Positions 1 through 64,000 of a DNA stretch of 64,000 bases are shown here, in pieces. The stretch is from Rhodocollybia butyracea (taxonomy: Eukaryota > Basidiomycota > Agaricomycetes > Agaricales > Omphalotaceae), in contig JADNRY010000035.1 of the NCBI GenBank assembly GCA_015501585.1, forward strand, positions 310,001-374,000, given 5' to 3'. Position 1 is the stretch's first letter; every line of letters begins with the position of its first letter. The translations under genes and the position numbers were made by a program. Under the pieces are notes generated by a model, which had not been told where the DNA came from, ran no database searches, and was given only the letters and a program-made list of their open reading frames with translations.

Positions 1-196
1 TATGGCCGCGCAAGACGCCAAGCTCTGTGTCGCTGGAATCATCGCTGATGTCGAGAATCCAAGGAATATGGCTGGATTGGAGGAAGGGATATGGAGGACA
101 ATCGATAGCAGTGGTGAAGATTCCGAGAGGGTTCTCTCGAATGAAGGTGCGCAGAACGGGAATATCATGCTCAACGTGTGCTTCTCGAAGATACAT
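1..196 (-). CDS. PaiB/PAI2-type FMN-binding split-barrel protein, 5' end only
   Basis: The minus strand is open from an ATG at 196 to the window edge (65 codons). The N-terminus begins MYLREAHVEHDIPVL and continues RTFIRENPLGIFTTA and SSHIPWILD. This matches the start of the PaiB/PAI2 family (FMN-binding split-barrel proteins, called negative transcriptional regulators in bacteria), which classically open with MYxPxxFxxxDxxxLxxFI and an N/D-PLGxLVT strand followed by SHLPxxLD. In fungi these are usually annotated as FMN-binding or transcriptional regulator-like proteins of unknown substrate. The 3' part, including most of the barrel, lies outside the window, and any introns there cannot be seen. 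No stop codon or splice signal is needed in the visible part. Family assignment is by remembered similarity. Confidence 0.75.
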   Translation of the reverse strand, partial: MYLREAHVEHDIPVLRTFIRENPLGIFTTAIDCPPYPFLQSSHIPWILDISDDSSDTELGVLRGH

Positions 197-448
197 TTGC
201 GCCGCAGGTCACGGTAATCAAGCCGGAACCTCTTAATGACACTAAGAATGCGGGAGCAAGCGAGAGATGGAAGAGATGGAAGTGTCAAAGTGCCGATATT
301 CTATGATAAGCCGCTACGCAATTTATTTCGGAATAAGCTAGCGGGATTTCTGTTGACTTTGAATATTAGAGTCTATACACGCGGATATCCATAAGCGCGC
401 ACCTAAAGTTGTAATCAAGTATTGAGCGCTTAAACTAGCGCGTCTTTC

Positions 449-2989
449 ATGGACATGCTCCCCAGGCCTAAACCCCCAGCACAGCTCCGGCGAGCGTCTA
501 AGGAGTCGTCCAAATTGACTTTTCCTGACGACGATGACCCTGATATTCCTGGGCTGCTCAATCGAGCAGATGATTTGATTAGAGAAAGACAGCGAGGTAT
601 GCAAAATGCCTGTGTTTCTTTCATTTACTGATCATGCCTTGGTAGAGCTCAGCTTCACATCTGAACTTTCTCGTGAGCTTAAGCAGACTCACGAAGCTCT
701 CGTTGCAAGAACACCGCTAACTTCGCCTTCGTATCTCCATGTACCGCTACCGCCGATGAGCCCACCGGCCCACAGGAGCATCAGTACATTCAACAACACT
801 AGCACACCATTCCAAACTTTACACGCTCTACACTCTACACAGTCTCCAGTCTACTCGAATCGCCCACCTAAACACGCCCGTCGCGTCTCAATCACCCAGT
901 CTGAACTTGGTCGTCTCTCGGACCAGAATGCTGAGCTTTTACTCAAGCTGGAACAACTGGAACAAGAGTCTGCTTCGGCTGACAAATATGGCAGGCGCAA
1001 ACTTGGTAAATTGGAACGCGAAATTCAGACTCTGAGAACCGAGTTGGACGAAGCCAGACAGGACGCGATTCGGAGGACCAAGGAAGAGAAGAGCGCGGCC
1101 CGGATGAAACCTAGGAGGAAACATACTGAGGATGAAGAAACCACACCCACATTTCAAGACTTTGCACCCTCGAGCTCCACTCGTTCAACTTCATCCTTGT
1201 AAGTGAACCTCTCTGCACTTTGACCTGAACACATCGCTGATCAACTACCAGTGCGACCGATGCTACGAACGATTCAGCATCATCTGAATCCTCCACTATC
1301 ATCTTAAATCACCTTCTTTCCAAAATTTCAGAGCTCGAAGAAGCCAACGTTCTAATATGCCAAGAGCAGCTTGAAACTGCAGGACGTCTTCAAGTCGCAC
1401 AAAGCGAGGTTGAAAGCATTAGGAAAGTCTGGTCTTATCTTGGAATAGGACCAGGACCTGACGATGACGATGACAACTCAGTCGATGTCGAGATTGTTGA
1501 CGACGAGGAAGACTTGATTGGAGCTGAAAAGCAGGGTACAATCCGATTTCGGACCTTAAAGCAAGACGCCTCTGAGTCGGCTCCCTTCGCAATTGCGTCT
1601 CAAGCTGAAAATGTCTTTGATTCGTCCACACTCTCACAAGTCGATTCTGTACAGTATCTCCGTTCCGTTGATATTGCTTTCGCCGAGGGAATATACGGAG
1701 GAATGCATAGCACTGTTCGTTCTCCTCCAACATATTCCAGTCAACCCTTTGGCCGCCGATCAGCGAAAGGCAAAGGGAAAGTTAGGAAGAGTGCTGTTGG
1801 CCTGTTTCGCGAAGGGGAAAACGTTCATGACGCCAGTTCTGACTCACTGAACTTGGTTGCCTCCTTTTCCCCGTTCCCAGTTTCTCGTTATACTCCCCAC
1901 TCCTCGTTCTCGCCCAGCAACGAACTTTCCGAGCTCGACTTCTCCGCATTATTCGAGAGTCCAGGGTCTTTTGTTTCTTTGGATGATGAACATTCTCCTC
2001 AATTTGAGCGAGGTTTTCCTGATGGGCTTCGTCGACGATCCCTGGGAAGTGAGATGGGAGATTTTGGAGATAACGATTCATTATCTCGACCAAGGAGCCG
2101 AAATAACTCTCTTTTTCAAGAACTTGAAAGTTCTTTTGACTCTGAAGTCAGTGGCGCATCCCTCGACTCCGGTGAAAATGAAGATAATGACATGGATCAA
2201 TCTGTGTTTCCACGTCCTGCCAGGATTCATATCACCCCGCCTACACCCGACAAGAGAAAAACCTTTTCGGAATCATCGTCGGATTCGTCACCTACCACCA
2301 TATTTACTACTCCACCGTCCTCCACTCCAGGATCATCTGTGAATACTTCTCCTGCTTCGTCTCCATTGGTTTCGAAATCAGATTCTGCTAGGGCGCGGCG
2401 TGCTTCTCTCTCGCAAAGCGTCAAGGCTAGAGCCGGAAGGTGGGGACCAAGACTGGTAACCGTTATTCCGAGAGGTGATGATCCCGATTCCCTGACTGGT
2501 TTCAGCATCCGGAAAGGATTGAGTGGAAAAATAGGTGAAGGATTTGGGTCCTTGTTTGGTAGTTCTATACCTTCCGAGCACGTTGACAGATATTCAAATC
2601 GTCCGGCTACGCTTCAAACTCACTCGCCTACGCATTCCTCCGCCCTAATGTCGCTGTCTCCCGGCGACAGCTCTTCTACGGAGTCGAATTTCACCGCACG
2701 TCTCTCAACTAAACCGTCCTCTTCTCAAGGGTCCTCAACTCCGAAATTAAATTCCAACGTCCGCGTTCTAGTTCGTTCGCAACTATCTAGCATCGACCGA
2801 GCACGTTCGCTCATTCTAGAAGCGTGGCTCTGGTTCCAGCTCCTTGTGGTCCTCAGCGTCTTTATATGGGCTGTAGCAAAAAGAGGACCAAGAAGTGTGC
2901 TGAAGATCGATAACGAAAGTGAGGATATTCAACCTGAAACGAACCTTGCTGCAGTGAAATATAATGATGAAGACCAGCTTGAGACCTAA
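449..2989 (+). CDS. Coiled-coil protein with one C-terminal transmembrane segment, function unknown
   Basis: Three exons join in frame (449-596, 646-1198, 1252-2989) to give 812 residues. Intron 1 is GTATGC...GGTAG and intron 2 is GTAAGT...ACCAG. Residues about 140-230 form a heptad-rich coiled coil (SELGRLSDQNAELLLKLEQ and the following LEREIQTLRTELDEA), with a second short coiled segment around the ISELEEANVLICQEQLETA stretch. The middle and C-terminal half is Ser/Pro/Asp-rich and probably disordered. A single hydrophobic segment (AWLWFQLLVVLSVFIWAVA), followed by KRGPR, lies about 40 residues before the end. This suggests a type II or near-tail-anchored membrane protein with its bulk in the cytosol. 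I do not recognise a named family. A polyadenylation-like AT-rich region follows the stop. Confidence 0.8.
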
Positions 2990-3407
2990 GACAGCCTAGT
3001 ATAGATTTTTCACTCTTTTACATATTGCATTACCTTTTACATCAAGGACATTTTTTTTATCTACATATCTAATTTTTTACATAACATCGTTGTACTATGT
3101 ATCTACACTACCTACACATATTAAAGAGCCAGTTCGATTTGTACGTTCCATTTCATTGTTTTAGCTCATTCATGTGAACTTAATAAACAAATCAAGTTAG
3201 CGATATATACCAGTAACTTATAATTTGGGTACAGCAATATACTACCAGAGGATTATCGAAGAAAATACTGGTACTAAAAAAAGTCAAAGTAAGCTATGTA
3301 TACAAGTACTGTACAAGTGTCCGAATGTGTCCGAATTCTAGCAATACAACAGGTATATTGGTATATACACGGCGCGAAGATAAAATAACAATGTCAGAAT
3401 TAACTCT
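2990..3407. other. Convergent intergenic region
   Basis: This 418-bp AT-rich stretch lies between the stops of the plus-strand coiled-coil gene and the minus-strand adenylating enzyme, so it should hold both 3' UTRs. I see poly-T/poly-A tracts and AATAAA-like motifs (for example ttaataaacaaatc near 3180) but no gene. Confidence 0.5.
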
Positions 3408-5075
3408 TCATGAAACACCATACAGCTTATCGAGCTGTGCTTTGAACGCTTCTTCCACAGCTTTTCTTCGAATGTTACCCTTTGACGCTGTGCGTGGTAA
3501 CGAACCTTTGGGAATCACAATGATCATCTCGGCAGTAATCCTCTCGTGAACGTATCGCCTGGAATGGAAAAGTCGAATTTTCCTCCAGATTTCCTTCTTC
3601 AGTTTAGGCTCCGGGACCTCTCCATCGCTTTCCACGAACAGAACCGGGGACGGCCGTCCTGTCCCCGCCACGATACACTCCGATATGAGAGGCCCACACA
3701 TTGCGCGAGCGTTATCCTCAATCGATTTTGTATCACATCTCAGACTGTTCTCCGTTTTGATCCAATCATCATCCCTTCCAGCAAAGATGTATGTCCCAGG
3801 CCCCACCTCGATGAAAAGGTCACCAGTGTGGAACTTGTTGTCGTCTGGATTTCGTAGTGAGATATCAGGGCAATCGCCCGACTCTGGTAGGACAACGAAC
3901 TCGAGGAGGCGATTGGTAGACTGATGCACACCCGAGTCAACATCAGAGTGAGTTGGACGGAACTCGTATGAGAGACCAGTGAGGGGTCGAAGATGGTGTC
4001 GTGTGTTGGGATCTTTGCCTCCAATTGAAATGAGTGTGGATCCTCCGAGCTCAGTACTTCCGAAAATCTCCTTGAGATTGATTCCGCTGCTGTAAGCGTA
4101 ATCTTGGTCCTCCTGTGAGAGCGCCATACCGCAAGTCGTGACTTCATCGAGACTGGTTAGTATTGCCAGAAACTTTGGGTCTTGTCGAGCGGTTCGGAGA
4201 TGTGCTGAGAAGAAAGCGGCGAACTGCCAAATTCGGTTAACTTGACAATATCTAACCATGGCAGTCAGCTCTTCCGCAGGGAATGGGAACCGGCTCGGCT
4301 GCACGATACAAGTCCCGTATTGCATCAAGGAAAGAAGCAAGCATGTCTGACCAATATGTGCCATACTTCCCATCCAAGTACTAACATCCTGGCGGTCAGG
4401 ATTGATAGGCACACACAGCTGACTGGCCTTGCGAGCCGCTGCATCGAGCCAACGGTAGTTGCACGGAACAAGTTTTGGGCTGCCAGACGTAGACCCACTC
4501 GTGTGGAATATGAATGCGCATTCAGAAGGGTCAATGGACTCTTCGTTGGTGGTAATGTAGGAGTCCTGGACAACCATGCTTAGATTCACCGAAGACAATT
4601 CGATGTCGGAAAAGGCGGGTGCTGTAAATAAGTGTACAGGGACGTCATGTGTTCGGTTGGACATGGAAACTAATGTCCCCGAGTCGCATACTAGCGCCTT
4701 GGCACCTGCTTTCTGGAGGAGCTCGAAGATAACAGTGGGATTAGGGAGGCGAAGACTGAAAAGTTGAGGCACATAGCCCGCTTTCGAGACACCGTAGATA
4801 TGGAGAACATCGGAGTAGGTGTATCCTCCAATCCACAGCCCAACTACCGACTTGAGGGGAACATTAGCCTTGATATTGAGCTCATATGCCCAATACCTGG
4901 CACACAGTTCGACATCATCATAAAACTGTTTAAACGTGATCGTGTCCCATCGGGGGACTCCGAGCGAAGGACCTTGGGAGGAAGGGACCTTGAATGCCGC
5001 AGATTGGGCGAAACGCTCGCTGCTATCTTTGAGGATAGACAAGTGCGTCTTCAAGGGGTTGGTGGAGGGGGTCAT
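3408..5075 (-). CDS. Stand-alone AMP-binding (adenylate-forming) enzyme, NRPS-like/reductase type
   Basis: This is a single intron-less frame of 555 residues, starting at the ATG at 5075 (MTPSTNPLK). An upstream in-frame ATG at 5183 would add 36 mostly hydrophobic residues; I consider it less likely. Adenylation core motifs are in order: A3 FHTSGSTSGSPK (about residues 189-204), A5 FGSTELGG (about 338-345), A7 HTGDL (about 416), A8 FAGRDDDWIKTENS (about 431-444), and A10 PRTASKGNIRRK with the catalytic Lys near 532. These enzymes activate a carboxylic acid as an acyl-AMP. The pattern resembles the adenylation domain of fungal NRPS-like/aminoadipate-reductase-type enzymes. However, no carrier (T), thioesterase or reductase domain follows: translation stops 21 residues after A10. 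Substrate and acyl acceptor cannot be predicted. No biosynthetic partners are adjacent. Confidence 0.85.
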   Translation of the reverse strand: MTPSTNPLKTHLSILKDSSERFAQSAAFKVPSSQGPSLGVPRWDTITFKQFYDDVELCARYWAYELNIKANVPLKSVVGLWIGGYTYSDVLHIYGVSKAGYVPQLFSLRLPNPTVIFELLQKAGAKALVCDSGTLVSMSNRTHDVPVHLFTAPAFSDIELSSVNLSMVVQDSYITTNEESIDPSECAFIFHTSGSTSGSPKLVPCNYRWLDAAARKASQLCVPINPDRQDVSTWMGSMAHIGQTCLLLSLMQYGTCIVQPSRFPFPAEELTAMVRYCQVNRIWQFAAFFSAHLRTARQDPKFLAILTSLDEVTTCGMALSQEDQDYAYSSGINLKEIFGSTELGGSTLISIGGKDPNTRHHLRPLTGLSYEFRPTHSDVDSGVHQSTNRLLEFVVLPESGDCPDISLRNPDDNKFHTGDLFIEVGPGTYIFAGRDDDWIKTENSLRCDTKSIEDNARAMCGPLISECIVAGTGRPSPVLFVESDGEVPEPKLKKEIWRKIRLFHSRRYVHERITAEMIIVIPKGSLPRTASKGNIRRKAVEEAFKAQLDKLYGVS

Positions 5076-6579
5076 ACAAGTGGATAAACTGTTTAAGATA
5101 TGTGACCGAGTAAAGGGCTCCCTTATAAAGATAAAAACCCCGCAGAATAACAAACCTAGGAGCGAATCATCGCGACGAAGCAAGAGTCACAACAGCCAAA
5201 CTGAGCTGTCGGAAGCGGTACGTACGGCCAGACAGCGCTCACGTCTCTTGAACAGCATTGATATGTGGGTCTTGGTTTGTGATCTCTACATACTCGGGCT
5301 GTTAGCGAGTCTTGTCAACAATCTAAACCTGGTCTTGTCAGCATACTTCAGATATGCGTCTCATATAGCTGTGGCTAACCTTGGAGTAGCTGTGTAACTG
5401 TACAATATACAGCAGATCGTTCTGCAGCATTAGAACAATCCGTTAAAACGTCCCCTTATTGCTCCGAACCGCCAAGTTGTACAACTTGGTGTTAAAAGTT
5501 GAAACCATTTCGACTAGGGCAGAATCGTAAAGTGAGTTGAACGAACACAGTCTGAGTCAGACGTTGATAACTTGTATAGCTTTAGGCGGGAGCGCCGCAC
5601 CTAGACACCTGTCAGTAAATACACCTCATCATGATGAACGGTTAATAAATGCCATGTACTAGTACTGTTCTGCCAAATCCTTACCCTGGAGGCTATCCAC
5701 TGAGTTGAGAACAGTTGAGAACTCGGAGCGGACACAGTAACAGCACGATAATGATGTTACGCATTTTCACATGCACCACCTTCATCATGGGCGGCTCGGC
5801 GGGTTCGATTCCGAACGGTGAGTATACTAAATATGCCTCCCTGAACACTTGAGTTCTTAAAGCTTGAACAAGCTTGAACCATGTCATATCTGTATCAAAC
5901 TGAATATATAGTAGTCTAGGCTATGTAGTACGGGGATGCCTAATTAACCAAAATTCAAACTGAAAATTCAAATAATCCAAAGCGAAAATCGTATATATAT
6001 TTATGTGGTAAAAAGCTACAACTGGAAGCCCTCAAATTCTAACGTATTTGATTAGACTGTATGCTCTCGGGGCTTAGGGATTAATCGATTATGATCTGAG
6101 TCCATTATACTAGGGTCCCAGTAAATTTTACCTCAACGTTTTGACTTCACAAGACACTAAACATTATCCGGAGACATGAAAATCAATTACAATGCTATGC
6201 CAATTTTGGAAACCTTCGCTCGTATCGCCATAAGTAGTTTCGGTGAGTCCACCTGGCACCAGTACCAACTAAGTAGCTGTGCTTTTCGCGACGACTATAA
6301 ACGTTTAAACAGTGGATGAATGTATTAGTCCAACCGGAGAAATTGCCACATTGAAGAGACTTGAAACGCGGATTACGTCCATTGAGTGTTAGAATACGGA
6401 TATTATGAATATATAGGCCCACGTGTAGATGCATGGCACAAGCAAGGATAAGTTCCTTGTCATGACCACGGAACATTGGGGATCGTTTTCACAAATACAA
6501 TAGTGAAACAGCAGTCTACTAGGGATGGTGTATAACTTAAAGGGGTTGTACTTATAGCCCAGTACGTTCACTCCAAAGG

Positions 6580-7310
6580 TTTTTAAGCATCACGACTCTC
6601 TGAAGGTAAAGACTCAGTTCTCAGCTTTTGCGCTGTCCGAATACCTTCTCCTTGGAATTGAGAATCGAACTTATCGAGAAACTGTGCATGCCTCCAGTAG
6701 ACTACACAGGTATCGCGGACCGAGACCCCAGGACGGATGTGTATTCCCTGATGTTTAATAAAAGAAACTAAAGTCTATGCCAGCCTGGCATATCGGGACA
6801 CATTTACCTCTTGGTCAATGGTCCTCCATCTTTGGTGTACCAGCGGGTGTACCAGTGCACATTTCAAAAGGTGTATCAAAGAGAAGAAATGGCCGCAGAT
6901 AACAGCCAGATTATGACCCTAACAGCTCCAGCTTTTCACGGGCTAGTCGACCAGAATGAAGATCCTGGAGAGCCACCCATATCTTATGGCTAACGTACAG
7001 ACAAGCTCACGAGTAAGCTTAAAAGATTCAACAGGTTTCCAACGCCTTCCTTGAATATCTAGTTTGGACGATATCGGTTCTCTTTTTCCTTCATGTTTCG
7101 AACATTTTGTTCTAGGTAAACATGCTTCCAACGGATCCACAGAATACCACGTATCTGGAGTCCAGTTAATGTAAACTCTCCGATACAAAGCTTTCTGAGA
7201 GAGAACATCGAGTCCAGGAGAAATATGATCAGTACAACTATTCTGGATACTCAGACGATACGCAGATCGTGGGCAAGTGGTGAATTTTTCTTGGCAGTGG
7301 GCCCTTTCGA
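6580..7310 (-). pseudogene. Possible degraded coding sequence of unknown family
   Basis: Read on the minus strand, one frame is open from about 7310 to 6943 and contains peptide-like text (LYRRVYINWTPDTWYSVD, RRWKPVESFKLTREL). A second frame from about 6765 to 6595 ends with a plausible C-terminus (FLDKFDSQFQGEGIRTAQ). The two are separated by stops and no clean splice pair links them with confidence. I recognise no family. It could be a decayed gene, an intron-rich small gene I failed to splice, or chance. Confidence 0.2.
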
Positions 7311-8495
7311 ATCTCCTCTAGATGAACAACGGGTGGTGTGCACTGTGGGTGGCCTCGATGTTACAGTTCATCGTTTGGGCATCTGTTCGACAAGAATGGC
7401 TCTTCTGATGCTATTTTGGAGATGTCACGCGTACGGGAAGATGTAACACTCGATAACACATAGCTGGTGTGTCTTTCTAGGTGCTTTTTTTTGACAAGGC
7501 AAGCGGCGGGGACGGTACAGTCGACCTTCGGGAGTAAAGGGAACCACAACGACGTGGTACGAAAAAACCGATTGGACTACCTAATGTACGTACAGAGTAA
7601 GTATATAAGTAGCTACTGTGCGTAAGTGGCGGAACGACCGAGCACAAGAACATATGCTCTAAAACTTTTTTTTGTCAGTCTTATACTCAATCGAGGTCCC
7701 TACTGCGTCAGGATACCCGCTCTATACATAGGCTCGGAGTAATAGACAATACATTAGCGGAGAACAACAAGCTGGAGCCCTAATCGGGGCGGTAGTCAAT
7801 GGTATCATGTGCAAAGAAGTACCCCGTAGATATATCTAGGCTGACAGACAGTCCGATGGCCGGGCCCCTCTCAGTCCCCCTTAAATGTTGTGGGTGCAGG
7901 GATGGTGTAGCCTTTGAATTGCGAAAGTTTCCTAATTTGGTCGGCCAAAGCGTTGTATATCAGGGGTGTTTCACTTTGAAGCATGAGGAATTAGCCATGT
8001 CCAGCGCTTGGAGAGCTTGATTAGGCTCGTTAAAACTAAAATACTATAGTAGTAGTGAGATATATCTGAACTTATCACTGTAAGATGTCTGAAGAGTAAG
8101 TCGTCTCATGATGGAGCTTTTTCAGATACATTTATTTCCACTTGTTTACAGTGCTCCTAACCTGTGACAGTCAGGTAGTAGTTATTGTGCCTTGTTGAGT
8201 GAGACCCACCCCCACCGGCACAGGTGTTGACTACATATTCTAGACCCTGAATAATTGATTGAAGAAAGTAGACATACTTGTCTGTCTTGACCATGCCTTG
8301 CAAATGCTAACGGCTTGTCATGGGGGTGGGGGGGGGGTAGGACGACTTGGTTGTTTGCCCGAAGGTGGTCCGATGCTATAGCGACGCCGGGAGTCGCTAA
8401 CACGAGCAACGTTACAAAAAAAGAACAGTACATACTACTACCATATAATTTAATATCATAATATCTACAAGCAAAATCGACTCAAAACCGCATAT

Positions 8496-8584
8496 AGCCC
8501 ACCGCGAGGGTCGAACTCGCAGCCTTCAGATTTCAATGTTAACAGTTGATATAAAAGTCTGACGCTCTATTGAGCTAGGCGGGC
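8496..8584 (-). tRNA. tRNA-Lys(UUU)-like sequence with intron and truncated D arm, probably a pseudo-tRNA
   Basis: On the minus strand the acceptor arms GCCCGCC (8584-8578) and GGTGGGC (8503-8497) pair with one G-U. The T arm is GCGAG-TTCGACC-CTCGC. The anticodon stem TCAGA/TCTGA encloses CT-TTT-A, then about 20 nt of inserted sequence, then A. That matches a UUU anticodon loop interrupted by a canonical-position intron after base 37. The D arm is GCTC-AATA-GAGC, so the loop is only 4 nt and lacks the conserved GG; about 5 nt appear to be missing. The discriminator base would be U. Sequence and pairing are seen directly. The conclusion that it is non-functional is inferred from the missing D-loop GG. 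Confidence 0.6.
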
Positions 8585-9010
8585 AATAAATACATGAAAA
8601 ATGGGAACATGATCTTCGCAGATCCTTTGTCAGCTCATACATTTAAAAAAGGAACGACAGCATCGCCGAAGTTGGTTTGACTCAAAGTACATCCATATCC
8701 CCTGTTTGATTATTAATATAATCGAGCTAGCATGTATCCGACGAGTGACCCCTTCATGGGAAAATTATAAAAACGGTGTGAAGGGCCTCAATCATCCAAG
8801 CGGGGTAAAGACCCAAGGCATTAATATCGGAGGTTGAAATATCCCTTGATCAAGTACAAGATGAATTACAACTTTTACGATTGCAGGTACTTACAGTATG
8901 TCATCCAACAAAATATCATCTCTGAAGCTGCTCTTCCAGGAAAACCACAAATCTCTGACCTACACCTTCCTCACTCCAGTCCACGCTTCCGCGCTCGATA
9001 GTGCCCAACG

Positions 9011-9914
9011 TTATCGCTTTCTTTTGGCGGTGACAAATTGCCGTTTTAGTCGGGAGAGTTCTGGCAGTGTGAGATTTCGTGAAGGTAACGTCAACTTTAA
9101 AGTGGAAGATGAAGATAATGATATGGTAACAACGCCCCCGAAACCATCCTGTGCCGACATTACTTGCTGCATTACCGTGAGCGTTGTTTTTTCGAGTGTT
9201 GACAGTGCATCTGTCGGAGCTTTCGCTGTCTGTTTCGGAATGGCATTAGGATTCAAAGCAGAAATGAGGCTAAATTGATGACTGACCGCGACTGTACCTG
9301 AATTGGGATTGGTTAATTTACCCTTGTCTAGTGCATCCCATAGACCATCTAGAGTAGATTGTGGAATCGGATTGTCTGACCAGAGGAGAGTGAAAAGAGG
9401 CGAGTCCCATCGGACCATGGATGAAGGTTCTTCGTATCGGAGAAATAAGTTTTCCAGAGTCTCTTGTGAATATTTATCATCGCCTTCTCTGAGGTTATTC
9501 CACTCTCGACATTTTTCTTGGGGCGTCAGTACGTATACCTGAAGAGTAGAAAGGGTCGCAATTCGAGCGAGGGGAAGGAGAGTAGATACGCACAGTAGCG
9601 ACTCGGACCTTTACTTCTCTTGCGGCGCAGTATATTTGGTATCGAAAGCCTTTGATATAGTTGGGAGCATCGACGATAAGAATAGTATTGGGGGAGAGAA
9701 GACGGATTATCGCAGTGAGAAGAGCACCACGAGCCGGTTTTTCAGTGGCTGAGCTATCGTAAGCTGATCGCTTGATATCTAGATAATGCGAGGTTTCGGA
9801 GAGCAGAACTACATCTTTTGAGCCTGCAGATTTTGCTTGAAGAAACTCTTTGAGCTGGCTAGCTCTAAAGCTTTTCCCAGAAGCTGGATATCCGGAGATA
9901 GTAACGAGTGACAT
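9011..9914 (-). CDS. KTI12: KTI12, Elongator-associated P-loop protein (C-terminus frameshifted)
   Basis: There are two exons (9914-9594 and 9538-9011). The intron is GTGCGT...TTCAG and joins VRVAT to VYVLTPQEKCREWN. As read, the protein has 282 residues. The N-terminal Walker A is GYPASGKS (residues 8-15), followed by the Kti12-typical LLSETSHYLDIKRSAY region. The family acts with Elongator in modifying wobble uridines of tRNAs. The conserved tail motif LPELSRLKRQFV is present, but the frame then hits a stop. The expected family C-terminus (about 35 residues ending near 8916, including VDWSEEGVGQRFVVFLEEQ) is present in another frame. A single missing base near 9024-9030 would account for this. 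The start is clear and sits 168 bp from the divergent RhoGAP gene. Confidence 0.9.
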
Positions 9915-10082
9915 TTGGCGTTGCTACTTTGATTTGTAAGCCAACCCATCGTTTACTGTTGATCTCATCCAAACACTCCTTTAAATAATTTCTTCATTTC
10001 TTGTTCCTTCATCATTCTCCTTTGGGCTGAGCCAAATTTGTGTATTATCCGCTGTTCGCGGTGATATCTGGCATAGAACGCC
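9915..10082. promoter_or_regulatory. Divergent promoter region, KTI12 / RhoGAP
   Basis: These 168 bp separate the start codons of two head-to-head genes. The stretch must contain both 5' UTRs and promoters. I see no clear TATA box. Confidence 0.5.
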
Positions 10083-13000
10083 ATGATCGCTGCTATGTCT
10101 CCCCAGCAACAGCAGTATTCCATGCCTGATGATTTGGAGGAAAGGCTCTGTCCTGGTTGCAAACTTTCTGTTGTATCAGAGGAAGGCGGGCTGGTTGTTG
10201 CTTTTGGGTGCGAAATTTTCTGCTTCTCGATTCTCGCTTTTGACATTATTATAACAGCCAATGCTTCTTCCATGTAAACTGCTTTAAATGCGCCAAATGC
10301 AGCGACAAGGTTACTGCCGACACCAATCTCCTGCTCTTATCCGATGGCTCTCCCATTTGCGCCAACTGCTCGTATGCCTGCAATGTGTGTAAAAAGCCGA
10401 TTCTCGACGAAGCTATCATGACTGGTGACGACGCATACCATGCGCATTGTTTCAAATGCAAAGTGTGCAAAAACAGGATTGATGAACTGGTCTTTGCGAA
10501 AACCAGTCAGGGCATATACTGCATGGATTGTCATAATGAGCGGATGATCAAGATTAGGAAACATACGCAGAAGAAGGCTGAGCGCGAAAGAGAGAGACAG
10601 GCTGCACAGGCTGCTGCATTCAGCGAGCTCGGTATCGGCGGGGGCGGAAGTCTATCCACCAGTGCCAGAGATAGAGATAAGCGGGCAAGGGAAAGGGAAA
10701 AGGACAGAGAGTTGCAGACTACACGTAGCACAGAATTCAACTCGGTATTCCATCCGCCACCTCGTACTTCTTCTGTCGACAGCTCGTCTCAACGCCCCTT
10801 TCCGCTCAAGAATAACTCTCTTCCAGTCGCGCTGGACGAGCGTTCTGTAATTCCTTCCCTTTCTGTACCTTCTAATGGTAGTCTTACAGTCACCTCTGTC
10901 CGAGACAAAAGGCGTTCTATTAATCCGGGATTGGTTATCAAGCCACCAATAACTACTTCTAGGGCATCTTCCCCCACTCAATCGCCAGTTCGGCGCTCAC
11001 CCACTCCACCTGTAAACGCTCCTTCTCCTTCTCCAGCCAGAGACAGTTTCTCTTCTCGTCCTACTTCCTCCACGTCCAATGCTTATCCTCAGCGGACACG
11101 TACTTCTTCTGCAGTATCCTCATCTTCTACCGCAGGACTGAATGGCGATGATACAACGGTTACCATGCGCCCGTCTCCATCACCACGCCGACCCACCGCG
11201 TCTTCTTCACCACACCCTAATTCTCCCACACCCAAGCCGGAAAGATTTTCCGGCTCAAGTCTTAGTCCACGTCCGCACTCAACAGCCAGTAGATCGCCTT
11301 CCCGCGCCGATTTACCGAGAAGCGTAGAAAGTGCTACCGACGACGACGACGACGACGAGGATCTTTATCGGACTACCCCTCGACGGTCTATGACCAACAG
11401 TTCTCTCATTGACGCATACAGAGGAGCAGACATCGAAGACACTCATCAGAGAAACTTTAGTGTAGAAAGCGTCCCTCCTCCCATGCCACCTCCTAAAGAC
11501 TCAAGACCAAAGCCTCCGGCGCCTTTATCAAGTCTCACAAGGCGCATTTCTTCATCGGGTCCCGGTCCAGTAACTGCAATGTCAGACCCTCCTTCATTGA
11601 CCCCAGATTCCCGCCCTCCATTTAGCCTACCCAGTCCGAAATCGCATGCCTCTGAGGTATCGCCCGTTCATTCTCCAGGTCCTTCGCCTATGTCCCGTAA
11701 CATGAGCACTGACCAAGGTGACATTTCCGACAGCGAAACAACTGAAAACTCGGCTGAAGACAAAGAGCTGTTGGATGCAGAACAGCATGCAGAAGAAAAT
11801 GGCGAGCAAACCGCTAATCGTGCAACTGCTACTTATATAGCACCTGCCCTCCCGCCAATTCGTTTCTCTCTTAACACCCAAGATTTTTCAGACATGTTCA
11901 GTTCGGTGGGTGGAAACATCAACGCTTTCAAAAACTTGGATAGCGTAGCGGAGGGCCAGGAGAAAAAGCTACCTGACCTCGAGTCCGTACCCACGACTCC
12001 CCCACCAAGTGCCGCCTCGAACCAGCCAAACACAATGTCATACAATCAAAACGGGTTACAATCAATGCGAGGGCCAGATTCACCTCGCCCTCTACCTGTA
12101 CCTTCGTTGCCTTCCATACATTCCATACCTTCCCATAATGATTCCTCCACCAGCGTGTATACCTCCGCTAACGAGTCGGTTACCGTCACGGGGAGCGCAG
12201 AGGGAAGTGCACCCACTTCAGAAGATGGGCACTCCTCCAACTCGGACCATCATAAAAAGGATAAGGGCGGTAGTAGTTTGCTCAGAAAAGTGTCTTTTGG
12301 AAAGAGGAACAAGTTGGATCGTAGTGCGTCTTCTTCAAAGGCCCTAAAGGACAAAGAGAAGAGGGCTGCCGCAGAAGCGATGCCAGGTACTCTTAAAGTT
12401 GGTCTAGCAGCTCCGATGGCGAGGGAGCGCGCGCACTCAGATCCAGAGGTAAATGGCCATTCGGAGGATATGCCTAGTTTTACGACAACGATCACAATTT
12501 CGCCGCCGTCGGATGGGAACATAGAAGATAAAGAGTCTGCGTCCAGTGCGGATCTTGTTCTACAGAGGCTTCAAGAAGTACTTACAGATGCTACTGATCG
12601 AGGAGCACAGCAACTCAAATTGGATAGAGGCTTCGTCGAGGCTATTGTGAGCGCTATGGCCACCAGAAAGACAGAGTATGCAGAGGCCCGGAAACAGATC
12701 GACACTATGAAGGTGTGTGTACCGTACTTCGCCCTTTGTTGTCTTTGCTAACTCTTCCGGTGCTAGCGCGCCAGCCAGATTGACGGCCTCAGCGTGGCGC
12801 TAACAGAGTATGACCGCGAATTAAAAGCTCGTCGAGATGCCGAAGCAGAGGTCACTAGACTTCGAGTCTTACTTTCTGGACAAGCGGTGCGCCTGACGGC
12901 CTTGACCGGTGACTCGAAACGACAGGAGTTGCGGCAGAAAATGTCAAAAAGAACTTCATGAAAACTTGAGCGGACTAGAGCGTGATCTGAGTAAACTCAA

Positions 13001-14710
13001 AGTTGAACGTGATGTTACTCTAGCTGAGGTGGAAGAGCTGAACGCTGCCAGGTACGTCTCTATTACATCGACAAGTGGTTCGTTACTGAAAATGTTGCTA
13101 ACGCTATGACAGTTCAAGTGGCGCTACTTCGGAGCCTCCTGCCAATCTTGGCCGCACACTAACCAAACGACTTGATAACCTCAAAAGTCAGTATCAGCGA
13201 GAGCTCCTTCCTCTGACTCAACAACGCGAGGCGCTCACCCGGGAGGTCATGGAACTCAGGGCTGCTAGGGATACAATTCTGGAGGAAACCACTGTGCTGA
13301 ATGCACGCAATGAGGACCTGGCTCAGCTCAATGCGCAATATTCACGCAGGGTGGCCCTGGCCCCATCGAATTCCTATGGCCAGGAAACACCTTCCAAGAA
13401 CCATAGTACGACGATCATGGAGACTCCTGTACGGGTCGAATCTCGGAATGTCCAGCTGCAGCAACAGCTCACTCCCCAGCAACTGCATCAAGCGCTAGTT
13501 GCGTCGTTCCCCGCCGCAGAGGACCCCGAGTCTCGCAAGATACCCAGAATAGAGGATACTTCCACACCTACGAAAGGTGCTGCGAAAGTCTTCGGCAAAT
13601 GGGGTTCGAAGAAAGAAGTGTTGGCATCTATTCTTCAGTCAGGTACAGAAAAAGGAAAAGCGGGTCATTTGGAACATAGCTTCCAGCCTCTTAGTTTGTT
13701 GCGCTTTACACGATGTGACCACTGTGGTGACAAGATGTGGGGATCCCAGTTACGATGTGCGGGGTGTAATATTTCAGTCCATACGCGTTGCGTAAACCAA
13801 GTGCATTCAGTATGCTCTCCACAAGCGCACAATCCAGCTGGGGGTAAACGAAGATCCGCTTGGTGAGTTTTACTCTTTCCTTTATACGAAATGATTCCTG
13901 ACCTTTCTTGTCAGCACCGTCGATGTTTGGTCGAGACCTAATAGAGCAAGTGCGGCCGATGGTAAAGGTGGTCCAAGAAGGGTGCCTGTCATTGTAGAAA
14001 AATGCATAGAAGCAGTTGAGACATTAGGTGTGTATACCTGTCATTTTATTTTATCTCGTTACTGATGGATGTTCTTTTCCAGCAATGGATTATGAAGGCA
14101 TTTATCGAAAGACTGGCGGGTCTGGTCAATCAAGAGCAATTACGCAACTCTTTGAACGCGGAGATTACAATGCATTCGACCTGCGAGACTCGGATCGATT
14201 CAATGACATTTGCAGTGTTACATCTGTGTTGAAGACCTACCTTCGATCCCTCCCTATACCATTACTCACGTACGACCTTCACGAAACAGTTCGTGTCCGC
14301 CGTGGAGAATCGGGACCCCACATTGAAGAACAGCTCCTTGACGGAGCTGGTGAATAAGCTTCCGTCAGAGCATTACCACACCGTGAAGATACTGATGCTT
14401 CACCTCAATCGGCAAGTCTAACTGACCATATGCATACCGTATCCTAATTGTTCCATTGTCTCTCTCCAGAATATGTCAACGTTCAGAAGTCAATCTGATG
14501 AACGCACGCAACCTCGGTGTCGTTTTTGGACGTGAGTGCAAACAACTCTTTTTTTCGATTCTTCGTACCAATTCTATCTTTCCAGCGACATTGATGAGGT
14601 CACGAAATCCTGGGGCTGAATTTAGCGATATGGCAGGCAAGGCTCTGACAATCGAGTGGCTGGTTGAAAGCGCACCACAGATATTTTCCTTAAAGTCTAC
14701 GGACTTTTAA
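10083..14710 (+). CDS. Rho GTPase-activating protein with LIM, C1 and RhoGAP domains (three apparent indels)
   Basis: Hand-spliced exons: 10083-10207, 10258-12712, 12767-13051, 13113-13843, 13915-14027, 14083-14411, 14470-14531, 14586-14710. The order is two LIM zinc domains (residues about 22-140: LCPGCKLSVV, FKCAKCSDK, CSYACNVCKKPI, CFKCKVCKNRI, YCMDCHNERM), a long Ser/Pro-rich disordered region, a coiled coil, a C1 domain (HSFQPLSLLRFTRCDHCGDK...CSP, exon 4), and a C-terminal RhoGAP domain. The arginine finger is in YEGIYRKTGG, with NARNLGVVFGPTLMR later. It should switch off a Rho-family GTPase in polarity and cytoskeleton control. The frame breaks at 12946-12950 (one extra A), near 13953-13956 (one missing G) and at 14284-14286 (one extra A). 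Each is fixed by one base, and family sequence continues afterwards. The intron at 14412-14469 is GC-AG (GCAAGT). Confidence 0.88.
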
Positions 14711-16052
14711 ACATTATCTCTCCTTTGACGCCCATTTGGCGGTATGCTTATTCCTCGTTCGAGTTCTTTTCATCGTATCTATTATCTGTGTAGATTATTT
14801 CTTTCAACATTGGAGCCTTTGGCATATGCATTCGTCTATTTCTACGGAATTGGGCTTTCATGGATTGTATGATGGCGAAATTACTATATATACATATTCC
14901 TTCCGTCTTTATTGTACTTATCTTTTTTTTTTCATTCTCATTGCATCTACCTCTCTTTCAGTGCATACCCTCCGTATCCACCTTAGCATTTACATCCCTC
15001 TCTGTTTCAATCATAAATGAAACTCAAAACTGATATATAGTCTAATCGTCTTAGCTTGAACTCAGGAGTAGGCAAGTTGCGGCCTTCCTTAATAAATCGG
15101 AATGGGTTGAAACTAGCGATCCCCTGTGGGGATTTCCGACATAGCTTGCTGGTGCTTTAACTCTGGAGCATGTTCAGATCCTGATTTCGGTGCTACCCAG
15201 ATTAACAACAGTTACCTTCAAAGACAAACCGTGTCGTGGAAACTCAACCGTGACTACCAGAAGGACAAATGTTACCTTCGAAGACATACTTATCTTACAA
15301 AATTCTTGACCCTTTACTTACCGTGACTGCTAAGTTGAATTTTTGCAGAGAGAAAAAACGATCAGTCGAGTTGAGTTCAAAAAAACTTCAGGCGTAATGA
15401 GCTTAAACAGAAATGGGGGCTAATAACCATTCAATGAAGAATTTGGAAAACCTATAGTTTAATGTGAGCCGTGCACGAGCGCCTATCGTCACACTGCTCG
15501 AAAACCAGCAGGTAAATGTTACCTAGGGTGTTTACCAGCCTAAGCTACTATGGCAAGCCCCGTAGTTTCCTTGTATACGATCTGGGTAACAATTCTTAAT
15601 TCTACCTTTTAGTGCACAAGTCACCGGACTGTATAAGCGCACAGCAAAGAGAAAAATCAGCTTGACTATTGTAGAAAAACAAGGTAGAAAACACACCTTG
15701 CGAGATCTCACAGGACGTTCATCGAACGACATGACTCACTAGTCGACCGCTTTTAGCTGTAAGAGGCAGGTCAATCCAGTATATTTCACTTGCGACCTTA
15801 GTTTAGATGAGTTTGCTGCTGCAGAGGCAATAATGATAGTCTTAAGAGTCTTTGTTGCTGTAGAAATTGCAATTAAGCGGAGCGTGACTCCGAATCATGT
15901 GAAATCAATGACGCAACGCGCTCGTTGTGACTACCTTGTTTCTTGTTTATTGTCACCCACCGTTGAAAACCCCAGCCTTTGACGGTTTAGTAACCTAGTA
16001 TGTTCCCCAATCTTGAAATACCACAAATTATACTGAATTCTGTCAAGGCGTC
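14711..16052. other. Intergenic region with one copy of a dispersed repeat
   Basis: These 1.34 kb lie between the RhoGAP and RFC1 genes, which share a strand. The first 300 bp are T-rich 3' flank. A copy of a dispersed repeat lies at 15548-15612. No gene is supported here. Confidence 0.5.
15548..15612. repeat. Dispersed repeat, copy A
   Basis: The core ctatggcaagccccgtag, then tccttgtatacgatctgggt and aacaattcttaattctac, recurs with about 85% identity at 51629-51703. Copy B has about 14 extra bases after gggt. Flanks on both sides show weaker similarity. No terminal repeats or coding sequence were identified, so it may be a MITE-like or LTR remnant. Confidence 0.6.
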
Positions 16053-19000
16053 ATGGCACCAGCCAAGAATGCGAAACCTGCAGGAAACATTGCGTCTTTC
16101 TTCCAAACTACGCCTAATGCCAGTCAAAACGACCCAGTGCGCGTCCTTTTACTTTTGGAAATTACTTCATTTATAAAATCATTTATACTTCAAGAAAAAA
16201 GAGCGTCTCGAAGACCAGTAAGAGTTCAAGCAAATTTGGTGACTACTTATGAATGATGTTTAGGCCAAACAAAGTCCGATAAACCTAAAGCAGTAAGCTC
16301 TCCATTCCTTCACCGTTGCTTTATCTTACCTTTGTGTCAGTCTCTTTCGAAAACCCAAGATGTGACCATGGTAGATGACAGCGATGACGAACCTTCGACT
16401 GCGAAGAAAACTCCCGCGCCTGCGAAACCTCGAAAATCTGCGCTGTTATCTTCCAGCGATGATGAAACAGCTCCCAAGAAATCCACTTCTGTTCCAGCTA
16501 AAAAAGCGCGCGCTTCCCTCTCTGCCAAGATGGATGTCGACTCCGATAATGAACAACCACAAAGATCCGCTCAAAAGCGCAAGAAGCCTTCGGTCTTACT
16601 GTCCGATAGCAGCGATGACGACGGTGACCAACCTCCAACAAAGAAAAAAGCCGTTGTCACCAGCAGTACTTCAAAATCGAAACCGAAACCGAAACCTAGA
16701 GTATCCATGCCAGCGAAAATGAAGGACGACGAGGACTTCATAATGTCGAGCGATGATGATGAAAAGCTAGTGGTTTTCGAAAGGTAAAGCCAAGGCTGTC
16801 ACGAGCGATGAGGACGAATCCATCAAGATGTCAGTAGTTTCGAAAGCCAAGGCTAAGACCAAGGGCGCTGCTAAGAAGGCTGTTGCAAATGACAACGAAG
16901 ATGAACCTATTTCTAAACCTAAACCGAAGGCAAAAGCGTTGGCAAAGAAAGTGAAGGATGAAGACGGAGGAGCCGAATCTAAGAGCAAAGGCACCACGAC
17001 AGAGGGATCGAAGAAGCCCAAGTATGTGGACCCTTTCTGTCCATTTCAGCTGACTTTTAATGACGTTACTACCAGTTGGGCTGCATTACAAGCTGCCAAA
17101 GCTCGTGGTCCTGTTGCTCCCGGTAGTAAAACCGTTCCTGATGGAGAGGAGAACTGCCTACTGGGACTAGCATTTGTCTTCACTGGAGAACTGAGTAGCT
17201 TTTCTAGGGATGAGGCTATAGATATCGCCAAAAGATATGGGGGGTGGGTGTATCCACTATGATGATTTCGCCTCTTCTCATAATACTTAGACGCGTTGTG
17301 GGTCAGCCCTCTTCAAAAACCGATTTCGTTGTGCTAGGTGAAGATGCCGGTCCGTCTAAACTCGCGGCTATCAAAAAACATGGTCTCAAGACTCTCAGTG
17401 AGGACGAATTTCTCAATCTCATTGCCACACGAAAGGGAAAGGGCAAAGGACTTGACGAGAAGACGAAAAAGAAGATGGAGAAGGAACAGGAGGCCATCAA
17501 AGCTGCTGCGAAGGAAATGGATAAGAAGGAGAAAGAGGCAATGAAAGAAGCGAAGGCTGCGGGCGGGTTCGCTGACCATTGTCTAAATCCTCCCGATACT
17601 GACTTGTATTTACATAGCTCTTCAAAGGTTATCGATCCTTCTAGTCAGCTGTGGACGACCCGATATGCTCCCCAGTCGCTCAAAGACATATGCGGGAACA
17701 AAGCTGCGGTTGAAAAGTTGGAGCTGTGGTTGAAAGAGTGGTATGCTTTGTCTGCTTTCCTACGATATGTTGCTTTCTTTTACCCTCGTTTGCAGGCCTC
17801 AAAGCTATAAGTCCGGCTTCAAAAAACCCGGGAAGCATGGTATGAACATGTTTCGCGCAGTCCTTGTTACCGGTTCTCCTGGTATCGGCAAGACCACTAG
17901 TGCTCATCTTTGTGCCAAACTCGCTGGATATACCCCCATCGAGCTCAACGCCAGTGACACCCGCAGTAAGAAGCTCGTCGAAGTGAGATTTTCTGGGAAC
18001 ACCTTGGTCTCGGAGTTCAATCTGACGTTTCTACAGAATGGTATGAATATAAAACAACACGTCCTTGGATGGCTTTGTTATTGGCAGCGTATGTTCCTTT
18101 ACTATTAGTGTGTGGTGCGCCGACCGAAAATATACTAGTCAACAACCAATTCCATGGGTAGCATGATAACGGATCGGAGTTGCTTAATTATGGACGAAGT
18201 AGACGGCATGTCTGCAGGTGATAGAGGTGGAGTCGGTGCTTTAAATGCCCTTATTAAAAAGTCCAAAGTTTGTCTAAAGTGGTGTCTGTTCGGCACGAAC
18301 CTGATGAACCTTTCAGATTCCTATAATATGTATCGCGAACGATCGACAAGCTCAGAAACTCAAACCCCTCATGAGCACCACGTTCAGTCTTAGTTTTGTC
18401 AAGTGAGCCGGGGTCAATGTATCTGGTCAGAAAACGCTGACACTGCTGTTTACAGACCTCAAGCCTCGATGGTCCGTTCTCGCATAATGTCCATCGCCTA
18501 CCGGTCAGTTCAGTTCTCAGCACTGTCTCATTTTTGTTAACAAAGACTTTCTTACAGAGAAAAGATGAAAATCCCGGCCAATGTCATTGATCAGCTCATA
18601 GCGGGCGCTCAGTCCGATATTCGACAAGTCTTGAACATGTTATCAACTGTTAAACTGAGAAGCGACAGCTTGACCTTTGACGAGGGTAAAGAGCTGTAAG
18701 AGTACAATTCGTCTATTGAACGCAGTACTCATGTTGTCGGACAGGTCTAAAATGAACGAAAAATACTCAATCATGAGCCCCTTCGATTTAACCTCGAAGA
18801 TCCTTGGACCTTATCTCTTTTCACATACTGCGCGGGAGACCTTGAGTGACAAGATGGAGCTGTATTTCCAAGACCACTCGTTCATGCCGCTATTTATACA
18901 AGTGACATTTTACTATCTAAGTGTTCGATTTTTTTGCTGATTCCTTGCAGGAAAACTATTTGAAAACTCAAATGGCAAAGTTACGCAATGAAGATGGCCC

Positions 19001-20014
19001 GACAAGGAGCTGAAAATGTTACAGCTGATGGACAAGGCAGCTTCGTCCATATCCGATGGTGATTTGGTAGATAGTCTTATACATGGGTATGGCAAGCTTC
19101 CTCTTCGATAGTCGTGGCCTAACGAGATTTTAACAGCCCCGAGCAACACTGGTCTCTGATGCCACTTCATGCTGTTTGTTCTACTATTCGACCCGCCTCA
19201 TTCGTGTATGGCACTGGTGCCCACTACGGTGGACCAAATTCGATGTCCTTCCCACAGTGAGCCACTGATTGCCTTTCGGTCTGTTGATGGCTAATCATCC
19301 CGCAGATGGCTTGGTCAGAACTCGAAGCAGAATAAACTTAATCGCCAGCTCGGTGACGTTCAAGTGCGAATGCGGCTTAAGGTGTCGGGAGACAAGCATG
19401 AAATTCGACAGTCGTATATTCCAGCACTGCATCCTCATATCGTCGGACCACTTGTTGAAGAAGGATCGGTACGCACTTGCATTGACTCTCGTTTCTGCTT
19501 TCATGAACTGTTTTCTTACAGAGTGCCGTCGATAAGATAATCGAACGCATGGACGAATACTTCTTATCCAAGGAAGAATGGGATACCATCGTCGAGTTGG
19601 GAGTAGGAGACAAGAAGGATGAGCTTATTTTGAAGAAGATTCCGGCCGCGACCAAGACTGCTTTCACAAAAAAGTGCATATTTCTGTAGCCGACATATCT
19701 GGTTTGATACTGAATTTGGACTGCAGGTACAATTCGTCCGACCATCCGATTCCATTCCACAAGGCTACAGACCTAGGTAAGGCTCCGAAGAAACTCGCGG
19801 CTGAACAAGTACCCGACCTCGAGGAAGCTTTCGATGTAAGCTTGTATGCTCCTTTCCCACTCCGTGTGCTAATGTTGCTTAGTTCGATGAAGCCGTGGAA
19901 GATGCTTCTGAGGACGAAAAGAACAAAAAAGACCCCGAAGATATCGCCAACGATAAACTCATTCAGGCATCGAAGAAGAAAGCTACCACTGGGAAGGTAA
20001 AAGCAAAGAAGTGA
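16053..20014 (+). CDS. RFC1: Replication factor C large subunit (three apparent indels)
   Basis: This is an intron-rich gene. Early exons are 16053-16136, then micro-exons 16202-16217 (16 nt) and 16264-16292 (29 nt), then 16341-17021, 17076-17243, 17291-17740, 17796-17982 and 18037 onward; the last ends at a TGA at 20012-20014. Domains: N-terminal PCNA-box-like NIASFFQ (residues 13-19), a basic/acidic tail, a BRCT domain (ENCLLGLAFVFTGELSSF...VVGQPSSKTDFVVLGED), an AAA+ clamp-loader core with Walker A TGSPGIGKTT and Walker B CLIMDEVDGMS, and the Rfc1 C-terminal domain (MELYFQDHSF onward). It loads PCNA at primer-template junctions. Single-base anomalies are an extra T at 16774-16777, an extra A at 18051-18054 and a missing A near 19003-19006. 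The conserved frame resumes after each. Confidence 0.93.
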
Positions 20015-21014
20015 TCTCGATCAAGGATATCTCTTGGAACATTTCAGTTTGGATATGTACATACATAGTATTTGTCTAAAGTAATTATAGTACCATAATA
20101 TGTATAAAAATGAGTTTTACATAGTTCTCTGATTATAAGTATGACAATTTATCTAGACCACAATTATTAGCAGTGGTTCTCCCAGATGGGTACCGGAATA
20201 CTTGGTCTTTGTAATGGACTCTTAGCTAGCTACTCTGGGGATCCAGTGTATTGCACTTATAAATCAAGAACCGTTTCAGGCTTCCAGCATTGGCCCCATC
20301 TGCTGCGAATCTGCTGCCATTCGGACTTCCAGGCCCGGGATGATAAACAAGATGATATATATATATTCTCGATATAGCATGGGGTCTGCATGAACACTAT
20401 GTGTGAGCTGGGTAGGGATATGTTTCTTACATTTCCACACATAGGCCCATTTCCAAGCCATTCATGACCCTCATTAAACTGTATAAATTCCCTAAATTTA
20501 CCAACAGAACTTTTCCGGGCCGGTCGACCACAATTTGATTTTTTTAATTTGATCGATAATTTGGAAGCTCTCTGAGTACATATGTAGAGACGACTAGACT
20601 TGTTCAAGTTGTAAGTAAACAGATATAATTCAACTCTAACTAGTGGCGCTCAGCAAGCTTTCACTGACGCCTGAGAAAACACCACGCTCTGAATCAACCT
20701 CCGAAAATCGGACCGTGTGTCGTTGTGTGGCACTTGGTCCCTGCACGTTCGTCTCTCCTCCAAGAACTCCGAGTCAGTAGCGAACCTCGCCACTTAAACA
20801 GAAAGCTACACTGAAGCCAGGCACTTTGTGAATAAACTCCCATTTTGTCCAATCGGATTGGATATGAACTGGGCGAGTAATGAAGATTCCTAGGTCAATA
20901 GCACGTTCGCCGCTAGTCGTACTTGGCCATCCTACTACTTAAGTATAGGAGTATACTTTTTCTTGTCCCTTGCTATTTTTTTTTTTGGCAAAAAAGGACA
21001 TACACGACGTCGTC
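20015..21014. other. Intergenic region
   Basis: This 1-kb spacer lies between RFC1 and BTA1, which share a strand. The first 150 bp are AT-rich 3' flank. A T-rich pyrimidine tract immediately precedes the BTA1 start. No gene or repeat was recognised. Confidence 0.45.
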
Positions 21015-24000
21015 ATGGCCTGGTTTTCTGCATTTTTCTCCCGTTTTTTCTCTCACATTACAACGTACCAGGCAGCAGGCGCCGTCATGCTCACGACGTG
21101 TCTCATGTGGCTCCTTGTGTCTGGATTGACGCCGCAGTTGACGTTCATATGGTACTGTTTTATCCGTCCGCTCACTGGAGCCAAGGACCAGAAAGCACGC
21201 CTTGATAAGGTAACTAATGCCTCCTCATTGAATTAACATCTCATCGCCATATAACCGACAGTTCTACGAAGGCCAGGCAGATGTCTACGACGCGACTCGC
21301 CGAGGACTTCTCCGTGGACGAAAGACAATGCTGAACCTTTCTGCAGGACATTTACGGTCTCTTAGAGCAAATAACCCCGAGAAACGTCTCGTTTGGGTCG
21401 ATATTGGTGGGGGAACAGGTCAGTTTCGCGGTTGTATATCCTTGAGCTTACTAGCAACTCACATGATGGTAGGGCACAACATTGAGCTCATGGATCAATT
21501 CTTCCCCATCACCTCCTTTGATGCGGTGTATCTCATCGACCTCTGCGAACCCTTACTTCAAGTCGCTCGAAAACGTTTCGTGAAAAAAGGCTGGACAAAT
21601 GTCCATATCCTTTGTCAAGATGCATCCGATTTTATGCTTCCAGAATGGCAACAGTCCTCCTCTCAGGGTATCGACCCAAAAGGAAGCGTCGGATTTGTAA
21701 CACTGAGCTACTCCCTTTCTATGGTTAGTACATGCTGGAACCGAATTCCGACAAACGTTTGCTTCAATGAACTTTTTTCTTAATTGATCCAATCTATTAG
21801 ATACCCAATTTTTATACCCTCATTGACCGTATAGATTATGTCCTATCCCTCAAGAAGGTCTCCTCAGTGTCGTCGACTTTTATACCGCTGGAAAAAACAC
21901 CTCTCTACACGAGAAAGCTATTGGTGGGGAAAGTAAGGAATGTGTGTGGCTGTCGAGATGGTTTTGGCAAATTTGGTTTGATTTTGATAACGTGTGTCCT
22001 ACCTTCTTTGATTGAATTGAACTAACAAAGTCTATTTAAATTGTGTCCCACAGGTTCATCTCAGTCCTGCTAGACGATCATACCTCGAATATAGATTCGG
22101 AACGGTGAGTAGTTTGCATTTAGTTTGCTCACGTCTTGAGTTCGGGAAAGATTAAGAGCTATAATGGACGAAACCGTTTTGTTCTTCCTTTTATCATCAG
22201 AATGTATGTGTCTAGTCCCGGGAATATGGGCACTTGTTCATATACTTATTTTTCTTACTTTGTCCTCTTCTGACAGTCCTTATTACATCTGGCTCGGTCG
22301 TCCTCGCGCCGCTGATGTTTCCAAGACCTGCCACGCTTTTGAAATAGAAGGTGGAAACACCGTAGGAAACTGCTCCCCTACGTCTTCCCCTTCGATCCAT
22401 GTGCTTAAGGAAGAGGATTTAATGCTCGCCTCCTCCTCTTCCGCGGAATCGGGGCTGACAGCGCTCGATCTAGGCTCTCCTATGATAGAAAAACAACCAG
22501 AAGCCCAACCTAGTGCTGTAGTGGTAAACATCACCCCTCCCTTTAGCTCGTTCCATTATCAAGTAAACAAGGTTTGTCTTTGTGCTATATCTTTTGCTGA
22601 GAAGCTTATCAACAATATTGTGCGTTATCTCTCATCTGTGTAGCCCTGGAGACTTCCATATTATGAACACCCAGTTCACAAAGAGTTCCGGACGTTCATA
22701 TATTCGTTTACATGGGTAGGTACCTTGGTCGTTTTAAAAATTATGGAGCTGAACGTGCACAATTTCGCAATTTCGTAGGAAGACCCCTATGTCGATGTCA
22801 AACACCTTGAGCTTACAAAGGAGGATTCAATGTTTGTGATAACATCTGCTGGAGATAATGCCTTGCATTATGCCATCGCGGCTAGACCTCGGAGTGTAAG
22901 TATAAGCGCTTTGATTGGTGACACTTTTTATTTATGATTGGGGGTTTCTAGATCCACTGTGTCGATATGAACCCATGGTCAATCCTACTTCCTCAATTTC
23001 ATACATGATAGTCCTAATCTTCCATCAGTCAAGGTCATCTCCTCGAACTCAAGCTAGCATGCATTCAATGCCTTCCCTACACCGACTTTTTCTCTCTCTT
23101 CGGAACCGGTTATCACTCCTCCTTCCGCTACCTTCTCGATTCCAAAATTTCCCCGTACATTTCCTCTTCCGCGTACCAATTCTGGCGTATCAACGCGTCA
23201 ATGTTCACCATCCCCACCAAACCCTTCTATTTTCATGGTTACTCTGGCTGGGCTCTCCGTCTTTCCAGGTTCATCTTCACTCTCGCAGGAGTGCAGAAAG
23301 ACGTCGAGCGCATGTGCGGGTGTGATACGCTGGACGAACAGGTGCGCATATGGAAAGGGAAAGTAAGGCCGGTGTTGTTGAACCCACTTATCCTGGCGCT
23401 TCTGAGGAACCCGGTGTTTTGTTGGAATGCGTTGGGGGTGCCGATGAATCAGAGGAGGATGTTGCTAAACGATGGTCAGTCAAGTTGCACGCAATCATTG
23501 GCAGTTTCTTTCTTGACGTTTCATTCTCAGGCAGCATATATGAATATATCAGAGATACGCTGGACCCGTTGGTGTCCACGTATCTGGTCAAAACGGACAA
23601 TTATTTCTATTTACTGGTGACTTCTGCCCATTCCATTCGTACCTGGATCAACTGATAATCTTCTCAGTGCCTCCTAGGATACTACACCCCTGCCTCCTGC
23701 CCGGCTTACCTCACTCGTCCTGGATTTGAGGCCCTAAAAGCTAACAAAGGAAAGTCATTGGAAGCCTTCCGTTTGCATACGGATTCCATATACAAGTCCG
23801 TTTTCTATCCCTGCAAGCGTCAAATGAGAATTCCTAATCCCCATTTATCTATTCCAGTGTTCTCATTGGCCTCTCCCATCGCTCCTTGACTCGGGTTCTG
23901 TTAATGGACCATCTTGACTGGTTTACTCAGGGCTCTCAGGAGGTTGATGATGAAATCAAACAACTATTCCGCGTCGTTGCACCTGGAGGGTCTGTATTCT

Positions 24001-24272
24001 GGCGTTCAGCGGCAAGATATCCATGGTATAATGAGGTTTTCGAAAGGCGTGGGTTTCAGGTCGAAGCTGTTGCGGTGAGGGACGGAGGGGAGAAGGGCCA
24101 GAAGGTGCCGTTGGATAAAGTTAACATGTGAGTCCATTCTCGATATTACCATTCTTCAAGTATTCTGCTTTTTGGATTTGAAGCTTGAGGTTTGAGTTTT
24201 GAGGGAGCTGAAACTTTTTTTTTTGCTTTTAGGTACGCTTCGTTTTGGAAGGCAACGAGAGTGCAAACTTGA
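21015..24272 (+). CDS. BTA1: Betaine lipid (DGTS) synthase, fused BtaB-BtaA type
   Basis: The exon chain starts 21015-21209, 21262-21418, 21473-21723, 21801 onward, and ends ...KATRVQT at 24272. An N-terminal membrane segment (AVMLTTCLMWLLVSGL) precedes a SAM-dependent methyltransferase domain (motif I VWVDIGGGTG; acidic VYLIDLCEPLL), corresponding to BtaB. The C-terminal half carries the BtaA 3-amino-3-carboxypropyl transferase signature (YSFTWEDPYVDVKHLEL, ITSAGDNALHYAI, IHCVDMNP, LFGTGYHSSFRYLLD). This gives the fungal order BtaB-BtaA, the reverse of the algal enzyme. It makes the phosphorus-free lipid diacylglyceryl-trimethylhomoserine from diacylglycerol and SAM, normally on ER membranes. 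One base (G) seems to be missing at 21857-21858, after SLKK. The correct frame (VVDFYTAGKNTSLHEKA) resumes there. Everything else splices cleanly. Confidence 0.92.
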
Positions 24273-24766
24273 CTTTGAATTTTACATGAATTTGAATTTA
24301 TATATAAATACTCTAGAATAGACGCCCTAAGTCCCTGCGGAAAAAATTCCTATATATGAACCTGCTGCATACTTGGCCGATACCATAGTGTTTTAGGTCA
24401 TCCGGTGTACTCTTGATTCTCTGAACAGTTGCTTCAGGCGCACACTGGGCCTCGGACTAGCGAAGCAAGAGTCTGCGTCAAGGACTCCGACTCGGACAAG
24501 GTCAGCCTAAGGGATGCTACTTGTTTGAATTTTCCTTTCGTTGTGGCTGGTTAATGTACGTGGGACTAGACCTATTCAGCCCTACTTTGGAACAAGTTCT
24601 TTAACGAGACTATTACGGCCATCAGCAAAGCCTGGTTTTGCTCTGGCATATGTACTGGTGTAAAGTTTGAAGTACTCGCGCTAAGTAAAGCGCCGGTGAT
24701 GTAATCACTCCCACGAGTTGCTCATTACGCGTAGCCTTTCTTGTTCTCCCATCTCGGTGCTGCAGG
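24273..24766. promoter_or_regulatory. Intergenic region upstream of RAD23
   Basis: These 494 bp hold the 3' flank of BTA1 (AT-rich to about 24360) and the promoter and 5' UTR of RAD23. No TATA box is evident, and I saw no other gene. Confidence 0.4.
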
Positions 24767-26021
24767 ATGAAAGTGACAATAAAAACCACCTCGCAGAAAG
24801 TATTCAACATTGACGCGTCCCCCGATTCCACCATCGGTTCGCTGAAATCTGTGATCGAGACGCAGCAAGGGTTTTCTGCGGCTAGCCAGAAAGTTATCTA
24901 TGCAGGCAAGATTCTGACCGATGAAAAGACGTTGGAAGGTTGCGGATTCAAAGAAAAGGATTTCTTAGTGTTGATGGTGGCGAAAGTAAGTTTAGCAAGA
25001 CTTTTCTGGCTTTCTTTTATTTATTGTTATCAGCCAAAGCCAACACCATCGCCGATGCCTCCAGTCGCTGCCCCTACTCCAGCAACAGAGCCAGCGCCAG
25101 CAGCAGCAGCACCGGTGGCACCAGTAGCAACCGAAACTGCTCCTTCTCCTGCTCCCGCCGCTGAAGCTCCTCCACCCGCTGGCTCTTCATTCTTGTCTGG
25201 TGCTGCGCTTCAAACATCGATTCAAAACTTGATTGAGATGGGGTTTGAACGCGAACAGGTCATGCGTGCTCTTCGTGCCAGTTTCAATAATCCAGAAAGA
25301 GCAGTCGAGTATCTGATGACCGGCATCCCATCTCATTTAGAAGCAGAAGCTGCTGCAACTCCAAGAGCTCCTACCGGTACTACTTCTCCTCCTGCAGCCG
25401 CCGGCGCTACTTCTGCAGCACCTGCCGCAGCTCCAGCCCCTCCACCCGCGAACACACCACAAAATCTCTTCCAACTCGCACAACAACAACAACAACAAAC
25501 TGCTGCCCCATCATCTAATCCTGCCTCCACTCTTGCTGGTGCTGGTGCTGGTGCTGGTGCCGGCGGCCTCGACCTCTCTGCACTGGCTTCTTCCCCAGCC
25601 ATGCAAGCACAACTAGCACAACTCCGTGAACATCTCGCTTCAAACCCCGGTGCCATCCATCCTATAATCCAGAGCATCGCAGCGCAGAACCCTGCTCTCG
25701 CGCAGGCGCTGGCGAGTAATCCAGAGTTGTTGATGCAGATCCTCGGTGGAGCAGGCGGGGATGGCGAAGATTTCGAAATGGGTGAAGGTGGCGCATTGCC
25801 CGAGGGTGCTCAGGTGATTAATGTTACTGAGGAGGAGAGGGCTGCTATCGAACGGGTCAGTTTCTCTATTTACCAACGATTTTTCCTACTTATTCAAGCT
25901 TGCTTCACAGCTCGAATCCCTCGGATTTCCCCGTCAAGCCGTCATCGAAGCGTATTTTGCGTGTGATAAGAATGAAGAGCTGGCTGCGAACTATCTGTTC
26001 GATATGGGCGCGGAGGATTAG
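24767..26021 (+). CDS. RAD23: RAD23, ubiquitin receptor and nucleotide-excision-repair factor
   Basis: Three exons (24767-24985, 25034-25855, 25911-26021) give an intact 383-residue protein. The N-terminal ubiquitin-like domain spans residues 1-73 ([38 protein letters not shown]). A Pro/Ala-rich linker leads to UBA1 (about 132-171, [18 protein letters not shown]). A Gln/Ala/Gly tract precedes the XPC/Rad4-binding domain (about 253-312). UBA2 is at the end (about 336-380, [20 protein letters not shown]). The order and length are standard for Rad23. It delivers ubiquitinated proteins to the proteasome through the UBL and stabilises Rad4/XPC in damage recognition. No indel was seen. Confidence 0.97.
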
Positions 26022-26477
26022 AGGTTTCCGTTTTTTCCGTTTGTATAACTCAGTACATAAGCTCCAAAGTATCAATTTTCAGTTCCTTTTTTCATCGAAA
26101 CTCCGATCACGTTCATGCTGGTCTGTTCTGATATGGTGCAGTGGCTAACACTCATGTCCTTTGCCATTTGATAGATTTTCCTCGCATAATAAAGTAGGAA
26201 CTTTTTTCATCTTACCTTTTTCATCGAAATCCAGGTTTGGCCCCATATCAGGTCCGTAGTTCAACCTGACAATATGCAAGGATACATATACCGTGTTTTT
26301 GATCACTAAAAAATCCGCCATGATAGTCAATGAAAAACATGTTTTCCTATCCGTTAATGGGTAGGTGGCCTCTGAATGTATGTGGCCGGACCCTTAAGCT
26401 GATGGTATGTTTTGAGCAATTCATCGTGACAATTATTTTGCAAAAGAACAGGAAGAGGGGCGAACAGCTACTAGGAC
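26022..26477. other. Convergent intergenic region
   Basis: These 456 bp lie between the RAD23 stop and the stop of the minus-strand WD40 gene. Only 3' flanking sequence is expected, and nothing else is recognised. Confidence 0.45.
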
Positions 26478-29400
26478 TCAAGTACTAAATGTGAGTATGC
26501 TATCTCGAATCTTCAATTTGACACTTCTTTCTGCAGGCCAGTCAAAATGAACGAATTCCAACGTCTCTGCGATAGTCATATTCCCTTGAAAAGTTTTTAA
26601 GCATACGCTACAAAACAGAAGGAAGATGATTCACTTACCGGCATCACCAACATTGAACGACAAGGTCTTGAAGGGGTCCGATCCAGAATGACCCTGACGA
26701 GGTGGTGCGCCGGGAGTGAAGAAACTGACAAAACTCGAGCCAACCTTCCACACTAGAACAACACTTTCCTCCAATGATAATGTTACCAACCTCCGTCCAT
26801 CAGGTGAGAAACTACATGCCGCGATTCTTTTTTTATGACCTTCGAGCACGTACAGTCTGATAGCAGTTTTAAGATCGTACATCACCATCGCTCCCTCGCT
26901 GGTGCCTACCGCAAGCCGCTGGCTAGACATATGAAAGTCGACATTGGGAAAGCTGTGGATGCACTTTAAATCGACGTGGAAAGAAGTATCAAGAATGCTA
27001 CTGACGTCTTTACTACATGGCCCAGTATTTCGGTAGCCGTATCCAATACTGCATCGCGGTTCGAAGTCGAGTTGGGATCTAAAGATTTGACGACGGCCTC
27101 CATCAGCTTAGGCAAATTAGGGTAAAGCACGAGAGGTCGCTAGAAAGGGAACATAAGACAGGTTAACTTTGTTTAGGCGTTTATCTGTTTAACCTTTTTG
27201 ATTAAGAAAGCAACGATCTGCATAACCGATTTCCTTTGCTCAGTGCTTGCTGGGTTCAATATATCAAGCCCCAACGTGGTCATAAACAAAGGTGTATTTG
27301 TGGAGGCGATATGCAGAATCGCGACTCTGGCTTGAGCTCCAACATTCTGGGCATTGATGTTTTCCTTCTTGGAGTTGGTCGCAAGGGAAAACAGGGAACG
27401 CAGGATTTCAAGAGCGTCTATGTAGTGCTGCCAAACATGAAATCCTCGTGAGCATAGATCAATAGCTAAAACGCGGTGAACGGAATGCTCGTCGTGCAGA
27501 TACATATTGATGGATTTTGCGATATCTGTCAAGGCACTATTCCATACCCGGAATGTTAGTTTTGGATAGACACTTCCGCATGGATTTACCTAGTAGAAAG
27601 CATACTATATTTATCTGCTGCGAGGTATCCACACAGGAATAATGCGAGAGCAGCCAAGGCGGATTCCTTATCAGCAGTGGGTTGTAGACATGGTACTACG
27701 ACGAGAACGAAGTGAATCTTGTCACAGTAGAGAGATTAAATGGTCGAACTCACATTCATGCTGCCATTCGTCGACAATTGCGCTAGTATCTTCGTCGGAC
27801 AATCTTACAATCGCTGCATCGAAAAGCAGTCGCGCAGAATGTCGCAGTTCACCTGAAAGAGGTAGATGAGCACCTAGCGTTAGATCAATATCCATATGTG
27901 CATTAGGCATACTGGAACTCTCGAACCACCGGCGAGCAAGAAACGCTAGATTTGGAGGCTTATAGGTGGACCCCACCGGTCCTGATAAACCCGTCACATA
28001 AAACGTAATGACGGTGCTAGCACTTTCGGATAGCTCTGGAAAATTCATCATTAGTTTCATACTCGGAAACCCAGGTTTAATGTACCTTCGAAAACACTTA
28101 GCGCACGAAGTACAGCCACGATAGCCAGCGCTCGAGCCGCAGAAACATCCCCCGAGAGACTCCAGCAATTCTCGGGTCGGGCGTAGTGATACAAGGACAC
28201 ATAACCATTCCTTCGATGAAGTATGAATGCAGCGTATTTCGTTTGAATAGTGATTCTGATTACCTCGAGAACCCCATTGAAGCATTCGCGCGCTTGATAC
28301 CAAGCTGGTTGTAACATATTTCGTCAATGCCTTGATTCAGACCAGGCGTCAAAAGTACTGATAACGTTGAGCGTAGGTGTTCCCGAGCCATGAAGATGTT
28401 TCTTGTTTGCTTCTTGTTGGTACTGAGAGATTTAATGATCAGGAGAGATTCCGATATGAAGCTGTTCAGGTCGAGAGACAGAGTACGAGCTGTAATTCGG
28501 TGAGTTTCCGGGGATATTCAATGGTATCAACTAGTAAGACTCACCAACATCTGGACTCAAGTTGGATTCAGCCACAACCCTCAACGGCGGTTTCAAGTGT
28601 TGGGGAGCTTTGAAGGACCTGCAAAATCTGAGACAATGGGACTACAACAAAATGGAGCACATACAGCTCTATCCAGCCTCCTTGAGCAAGGAGTTCTTCA
28701 GCTTTATCCAACGACATGGACCTCCAAAATTCTCTGGTTCGGACATCCCACAAGCGAACCCGTTGGTCAGCGTACGACAAGAGAAGATTATCTGCCCCCA
28801 GATACACTCGATCTAAAGGGAATGGAGATCCAGGAACCACGTATAGACTGATACGATAAGGTCAGCTCAAAGACAAAAAGGTAAAGTGCTGTGTAGACAC
28901 ACAATTGAAACCCATCTAGCGCAACGACTGCAATTGTTCCGTCTTCTGATATACATAAAATAATACCTCGAAGAGGTTCTCCTTTGACGTCGGGGAACTG
29001 AGCTATCCGCTGTAGAGGAGTAGTAAAAATTATCCACCGCGCACACAACTTCAGGCTAGAACTCGGCTCGAATATGAACGGTTAAAATTTTAACATAGTA
29101 AGCACTCACTCCATAGTCCAAATGGCAATTGAGCCATCGTCCCCTCCTCCCACTATGTACTGGACAGTTGTCCGCTCGTTCTTCGCAAGATGGAGACTGA
29201 CAAGCATTCCGTCTAATGATATATCAGAGCAGACAGAACAGTTGGTGGCAGAGAATTTCTCATCGCACATCTTGAGGAAAGATGACTGGCGGAGACGACC
29301 ATCAGCTGGTTGAACATAAGCAGTTGACAGTGATGTATCTTTTGGCGCTTACAATAGCCAAGAAACGATTCTCTCCATATCAACCGCCAGCATTGATGTG

Positions 29401-31550
29401 AGTTCCAATGGGCCCGCCAGAGTCTTCGAAGGGCTTCTGGATCGATGCCATACAGTCTGAACATCTCTGGGTGACTGCGGGTGCTTCTCTTCCCAAGAGT
29501 ACTTGACAATATGATGGTTACGGTCCACAGTTAAAAGTTCGAAAGGAGAGGTGAATTCAACAGCATCGTATGGATTTACTGAAACTGTTCGAGTCAGCCG
29601 AGGCCTTTGAACTTATGAGATGCTGATTGAAATACTAGGAATTATAAGCTTACTGCGTTAGGATAGGATCTACGAAAGCGGGAGAGCACACTTCATCGCC
29701 ATTTGTGTCGACGGTCACTATTCTATAAAGTTCGCAACGGTCCTACAATGAACATGAGCGTTCAAGTACAATTAGACTAGAAAATAAGACACCTCAAACG
29801 CAATGGCGATTGTATTTGTATCAAGCCATCGCCCGTGGTATATGTCATATATCGGATGAGAGAACAGAGAGTTAAAGGTGCCGGCTGAGTAGCTGAAAGC
29901 CTGACAACGTTATCATGAGCGCTATGGTTTATGGTAGAAATGGCTCACTCACAACTAGCTCTCTTTCGGACCAACCTACACCTTTCAGTGCACCACTGAT
30001 TGAAGATATGTGGTAATTAAGGGAAGAACTCTGTGGGATAACGTATCCAGTAGCCTTGTCTAGACGAACCCGACTTGGCTTCGGGGAAGGTTCAACGGGT
30101 TCGTCATCAGAAAACTTCTTAACCTTCAAGTGAAATGGATTCGGAAGAGGACCCAACGCCCCTAAGTTTAACTGTGACTCTTGGACTTCTTTCATCGGTG
30201 CTGGAATGATAGATGAATGTGGTAAGATGCGCAACTTTTGTAATGAAAATTCCCCATCTACGCTGAGACAGTAGAACAAGAACGACTCTAAGATGTAAAT
30301 TGGAAAAAGAACCAGTGTTAAAAAAAAAGAACGCACGATCTTCTGTGTAATGTAATCCAACTGTCTCAGGAAGCCCATCACAGAACCATTGTCCAATAGG
30401 CTCAAGTTTTACTTCAAGAGTACCTATTAAATGGCTCGTACATAGTTCGAGTAAAACCACTCGGCACCTATCCTTCGGATTTTCGTCGGCATCAAGGGTA
30501 GTTGAGATGGACTCGGGAGCTACGATGGCAGAGGCTAACAACAGAATATTCTATAAAATTGTTGAAGGATAGAAGATAGAAGAAGATTTCAACATACCTC
30601 CCCGGCCACGTATGAGCGGAGATGAGTCCAATTCCATACGTCATGCATAGAAGCACTATGTTTTGCTCCATCAGAGAACAAAAGATTAATATCAGCAATT
30701 TGGACGTTGGCGAAGCATTTTCCGTCCCGAGTTGAGAGAATAGCGACATCTCTGTTCTAGAAGTGAGCAACATGTACCTGACACGCCCACAACGAACATA
30801 CCCAGACTCTGATAAAAGTGCGCTAAGCTCGTCACCGTGCAGCAACTCTAGTCCAGTAACGCGATTCCTCTGGCCAATCCGGGGAGGTATAACATGGCAA
30901 ACGAGGTCAAGTTTAGATATTTTGGTTTGAGTAGGTGTGTTAGGGGATGGAGGAGTCGAAATAGATAACGCGGTAAGAGACGGAGATGCAGTCGCAGAAA
31001 GCATGAATTTCAGAGGTTCTTTGGGTCTTCGTCTGAAGGAGCTGGATTCAGGCAAAGCTGGCGGTTTCGGGTCAACTGGAGCAGATTTCTCTCGATGACT
31101 CTCCACATCCCTTGGACCCTTGCCTTTGAGCATATCCTTCAGCTTTTCCGGTTCGTCATCAAAATCGACATAGTTCTTTGGAGCTTCGACCTGCTCCGTT
31201 GTTACGCTAGAAACGATTCTAGATCTTGAGCTGACGGTGAATGGGGAAATGTGTGAGCCGGACGGAGAAGTCGAACCCGATGCCGTTGTAATTGAAGATG
31301 TCTGCGACAATGTAGCTGGACTCGGAGGAGGAAGTAAAGATTTTGCAGCCCGTTTCTCAAAGATCTCGGAGCGACGTAGAATTAGAACGGAGCCGTCTTC
31401 AAGGCCTACAATTGAACCTGCTGCAGTATTGTCTTCCATTCGAGATGAACCCCAAGAGGCCAACATGGTGGAAGTTGGGAAAGGAGCATCGCAAATTGAA
31501 GATAAATTGAGAAAGGTAAGAGGCACTTGGAAAGGTGGTGAAGCGTTCAT
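26478..31550 (-). CDS. WDR7/rabconnectin-3-beta-like WD40 protein
   Basis: This is a large multi-intron gene, taken from the Met at 31550 (MNASPPFQVPLTFLNL) to a stop at 26478. It is predicted at well over 1,000 residues. Recognisable pieces in order: an N-terminal WD segment ending SIVGLEDGSVLIL; a Ser/Pro-rich insert; NRDVAILSTRDGKCFANVQI and DVWNWTHLRSYVAG; VGGGDDGSIAIWTME; an alpha-helical middle; then RLAVGTSEGAMVMYDL, CSFSPDGRRLVTLSLEES and VLVWKVGSSF near the C-terminus. This last block strongly resembles the end of WDR7. That family associates with V-ATPase regulators (RAVE/rabconnectin). The exon at about 30800 needs one more base (a G lost in the CCC run at 30801-30803) to stay in frame. 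The splice near 29650 is unresolved. The first WD blades expected in WDR7 are missing, so a further 5' exon is possible. Confidence 0.75.
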
Positions 31551-31715
31551 AGCGCGTATCTGCCGAAGTGCATTGAATAAGTATGGGCGCTTGTTGAACG
31601 CACGTGGTAATTACGGCGCTTCAGAATCAGACTCCGTTGAACTGCAACTTGTGTCTGTGGTAATCCTCACCTTCAAGTCGCTCTTTACCTTTTTATTCCT
31701 TGTTTTACATTTTCA
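31551..31715. promoter_or_regulatory. Divergent promoter region, WDR7-like / ARF6
   Basis: This 165-bp gap separates the proposed start of the minus-strand WD40 gene from the ARF6 ATG. A pyrimidine-rich tract (tctttacctttttattccttg) precedes ARF6. If the WD40 gene has an extra 5' exon, it would overlap here. Confidence 0.4.
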
Positions 31716-32579
<864 letters not shown>

Positions 32580-32995
32580 TCGGTTACTGACACCTTGCTT
32601 GTTCCCCTTGCCTTTATTCCCTGAGACCGTCTTGCATTCTAGAGCTCTCTTGAGCCTTTGATACCCTCCAATAATCATTCCCCTGCTCTACCACAGAGTA
32701 CGACGTTCTCAATTATGGCCATGCATGATACTACCACGTTAGGACGTTTTATCCTTATGCCTTCTTGGTCTTTGTTTCTTGCTACATCCCACTATATATA
32801 CACTGTCAACTACACTTTGTCAACGTTTCCTTCTAATCGGTGGCTATACCGTACACTTTAACGGATCTATTCACATGCGGTAGGCTTGAGATTGAAATGT
32901 TTCTCTCGATTATCTAAGGCAATCCAGAAATTAGAATGTCGTGCTAAGCTCATCATTGACCATGGCGTGCTGCCTTTTTTCCTTCCTCGTCTTCC
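32580..32995. other. Intergenic region
   Basis: This 416-bp spacer holds the 3' flank of ARF6 and the promoter and leader of the cysteine-synthase-like gene. No extra gene was seen. Confidence 0.4.
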
Positions 32996-34386
32996 ATGGT
33001 GTCTGTGCTGTCTGCAGTCCGTTCGACGTTACTGCGTAGTAGAACATTTACTACAAATGCTGTTGATGGCTTCACAGGTGCTCTCGGAAACACCCCTTTG
33101 GTAAATCCATCCTTGCTACTATACGATTTCTCTGAGAGTATTCTAGATCTACTTGAAAGGACTTTCTGAAAAGACCGGTTCTCATATCTATGGCAAGGCT
33201 GAATTCCAAAATCCTGGAGGTAGTGTCAAGGATCGCGCTGCTCTTGGAGTTGTACTCGACGCAGAAAAGCGAGGCGTGTAAGTATTGGTTCATATACACC
33301 GTAATTATCTTAGGGTCGGCACAGGTTGAAACCAGGAGGTACTGTCGTCGAAGGTACTGCCGGGAACACTGGCATTGGTTTAGCCCACGTGTGTCGCGCT
33401 CGAGGCTATAGATGCGTTATATTTATGCCCAACACCCAGGCAAGATGACCTTGTCTCAACAGTTCATCGTTGTGATTTATTCTGGTCTTTTCGCAGAGTC
33501 AAGAAAAGATTGACCTTCTCCGGATGCTCGGTGCTGAAGTTCATCCTGTTCCTGCAGTCGCGTACGATAATCCAGCCAACTACAATCACCAAGCACGCGA
33601 TTTTGCCAAAGATTTGCCAAATGCCGTATGGACAGACCAATTCGACAACACCGCCAATGCGAATTTTCACTACCAGACTACTGGGCCTGAAATTTGGGAA
33701 CAAACTAATGGAGACATAGATGGATTCATATGCTCCACGGGAACAGGAGGAACACTTGCTGGTGTTGGAAGGTATCTTTTCGAGAAAAGCGGCGGAAAGA
33801 CACAAGTCTGGTTGGCTGACCCTCCGGGCAGTGTATTGACTAGTATGCTGCGATTTATTTAAAATCCTCAAGCGCGAAACTAAAAGTGCGGTCCATAGGT
33901 TATGTGAATAGTGGCGGCAAGCTGGTTGAAAGGACTGGAAGCTCAATAACCGAAGGTCTGCTTTGTTCTAGTTTTGTGTTCTACCTTGTTTTTTTTGACA
34001 GTCGAATAGGGATTGGCCAGGGACGTATCACGAAAAACTTAGGGACGTTTGTCGACAAACTCTCGGGGGCCTTTACAGTCGATGATACAAAGTCTATTGA
34101 GACACTGTACCATCTACTTGATACCGAGGGCCTATACCTCGGAGCAAGCTCTGCGCTAAACGTCGTTGCTGCTGCTGAACTGGGGGTGAAATTGGGCAAA
34201 GGTAACAGATTTTCAGATGTGATGGAGCTTTTTATTGATACCGAAGCAGGCTCCAAGATTGTGACTGTTCTTTGTGATGGTGCATACAGATATCAGAGCC
34301 GCTTGTTCTCGAAGCAGTGGCTTAAGAGCAAGAGCCTGGAAGATGCTATACCGTCGCATTTGAAGAAATATGCAGTACTTGACTAG
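32996..34386 (+). CDS. Cysteine-synthase-like PLP enzyme, probably mitochondrial
   Basis: Seven exons (32996-33100, 33147-33277, 33325-33439, 33497-33842, 33899-33955, 34010-34201, 34250-34386) give about 360 residues. The N-terminus [20 protein letters not shown] is Arg/Ser-rich without acids, like a mitochondrial presequence. The PLP lysine lies in [11 protein letters not shown]. The phosphate-binding and substrate loops are [12 protein letters not shown] and [11 protein letters not shown]. The C-terminus reads [17 protein letters not shown], typical of fungal type-II cysteine synthase-like enzymes (O-acetylserine sulfhydrylase fold). It catalyses beta-replacement on an O-activated serine. 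The intron at 33440-33496 is GC-AG. The 48-nt intron at 34202-34249 is a multiple of three and would insert 16 residues if retained; I removed it because the family has no such insert. Confidence 0.9.
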
Positions 34387-34507
34387 ATTGTACTACTACT
34401 AGTTCTGTAACTTGTTTTTGTGTTTTTGATAACGTACCTAAAACGGCTGACTAATCTAAGAGTAACTGAAGAAGCGCGGCCAACTTTGCTCTGTTCTTTC
34501 CTCACCT

Positions 34508-36284
34508 ATGACCGCGTCTTCATCGTCTCCTCCAGACGTTCAGTCAGAGGAGGCCAAACAGAGCCCGCCTACAGAAGCAGCTGTACAAAATTCTGAGCCA
34601 GACCCTTCAGCTCTCGATCGGCCAACTGTGACTGAGCTCACTGAACCCGACGGCATAGAGGCACCAAAGGCCAGTGGTTCTTCAGAACAACACAGCTCGT
34701 CTCAGCCAGCGCCAGTCGTTGAAACCGCAGCAAAAGACGTGTCACCAGCGTCTGTAACTAAACCAGACGAAAAACCTGTGGAAAAGGTAGAGGACAACGC
34801 TTCGCCTTCTACAACCCTTAATAGCACACAAAGGCGACAAGCTCAGATGTCTTCAACGACAGAAACAGCTGCTTTAACTGAAAAGTCGAAACCCCGGTCG
34901 AAATCCTCGTTTTTTTCCAAGCTTGTTCGGATCCTCATTCCATGCGTTCCTTCTTCACCACGTTCTCAGCCCATCGACATCGACGAGCCTAATCCAGCTC
35001 CTGTATCAACAACAGAAAAACCAGAACCTTCAAAAGAGGTTGCAGAAGATACTACTACTACTTCCGTTTCAGAGCCGGCTTCCACAAAGACGCCAGAGGT
35101 TTCTATTCCTGCAGCTAGTATTCCTCTTCCACTCAGTATTTCTCCTACCGCTACTCCACCCACCACTGTGGATGGAGAACTCCTTCTTCCTCCTACACCC
35201 ACGAATCAACTTTTGCCGCAAGCAGAAACAGAGGGTATGACTTCCGGATCTGTCGTGCCTCCGGGATCCAGTGGTACAGTTGACAGTAAACGCTCTTCGC
35301 ATTATTCCACGTCACGGACAAATGGCGCCGCTGATGGAGATGAATCCGAGGGTACAAGCAGCTTTACAGACGACGAGGAAATGGAGGATGTCAATAACGA
35401 TGACATTGAAGATGAGGAGGAGAGGCTCATATCAAATGGTGGTGCAGGTATACCTATTGGTCCAGTATGTGCTTTGCTCATTTAGAAAAAGCCCACAAAT
35501 TTACTGTTTTCTTCATTCAGGACGGTGTTCCCAGGCCACTATTACCACCTATTGCCCCACAGCATATAGGAAGGAAGTGCCTGGTGCTTGATCTTGATGA
35601 AACGTTGGTCCACAGCAGCTTCAAGGTACGGTCCCTAGACTGCTGTTATCTCGCTACTAACTTTTTGAAAACAGTCGATACCACAGGCCGACTACGTCGT
35701 TCCCGTCGAGATTGAATATCAGTTTCATAACGTATACGTAGTAAAAAGTATGTCAAAAGCTTGTTCCCCATCTTCTTACTAACAGGATACTCGTAGGACC
35801 CGGTGTTGACAACTTCTTAAAGAAAATGGGCGAACTATACGAGATTGTGGTGTTTACAGCCAGTCTTAGCAAGGTGTGTTATTGCCATTTTAGAAACACA
35901 GCTACAGCCCTAATGATTTGACCAGTACGCTGATCCTGTGCTGGACCGTCTCGATATCGGTCATACGATAACACATCGGCTATTCAGGGAAAGTTGCTAT
36001 AATCATAAGGGGAACTATGTCAAGGTTAGTTAGGCTTGTGCGTACATGCGAGGTTAATCATTTTGTCATTTCTGTAGGATCTTTCACAACTAGGTCGTCC
36101 GATAGCAGATACCATCATTCTTGACAACTCTCCTGCGTCGTACATTTTTCACCCTAACAATGCTGTCCCAGTCTCTTCCTGGTTCAACGACCCTCACGAC
36201 ACAGAGCTGACAGATTTGGTCCCCTTCCTCGGAGATCTCGGGGAAGTTGACGATGTGAGAGGGGTTCTGGATGGTGCTCGATAA
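34508..36284 (+). CDS. SCP/Psr1-type CTD-like phosphatase, paralogue 1
   Basis: Six exons (34508-35464, 35521-35625, 35675-35747, 35797-35873, 35926-36024, 36078-36284) give 505 residues. The N-terminal two thirds is Ser/Thr/Pro-rich with an acidic stretch ([14 protein letters not shown]). The C-terminal FCP1-homology domain carries the HAD catalytic motif [11 protein letters not shown], then [18 protein letters not shown], and [20 protein letters not shown] for motifs II-III. Length and C-terminal position match yeast Psr1/Psr2 and animal SCP phosphatases, which dephosphorylate Ser/Thr substrates, including the RNA polymerase II CTD in animals. A paralogue about 11 kb downstream (45787-47470) shares the RNGG/SNGGxGIPIGP linker and the same intron positions at three sites. 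Target proteins are unknown. Confidence 0.93.
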
Positions 36285-37022
36285 AATTCGAGCAGAAAAG
36301 AACGAGGTGTCATGCTTTCGTTCTCTTCTAGATCGCTCGCCCTTCATCCCCAGGCTGCCCGCCGATTGCAGCGTGCTGATTTTTCCTCGATTTCATTGGT
36401 CTTTTGTGATTCATTACACATACATTCGTATCGCTCTTATACCCTCGCAAGTAATTTCAGCTACGCATTCTTCTCATCTTTCCGCTTTTTCTCGCCATAC
36501 ATGCAGCGCGCTCAACCACCCGTATATATTTCTTTCTTTTCTGGATGGGTGCGACGCTTTATCCACATTCCCTTGAAGTTATACAAGCCGCTACCGCTTT
36601 GTTATACCACTTAATATTTTCTGTCTCTAGCGGACCCTTTCTAGTCGACGAGAAGAAATGCTGATAGGTGATATGGACGATGGACGATTTCCTCTCTCAC
36701 CTATTATTTACCTAGGTCTATTAGGTACATTTCACGAACCGGTATGAAAAGCAATGACGAAGATTGAAGCCTTTCTGAGTCTGATTGAATTTCTGACTGG
36801 TACAGATAAACTTGAACGCCGTCTTATCTGCAAATCTCAGTGTTTCTCAGAGCAAATCTAGCGATCTACGTCGGTCTGTAATAGATAAGTTATGTGCATT
36901 GACTTCAAGCTTTATTAAACAAACACTTTCTCCCCTTTACGTACTCGTTTTCGATGATATCCCAACTACAATACAAGCAACACCCTCTTTCTAGATCATG
37001 ACAAACATTCATCTACGCCTTC
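36285..37022. other. Convergent intergenic region
   Basis: These 738 bp lie between phosphatase 1 and the minus-strand TM/coiled-coil gene. ORFs here are short and lack family features. I see only T-rich 3' flank. Confidence 0.45.
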
Positions 37023-39928
37023 CTACCTAGAGATAAAAGGCCCATTTCCGACTGCAGGGCCCGGTGCAGATTCATCGTCATCCCAGGGACTAAAGTTGGG
37101 TTTGCGGACGCGAGGAAGAGACTGAAGCCAGGAAGGGATAGCCATGAGGTCACGCTGCGGCGGGTCAAATCGCGGAGTCGGTTGAGCAACTGTGGCGGCG
37201 TGAACATGAGAAGGTGAGGGCGGTATACTTCCAACATCACTCAGACTTGGAAGGCGCTCGAGACTGCCATTTGTAGAACCTCCAAGCGCACGCTGTAAAA
37301 CTTCCCGCTCTGCGGGTGAAGGGGCAAACGCACGAAGGAAGTTGCTGTCGGACACCGTGGTGGCCACACGTGTATGTCCTAGACCATTGGGATTCAGCGC
37401 ATCGTACACGGGAGTGTTCATGTTGGTCATCAGAGGCACAGAACTGACGGCGACAGGTTTAGATTGCGAATGAGTAAAGTCGAAAACTTTGGCGTCCGGA
37501 TTGAGTCCCTTCCTTGCCTTGTTCCTGGTGGAGAGCGAAAACCAGCGACGATTGTGAGTTTTGTCGGCGACCGCAGGTTCAGGATCAGCTGGGTATGGGG
37601 GATCAGAATTATTTCTCCTCAACGGGCTGTCCTTTGGCAAGATAAATCGATCATGTGTATGGGGCGCAAATATCCGCACTTCGAACGGGTCGTGTTCGCG
37701 ATCGGGTGACACCGTGGTTGGAGAGGTAACGTTATCATCTGACCTATGCAAGCTCTGCTGACTGGGGTGCTGCCGTTGCCTATTCTTCTCCCTCCAGTCT
37801 CGTTCTAAAATGACATCGCTGTCGGATTGGAAGGAGCGAGACACGCCATCAACATTATCCAAAGACGAAAAAAGCGATGAAGGAATCAGCGAAGAGCTTG
37901 TTGAAGGAGATAATACAACTGCAGGAGTGACAGGCGGTTCATCGGCAAATGGAGAGAATGTGAGAGTGCGTCCGCCATGGCCAACCATCGGCGGATCGAA
38001 ATAACCCTGAACTTGTGATGCAGGCATCGCGTTCGAGAGGAGTGAGCCTTCATGAAAGTTCGTTATCCTATCGAGGTTCAACTTGGAAGGACGAGCGAAC
38101 ATTTCCCCTCTAGAGTCCGACGGTACATCATCATTGGAGATCGAATCCGATAGTTCGGTGTAGCCTGATGTAGTGCGAGAGTGAGCCAGTGAAAGATCGG
38201 AAGGCCAAGCGTCGAAGACGGGAGAGGAGGGAGGGAAGATCTGTTCCTGTTTTTGGGCTTCAGCATGCTCACGCATTACCCGAGCCCGTTCCCTCTTCTC
38301 CGCAAGTTTTTCTTCCAGTTCTCGAGTGCGCAAGCTAAGGGCAGCAACCACATCTTCAGCAACCTTTATTTCCCGTTTCTTATGCTCCAATTCCGCAGCT
38401 AAAGCTAGTTCCGCATCCGAGTTGTTATCCTGGCTATGCGCCAGAAAAGCGGAGTCATCGGCAAGACGATTCTGCAACTGAACAATTTCCTTATCCAAAT
38501 GTTCTATTCGATGAGCAGCATCGTCACGGGCATTCTCTGCCACACGCAGTCTCTTTTCAGCATCGCGTTTCGTGCTTTCAGCAACCCGTTTCGAATCTTC
38601 CAAAGCCTTTGTACGAGTTTTAACGTCGTTTTTTGCCGCGTCCTCCTGCCGTTTTCGCTCGCGAAAAGTATCTAATTCCCCCTGCAGCAAAGCGTGCGAC
38701 TGAGATGCAGCTGACTGAGATTCATTCAATTGTGTGCGAAGTTCCACGACGGTAGTTTTAGAGATAGATATCTGTTGAAGCAGCTCGACCACTCGCGGTG
38801 ATTGTTCAAACGAAGCGGGCGATGTGGGCGTAGCTTTAGTGATCTGCTCATTGAGGTTGGGAGAAGAAGAAAGAGTGTGAGATGGCCCTTGTGGACTAGT
38901 AGGAGATTGAGGAGTCCGAGGCGCATGTAAAGGTAGTGAAGCAGATTTAGGCAAAGGCGGAGGAGTAGAACTACGGGGAGGCACAACCGTCCGCTGAGAT
39001 GACTTGTCGCGATTTCGTAATCTGGGCGGCGAGCCTCGAGAAAGACCATGAGGAGGAAGATGTCGAGTAGAGAACGGAAGACCTGGTAAAGCTGTTGTTC
39101 TAAGAAAACCTGGTTGGGAATAAGAAAAAGACTCACCATTAGACTCGTTCAATCTATCAAGAGTTTTCATGCCGAGGATTCCCGAGCTCCAGCTTTCTTC
39201 ATCGCCAGAACGGGCAATAACGTCCTGATACCAAGCTTCGAGTACGCCGCCTCTCCACCATTTTCCAAAAGCACCGATGAACCAAGAATCGGCGATGGTA
39301 CCGTCTCGCTGGTCTTGAAGCGTACGATCTGTTTTGGCGACAGGAATGATTGCAGCAATAGTAAATATTCCGAAACTATGAAACACATGTTTGGGTGTCC
39401 GTAGAGAAACCGAAGCACGGTTGGCAAAATGGAAAGGCGAGCGATTGTCAAAAGGCAAAGTGTGGCGAACATCGGCCGAACTGGCACGAAAAGACAGATG
39501 GCGGGCAGCGGCCTTTTCCTGCACAGCAGAGTCGTCGTCGATATTATCGTCGAGGCGACTGAGATGTTGGCGAAAAGAAAGCTCAGTCAGATATGCTCTG
39601 AAAGAGTTTTCGGATGGATTCGTAAGGTAAGCTGAAAGAACAAGTCAGGCGTGAAAGGAGAAAAGGAAAAAAAAAAGTTACCAAGTACAAAGAACACGAT
39701 ACAAAAAACGACAAGACAGAATATAGATTGTATATCCCCTTTGCCTAAGACTATACCAACGACCTCCGAGAAAGGTCTGCGGAGAGACATGAGTCCTAGG
39801 CCACCAAAAGAGATACTCATCATAAGAAAAAGAGAGTCCCTTCTTGGTGAATGTCGTGGGGAAATAGATTGGCCGGGGTTGGCACTGCCAGGTTGTAATT
39901 GAGCAGACAGTTTGTTACTGGTCCGCAC
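37023..39928 (-). CDS. Membrane-anchored coiled-coil protein of unknown function
   Basis: Two exons (39928-39682 and 39631-37023) join in frame to give 951 residues. The intron is GTAACT...TTTCAG. The N-terminus has one or two hydrophobic segments (SLFLMMSISFGGLGLMSL and FCLVVFCIVFFVLA), and a further hydrophobic stretch HSFGIFTIAAIIPVA lies near residue 150. A globular piece follows (SWFIGAFGKWWRGGVLEAW). Residues about 330-500 form a long coiled coil (VVELRTQLNESQSAAS; HRIEHLDKEIVQLQNRLAD; LRTRELEEKLAEKRERARV). The C-terminal 400 residues are low-complexity, Ser/Pro-rich. I recognise no named family. It may be an organelle or ER-anchored scaffold, which is speculation. The start is the only long-frame ATG upstream of the membrane segments. 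Confidence 0.8.
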
Positions 39929-40455
39929 ACAGCAGTATGAAATGAAAAAACCAGGATGGGAGGCGAGATGATAATCTCTCTGGGGCCAGTCACGCCTCGT
40001 TCGAGTTTGTGACCAAGTCGGTCACAGCCCTGATCAATTAATAAGTTGCGTAAGGGCTATGTTACAAGTAGCACTACTACCTAATTACGACGAAGGCAAC
40101 ACTTATTAATTTGTCGTAGATCCACACGACGTCTACATTATCCATATTATTATTAGAGGTTATACAATAATCTGGGGGCTGGGGTTCTCCGATCCTTCAT
40201 CGGCCGCACAGAACCGAGTCATATATCTTTCATCCTTCCATGTCACAAAGAGCAACGAGGCTCTGTCCTTTCATGTCAACATTTGTTCTGACGGATCCGG
40301 TCCTCCTGCCCGAGCCAATCAATCCATCTGATATGATAGATTTACAAACGAGTGGCACTGGCTGCCGCACATTAGCTCGTCCGTGCAGTGCTTTTACCAT
40401 TCTGAGCTGCTGATTGAAGGTTCGGTGCCGCCGAGCACAATATACAATCGATTCT
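39929..40455. other. Intergenic region
   Basis: These 527 bp hold the promoter of the TM/coiled-coil gene and the 3' flank of the Tpz1-like gene. A pair of similar short pieces rich in tacta/tagta lies at 40070-40150. No gene is supported. Confidence 0.4.
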
Positions 40456-43400
40456 TTATCGAGAGATCTGCCTAGCTCTTGCTCTCCCAATCTTCAGCGA
40501 AATCTCCGTTAATCGATCCCATGATATGAATGGTTTCTCTGCCGGAATGAGGTCAACCTCGGCCCCAAATCCTCCCAGTTTAAGCGAAATTGCGGCATCG
40601 ATACATCCCTGCTTGCCATCGGAATCTATTTGTATTCCGTTTGAAGCGCCCAGGTTGGGCGTGTTTGCTTTCTGTTTTTTCCTCGAGGCGTCAGGCTCGC
40701 TCTGATCAGTATGGGAACGTTTACTGGAAGGACGCGACTTTGAAGGGACCGGCGCAGTATCACTCTGTGTAGAACGCACAGGAGCTAACCGAGGCTCCAC
40801 ATGAGGACTCTGGTAAGTTGTTCCGTTAATCGCACCTATCTCCTCTCCAATCGTACTAGCAGGTTCCAAACCCTCTGCGCGCCTCTTGAGTCCAGTGCTT
40901 TTTCGGAGGAAGCTCGGTTTTATCCACGCCTGGGGATCGTGAGGAATAAACTCTTTCGAAGATTCCTTCGAAGAAATTGTCACCCGCGGCACTGAGGTCA
41001 CAATTGGGTCAACCGTTGACTGGTGCTCGCCGTCTCGATTTTGATTACCTGCTGATATTCGGAGGCTTTCATAGGCTCCCCGAGAAGTAGTAGTATGGAG
41101 AGGTACCCCACTAAACGCGTCATTGACCTTTCCATGAGAACCACCTTGGGCTTCCAGAGACGACCTGGCGATAACCTCATCGTCCTCCGTAGCACGAAGC
41201 TCTGGCCGAAATTCCCTCAGCTGACTCTCTTTAGATGGGTTTTGGACCTTATTTCCCAGAGGCTCCACTGCAGATACACGATGGTCTTCGATAGTCATAT
41301 CAACATCAACATCACTATCTGGCCTGAAAATAGCGAATCATGATCATCGTCATGGTCAGAACCGGTCCCGAGATTTTCAGTGTGCTGAGGCAGCACAAGA
41401 AGCAGTTCAGATTTCTTGCTATGAGTGTCTGTAGGCTGGGAATCAGACTCGGTAACCGAGTTGGATTGTCCCGAAGGCTGAGACTGCTGGGACTGGCGCT
41501 TGGATGATGCTTCTTGTTTCTGTCTTTGCCCAGGTTCCTGCCCTTGGGACTGGGACTGAGGTTGCTCCTGCGATTGAGAGCCATTTTGAGACTGAGAGTG
41601 CGTTCCCGATGTATCTGAGTCGGGTGCAAGTATCCTCGGAATAGTTTGAGAGGTCATAACTAGAGGAACGGGCTGATGAGGCCGAGGGACTCTTCGCTGT
41701 GGTACAGCAAATACAGCGGATGGGGCCGTTGCTGCACTGGCCACTTTATTTATCTTTGGATTCGTACGAGGGACAACAGATGACGATGATGGGCCTTGGC
41801 TGTCAATTATGCTCGGGGAGGGATTACGGTCCAGAGATGAATCTAGCTTCCGACGGGGTTGGGCGGGGGGCGGAGGGGAAAGTCGAAATTGAGAGCTTTC
41901 TGGAATGACTTGTAAAATAATGGAAGTGTCTGAGTATGGGCCTCTCTCCGGATAACGGAGTCGTGGAGGCGGCATAGCCATGACCCGCAAAGGAACCGGC
42001 GAGTCAACTTTAATGGGGGAATGCTTGTTTTTGACGGGTTCCGGAGTAAAATCAAGATCGAAGGAGATATTGGTAGTACCAAGCTCCTGAGAAGGAGGGG
42101 GATTAGTGCTCTGTGTGAGGGGAGGTGGACGGGGCTGAGCAGGAGGTGGAGGTTGAAGCACCCCGCGATCACGGATGAATGCAGGAGGAGCCATAGAATT
42201 TTTTCTTCGGGGCGCAGGCGTTGGGGTTAGAGGCAGACGTCTAGAAGATATCCTTCGTGGTGAGGAAGTCGGCGGCGAAGATATCCCGCTGTGTTCGATA
42301 CGGCCTTCTATCTCTTGCTCTCCATCGTCATCAGAGAACAAATCTTTTTCCTTCTCTTCTTTATTATCACCTGCAGTCAACACCTCTTCCATCTCCATCT
42401 CCATCTCCACCTCATCATCATCATCCCTAACGAACAGATCTTCCTCTTTCTCTCCTTCTTCCTCTTCAGTAATATCAGAACCTGGATCCCCTGGCGGACT
42501 ACCTCCTCTTACGCTGTCCGACCAATCTGTGATAAACTGTTCAGGACTCGAAGTCAGTGGTCGTGGTGAAGACCGCGCCGCTAATGAGGTTGAAGGGGTA
42601 TAAAACTGCTGGTTCAGCTTGGATTCCTGGGAATCGATCCCAGGGTTTCTGGGGTTCCGGGATGGCTGTGATTGATCTACAGTACGAAACCAACTGACAT
42701 TAATGCTTGTATTGGTCTGTGTAACTAGAAACCTACCTCTTGGTGCTGTCGACCTACTAGCGCCAGGAGCGCGAGAGATACGGGATGTCGAAGCCACGTC
42801 GGCATCGGTACCCCGCCGCGTATCATTTCGAGAGAATACGTCCATTCCGACAGCTGTACAGTTCAAATCAGCAACACATACAATGACAGCCAAATATATC
42901 GACGTACGAAAGCCAAGATCGTGCGAACGCTTCAGATCTTGACTTTGAAGAGGAGTTTCCAGATAAACTCCCTTAGGAGCTAGGTTAAATCAGCAACAGA
43001 TATCAGCGACGACCAAGGTACACCAACCCCAAAAACCAGGTTTTTCTTCCTCGATTTGACGATCGTCGCCTGGACCATCTACAAAGTAAGCCATATCACC
43101 AAGTCAACGATACTTAGTGTACATACCCGTCTCGATTATCCTACGATACTTCTCGTGAATCTCCGTCGATTCGACAATACGATAAACTCCGGCCTCGTAA
43201 TTCATTCATAAAAAACAAGTTACATCATGAAGAGACCCTGAGACTTACAGGGCTAAAACTGCGAACAAGTTCTCGTTTGTACGTGGCATCTGAAAGCGTT
43301 GTAGATTTAGCTTCTTCTCGCGCTTCTTCGTCTTTGTGGTCGGATTGGGAGTATTGTCACTGGGTTCGTCTTTGCGCTGAATTTGAAGGCCATACATACG

Positions 43401-44353
43401 TCAAAGATGGTGTTGGAGTAAAATCACCACGCACTTTAGTCTTCGTACTCCTGATTTGATAGGCTTGAGAGTGGGATGAGGGCCCTGCAATCGCGTCCAC
43501 TGGTCCTGGACTGGTGTGCCTAGTTTTCGTCGTCGTATCCTTATCACTTTCCAGCTGTTTGGCCTTCCCTTTCTTTGTCGCGTCTTTATCACCCTTGCTC
43601 GCCTTTCGTTCGTTCAGCCTTGCCTCCTTTTCCTGAGCACGTATTTTGAGAAAATTCCTAAGAGCAGACTCTATATGTAAATAGGAATACCAAACCCAAA
43701 CAAAAGAATAACAGTAAACATACGCTGAGCCACCAGGTTTCCTCAACTCTACAGCATAGTGTGCCAGTTCGTCCGTTGAATCGAAAGCTACTGGTTCTCC
43801 AATCTTGGGATCTCCAAATGAGCCAATAGCACTGAACTCTGTGCATTCAATGGCAAGGTAGGCATCTGAAGTGAGCTTGGAAACTGTATCAGCAGAGTTT
43901 GTGCGGTGAAGACGTTCAGGGATACGACAATGGATAAGGCGGAATTGGCTGATAGTTATTAAAGCTGTTTTCTCCGAGGTTAAATGTTTTTGTTTTTCTC
44001 TGGCCGTCAAGGATTTAGATGCAAGTGATTTGGAGAGGGTGTGCACCAACGTACTGTCGATATTTAGCAACTGAATCTGCACTGAATCGGACTGGAATAT
44101 GGTGGAATTTGTCGGAAATACGTGCCCAGATGACAGTATCTGGGCTGTCTGGATTTTGAGTCCCGTAGGTAAGAAACTAGGTAGGCAAACCGTGTTGGAA
44201 CAAATGAAGATTCTGATCCAAGAAACTTGCCTCGATAATCTGGACCTTTTTTGTCCCTTGGTGCCATTTCAGAGAAGATAAATCGACTCCGCTTGTTTCA
44301 GCAACTTGAGTGACATAGTTTTTGATCCACGGCTTGCGCAAGAACGTGGTCAT
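40456..44353 (-). CDS. Putative shelterin subunit, Tpz1/TPP1-like (OB fold plus long disordered tail)
   Basis: The start ATG at 44353 opens TFLRKPWIKNYVTQ, then KKVQIIEA. After an intron comes DTVIWARISDKFHHIPVRF, then TALITISQFRLIHCRIPER and AYLAIECTEFSAIGSFGDP. This order (PWI, VQIIE, a V/I-WARI-S-D strand, then a strand ending near GxP) resembles the OB fold of TPP1/Tpz1-type telomere proteins. Downstream exons give a disordered tail: PVGMDVFSRNDTRRGTD, an acidic stretch (EEEEGEKEEDLFVRDDDDE), and Pro- and Ser/Gln-rich repeats. The tail ends in a short ordered patch (FISWDRLTEISLKIGRA) at 40456. The splice joining exon 1 to DTVIW is ambiguous, with a weak donor. A base appears missing at 41321-41324, since SDVDVDMTIEDH continues in the next frame. 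The identification is tentative, but a telomere role would be testable. Confidence 0.55.
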
Positions 44354-44758
44354 CGTGGTCGTGGTCGTGGTTCGCGACGCGATTTCTGCTGAACACGTGA
44401 GACTGATTAACACAGCATTTTAACTGGATTTCTCCTCGTCGTACTGGTGGTTATATGAGCCTTTGCTAGCTAAGAGCGGTTCCGGGTCAATCTCAGTGGT
44501 TGAGCGCTGAGCTCAGTTGAGGTTGTATGCACCGCGGCTCTTGTCTAGTTTTTGACAGGCTATCTATCTATCCAATATCACTTTTGCTGTGGCACAAAGA
44601 GAACCATCTTTCGATGACAAATTTTTATAAGTTTACAAAGACGACTTATGAAAGCCAGTGGTTACATAAAATTTAAAAGAAACGACGACGATGATTCTTT
44701 CATCTTCACCAATACCCCACTGCAGTACGACCAGAAGAAAACGATAAATGTGACTTTT
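44354..44758. other. Intergenic region
   Basis: These 405 bp form the upstream region of the Tpz1-like gene and the 3' flank of the bZIP gene on the same strand. A (cgtggt)n-like run near 44345-44370 is partly coding. Nothing else was seen. Confidence 0.4.
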
Positions 44759-45465
44759 TTATTCCCTCTCTTCCTCCTTTTGCTCTCCGTTCTGGTCCGG
44801 CTTCTTGTCGTCTGCTGGCGCTACAGCGGAACCAGGCTGAGGCTGCATACCTGCGATGATTGCACCCGGTGGCAAATTCTGAAGATGCTGAGCAAGGTGA
44901 GCACGCAGAGCGGCGTTTTCAACTCGAAGCTGGTCTACAAGAGCTCGACATTCTTCCCAACGACGATTAGCTTCATCTGCTGAAGCTAATGCAGCATCCA
45001 AGAGCTGTGAACGTGATTCAAGAGCCTTGACATGCCTGTGGTGCGATGAACAAGAACAGCTTTGTTTCACAAGAAGAAACCAACTTACTGATCTCGCCGT
45101 TCTCTGAAAGCTCTCTGTGCCTTTCGATTTTGCTCTGCACGCTTGCTCTGGCTCAACGCTCTGCCTGCTGACTGTTGATTATTTGATTCTCCAGAGGGAA
45201 GAGCTGGCGGCATTCCGGCTGGAGTAAAATCGCCTGGCGGTGGCGGGTAAGCGAAACCAGGTGGAAACTGCATTAGTGCGTGAGGAGGAGGCAAGAGATG
45301 AGGAGGGGGCTGCTGCTGAGGGGCAAGTTGTTCTGCTGGAGGAGATTTACGTTTGCGTGAAGTGCGAGGAGCAGAGGCATTTGAAGGCTGACCTTCCTCC
45401 GTAGATGCGGGTGACGGTTGTTGCGAGGCCATCTGCGGCACATTGAACACTGGATGAGCGAGCAT
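44759..45465 (-). CDS. bZIP transcription factor, Yap/Pap1-like basic region
   Basis: Two exons (45465-45089 and 45035-44759) give 217 residues. The intron is GTAAGT...CACAG. The basic region SKRAEQNRKAQRAFRERR carries the N-x-x-A-Q-x-x-F-R signature of fungal Yap/Pap1-type factors. It is followed by heptads (HVKALESRSQLLDAAL, ECRALVDQLRVENAALRAHL) forming a leucine-zipper-like helix. The N-terminus is Pro/Gln-rich (QQQPPPHLLPPPHALMQ) and contains a basic patch, RTSRKRKSPP. The Cys-rich redox domains of Yap1 are absent, so it is not an obvious oxidative-stress Yap1 orthologue. An alternative start, MASQQPSP at 45432, would lose only 11 residues. Confidence 0.9.
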
Positions 45466-45786
45466 ATCTTTATTGGTCTTCGAGGATGGCTTATGGAAGC
45501 TGATGGTTATTAAGCAAGTTAAATCGGATCATATGCCTGACATAGACGCTCATGACACATCCGATATGACTCTACCAATTCTTGTCAAAGTCAAGACATT
45601 TATCTCCAGCGATTGCGACAGCTGTACTAGAGCACTATTTGTTCACTGAACTTGAGTCTAATCAGATTTACTGCAATTGATCCATGTAATGCTGTTGTAT
45701 ACAAGTGTATACATACGGCCATCGGCGCAATTTGCCGAAAAGTTCTCACCCCGCAATTGACATGTCCATTTTCTTTCCTGCAGGCC
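45466..45786. promoter_or_regulatory. Divergent promoter region, bZIP / phosphatase 2
   Basis: These 321 bp lie between two head-to-head genes. A tttctttcctgcag directly before the phosphatase ATG at 45787 looks like a splice acceptor, so the leader of that gene probably contains an intron. Confidence 0.45.
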
Positions 45787-47470
45787 ATGACTGTCGACTC
45801 CGCCATTGACCGTCCAGAGCCTCCTGTGCCTCATAAGCCATCGATTCGCAAACGACTCTTTTCTCATTCCAGTAAAAAGGGTCCTCGCACTTGGGAAAAG
45901 GCGGAAAAGCAGGATGTCGACTCTGGCAATCTGCAGTTAGGTACAACTTCGTCTCTTCTTCCGAGCTTATACTAATCATCAGCCTTTTAGAAACACGTCA
46001 AGGGCAGGGCCCAGAAATGCAGGCTTCAGGCTCTTCCTCTCTTCCAGAAGATACTGACAGAGAACAGGCATCTCTGAACACTACACTCAGTGGCAATCAC
46101 AACCTGCGGGTACCCTTTTATCGTCGCAGTAAAGCCAACAAGTCCACCAACTCGGATTTTGCTCTTTCATCTACAACTTCACATAGCAAAAGTTCGAATA
46201 CTTCCATTGAAAAGGCAAAGGCAAAAGCTGCTAGGCGTAGTACAAGACCTAGTGGCTCGTTTCTCTCTCGTGTTGTCTTCAAAGTCGTGCCCTGTGTCGG
46301 CTCCGGTGAGCCGGTGACGCCGACGTTGTCAAACGAGCAACAACCGCCGAGTATCGTTGTTATTGATGAGATGACAGAAGTTAAGGCGCCTAACGTCAAG
46401 CCGGCAGATGACAATCTAGCTTCACAGTCAATGCTTCCACCGCCCTCTTCTCCATCAAATTCACCCTTGTCCACAGATTCTGAAATCATTGTTGTCCCTC
46501 CACCTTCAACCCAGCTTTTACCAGAGGACGAGGGGGACGTGACCTCGTCCGCAGTTCAACCACCAGGCTCCACTGGTGAACCTCTTGTTCGCAAGATCAC
46601 GCGAGATTCAGATTCAGACTCGGACGGAACACACTTCACAGACGATCAAGAAGGCACAGAGTTGCACCAAACTTTCTTGGATGAACAGGCAGAAGAAGAG
46701 CGGCTAATACGAAACGGTGGCTCAGGTATCCCAATCGGTCCTGCAAGTGTAACTTCATTGAACGAAATGAATTAATAAACTTATATTACTTTACAGGACG
46801 GCATCCCTACTCCTTTACTACCACCAATCGCCCCAGAACATGCCGGCAGAAAATGCCTTGTCCTCGATCTTGACGAAACTTTGGTTCACAGCTCTTTCAG
46901 GCCCATACCCCATCCAGACTTTATCGTCCCAGTCGAAATCGAATCCCACTGGCATCATTTCCATGTCCTCAAGCGACCCGGCGTGGACTTGTTTTTGAAG
47001 GAAATGGGTGAGATCTACGAGGTTGTGGTCTTTACCGCTAGTCTAAGCAAGGTGAGTTTAACGCCACACGCAGTTTTGGGTCCCCCGAATCTCATTGACT
47101 GATCTAGTACGCTGATCCGGTTCTGGACCAACTCGATATATCAAAAGTAGTCGCCCATAGGCTATTCAGAGAAAGCTGTTTTAGTCATAAAGGGAACTAT
47201 GTCAAGGTTCGCAACTGTCCTTGTCCATTGAACGCTTTCGTAACTGACAATATGCATACATAGGATTTGTCTCAACTTGGCAGGCCCATAGCAGATACTA
47301 TTATCCTTGACAACTCTCCCGCATCATACATATTCCATCCCACCAACGCAGTCCCAGTTTCGTCCTGGTTCAATGATCCACACGACGCAGAATTACCGGA
47401 TCTGATTCCCTTTCTCGCTGATATGACCGGTGTGGAGGATGTGCGCGCTATCCTTGATACTGCACGGTAA
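45787..47470 (+). CDS. SCP/Psr1-type CTD-like phosphatase, paralogue 2
   Basis: Five exons (45787-45940, 45991-46742, 46797-47051, 47108-47206, 47264-47470) give 488 residues. The N-terminal region is Ser/Lys-rich, then Pro/Ser-rich, and ends [11 protein letters not shown]. The catalytic domain has [29 protein letters not shown] and [20 protein letters not shown]. It is very close to paralogue 1 (34508-36284). The last two exons are exactly the same length in both genes (99 and 207 nt). Two introns present in paralogue 1 (after HSSFK and inside VVKRPG) are absent here. The intron after IPIGP begins GCAAGT, whereas paralogue 1 has GTATGT at the same place. Like Psr1/SCP, it should dephosphorylate phospho-Ser/Thr. 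The start at 45787 is preferred because a likely acceptor (tttcctgcag) ends just before it. Confidence 0.93.
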
Positions 47471-48303
47471 TCTGTCAATATCAAAACACGGGTTTCGTAG
47501 AGGTATCAAAATCTGACGAACGACATTTGTTGTCGCTACGCTGCGATCATAGTCGTTCTCCTCCCGTCATCACCCATCCACCATCGCGCAGTGTTGGTTC
47601 GTGATCCATCGGTCAATCAGCATGATCCTTCGGTGTTACTTGCCCTTTCACCGGCTGATGCATACCATCTTCTGCTATACCCTCTTCCTTCACATCCCCT
47701 TGTGGCAGAGACCTGTCATCCCAATCCATATCCTGTCCCTTCCGTTGCTTTTTGCACTTGTCGCTCTGTCGCTCTGCTTTGCCTCGCTGTCCTTGCTTTT
47801 TTGACGATGATGATGTTTCAAGGCCGCATTCTGTGCATGTATTCGACCTCACTCTCCCTCACTCTTTTTTCTGTCTACGGCTTTCTTGACTTTTCATTGC
47901 GTTCATTTTGAGATCATTTACTTTGTCTTCTATTGGGACGGAAAAATCTTTGGATCTGGATCTGCATTCACTCTCGGATTTATATACATAGTGTTACTTG
48001 ACCTGCGTCTATCTTTTCTCTCTATTCACCTTATCTCTCTGCATCTTTACTATCATTCCTCTTTTCGTGGCATCTTTTGCTCTATTTATCTTGTACATTA
48101 CTTTAGTGGGTTTATCCTTGCCTTTTTTTTGCAGGCGAGAAGTCAATCTTACGAATCTTACGAGCACCACACCCAGTAGGAAAGCGCATCTTTGTGATGA
48201 AGCTCAGCTGTTCAGCTGCGGGAATTCTTATTAAACGGCAGTGCGGTAAAACTTCGAGTATATAAAAGGTACTAATGTGTTCTTATGTTGCAAACTCGTC
48301 GAA
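47471..48303. other. Intergenic region
   Basis: This 833-bp T-rich spacer lies between phosphatase 2 and the P450. Short ORFs here are T-rich by-products. A clear TATA box lies at its right end (48259-48269). Confidence 0.5.
48259..48269 (+). promoter_or_regulatory. TATA box of the P450 gene
   Basis: The sequence tatataaaagg lies 35 bp before the P450 ATG at 48304. It is a strong consensus match. The short distance implies a very short 5' UTR, or transcription starting close to the ATG. Confidence 0.6.
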
Positions 48304-50545
48304 ATGATTGCTCTCAGCTCCACGCTGCGGCTCATAGTTTCTACGTTGGGAAGCCTTGTCTGTTACGGGTTGTACAGGGTCATTCAACTGTTTTATCAAG
48401 CACACACCTCGTCTTTCCGACTTTTGCCTGGCCCTCCTCCTACGAGCTGGCTGACAGGCAACTTGACTGAAATACAAGCGACAGAGAACACCATATTCTA
48501 CACGAAATGGACTGATGAATATGGGCCTACTATGCGATTTAGATTGTTTCCCACTGCAAGCCCGCTTCCTTGTATACTAGATAATCTACTTATTGCCAAA
48601 AGGTGCTTCTTCGTTGTAGATGACCAGGCTTTATACAGCAGACATCAAAGCGTTGAATCATATTCTCCTGAACGAGTATATCTATCATAAACCCCACATC
48701 CTTCAATGGAGCTTAGGACGTATCAGTGGACCAGGTAAGCTTCTGGTGCGTTGACTGTGATTCAGAGGCCCTAACCCCCGAAATATAGGCCTATTCTACG
48801 TTCAGGACGGCAAACATAAGATTCAGCGCAAGATCATGGTAGATTAAACATGTTTGCTCGCAAATAGACTACTGAATGAGCTCAGAGTCCTGCTTTCGGT
48901 CCAAGTCAACTACGTGAATTTACTGGCACTTTCTTGGAAAAGGCAAACGAAGTAAGCCGAACATTTTGCAGCTTCCTATCGAATGCTTACAATCATTATA
49001 GCTCAAAGATATCTGGGCCTCCAAAATCAACGAATCGGTGGGGAACGATGAGGCTCAGGTTGACGCGCTATCCTGGCTCAGCAGGGCAACTTTAGACGTT
49101 ATCGGGCGCACTGGTGAGTATTTATTAATTGTGATTTCTGTCATTTGCACATACATTTCTCGTACAAGGCTTCAACTATGATTTTCACGCTCTCACTCCT
49201 AAGGGTGGTTCAAATGAACTTAGCAAGGCTTTCTCCACTGGATTTCACGTTGCTACTCGTTTGAATTTTTGGCTAATGATACAAGGTACATTTCCTTTTA
49301 CACGTTGGATTGTGAGTATAGCTAAAAATTATGGGCAATTTCCTTCGTGGCTGATACCTTCTTTTTCCAGCCTTCCCCAGGGAGCAAATCCCTCCGCTAT
49401 GCTAAAAAAACAATGAACGAAATTGGCCAGAACCTACTTGACCAAACCAGAGCTCATCTAAACGCCACCGGTGAAAAAGCAGAAACATGGCGAGCGAGAG
49501 ACCTTCTTTCCCTACTCGTTCGCTCCAATATGAATAAAGACATTGCGGATAGTCAACGTATGAGTGATGTAGATGTCATTGCCCGTATGTTCCAGAGCAT
49601 ATATGCGAACTGCTACCCATGCACTCATGCTGCAGAGGTTCCGACTTTTCTTATCGCTGGTCACGACACAACGTCAGCCTGTGAGTTGGCATTTATTTTG
49701 TTACGGGAACCTATAGCATAGCTCAGTTACGCATCCAGCTACAACTTGGGCGCTATATGCCCTCTCCAACCACAAGGCCGTACAGGATAAACTTCGGGAC
49801 GAGCTGCTCTCAGTGCCAACAGAGCAGCCGACAATGGAGGATTTAAATGCGTTGCCTTATCTCGACGCGGTTGTTCGTGAGACCCTACGGGTCCACAGCC
49901 CGGCTCCAGAATCTGCGCGAGTGGCAGTAAAATAATGATATTCTGCCATTGGAAAGGCCTGTCACTGACGAAAACGGTGTTGTTCATCGTGAGCTCCAGT
50001 GAGTGCCGTATCCTTCGAAGGTTGCAAAAACTAACTCCCTATTCATAGTATCAAGAAAGGGCAGCATATCCTTATGGCAATTGCTGGCGTGAATCTTTCT
50101 AAAGAGCTTTGGGGTGAAGATGCGATGGAATTCAAGTGAGTGGATTGTTCTATCGTAGAGTCAAGTTAATGACTGGGCGCATGCGGGTAGGCCTGAGCGG
50201 TGGGCATCCCTCCCAAAGGCAGTTTCTTTGATTCCAGGTGTTTTCGGAAACCTGATGACTTTCCTGGGGGGTATGCATGGCTGTATTGGATACAGATTTG
50301 CTGTTTTAGAGTGAGTGATCCGTACTCTCCTGGAAATTATCTCAAAATAACCACCATATCAATTACTCAGAATGAAAGTGCTGCTTTTCGTCCTTGTGCG
50401 AGCATTTCAAGTCACTCTCGCAGTTCCTAAAGAGGAGATTATCAGTCAGACTTCGCTAGTGCAAAGACCGTATGTCAGAGGTCGAATTGAGGCTGGTGAG
50501 CAGCTTCCGCTGTTAATCAGGCCATGCTCTCGTGAAGAAAAGTAG
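48304..50545 (+). CDS. Cytochrome P450, probably damaged or with sequence errors
   Basis: An N-terminal membrane anchor ([18 protein letters not shown]) and the proline-rich hinge [13 protein letters not shown] begin at 48304. Later exons give [32 protein letters not shown], the I-helix [11 protein letters not shown], the K-helix [14 protein letters not shown], and the heme loop [14 protein letters not shown] with its Cys ligand, ending CSREEK at 50545. All P450 hallmarks are present, so it is a monooxygenase of the fungal microsomal type; the family number cannot be given. Two problems stand out. At 49929-49932 an extra A breaks the frame (the text [11 protein letters not shown] resumes one base over). 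Between MRFR (48540) and MTRLYT (48619) no clean splice exists, and an in-frame TAG precedes MTRLYT. The helix-I exon joins IA to QVPTF by a GTATGT donor inside an apparent read-through. Confidence 0.85.
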
Positions 50546-50837
50546 CGCAAGGCACATGGAAATTTATCCAAGGTACCGCTGTTGTGATATGGAGAGGAAA
50601 TACATCCATGACAAAGAGTATCCGTCTACATCAACAATCATACGATCGACGCTAAGTTGAAAATTTCTTTTCACGAAGTTTTTTTATTGGCTCGTATGGA
50701 CGCTAGGCCTCGGCTTTCCTTAAACAAAGACCGCCTGACCGGTTTCCAAGATCCACCGATTTTTTTTTCAAAACCCCAGGTGTTATTTATTATACATACG
50801 GCTTTTCGCCATTTCTTTCCTTCACCCATTAAGCCCA

Positions 50838-51290
50838 ATGGCCGCATCTACACAACTCAAACCATCACCAGAATTTCAGCTATCTACTTCGGCTTCTCGT
50901 GCATCACTGAGTACGCTCGTCCCACACCCACGACGATTCCCAAATTCCGAGCTATCTACTTCGCATTCAAGTGATGGGCGGCTGAAGAGAAAGTTTGTCA
51001 TTATTACTATGTCAATTGGTGTAGTTGTACTCTCGGTCCTGCTCACGAGCATGGTTGTGGGCCTTTGGGTTGGGACTGGGCAAATACATCTAGGGCGATT
51101 AGATTTAGGGCCTGAATGGTCTAGTTCATTCGCACCGTCGATTACTCCGACGACGATATCTTCTGGTATCAATTGGGAGATGGGTCCTGTTACGACAGAG
51201 GAAGCGTCTCTTCCCAGTCCTCCCACTACTAGAGGAGTTGACGGTGGGAACGATGGGGAAGGGGAAGATGGTTCCAAGTCCATTCTATGA
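50838..51290 (+). CDS. Small single-pass membrane protein, unknown function
   Basis: An uninterrupted 150-codon frame starts MAASTQLKPSPEF. Residues 1-55 are Ser-rich and polar with KRKF just before the membrane. One strong hydrophobic helix (VIITMSIGVVVLSVLLTSMV) follows, then a Ser/Thr/Gly/Glu-rich tail. The positive-inside rule places the N-terminus in the cytosol. No family was recognised. It is short and unspliced, so expression is unproven, but the composition (basic flank, clean TM helix, low-complexity tail) resembles a real fungal membrane protein. Confidence 0.5.
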   Translation: MAASTQLKPSPEFQLSTSASRASLSTLVPHPRRFPNSELSTSHSSDGRLKRKFVIITMSIGVVVLSVLLTSMVVGLWVGTGQIHLGRLDLGPEWSSSFAPSITPTTISSGINWEMGPVTTEEASLPSPPTTRGVDGGNDGEGEDGSKSIL

Positions 51291-52152
51291 TATGCCTGTC
51301 CCAATTGTTCATCACGGTGAGGTTGGTGGTGGGACGGTAGTGGTAATTCTGAGTCTGGCGACTATAACTAGAAGTAGCGAATGGACCAGGTTTCAGTGGG
51401 AGATATTGTGATGGCTATCCTGAAGCCTCAGACACCTTTTTTATTTATCTTAGTAACCAAGTAGTACTACCAGTGATAGTCCTCCACTCATCATATATAA
51501 GTAAAGTTTACAACACCATCAACGTTCTAACTCTAGTACACAATGACCTCCTTTCTGAGTTATGTCGCATTGACTATTATAAGCCAGACGGTTTTCACCC
51601 AATCATGTAAACATGCTTGTTTACGAGACTATGGCAGCCCCCGTAGATATCCTTATATACGATCCGGGTTAAGAATTGGTAACAATTCTTAAATCTACCT
51701 TTTCGCGTAGCAGATACACCGCCGGATCGTGCGTGTCTACAAATCATGATTGGCGATGAACTTTCAATTCTCTGAAGGACGCAGTATGGATATAATCTAG
51801 TACGGCGGCTTCTCTACTATCTGGCTGGCGCGCGAACAGCACGAGAATTGAAGGCCCTCCGTGTTAGCGCACAGAGACAGATACTACAAATTAGGCCATT
51901 CTCGAGGTGGTTGTCCCCCGAAACTTTCAATCACACTAAGAATATCATAGTGCAAGAGAGCGCAAGAGAGTGCAAGTCTAACAGTACCTCGACTCGTAGT
52001 GTCAAGAGGTTTAGAGTCTGCCTACGGGAGACAAGAGTGCAAGGCACTAGAATGGAAAATGAACTTATTAAGGAAGAAATTTATGCAAATACATCGGAGA
52101 ACAAATATTCAAAAGCACGTTGAAGGGCCAGTATGTTGTGCCCGATTAACTA
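51291..52152. other. Intergenic region with repeat copy B
   Basis: These 862 bp contain the second copy of the dispersed repeat (51629-51703) and no supported gene. Confidence 0.45.
51629..51703. repeat. Dispersed repeat, copy B
   Basis: Direct counterpart of copy A at 15548-15612. The shared core is ctatggca(a)gccccgtag, tccttatatacgatccgggt and aacaattcttaaatctac. This copy carries an insert that creates a small inverted pair, aagaatt/aattctt. Confidence 0.6.
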
Positions 52153-52516
52153 TCATACCTGTATCCCATTCATTCCAGCAACCACTATCCTCAATCCCTC
52201 TGCATCCAAAACCCGTAGTGGGTGGTAGATGTCTGCATCAACCTCTTTATGAGTAAGTTTGAGAACGACAGATCGAATAGAACTTCCCATCACTAACATC
52301 TCCGCAGATAAATTCGAACCAAGGCCCTTTAAACCAACGCAATTCCACCATAGAGTCGTCGAAGGCATCAACGGAGTCACATCTCAAATGAAGGCTGTGT
52401 AGTTTTGGAACTAAAGAGATAGTGGACTTGCGATGAGTTAAGCTTGAGATGAAATGTGAAGTGATACGTTTCTGGGGAGCTGATAATGGCGAATCATGTT
52501 TGAGGTAAGTCCCCAA
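52153..52516 (-). pseudogene. Truncated F-box-type pseudogene (C-terminal fragment)
   Basis: Two overlapping minus frames reproduce the last about 110 residues of the gene at 54887-56556. One gives RITSHFISSLTHRKSTISLV and LVPKLHSLHLRCDSVDAF. The other gives SIRSVVLKLTHKEVDADIYH, then LDAEGLRIVVAGMNGIQV to a matching stop. The parent has ITSHLISSLTLHQSG, LVPKLHSLHLRCDSINTF and MDAEGLRVVVAGTNGIQV. The switch of frame within the DDSMVELRWFKG region shows at least one indel. No upstream part of the parent is recognisable beyond about 52516. It is therefore a decayed partial duplicate lying about 2.4 kb from its parent, with a kinase gene between. Confidence 0.8.
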
Positions 52517-52947
52517 TCATGGGCTCAATTGTGAATATAGCCTGTGCAACGTTACGCACTTTACCTGCTTGATGTCGTAGAACGAGGTGAAGATGTGTCT
52601 GAATGAGGAAGTAAAGGTCAAGCCAACGTATCCACCCATTCGATGTTCGATGTAGAATGAAGGGGAGAACGTGGGATCGGGCCAAAAAGCATCCATTTTG
52701 TTTTTGTTATGCTGATTGTCCCAGAGTTGCAGCTACACCAGCATCCAGTTTGAGCTGCAGACCTTCTGGTGTCGTCGACCATATTGCCACATTGTCAGCT
52801 TGGTCCACGTACGAGACCTTCAGACTCCCGTGCCAGGGAACAGGCACTCACGCGTGTCTATAACAGACCGCTCTTGGTCCTATCTCGGCTGGCTTACAGA
52901 AGACCAAGCGAACTACACCAGTCTCACAAGTGTCCATAAGCGTTGAA
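52517..52947. other. Intergenic region
   Basis: These 431 bp lie between the F-box fragment and the 3' end of the kinase gene. No further similarity to the F-box parent could be followed here, and no gene is seen. Confidence 0.4.
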
Positions 52948-54582
52948 TTAACATCCAAATACATTCTTCAAGAACGGATGGTTGATTAACTCCTTTGCGC
53001 TTGCCCTCTCCTTGTAATCAAACTTTAAGCAATCCCTCATAAATTCCGCCGCTAGCTCGATCTCATTCTTGGGTAAGCCAGGAATGTTGTAGTTCGTCAT
53101 GGCATCCTCGAGCTTGACGGACACAAGATCAGGAATTCGGAGGAGATTGCCTTGTCTCATGTCAGCCTCAAGAGTAATGAGGAAGTACAGAAGAGCTCGC
53201 CGTTTTTGTCAAAGTACCTGTCCCGTTCCTTTGCGCGCGCGAGCATGGTTTCCGGGAATTTCCGTCCAGTAAGCTCCATCATCTTTGCCAAGTGGTCGTC
53301 CTCAATACTCCAGTCTGGTTGTGCATCTTCTGGGTCAAATAGCCAGCGCCCTACTAGGAGTTCGAATGTCTGCATTGTATCAAGGGAATACCACGTTTTA
53401 AAGATAACAAAGGGACAAACCAAGCATCCAATGGCCCATATATCCATTTTTGGGCCGATATCCGACCACAGAATGACCTCGGGCGCTCGTAAGGCTGGTG
53501 CACTGAAGCCAGCTGCCGTTGGCTGCTCTCCTGCACGTTGTGCTATAGCGTTGTCAATGAACAAGTCAATAACAGTAGAAAGAGTACATACCATGTCCCA
53601 GATCAACCAGCACGACCGTCATCCGTTCTGCTTGAAATGCACTCGTTTCGTATGTCCACTCGTGGGGAATTGGCTGTGATTTAGGAGAGTCGCCGTCTGT
53701 CTCCACCGGATTAGCAGCAAGAAAGGCGTCCATCCTATCGTCAAGTGAGTACAAGGCATTAGTGAAGAGTATGTTATCCAGCTTGACATCTGCAGACTGT
53801 CAGCACAGCAGAAAGGTATACTTCAGATCGTACCAGTGTGAATAATGTCCAATGAGTGGAGCGCATCAAGAGCTTGAAGGACCATGTAGAGAATATTGCG
53901 AACCATGTATACTGGGAGAGACTTGGTTGGGGCTGAACGGCGTAGTGCGGAAACAGAGGTACTGAACAACACTTGAACCAAACAAAGATGTCGCGTTCCG
54001 CCCGGGCCAGTGACACTAAAGTTATCTAATAGTATTGGAAGGTGTTCGAGTCCTTCATCATCGCGTTCTTCAGCGTTCTTGGCAATTTCCTTGAGAAATT
54101 CGAGCTCGCGAACCACTCCCTGATCAACGTCCAGGGTAGCTTCGGCAGTGAGAATCTTTACAGCAGCATATTTAGAATCGCTGGAGGCATTAAGCATAGA
54201 CATCAAGACTGATCTGAGGTCATAAGAATAAGAACCTTATACGTTCGTCGCGAATAAGCCAAGTTGTCGCCGTCACGCCTTCTCCGAGCTTTCTGAGTAT
54301 CGTGTAACGGTTATCTTGAAGAGATGCGCCTAAACGCGCGGGGAAGTGGACAGTAGACTCAGAGTTAGTGGACATTAGGCGTCTGAGTGATAGAGCAAAC
54401 CGTCGAGTGGTGGCAAGAAGCAAGTTAGACATCGATTTGTGTTTTGATTTAAGAATACTAGCGCCCGTTGACATCATCAATTTGTCCTGTTCCAGCAAGA
54501 AATCACCAGTCAGCTCTTCTTTCGTGTCGTCGATATTATGCCCCTTTTGAAACACCGGAACAGAACTCATCCCCATTTGCAA
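52948..54582 (-). CDS. SRPK-like serine/threonine protein kinase
   Basis: The multi-exon gene runs from 54582 to a stop at 52948 (...HPFLKNVFGC). Kinase landmarks in order: glycine loop LRKLGEGVTATTWLIRD; catalytic Lys in YAAVKIL; catalytic loop IIHTDVKLDNIL; metal-binding DLGHA in place of DFG; APE as ALRAPEVIL; DIWAIGC; and a C-terminal SRPK-like GRKFPETML and RDCLKFDYKERASAKELINHPF. HTD for HRD and DLG for DFG are what SR-protein kinases have, and SRPK-like kinases are greatly expanded in mushrooms. The intron breaking HT|D (donor gtacga) splices precisely. The junction between the glycine loop and the exon beginning MSMLNASSDSKY is not resolved: the visible 22-nt gap is too short for an intron, so an indel or a longer insert is possible. 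Confidence 0.85.
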
Positions 54583-54886
54583 CGACTTTCGCGCATTTGC
54601 ACTTCTGCTATCTCCACTCAGCGCTCAGCGACGGCTCATTCTTGTCTACTATAGCCAGTGCCAAGTTCACGACACAATTCAGATTTGGTCTCAATTTCTA
54701 ACTGGTGACCAGGTTTCTTATGGCTCTGAGGGGGATACTTATTCTTGATTGCATATTGAGAACTTGAACTTCCCATTATTATGCATAACGCCCTCGGGTG
54801 TTGTTGCCACCGGTTGCGCAACTCTCGTAGGCGAGGGCTACGAGAGAAGCCGTCCATGATCCAGCGAGTGGACCTTACTCAAATTG

Positions 54887-56556
54887 TTATACCTGTATTC
54901 CATTCGTTCCAGCAACCACTACTCTCAATCCTTCTGCGTCCATATTCCGTAGTGGTTTATAGATATCGGCATCAACGTCTCGCTGAGTAAACTTGAGAAC
55001 GACAGATCGAATAGAACTTCTCCCCACTGCCAACATCCTCGCCGATAAGTCTGAACCGGGTTTGAACCAGCGTGAGTCGACCATGTTGACAAAAGCAGAG
55101 TGGTCGAATGTATTGATGGAATCGCATCTCAAATGAAGACTATGTAGTTTTGGAACTAAGGAGATGGAAGTGCCAGATTGGTGGAGAGTTAGGCTCGATA
55201 TGAGATGTGAAGTAATAGGATTTTGAAGAGCTAAATATCGTTCACTGACTTCAAGAAGATGTAGGGCCGGAATGACTCGAAGGGCCGCAATAAGATCCAA
55301 ATCAGACATACATATATCATGGAGCGTGAATGTGGTGATCATACACGACGATCTGGAGATGAACGAAGTGAAAGCTTTCGTTAACCAGACAGGATGGCCG
55401 CCATATACCGCAATCCTATTTAAAGAAGGGAAGTCGAAGGAGGAAAGCAATTCATCTGAGGATACATCGTTCGCACAAACCACAAAAGCGAATGATGTGA
55501 TGTTACACCATGTCTCCAATGCGCATTCGTCTGCATCGTCAAGGGTGGTATAGCGCAACCTGAGAGATTTCAGAGAGGAGCAGCTGCGAAGAGCTTCCAC
55601 CAAGTCTGTCAGTGATCGGCCAAGAAAAAGATGTTCTAGTTGATTGTAGAGAACCCTGGAAGTTGGTCCCGCGGGCTCGGCGGAAAGTGCACGGAGGCTC
55701 GAGCAATGTTCGAAAAGACTCAGGTCCGTTGGTTCAGTGATATCCAATTCTGCAAGTAAAGGAAAACGCAGGTGGGACGGTAAGCGGTACTCTGTTAATG
55801 GGTAATCCCCCCAATACTTGAACGTTTTCCAGCGCCAAGCATGTTGTGCAAGGTGGTTTAGGGAAGGAACCTCCTCAGCTGAATGTACTGAACCATGTAT
55901 AGTGAGTGCGAGCCTTAATGGCCAATTTCCCGATCTCTCCAAATATCGAGTAACTGTATCAATGAAACCAACCGGTGCTTTTACTTTGTTCAAATTTGTA
56001 GTATGGGTCTCCACTGCTAGGTTTGCCCACAAACCAGGTGTCGACAATGCGAGTGCGCGCTGACGGTAGCATACGGAGCTAATAGCCATCGAAGGAAGGG
56101 AAGTGATGATGCGAGAAGTGATGACGGTGTGAGGCAGCCAGCGGTACATCCACGGATAGCATTGGAGAAAATTCTCTTCACAAATGTACTGAAAGATTCG
56201 CAATAAAGTTTCGTTTAGCAGCTTCCTCATCGGGGAGAGTAGGGAGTGTAGCTTGTCTCTTTGAGTCTTCAACCGTTGTTTCGCAAATTGAACAATCGTG
56301 ATTTGCTCAGTCAGGCGGGCCACCTCCAAATCATGATCTTCAAGATCTTTATCGGCTAGAGCCAGCATCGTCCTGAGCTCCTTTGCTCTTTCAGGGCTAA
56401 CGACGGAAGGTCCAAATTCAGAACGAAGTCAGCAGAAAGTTCTTCAGAGCTGACACTTATACGTATCCGCAAAGGGTTTGCGCATTTTGCGCAAGGTGGT
56501 AGTGGTAGTTTAACCGACGTGGTCCCATTTCGGAACTGCCGGGGCCCCAGCCACAT
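54887..56556 (-). CDS. F-box/LRR-type protein of the Agaricomycete expansion (one indel)
   Basis: The large frame from 56368 to 54887 gives 493 residues, and an upstream frame to the ATG at 56556 gives the N-terminus (Cys-rich CAKCANPLRIRI). One base seems missing around 56400. Without it, the frame ending VLNLDLPS does not connect to ERAKELRTMLALADKDLEDH. Architecture: an N-terminal coiled coil (VARLTEQITIVQFAKQRL), an F-box-like segment (MRKLLNETLLRIFQYICEEN, then VCYRQRALALSTPGLWANL), and leucine-rich stretches (SLKSLRLRYTTLDDADE; LVPKLHSLHLRCDSI). Such proteins recruit substrates to SCF ubiquitin ligases when the F-box binds Skp1; that is inferred here. A truncated duplicate lies at 52153-52516. 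Confidence 0.82.
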
Positions 56557-56788
56557 GTATCACGCCAAATACATGCCTGGGATGCACAGTCTCCACGATG
56601 CTGTGATCAGCACTCGCCGTACCGTCGCACAACGTCGAGACTATGCACAACCTAAAAAAAAGGCGCTCCAACCTAAGAATTATTTGCATAGGTTACGAAA
56701 AGCCCAGAGCAATAATACTATTATGTGTTAACATATAAATGAATATACAGCTCTCGGAGTGCAAATACAGCAAAAACATCAAAGATAT
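56557..56788. other. Intergenic region between F-box gene and retroelement
   Basis: These 232 bp hold the 5' flank of the F-box gene and the sequence abutting the LTR at 56789. Nothing specific was seen. Confidence 0.4.
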
Positions 56789-57053
56789 TGTAACACCCCT
56801 AGGGTGGTCGTCCTTAATTCACACGAGAGAACACGACAAGGCTTTGCAATGTGTGTACCACAGGTGTAAAAGAACTACAGTACGTAAGCGCTAGACGTGA
56901 GTTTTATACTATGCATGACTTAATAGATAAGATTGACTATTAAATAGGCCGTTATCACTAGATAACGGCGATGTGTGATTAGATGGAGCGCTATCACTTA
57001 TTGATAGCGCCAGCAGGTCAGGACTAAGTCCATAAGACAGCGGGGGCGTTACA
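56789..57053 (-). repeat. 3' LTR of the gag/protease-only element
   Basis: It is bounded by TGTAAC (56789) and GTTACA (ending 57053). The longer ends tgtaacacccc and ggggcgttaca are inverted repeats with one mismatch in 11. It is 265 bp long and contains hairpins at 56949-56968 and 56988-57010. The matching 5' LTR is not in the window. Confidence 0.7.
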
Positions 57054-57064
57054 CCCTCCCCCAC
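57054..57064 (-). promoter_or_regulatory. Polypurine tract of the gag/protease-only element
   Basis: On the minus strand, gtgggggaggg directly abuts the LTR end TGTAAC. This is the expected position and composition of a plus-strand-synthesis primer and fixes the element's orientation. Confidence 0.7.
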
Positions 57065-57526
57065 TAGATTAACATCTCAGACGTTAATCGAATAACTGAA
57101 GCCGGAATATGGACTCCTAGTGATGGCATATCACTAGTGGGCGTTGAGTGTTGGCGTAACACTCGCAATCTAGCATTGATCCGGCAGTAAGCCTACTGTA
57201 AAACAGCGGCGTATAATAATTAATGTAGCGGGATTTTATCCCACTACTTGTGATACTACAAGTACTAAGTAGTACAGGTCAAGTAAGTCGACTGTAATGT
57301 GGGCCGACGGTCCAAGACACGTGACTGGCCTGGAATCGTGTCAAGATGACCAGTTTTCAGGCCACTGACTTGATACGGGTTTTGCGCCCATCCCGTTGCA
57401 CTTGCATCGGAAATTTCTGCTTCAACCACTAGTGGGACAATGTCCCATGGCAGGAAACTGCTCAGATACGTCCGAGAGTTGAATTTCGGTAGTATACTCA
57501 AGATTTTCGAGTACTGCAATCGACTA

Positions 57527-57886
57527 CTAAATTCTCGCTGAGAATTTATTATGCGGAACTTCCGCTTGGTTCTCCCCCACAGAAAGAGAAGGTATTACCT
57601 TCCTTCCAATGCAAATGGTATTGAGGATAGCATTGTATCTATTGACATTAATAATGTCGTAGTATACTTTATCGTCTATACCTCCATAGGAGGTATGTAC
57701 ATTCGCGCCAAAATTATATTTGGCTTTGCTTCCTACAGTTCCTAACTGTAGAGAATGTTGGTCTGCCAATTGGTGGACTTTGATGTTTGCTAATTGAATG
57801 AATGCGGGGCTTAAAGCCTCGATTGTGCAGCCAGAGTCGAATAGCGTGAATGCTTCGACTCCTGTGATTTCAATGATTGCCGTCAT
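57527..57886 (-). CDS. Retropepsin-like aspartic protease fragment
   Basis: This 119-residue frame contains FTLFDSGCTIEALSPAFIQ, an aspartic protease active-site motif (D-S-G), then strand-like segments (YYDIINVNRYNAILN, and DII-like text typical of gag-polyprotein proteases). It is in a different frame from gag and separated from it by about 840 bp without a clear long ORF, so it is probably a decayed or frameshift-linked pol remnant. A full retropepsin also needs a flap and the ILG near the C-terminus; NAILN may correspond to this. It ends about 470 bp before the 3' LTR. Confidence 0.6.
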   Translation of the reverse strand: MTAIIEITGVEAFTLFDSGCTIEALSPAFIQLANIKVHQLADQHSLQLGTVGSKAKYNFGANVHTSYGGIDDKVYYDIINVNRYNAILNTICIGRKVIPSLSVGENQAEVPHNKFSARI

Positions 57887-58730
57887 AAGACGGCGATTTT
57901 GGACTGGACCTTGGTTGAGGTCTGGTCATAAGTCACTAGACTTATGAATACCTTCACCCGTATTGGGTTTAGGCTCTTTGTTAGGTGTGTTAATAACCGC
58001 CATACGATCAGTGCCTTCCAGTTGTATCTGGTGGCTTTGAGGATTGAGCAACAAGAATGAGTCATCATTCCAGTTATTCTCTAGGCATGTGATCAATCAT
58101 GTAGTAGGATATTTATCCCGCCACTTGTAATACTACCAGTCGACAAAGTCGAACGAGGCATGCAATATGATAAGATTATCCGAACTGATAATCTACTTAG
58201 TCCAAACTAATACTAGTTTGGACTGAGATGACATCATATGTCAAAGCTGCAGTGCAGGCGCAGTGGGGTATCAGTCTCAATCTTAAAGATTTAGTCTGAT
58301 ATGCCATTATCAGGCGCCTTAATGATGTCATTAATATCGGAACTGATAATCAGTTCCGATAGTAACTTATGACACATTGGTTACTGGTCAGATGATAAGT
58401 ATAGAATTTTGGCGAAAGTCGCCACATTTTTCTACCAGTCACCTGACTTAATTTTCATCGGTACTATCCGATTCAAATGCTAGTGGGGCATAGCCACCAC
58501 AATGGTTTAACTTGGAAACTTCCGAGAGTAGATGTTGCAGACTCGGAACTTCCCAGTACTGCGTTAAAATAAAATTCTAAGTAAGAATTACATGTGCGGA
58601 AATTCCGCTAGACCCTCCCCCTCTTTAAGAGAAGGATTATTGATGTACTTGTCCACTGGATGAGTCTTAATGCAAGAGACATGCAATATAGATGCAGTCT
58701 TTGAATACTATAGTACAGACCGTTGGTCTG

Positions 58731-59630
58731 TTACGCTTCTGAAGATTCCTCCTCGACAGGTTCAAGAGTGTATTCACTCTCAGAATTTATTTCTTCATCA
58801 TCGACGATGTCAATGACTAGAGTTTCATGAGAATCCATATCCGGACTCTCTATATCTGAGTTGGTATCTTCCATCTCGTCCGCATCTTCTCTCCTCGACG
58901 AGAGATAGTATTCATAGAGGGCAATATTGTCCTCAATGCGTGTGACGGCCTTGACCATCGTTTTGAGATTGGCGTGTTCAGGGACAATACCCTGGTCCGT
59001 CAGTCGATCGAGAATATCAATGGGTAATCCACTGATAAATTGTTTGCGCATCAGATACGCATTTGGTTGCTGCTGCATCCTAGATGCCCAGCGTACCAGC
59101 TTTGAGTAATAATCTCGTACTCCACTAGTAGGGGAGTACACAACGTCCTCAAACTGCTGTGCAGCTTGATGGATGGTAGATGCTTGAACGCACCTATCAA
59201 AGACTCCGATTACGGCGTCTTCAAAATTCCAGACCAGTTTGGTCCGGTGAGCACCAACGACTTCATCGTTGTACCAATCAAGGGCTTTGTCCTTTAAAAA
59301 CATGCCCAAAAGCTGAAGGCGGGCAGCATCATAACCCGGCCCGCAATAACGGTTGGCTTTAAACCACCAAAGCAGTGACAGTAGCCACCGCTCAAAGACT
59401 TCCACATCCGGCATACCAAAGTATGCCTCTGGATTAGGAATCTTGATTGATTTCACTCCTTCCAACGGAGGGAGTGGAGTATTCACATACTTGTGTATTT
59501 GTTTTCGGTACACTTTGTGTACCGAGTGCTGCCAGCTTTTACGACGGTCATCATCGTCTGTTTTGGCGCGGAGTTTAGCTACAGCGTGTCGCTGTTGCTT
59601 TTTGCTGAGTTTCTCAGCAGACTTGAACAA
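58731..59630 (-). CDS. Retrotransposon Gag, third segment (capsid-like domain)
   Basis: This frame from about 59630 to 58731 carries the Retrotrans_gag core: FERWLLSLLWWFKANRY, LLGMFLKDKALDWYNDEV, and GVRDYYSKLVRWASRMQQ. An acidic tail (EDADEMEDTNSDIESPD; TLEPVEEESSEA) follows. Reading upstream in the same frame, it is continuous to a TGA at 59727-59729 (KSAEKLSK preceded by DDSCIEQLF). No ATG is required at 59630. No CCHC zinc knuckle is seen. The same frame holds the two upstream segments, so this is one gag ORF cut by stops (see findings). Confidence 0.8.
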   Translation of the reverse strand: MFKSAEKLSKKQQRHAVAKLRAKTDDDDRRKSWQHSVHKVYRKQIHKYVNTPLPPLEGVKSIKIPNPEAYFGMPDVEVFERWLLSLLWWFKANRYCGPGYDAARLQLLGMFLKDKALDWYNDEVVGAHRTKLVWNFEDAVIGVFDRCVQASTIHQAAQQFEDVVYSPTSGVRDYYSKLVRWASRMQQQPNAYLMRKQFISGLPIDILDRLTDQGIVPEHANLKTMVKAVTRIEDNIALYEYYLSSRREDADEMEDTNSDIESPDMDSHETLVIDIVDDEEINSESEYTLEPVEEESSEA

Positions 59631-59726
59631 TTGTTCAATGCATGAATCGTCAGATGACGATGTGGATTCTGGATCAGAGTGATCCGAGTTAGATGGTTCA
59701 TCATCCCAGGGAGTGCGTGCGCGGTG

Positions 59727-60857
59727 TCATTTGTCGCCATTTCTCCCCCTTCCTATTCCGTTACTGGAATTGGAACTGCGATTTTTGTCTGGTGCTCTTT
59801 GAGCACTGGACAGTCCAGCATTATGCTTTGTTACCGGAGTCGCTGACTCCTGGTATCGTACCTCATTTAGTACAAGAAGGTCGATGGGTAATCCATCTTC
59901 ATTGAATCCCACCCACTGGTTGGGAAGTTTCGGATGAGCGCTTCCATATTTATGGATGCTCAAATTCCTTTTTTGCTGAGTCGCAACACGACTCGGCCAG
60001 TCTGACAGTACACCTGTTGGACACTTTGGAGGTGGGACCTTCCGTGCAGACTCAGCGACTATGCATGAGCCTTGGTTCAGAAAATTCTTATGATGCGTTG
60101 CATCATTTGACTTGATCTTTATCTCCGGCGGAGGTTTAGGTAGCTTCGTTGGATCACTAATATGTGATCTTCGAGGAGATTGTACTTTCTTGAGTTTGTA
60201 TTGATTGAAGGCATTCATACGCCTCCGATTCATGGACATAATAGTCAGTTCAGTATTACTGTCCGACATTTTTAGCAACTTAGTTGCTGCATTTGCTGCT
60301 TGTACAGCGGTAGTGTGAGATGCACTCCGTACAGACGGTAGTGCCAGTTGTGGTGCCGATGATATCACCGGCGGTACTGTGTGTTGTACAGTACCTATGT
60401 ATATGGCTTGCGCCATAGGTATTGGATGACTGTTACAGTCATCGGGTGCAGACGCCATAGATCTGACCCATTGTGTCAGTTCCTCCCGTTGTGCTGGCGT
60501 TGATGGAAGTGCTCGCGGTCCTCTTGGAGCCGGCGATGCTCTTCCGGTGGTGGGACTAAGTCTCACCCGAGGCATATAGCCAATAGGACTCGATGAGTCC
60601 ATCGGCACTGTACTAGTAGTATGTCCCCTAGGAACATACGGTGTCTCTACCGGATCCATAGGATCGCGGTGCCCATAGTTAGCACTAGGAATATATCCTT
60701 GTGCACTCGTATGATCAGCTTGGACATGTTGTCCAATCTTAGCCTGTACGCGATGTGATCGCCAAGGCTCAATTGCATGATGTTCAGCCTGAACGTCATC
60801 ATTTGATGTGGACCATTTCATAGTCCGCAATAACTCAGGTGTGGCCGACACATGTCA
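59727..60857 (-). CDS. Gag second segment between two in-frame TGA stops
   Basis: This frame runs between the TGA at 60855-60857 and the TGA at 59727-59729. It starts HVSATPELLRTMKWS and ends GRGRNGDK. It is basic, Pro/Ser-rich, with few predicted ordered elements (TAVQAANAATKLLKMSDSN; RRRMNAFNQYKLKKV). No catalytic motif is seen. It lies in the same frame as the segments before and after it. Confidence 0.65.
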
Positions 60858-61191
60858 GGCCACAGTCATAGCAACACGCATATCACTATCAACAGGTTTT
60901 GAAGAAGATACTTCTTCATCCTTATTGAAGTGTTTTTGGACTATTTGGTCCAACTCACTTACAATCACATCAAAGGTTCGCTTATGATCCTTTTGGGTTG
61001 CTTGAACTGTCTCATTCAGTTCTTTCATTCTAGAAATAATGTCAGCTATGCTGACTATCTCATCGTTCTTTTGAACACTTGAAGCGTTCAAGCTTTCATG
61101 CAATGCCTGTGCCTTTACGGACCTGGCAACAGGCAGTATGGTTGGTGACGTGGCACCAGTAATGGCAGCGCGATTGCTTGCACTTGCTTGC
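60858..61191 (-). CDS. Gag first segment, 5'-truncated by the copia insertion
   Basis: Reading starts inside the copia LTR (up to 61241) only by chance; the element's own sequence begins at 61191 (about QASASNRAAITGATSP). It contains a helical stretch SRMKELNETVQATQKDHKR and IVSELDQIVQKHF and ends MRVAMTVA before the TGA. No start codon of its own survives. Confidence 0.6.
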
Positions 61192-61539
61192 TGTTGGATA
61201 TTCGGTCCGCGGTATATGGCCGCCGGTATGTACAGCTCCAATACCGAGTAGATATCAGACCCGAGTTCTTATCATTTGTTTTAACTTTTATTTCACTGAT
61301 ACGGATTTCTACTTATACTGTACGTATCGACGTTCCCTTCTTTTCCTCAGCCTTCATCACTTCTGGCTGAGGTATGTCTATTATACTTATGCTCTATGTC
61401 CATTATGCTCATACTGTACCTATAGCTTAGTTGTACATCGTACTAACGTGTCTCTTAGGTATGGTAATATGATTTAGCCTTCATCACTTCTGGCTGAGCT
61501 TAGTTGTACATCGTACTAACGTGTCTCTTAGTTCCAACA
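61192..61539 (+). repeat. 5' LTR of the copia element
   Basis: It is bounded by TGTTGGA (61192) and TCCAACA (ending 61539), perfect 7-bp inverted ends. It is 348 bp long. Immediately after it, at 61540, comes the primer-binding site. Within it the pieces agccttcatcacttctggct and gttgtacatcgtactaacgtg are each present twice. Confidence 0.8.
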
Positions 61540-61556
61540 GGTTATGGGCCCCGAGT
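61540..61556 (+). promoter_or_regulatory. Primer-binding site, initiator tRNA-Met half-molecule type
   Basis: The sequence ggttatgggccc directly follows the LTR. It is complementary, with one mismatch, to the anticodon-loop region of initiator tRNA-Met (GGGCTCATAACC), the primer style of copia-type elements that use a tRNA fragment. Confidence 0.65.
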
Positions 61557-61635
61557 CCGCCTGATACAGCCAGCCTTATAGTGATTACCGGAATCGAATC
61601 TTTTATCTTCTCTTCCTGCATAACCCTCGTCTCTA

Positions 61636-64000
61636 TTGATGTCTACTACCCCTTCCGCTCCTACTACCCAACCTACTCAGACTACTTCGAGTACACAGAC
61701 CACTATGACCGCGCCGACTATTCCGAGTGATTGGACCATCCCTAGTGGTGGAAATTCACTCTTCCCTCGTGACACTAAGCTCAAAGGTGAAACAAATTTT
61801 TCGTCTTGGTCTGCCGTCTTCCTCGCTGGTGCTCGCACAGTAGGATGTCAGTCTATTTTGTCGGGCGCGCTTGTTTGTCCTTCCGATACCGACACTAAGT
61901 ATCTTATCTGGCAACGGATGGATTCTTATATGATGAACATGCTTCTCCAGTGTATCTCTGAGAGCATGGTCAGCATGGTAGAAGGTCTTACGAGCGCCGC
62001 TGCCTATAAACAACTTTCGGGTACTTATGGTCCTCAGGGTTCTGGTCTCATCATGACGTTCTTCTCCCGACTCACCCGCCAACTTCCGCTCCAGCATAGC
62101 TTTGATTCTTTGTCTGCCCATCTTCAGGGTTTCGAATCCGCTCTGCAGGATATCCGGAAAGCTGGGTACGTTGTGGAGGAAGGGTTTGCCTCTGCTATTC
62201 TTGTCACTACTCTCCCCAATGAGGAAGGTGCGACCGGGTCTTGGCACACCTGGATCCGCAGTTTCTCTCTCACCTCCAGCACTACTCTTGAGTCGACTGT
62301 CCAACAGATTTTAGGTTCTTACCGTTCAGCTCATCCTGACGAGAACTCTAATTCCGGCATGTCGAACGTAGAAGCCGCCGTCGCTGTGCTTGAACGCTCC
62401 TATGCGGCCCGTGGAGATTATTATTGTGTCAACTGCCACACTCCCGGTCACACCAAGGATTTTTGCCGTAAGCCCGGTGGTGGGAAACATGCTATGGAGG
62501 CTAAGGGAGGTAACAGAAAGGGGAAAAATAAGAAGAAGGGCAAAGAGAAAGCCCACCATGTGGAGAGTGGGGGAGGAGGTGAAACTGAGCAGTCTACCTC
62601 ATCACATTTTGTAGAATCTTCTTCGGGCGCCAATATTATCGATTTCTCTGCTTACCCGGTGACCGAGACTTCTACAAATGTGAATTCCTCCCAGCCTATG
62701 TCTGAGTCAGTGTATCCAGCTGGTACTACTGCCGATAGGCCTCCCATCATTATCGACTCTGGTACTACGTCTCACATTCATTCTGTTCGTGCCGACTTCA
62801 CGTCTTTCCACCATCCGGCCATTTCTCAGAAGGTTACTGGATTTGGTCATGGTACTATGAAGATTGCAGGTCGAGGTATAGCCGTTTTTCTTGCGCGTCG
62901 TCGCCATCGTCAACTTGTCCGTCTCAATCTGAAGGACACTGCTTTCGTTCCTGACTCCTCTCCTACCCTCATTTCCGTTTCCCGACTCGACGAAGCTAAG
63001 TGTTATACTGTCTTTGGCGCAGGGAAATGTGTAACATTCAGTAAGGATGATGCTGGTACTTTTATCCAGCGCCTTATTGATGAGGAGGATGTTGTTTTCA
63101 CTGGAACAAAGGACGATTCTCGACTTTATCACCTTGACTCTGCTCCCTCCACCTCTGCGTTTACATCTTCCACCTCGGACAAACCTCCGCTTTACTCCAA
63201 ACTGGTTCAGCTTCATAACGAGCTTGGGCATTTGAACTATCCCGCTTGTCGTGACTTGTACCGTTCGGGTACGCTTGAGGGGATGACCGTGAAACTTACG
63301 GCCTCAGAATTGGCTGCAGAACCCCCCATCTGTGACGCCTGTGCGCAGGGAAAGCTCACCCATGCGCGCTTTCCTGAATCGAACTCTAGAGCTTCAGAGC
63401 CACTGGGCCTAGTTCACTCAGATCTTTGGGGACCAGCTCCGGTCTTGACCACGACCGGCATGGGGTATCTCATCACGTTTCTTGATGATTGCTCCCGTAT
63501 GGCTTGGGGTTACTTGCTTTGCCGCAAGAGTGATGCTTTTACTGCTTTTAAGCAGTGGTTAGTTGAAGTAGAGAAGGTAACCGGCAAAAAGTTGAAGGTT
63601 TTCCGCACTGACAATGGTGGGGAATATATAACCAACGAGTGGCGCGATTGGATGAAGGAGCATGGTATCCGCTGGGAAAAGACCGCTCCTTACACTCCTG
63701 AACAGAACGGCCGTTCTGAGCGCCTCAATCGTACAATTTTTGACTGGGTACGCACTATCCTTATTCACTCTCAACTCCTCTCTCTATGTGGGGCTACGCT
63801 GTCTGGTACATTCTTAATATCCGTGCCCGGACTTATGCTAGTCCTCTACCTAAAGGGGAGACACCCTATCATCTCTGGTACAAGAAGCACCCTGACCGTC
63901 GAAAATTGCATTCTTTTGGATGTAAAGTTTGGGTATACAACAACTCGCAGGAGCATAAACTTGACGCTCGTGGTACTCCTGGTATTTTTCTAGGTTTTGA
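61636..64000 (+). CDS. Copia Gag-Pol polyprotein, N-terminal part (one frameshift)
   Basis: The frame opens MMSTTPSAPTTQ and runs 785 codons. Domains: a Gag helical region with KLKGETNFSSWSAVFL; a CCHC zinc knuckle CVNCHTPGHTKDFC (about 264-277); protease active site IIIDSGTTSHI (Asp about 374); a GAG-pre-integrase zinc region (LHNELGHLNYPACRDLY, CDACAQGKLTHARF); and an integrase core with HSDLWGP (Asp about 596), RTDNGGEY (Asp about 659) and NGRSERLNR (Glu about 695), giving the expected D-D-35-E spacing. About residue 713 (near 63773-63782) one base seems missing. The GAG-pre/integrase tail (MWGYAVWYILNIRART, then LHSFGCKVWVY) continues in the next frame to the window end. Otherwise it looks young. 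Confidence 0.92.

Follow-up and report, generated by a model that had tools for sequence, protein, structure and literature searches.

Why is a fungal retroelement so rich in short perfect hairpins along its entire length? The question was raised by the initial annotation of a 64,000-nucleotide stretch of Rhodocollybia butyracea DNA (hereafter the window), in which the element at 56789-61191 was described as built almost entirely of such hairpins. Counting loops of 0-6 nt, we found in this element 55, 27 and 14 stems of at least 6, 7 and 8 bp, respectively, versus 6.5, 1.7 and 0.5 in 50 dinucleotide shuffles, so that the density lies outside the shuffled range. All twelve stems of at least 8 bp named in the annotation were recovered, together with two further 8-bp stems (57117-57137 and 60900-60918), while several of the lengths given there were too short, including those of the 11-bp and 13-bp hairpins (Table 1). 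"Almost entirely" is, however, an overstatement, since perfect stems of at least 6 bp with loops of up to 8 nt cover 753 of the 3801 columns in the alignment of close copies, i.e. about one fifth.

The stem excess is limited to short loops, with a peak at 1-6 nt. It persisted against 100 codon shuffles preserving the protein sequence: stems of at least 6 bp numbered 7, 13 and 7 in ORFs of the element, versus 1.4, 2.8 and 0.9 in the shuffles. As the annotation had claimed, the neighbors are not hairpin-rich: the same codon shuffling gave 2 versus 2.7 for the copia ORF and 2 versus 2.3 for the F-box-like gene. Positions 1-56788 of the window are at chance (88 stems of at least 6 bp, 86.9 expected from 10 shuffles); a tile near 20-21 kb with nine stems includes four overlapping poly-T hits.

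Table 1. Features of the hairpin-rich element in the window (positions are those of the window).
Feature	Position	Strand	Basis or content
LTR element, 5'-truncated, non-autonomous, hairpin-rich along its entire length	56789-61191	-	Stem count and copy match
3' LTR, 266 bp	56789-57054	-	Matched to the LTR pair of L031-L033
Two 9-bp hairpins inside the 3' LTR	56948-56969, 56988-57010	-	Stem scan
Segment separating the protease-like ORF from the 3' LTR	57055-57526	-	5 stems of at least 6 bp
Protease-like ORF, 119 aa	57527-57886	-	ORF list; 7 stems of at least 6 bp, 3 of at least 8 bp
Segment with no ORF in the list, harboring the longest hairpins (9, 8, 11, 13 bp)	57887-58730	-	13 stems of at least 6 bp
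11-bp hairpin, loop of 4	58199-58224		Stem scan
13-bp hairpin, centre of 1 nt; the longest of the element	58335-58361		Stem scan
gag region, broken by in-frame stops in the window copy	58731-61191	-	27 stems of at least 6 bp, 4 of at least 8 bp
gag-region ORFs of the window copy	58731-59630, 59727-60851, 60855-61241	-	ORF list
9-bp hairpin in gag, 3-nt loop	59505-59525	-	Loop exactly inverted in L010, L012 and L013

The window copy comprises gag and a protease-like piece, RT and integrase being absent, and its alignment with the complete copies L031-L033 stops at 61191, leaving it without their 5' LTR and leader. Ty3/gypsy elements have LTRs of the TG...CA type, a short target-site duplication and a purine tract preceding the 3' LTR. 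These features were all found in L031-L033 (LTRs of 266 bp, duplications of 5 bp, GTGGGGGAGGG), which are window-type copies. Between the LTRs of these three copies, frames of at least 120 aa were only gag and protease-like, with no RT or integrase. The protease-like ORF of the window is about 90% identical in DNA to its subfamily A counterpart (see below), and its aspartyl-protease matches in Pfam appeared only at E 0.2, under the cut-off. We take the window-type element to belong to the TR-GAG type of non-autonomous gag-only LTR elements, with which L031-L033 share an LTR pair and a gag frame without RT or integrase, and from which the window-type element differs by the retained protease-like piece and the hairpin carpet. 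Rfam models gave no match to 56500-61500 at E up to 1.

The host genome also carries close copies of the window element. In addition, it contains autonomous Ty3/gypsy elements of a subfamily A and a subfamily B, which differ from each other at 25% of coding sites. The Ty3/gypsy order is protease, RT, RNase H and integrase, and the gene order of L035 fits it, with a protease-like frame at 4423-4899, RT and RNase H at 6014-7114 and integrase at 7118-8812 (Pfam). Hairpins abound in the gag and pol of both subfamilies, with 6-8 times as many stems as in codon shuffles, and likewise in an additional third ORF. Stems of at least 6 bp numbered 50 in the pol of L038 (subfamily A), 45 in that of L040 (subfamily B) and 26 in the gag of L031, versus 7.2, 5.5 and 4.2, respectively, in 100 codon shuffles, and 34 in the third ORF of subfamily B versus 3.3 in dinucleotide shuffles. 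Throughout the clade (the window-type element, A and B) there is about one hairpin per 75-80 bases over gag, pol, third ORF and non-coding parts; these are Watson-Crick hairpins of 6-13 bp with loops mostly of 3-4 nt. The third ORF had no relative among 7990 scored candidates and a single Pfam match, under the cut-off, and scans of viral contigs and genome contigs found no DNA relatives outside this genome. At the protein level, the RT has 792 relatives, in other mushrooms. L068, with 58% protein identity, resembled a remoter subfamily but turned out to be a frameshifted A-type copy. In the gypsy family C937, stems numbered 6 versus 1.65 in 1 kb, but the excess was weaker over 3 kb (11 versus 5.0).

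Computing the folding of the minus-strand RNA, as the annotation had suggested, gave mean z-scores in 120-nt windows of -2.9 for the sense and -2.7 for the antisense strand of the window element. The corresponding values were -3.5 and -3.2 for the pol of A, -3.4 and -3.4 for that of B, and -0.3 to 0.1 for copia and host DNA. Six sense stretches of the clade had an MFED of 27.9-46.1%. With the same script, the range was 22.6-32.0% in six Leviviricetes (the ssRNA phages MS2 and Qbeta plus four environmental relatives) and 4.6-6.0% in E. coli rRNA; copia gave 1.9% and host DNA 3.7%. Hence, the message of the clade is predicted to fold at least as strongly as the six compared phages. An MFED near zero was also obtained for two further gypsy families of this genome; the fold of one control stretch, L071, was computed on the reverse of the strand carrying its RT frame. 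Since two more gypsy families were intermediate (13.7% in 1 kb and 11.2% in 3 kb), the trait has no sharp limits. The predicted share of unpaired G and C was 0.28 in the element versus 0.35 in shuffles, and 0.24 versus 0.32 in MS2 and Qbeta; this reduction was absent in copia and host DNA. Fewer unpaired G and C is a rule known for limiting double-strand formation (PMC6913131).

Do the hairpins matter in DNA, either as cruciforms or in the single-stranded cDNA of the minus strand, and not in RNA? In keeping with this idea, the two strands of the element fold alike, and G-U pairs within stems are not favored above A-C mismatches (26 versus 42). However, the phages, whose cycle is without DNA, show the same equality of strands and the same equal enrichment of G-U and A-C (32 versus 24 in six phages; the E. 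coli rRNA control offered too few cases for a comparison). These features therefore do not require DNA, folding at the DNA level seems quite unlikely to us, and we dropped the missing G-U preference as an argument against selection on RNA, as phages show no real difference either.

Stems are conserved and regained between the subfamilies beyond neutral expectation, and their turnover is fast. When the actual A-B codon changes were put at random same-codon sites, 9.7 stems were left (at most 19 in 300 trials), whereas B has 48; similarly, 21 stem centres are common to A and B versus 3.6 expected (largest simulated value, 8). All DNA comparisons of the clade were made within one genome. The same counts bear on whether the stems are decaying remains of an old hairpin-rich ancestor, or of hairpin elements inserted into it. 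Copies of the element do decay, chiefly at CpG, but random placement of the A-B changes predicts about 10 stems instead of 48, coding frames traverse the stems, and in place of a repeated-insert family a single direct repeat of at least 20 nt was listed within the element (21 nt, 86% identity), which makes a relic very improbable.

In favor of selection, 18 of 27 and 16 of 27 double changes re-establish pairing. Direct signs of constraint on stems are otherwise uneven. The contrast in divergence between stems and loops is inflated when stems are picked for being perfect in one lineage; when they were defined on a third gag lineage instead, third positions diverged by 0.52 versus 0.57, 0.32 versus 0.56 and 0.63 versus 0.49. 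Private mutations of single copies hit stems like elsewhere (49/2354 versus 237/9603 at non-CpG sites), and stems are therefore unprotected in resident DNA. Three candidate signs were abandoned: a depletion of shared variants in stems (5/2354 versus 77/9603), which was gone with stems defined on any copy (14/3236 versus 70/12586); an excess of stem-gaining shared variants (7 versus 1.9), for which polarity matters and only 25 A/B variants could be polarised (3 gains, 1 loss, 21 neutral); and compensated double changes in single copies, for which CpG decay accounts.

The initial annotation had offered two causes, selection for folding and template-switch repair, of which the former fits best, given the A-B conservation and the phage-like profile. 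In the latter, stems would be perfected without any benefit when a polymerase engaged in reverse transcription or replication uses one arm of a near-palindrome as the template for the other. Template switching does occur: in L010, L012 and L013 the loop of the hairpin at 59505-59525 is exactly inverted from AAA to TTT (sense strand). AAA is likely the older state, subfamily A having AAA and subfamily B AGA. Such a change in close copies resembles the spacer inversion reported in yeast genes (PMC8604942), and template switching is able to create and repair hairpins (PMC8794818). The perfection of the stems and their limitation to short loops also agree with it. Nevertheless, it is apparently not the chief cause, and we judge that drive unlikely from the following lines of evidence. 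First, where a stem has lost two or more pairs in the other lineage (88 stems), the changes are found on both arms, more evenly than in control segments (0.52 versus 0.74), and one arm was unchanged in 2.8% of 71, versus 7.6% in control segments. Second, none of 107 comparisons of conserved hairpins between subfamilies showed an inverted loop. Third, double CpG hits in copies showed no excess of compensation (13 compensated, 17 not). Fourth, most of the stem gains seen on comparing L038 with L057 came about by a single point change, though single-base templated repair could yield the same. Apparent CA/TG inversions were rejected as alternative products of CpG decay.

We propose that the hairpin carpet is probably kept by selection for folding of the element's nucleic acid. 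This selection would act during the element's own cycle, loosely tied to particular positions, in a mode resembling the GORS of RNA viruses and the folding of ssRNA phages. As for the benefit, hairpins on both strands may slow sense-antisense annealing and hide the RNA, and slower annealing would let less double-stranded RNA reach Dicer; we tentatively prefer this benefit, which we hold as a possibility rather than a probability. The stems as such are below the length needed by Dicer, and the host genome has matches to Piwi, Dicer and RdRP. The next choice would be that packaged RNA is compacted or shielded from nucleases. The fuller claim, that a Ty3/gypsy clade independently evolved RNA-phage-like folding of both strands that blocks strand annealing and so evades host RNAi, is somewhat more doubtful still.

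The annotation's statement that it knew of no described family with this property agrees with our search of the open-licence literature for LTR retrotransposons, but genome-scale folding is known in RNA viruses, e.g. as GORS in coronaviruses (PMC7642675). Similarly to GORS as described there, the clade combines a genome-long excess of folding energy, many local stem-loops and pairings that change fast between relatives, and its folding energy lies well under that of composition-matched shuffles along the genome. The GORS controls also preserve dinucleotide frequencies, in 350-base fragments, and the GORS record in that text is an MFED of 23.4%, versus 28-46% for the clade, program and sampling being different. 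The stems counted in the clade are perfect and short, unlike in those descriptions. GORS is defined in RNA virus genomes and the clade is an LTR retrotransposon, which therefore works like GORS without being classed as a member. The ssRNA phages also share a surplus of perfect short stems (2.3-4.7 times shuffles); the clade differs from them by replication via DNA, a higher stem excess and a higher MFED in pol. The genomic RNA of yeast Ty3 and Ty1, whose structure has been probed, offers a Ty3/gypsy relative with dispersed structured regions, but it is a mosaic in which stable, highly structured regions account for up to 30%, with more dynamic parts between; the cited section describes no genome-wide carpet of perfect hairpins (PMC11381356). 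The template-switch inverted repeats of yeast genes show the kind of spacer inversion seen once, among close copies, in the clade; they are isolated single-gene events (PMC8604942), whereas in the clade the whole element is involved and both arms are changed.

The clade offers a way of asking what genome-scale folding, known from RNA viruses, is good for: its predicted folding lies at or above that of the RNA phages in the same script, and its copies, numerous and of various ages, reside in a host that has RNAi genes. Because these copies lie in one genome, conservation, turnover and decay of hairpins can be directly counted. The clade also shows how much of a second, structural message protein-coding DNA can bear, and it holds promise for studying the reasons why certain genomes fold up. 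If the anti-RNAi reading is true, folding would be a retrotransposon's shield against silencing.

In the element at window positions 56789-61191, we counted 55, 27 and 14 stems of at least 6, 7 and 8 bp, respectively (perfect inverted repeats, loop 0-6 nt), versus 6.5, 1.7 and 0.5 in 50 dinucleotide shuffles. The initial annotation, which had listed 12 stems of at least 8 bp, was thus correct and, if anything, too low. It had also described the neighbouring DNA as free of such an excess, and indeed window 1-56788 has 88 stems of at least 6 bp versus 86.9 expected, while the ORF of the adjoining copia-type element and an F-box-like gene are at chance (codon shuffles). Calling the element "almost entirely" hairpins was too strong, as perfect stems of at least 6 bp occupy 753 of 3801 alignment columns (about a fifth). 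Only hairpins with short loops are over-represented, those with 1-6 nt lying well above expectation; arm separations of 25-300 nt gave 262 versus 229 expected. Four stems of at least 8 bp lie in gag (2461 bases) and four in the ORF-less stretch (844 bases), which holds the longest (13 bp), so that protein is not their cause.

Location of the element, its LTR and the extra ORF of its autonomous relatives
Feature	Position	Strand	Remarks
Window copy of element	window 56789-61191	minus	match to complete relatives ends at 61191; 5' LTR and leader absent
3' LTR of window copy	window 56789-57054	minus	matched to LTRs of L031-L033
Extra ORF	L035 9001-9900		
Extra ORF	L073 611-2698	minus	at least 696 aa, partly coiled-coil-like, hairpin-rich

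In the complete relatives (loci L031-L033, from the same genome), the LTRs measure about 266 bp, start with TG and end with CA; the target-site duplications are 5 bp long, and GTGGGGGAGGG precedes the 3' LTR. After the 5' LTR stands CTTTTTTGAACATCAAG... (L031 1195-1224 and the equivalent place in L032 and L033), identical in the three copies. Between the LTRs lie gag and protease-like frames and, among frames of at least 120 aa, no reverse transcriptase (RT); this type of element (4885 bp in L031) is non-autonomous. The window gag is broken by in-frame stops, other copies having longer open gag frames, and the ORF of the copia-type element beside it lies from 61636 onward. In the 95.6 Mb assembly, an 801-base gag query gave 40 scored matches among 260 candidates, 16 at 93-100% identity (the window among them) and 24 at 69-74%; three gag relatives were found, the closest named one from Rhodocollybia butyracea, by which the host belongs among the mushroom fungi. 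The protease-like piece (window 57527-57886) is about 90% identical to the autonomous Ty3/gypsy subfamily A (compared with L035) and gag about 71%, making the non-autonomous element a mosaic. Differences among close copies (L001-L053) are mainly C-to-T and G-to-A changes at CpG sites, the pattern that methylated and decaying retroelements would be expected to show. Elsewhere in the window, 52148-52294 and 54882-55028 are 82% identical over 147 nt, with a second such pair close by, pointing to a tandem duplication of an F-box/LRR-like host gene.

The autonomous relative L035 has RT, RNase H and integrase as well as a Tf2-type SH3 domain and a protease-like frame; its gag contains a motif resembling a zinc knuckle (Pfam, below cut-off). 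Past the integrase, at the same relative place in subfamily A and B elements, lies an extra ORF, which no Pfam family matched above cut-off and to which none of the scored candidates was related. The L035 RT query gave 117 matches, and the 30 loci fetched were mainly pol subfamilies A and B, which share about 79% identity in the RT part and 75.5% across 3444 aligned coding bases. In each of the 66 loci analyzed, stems outnumbered those in dinucleotide shuffles of that locus by 2.8- to 19-fold (only four shuffles per locus; some loci overlap and include flanks). Against 100 codon shuffles, we counted 50 versus 7.2 stems in A pol (L038), 45 versus 5.5 in B pol (L040) and 26 versus 4.2 in L031 gag; in the third ORF of B, 34 stems compare with 3.3 in dinucleotide shuffles. 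These DNA-level tests cover one genome; by protein, 792 RT relatives were found, and the 120 matches listed include named ones from Pleurotus, Hypsizygus, Trametes, Pisolithus and Ceratobasidium.

The following lines of evidence bear on how the stems evolved. First, placing the real A-to-B codon changes on random same-codon sites (300 times) left a mean of 9.7 stems (maximum 19) and 3.6 coincident centres (maximum 8), versus 48 and 21 actually present in B; the reverse placement left 10.3 stems versus 57, and 3.5 centres versus 21. Stems have therefore been conserved as well as newly formed, and most of them are lineage-specific. Second, divergence at third codon positions is lowest in stems (0.36-0.37), higher outside (0.48-0.50) and highest in loops (0.57-0.65), and double changes restored pairing in 18/27 and 16/27 cases. 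The comparison is partly inflated because stems were picked as perfect in one lineage; with stems picked in a third gag lineage, the divergence effect was mixed. Third, private mutations of close copies hit stems at the same rate as other sites, so that stems in resident DNA are neither spared nor repaired by any process. A depletion of shared variants in stems among close copies was dropped as not robust, and those that could be polarised were too few for weight.

Template switching, one of the causes initially offered, does occur: the hairpin at 59505-59525 has its 3-nt loop exactly inverted in L010, L012 and L013 (AAA to TTT, Lys to Phe in gag; AAA is likely the older state). This loop offers a clear-cut natural case of inversion mediated by a hairpin, of the same kind as the spacer inversion described for yeast genes (PMC8604942). 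However, template switching does not look like the main source of stems, as inverted loops appeared in 0/107 comparisons of conserved hairpins between subfamilies, and changes in 88 lineage-specific stems (both directions counted in each case) were distributed over both arms more evenly than in control segments, whereas arm copying would give the reverse. Single-base templated repair looks the same as point mutation in these data and cannot be told apart from it.

Folding is similar on the two strands of the element, with mean folding z-scores (sense/antisense) of −2.9/−2.7 for the window element, −3.5/−3.2 for A and −3.4/−3.4 for B; copia and host DNA range from −0.3 to 0.04. In 350-nt fragments, the folding-energy excess over shuffled controls (MFED) is larger in sense than antisense (35 vs 30%, 41 vs 33% and 46 vs 38%, respectively), which may be a matter of composition. 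Sense values are 27.9% for gag B, 30.8% for gag A, 35.0% for both the window element and the third ORF, 41.1% for A pol and 46.1% for B pol; E. coli rRNA gave 6.0% (16S), 4.6% (23S) and −1.0% (other strand of 23S). Two other gypsy controls of this genome were near zero (1.3 and 2.6%, 1 kb each), and the families C412 (L067; 13.7% in 1 kb) and C937 (L069 with L072; 11.2% in 3 kb) were intermediate, so that the trait may grade across gypsy families. A fifth control stretch, taken as another gypsy family, turned out to be an A copy.

The best comparison is with ssRNA phages (MS2, Qbeta and four environmental relatives), whose plus-strand MFED is 22.6-32.0% (minus similar in the four tested) and whose perfect stems are 2.3-4.7 times those of shuffles, G-U and A-C mismatches being equally enriched. 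The element has the same pattern, more strongly, with both gag values inside the phage range. A coronavirus study (PMC7642675) gives 15% for SARS-CoV-2, 7-9% for hepatitis C virus and a record of 23.4%, with stem-loop pairings seldom homologous between relatives; it used 350-base fragments and dinucleotide-keeping controls, with another program and sampling than ours, which leaves the phage comparison as the sole direct one. In agreement with the initial annotation, we found no LTR retrotransposon with such a carpet of hairpins in the open-licence literature searched.

Selection for folding, the other cause first offered, is supported by this phage-like profile and by stem retention beyond neutral placement; from there we infer a particular benefit. 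In Qbeta replication, according to PMC6913131, RNA that folds locally and leaves few G and C unpaired prevents template and product from annealing into dead-end double strands. The element also obeys this rule, with 28-30% unpaired G and C on the sense strand versus 35-38% in shuffles (24 versus 32% for MS2, Qbeta and the environmental phage L080), a shortfall missing from copia (35 vs 33%) and host DNA (36 vs 32%). The host genome has matches to Piwi (22), Dicer-dimerisation (3) and RdRP (26). Folding may instead help to compact the packaged RNA, protect against nucleases or act at the cDNA level. From the unpaired-base rule and the host RNAi genes, we therefore favour the proposal that folding is selected on both strands: folded sense and antisense RNAs would anneal less, which would lower the exposure of the element to RNAi.
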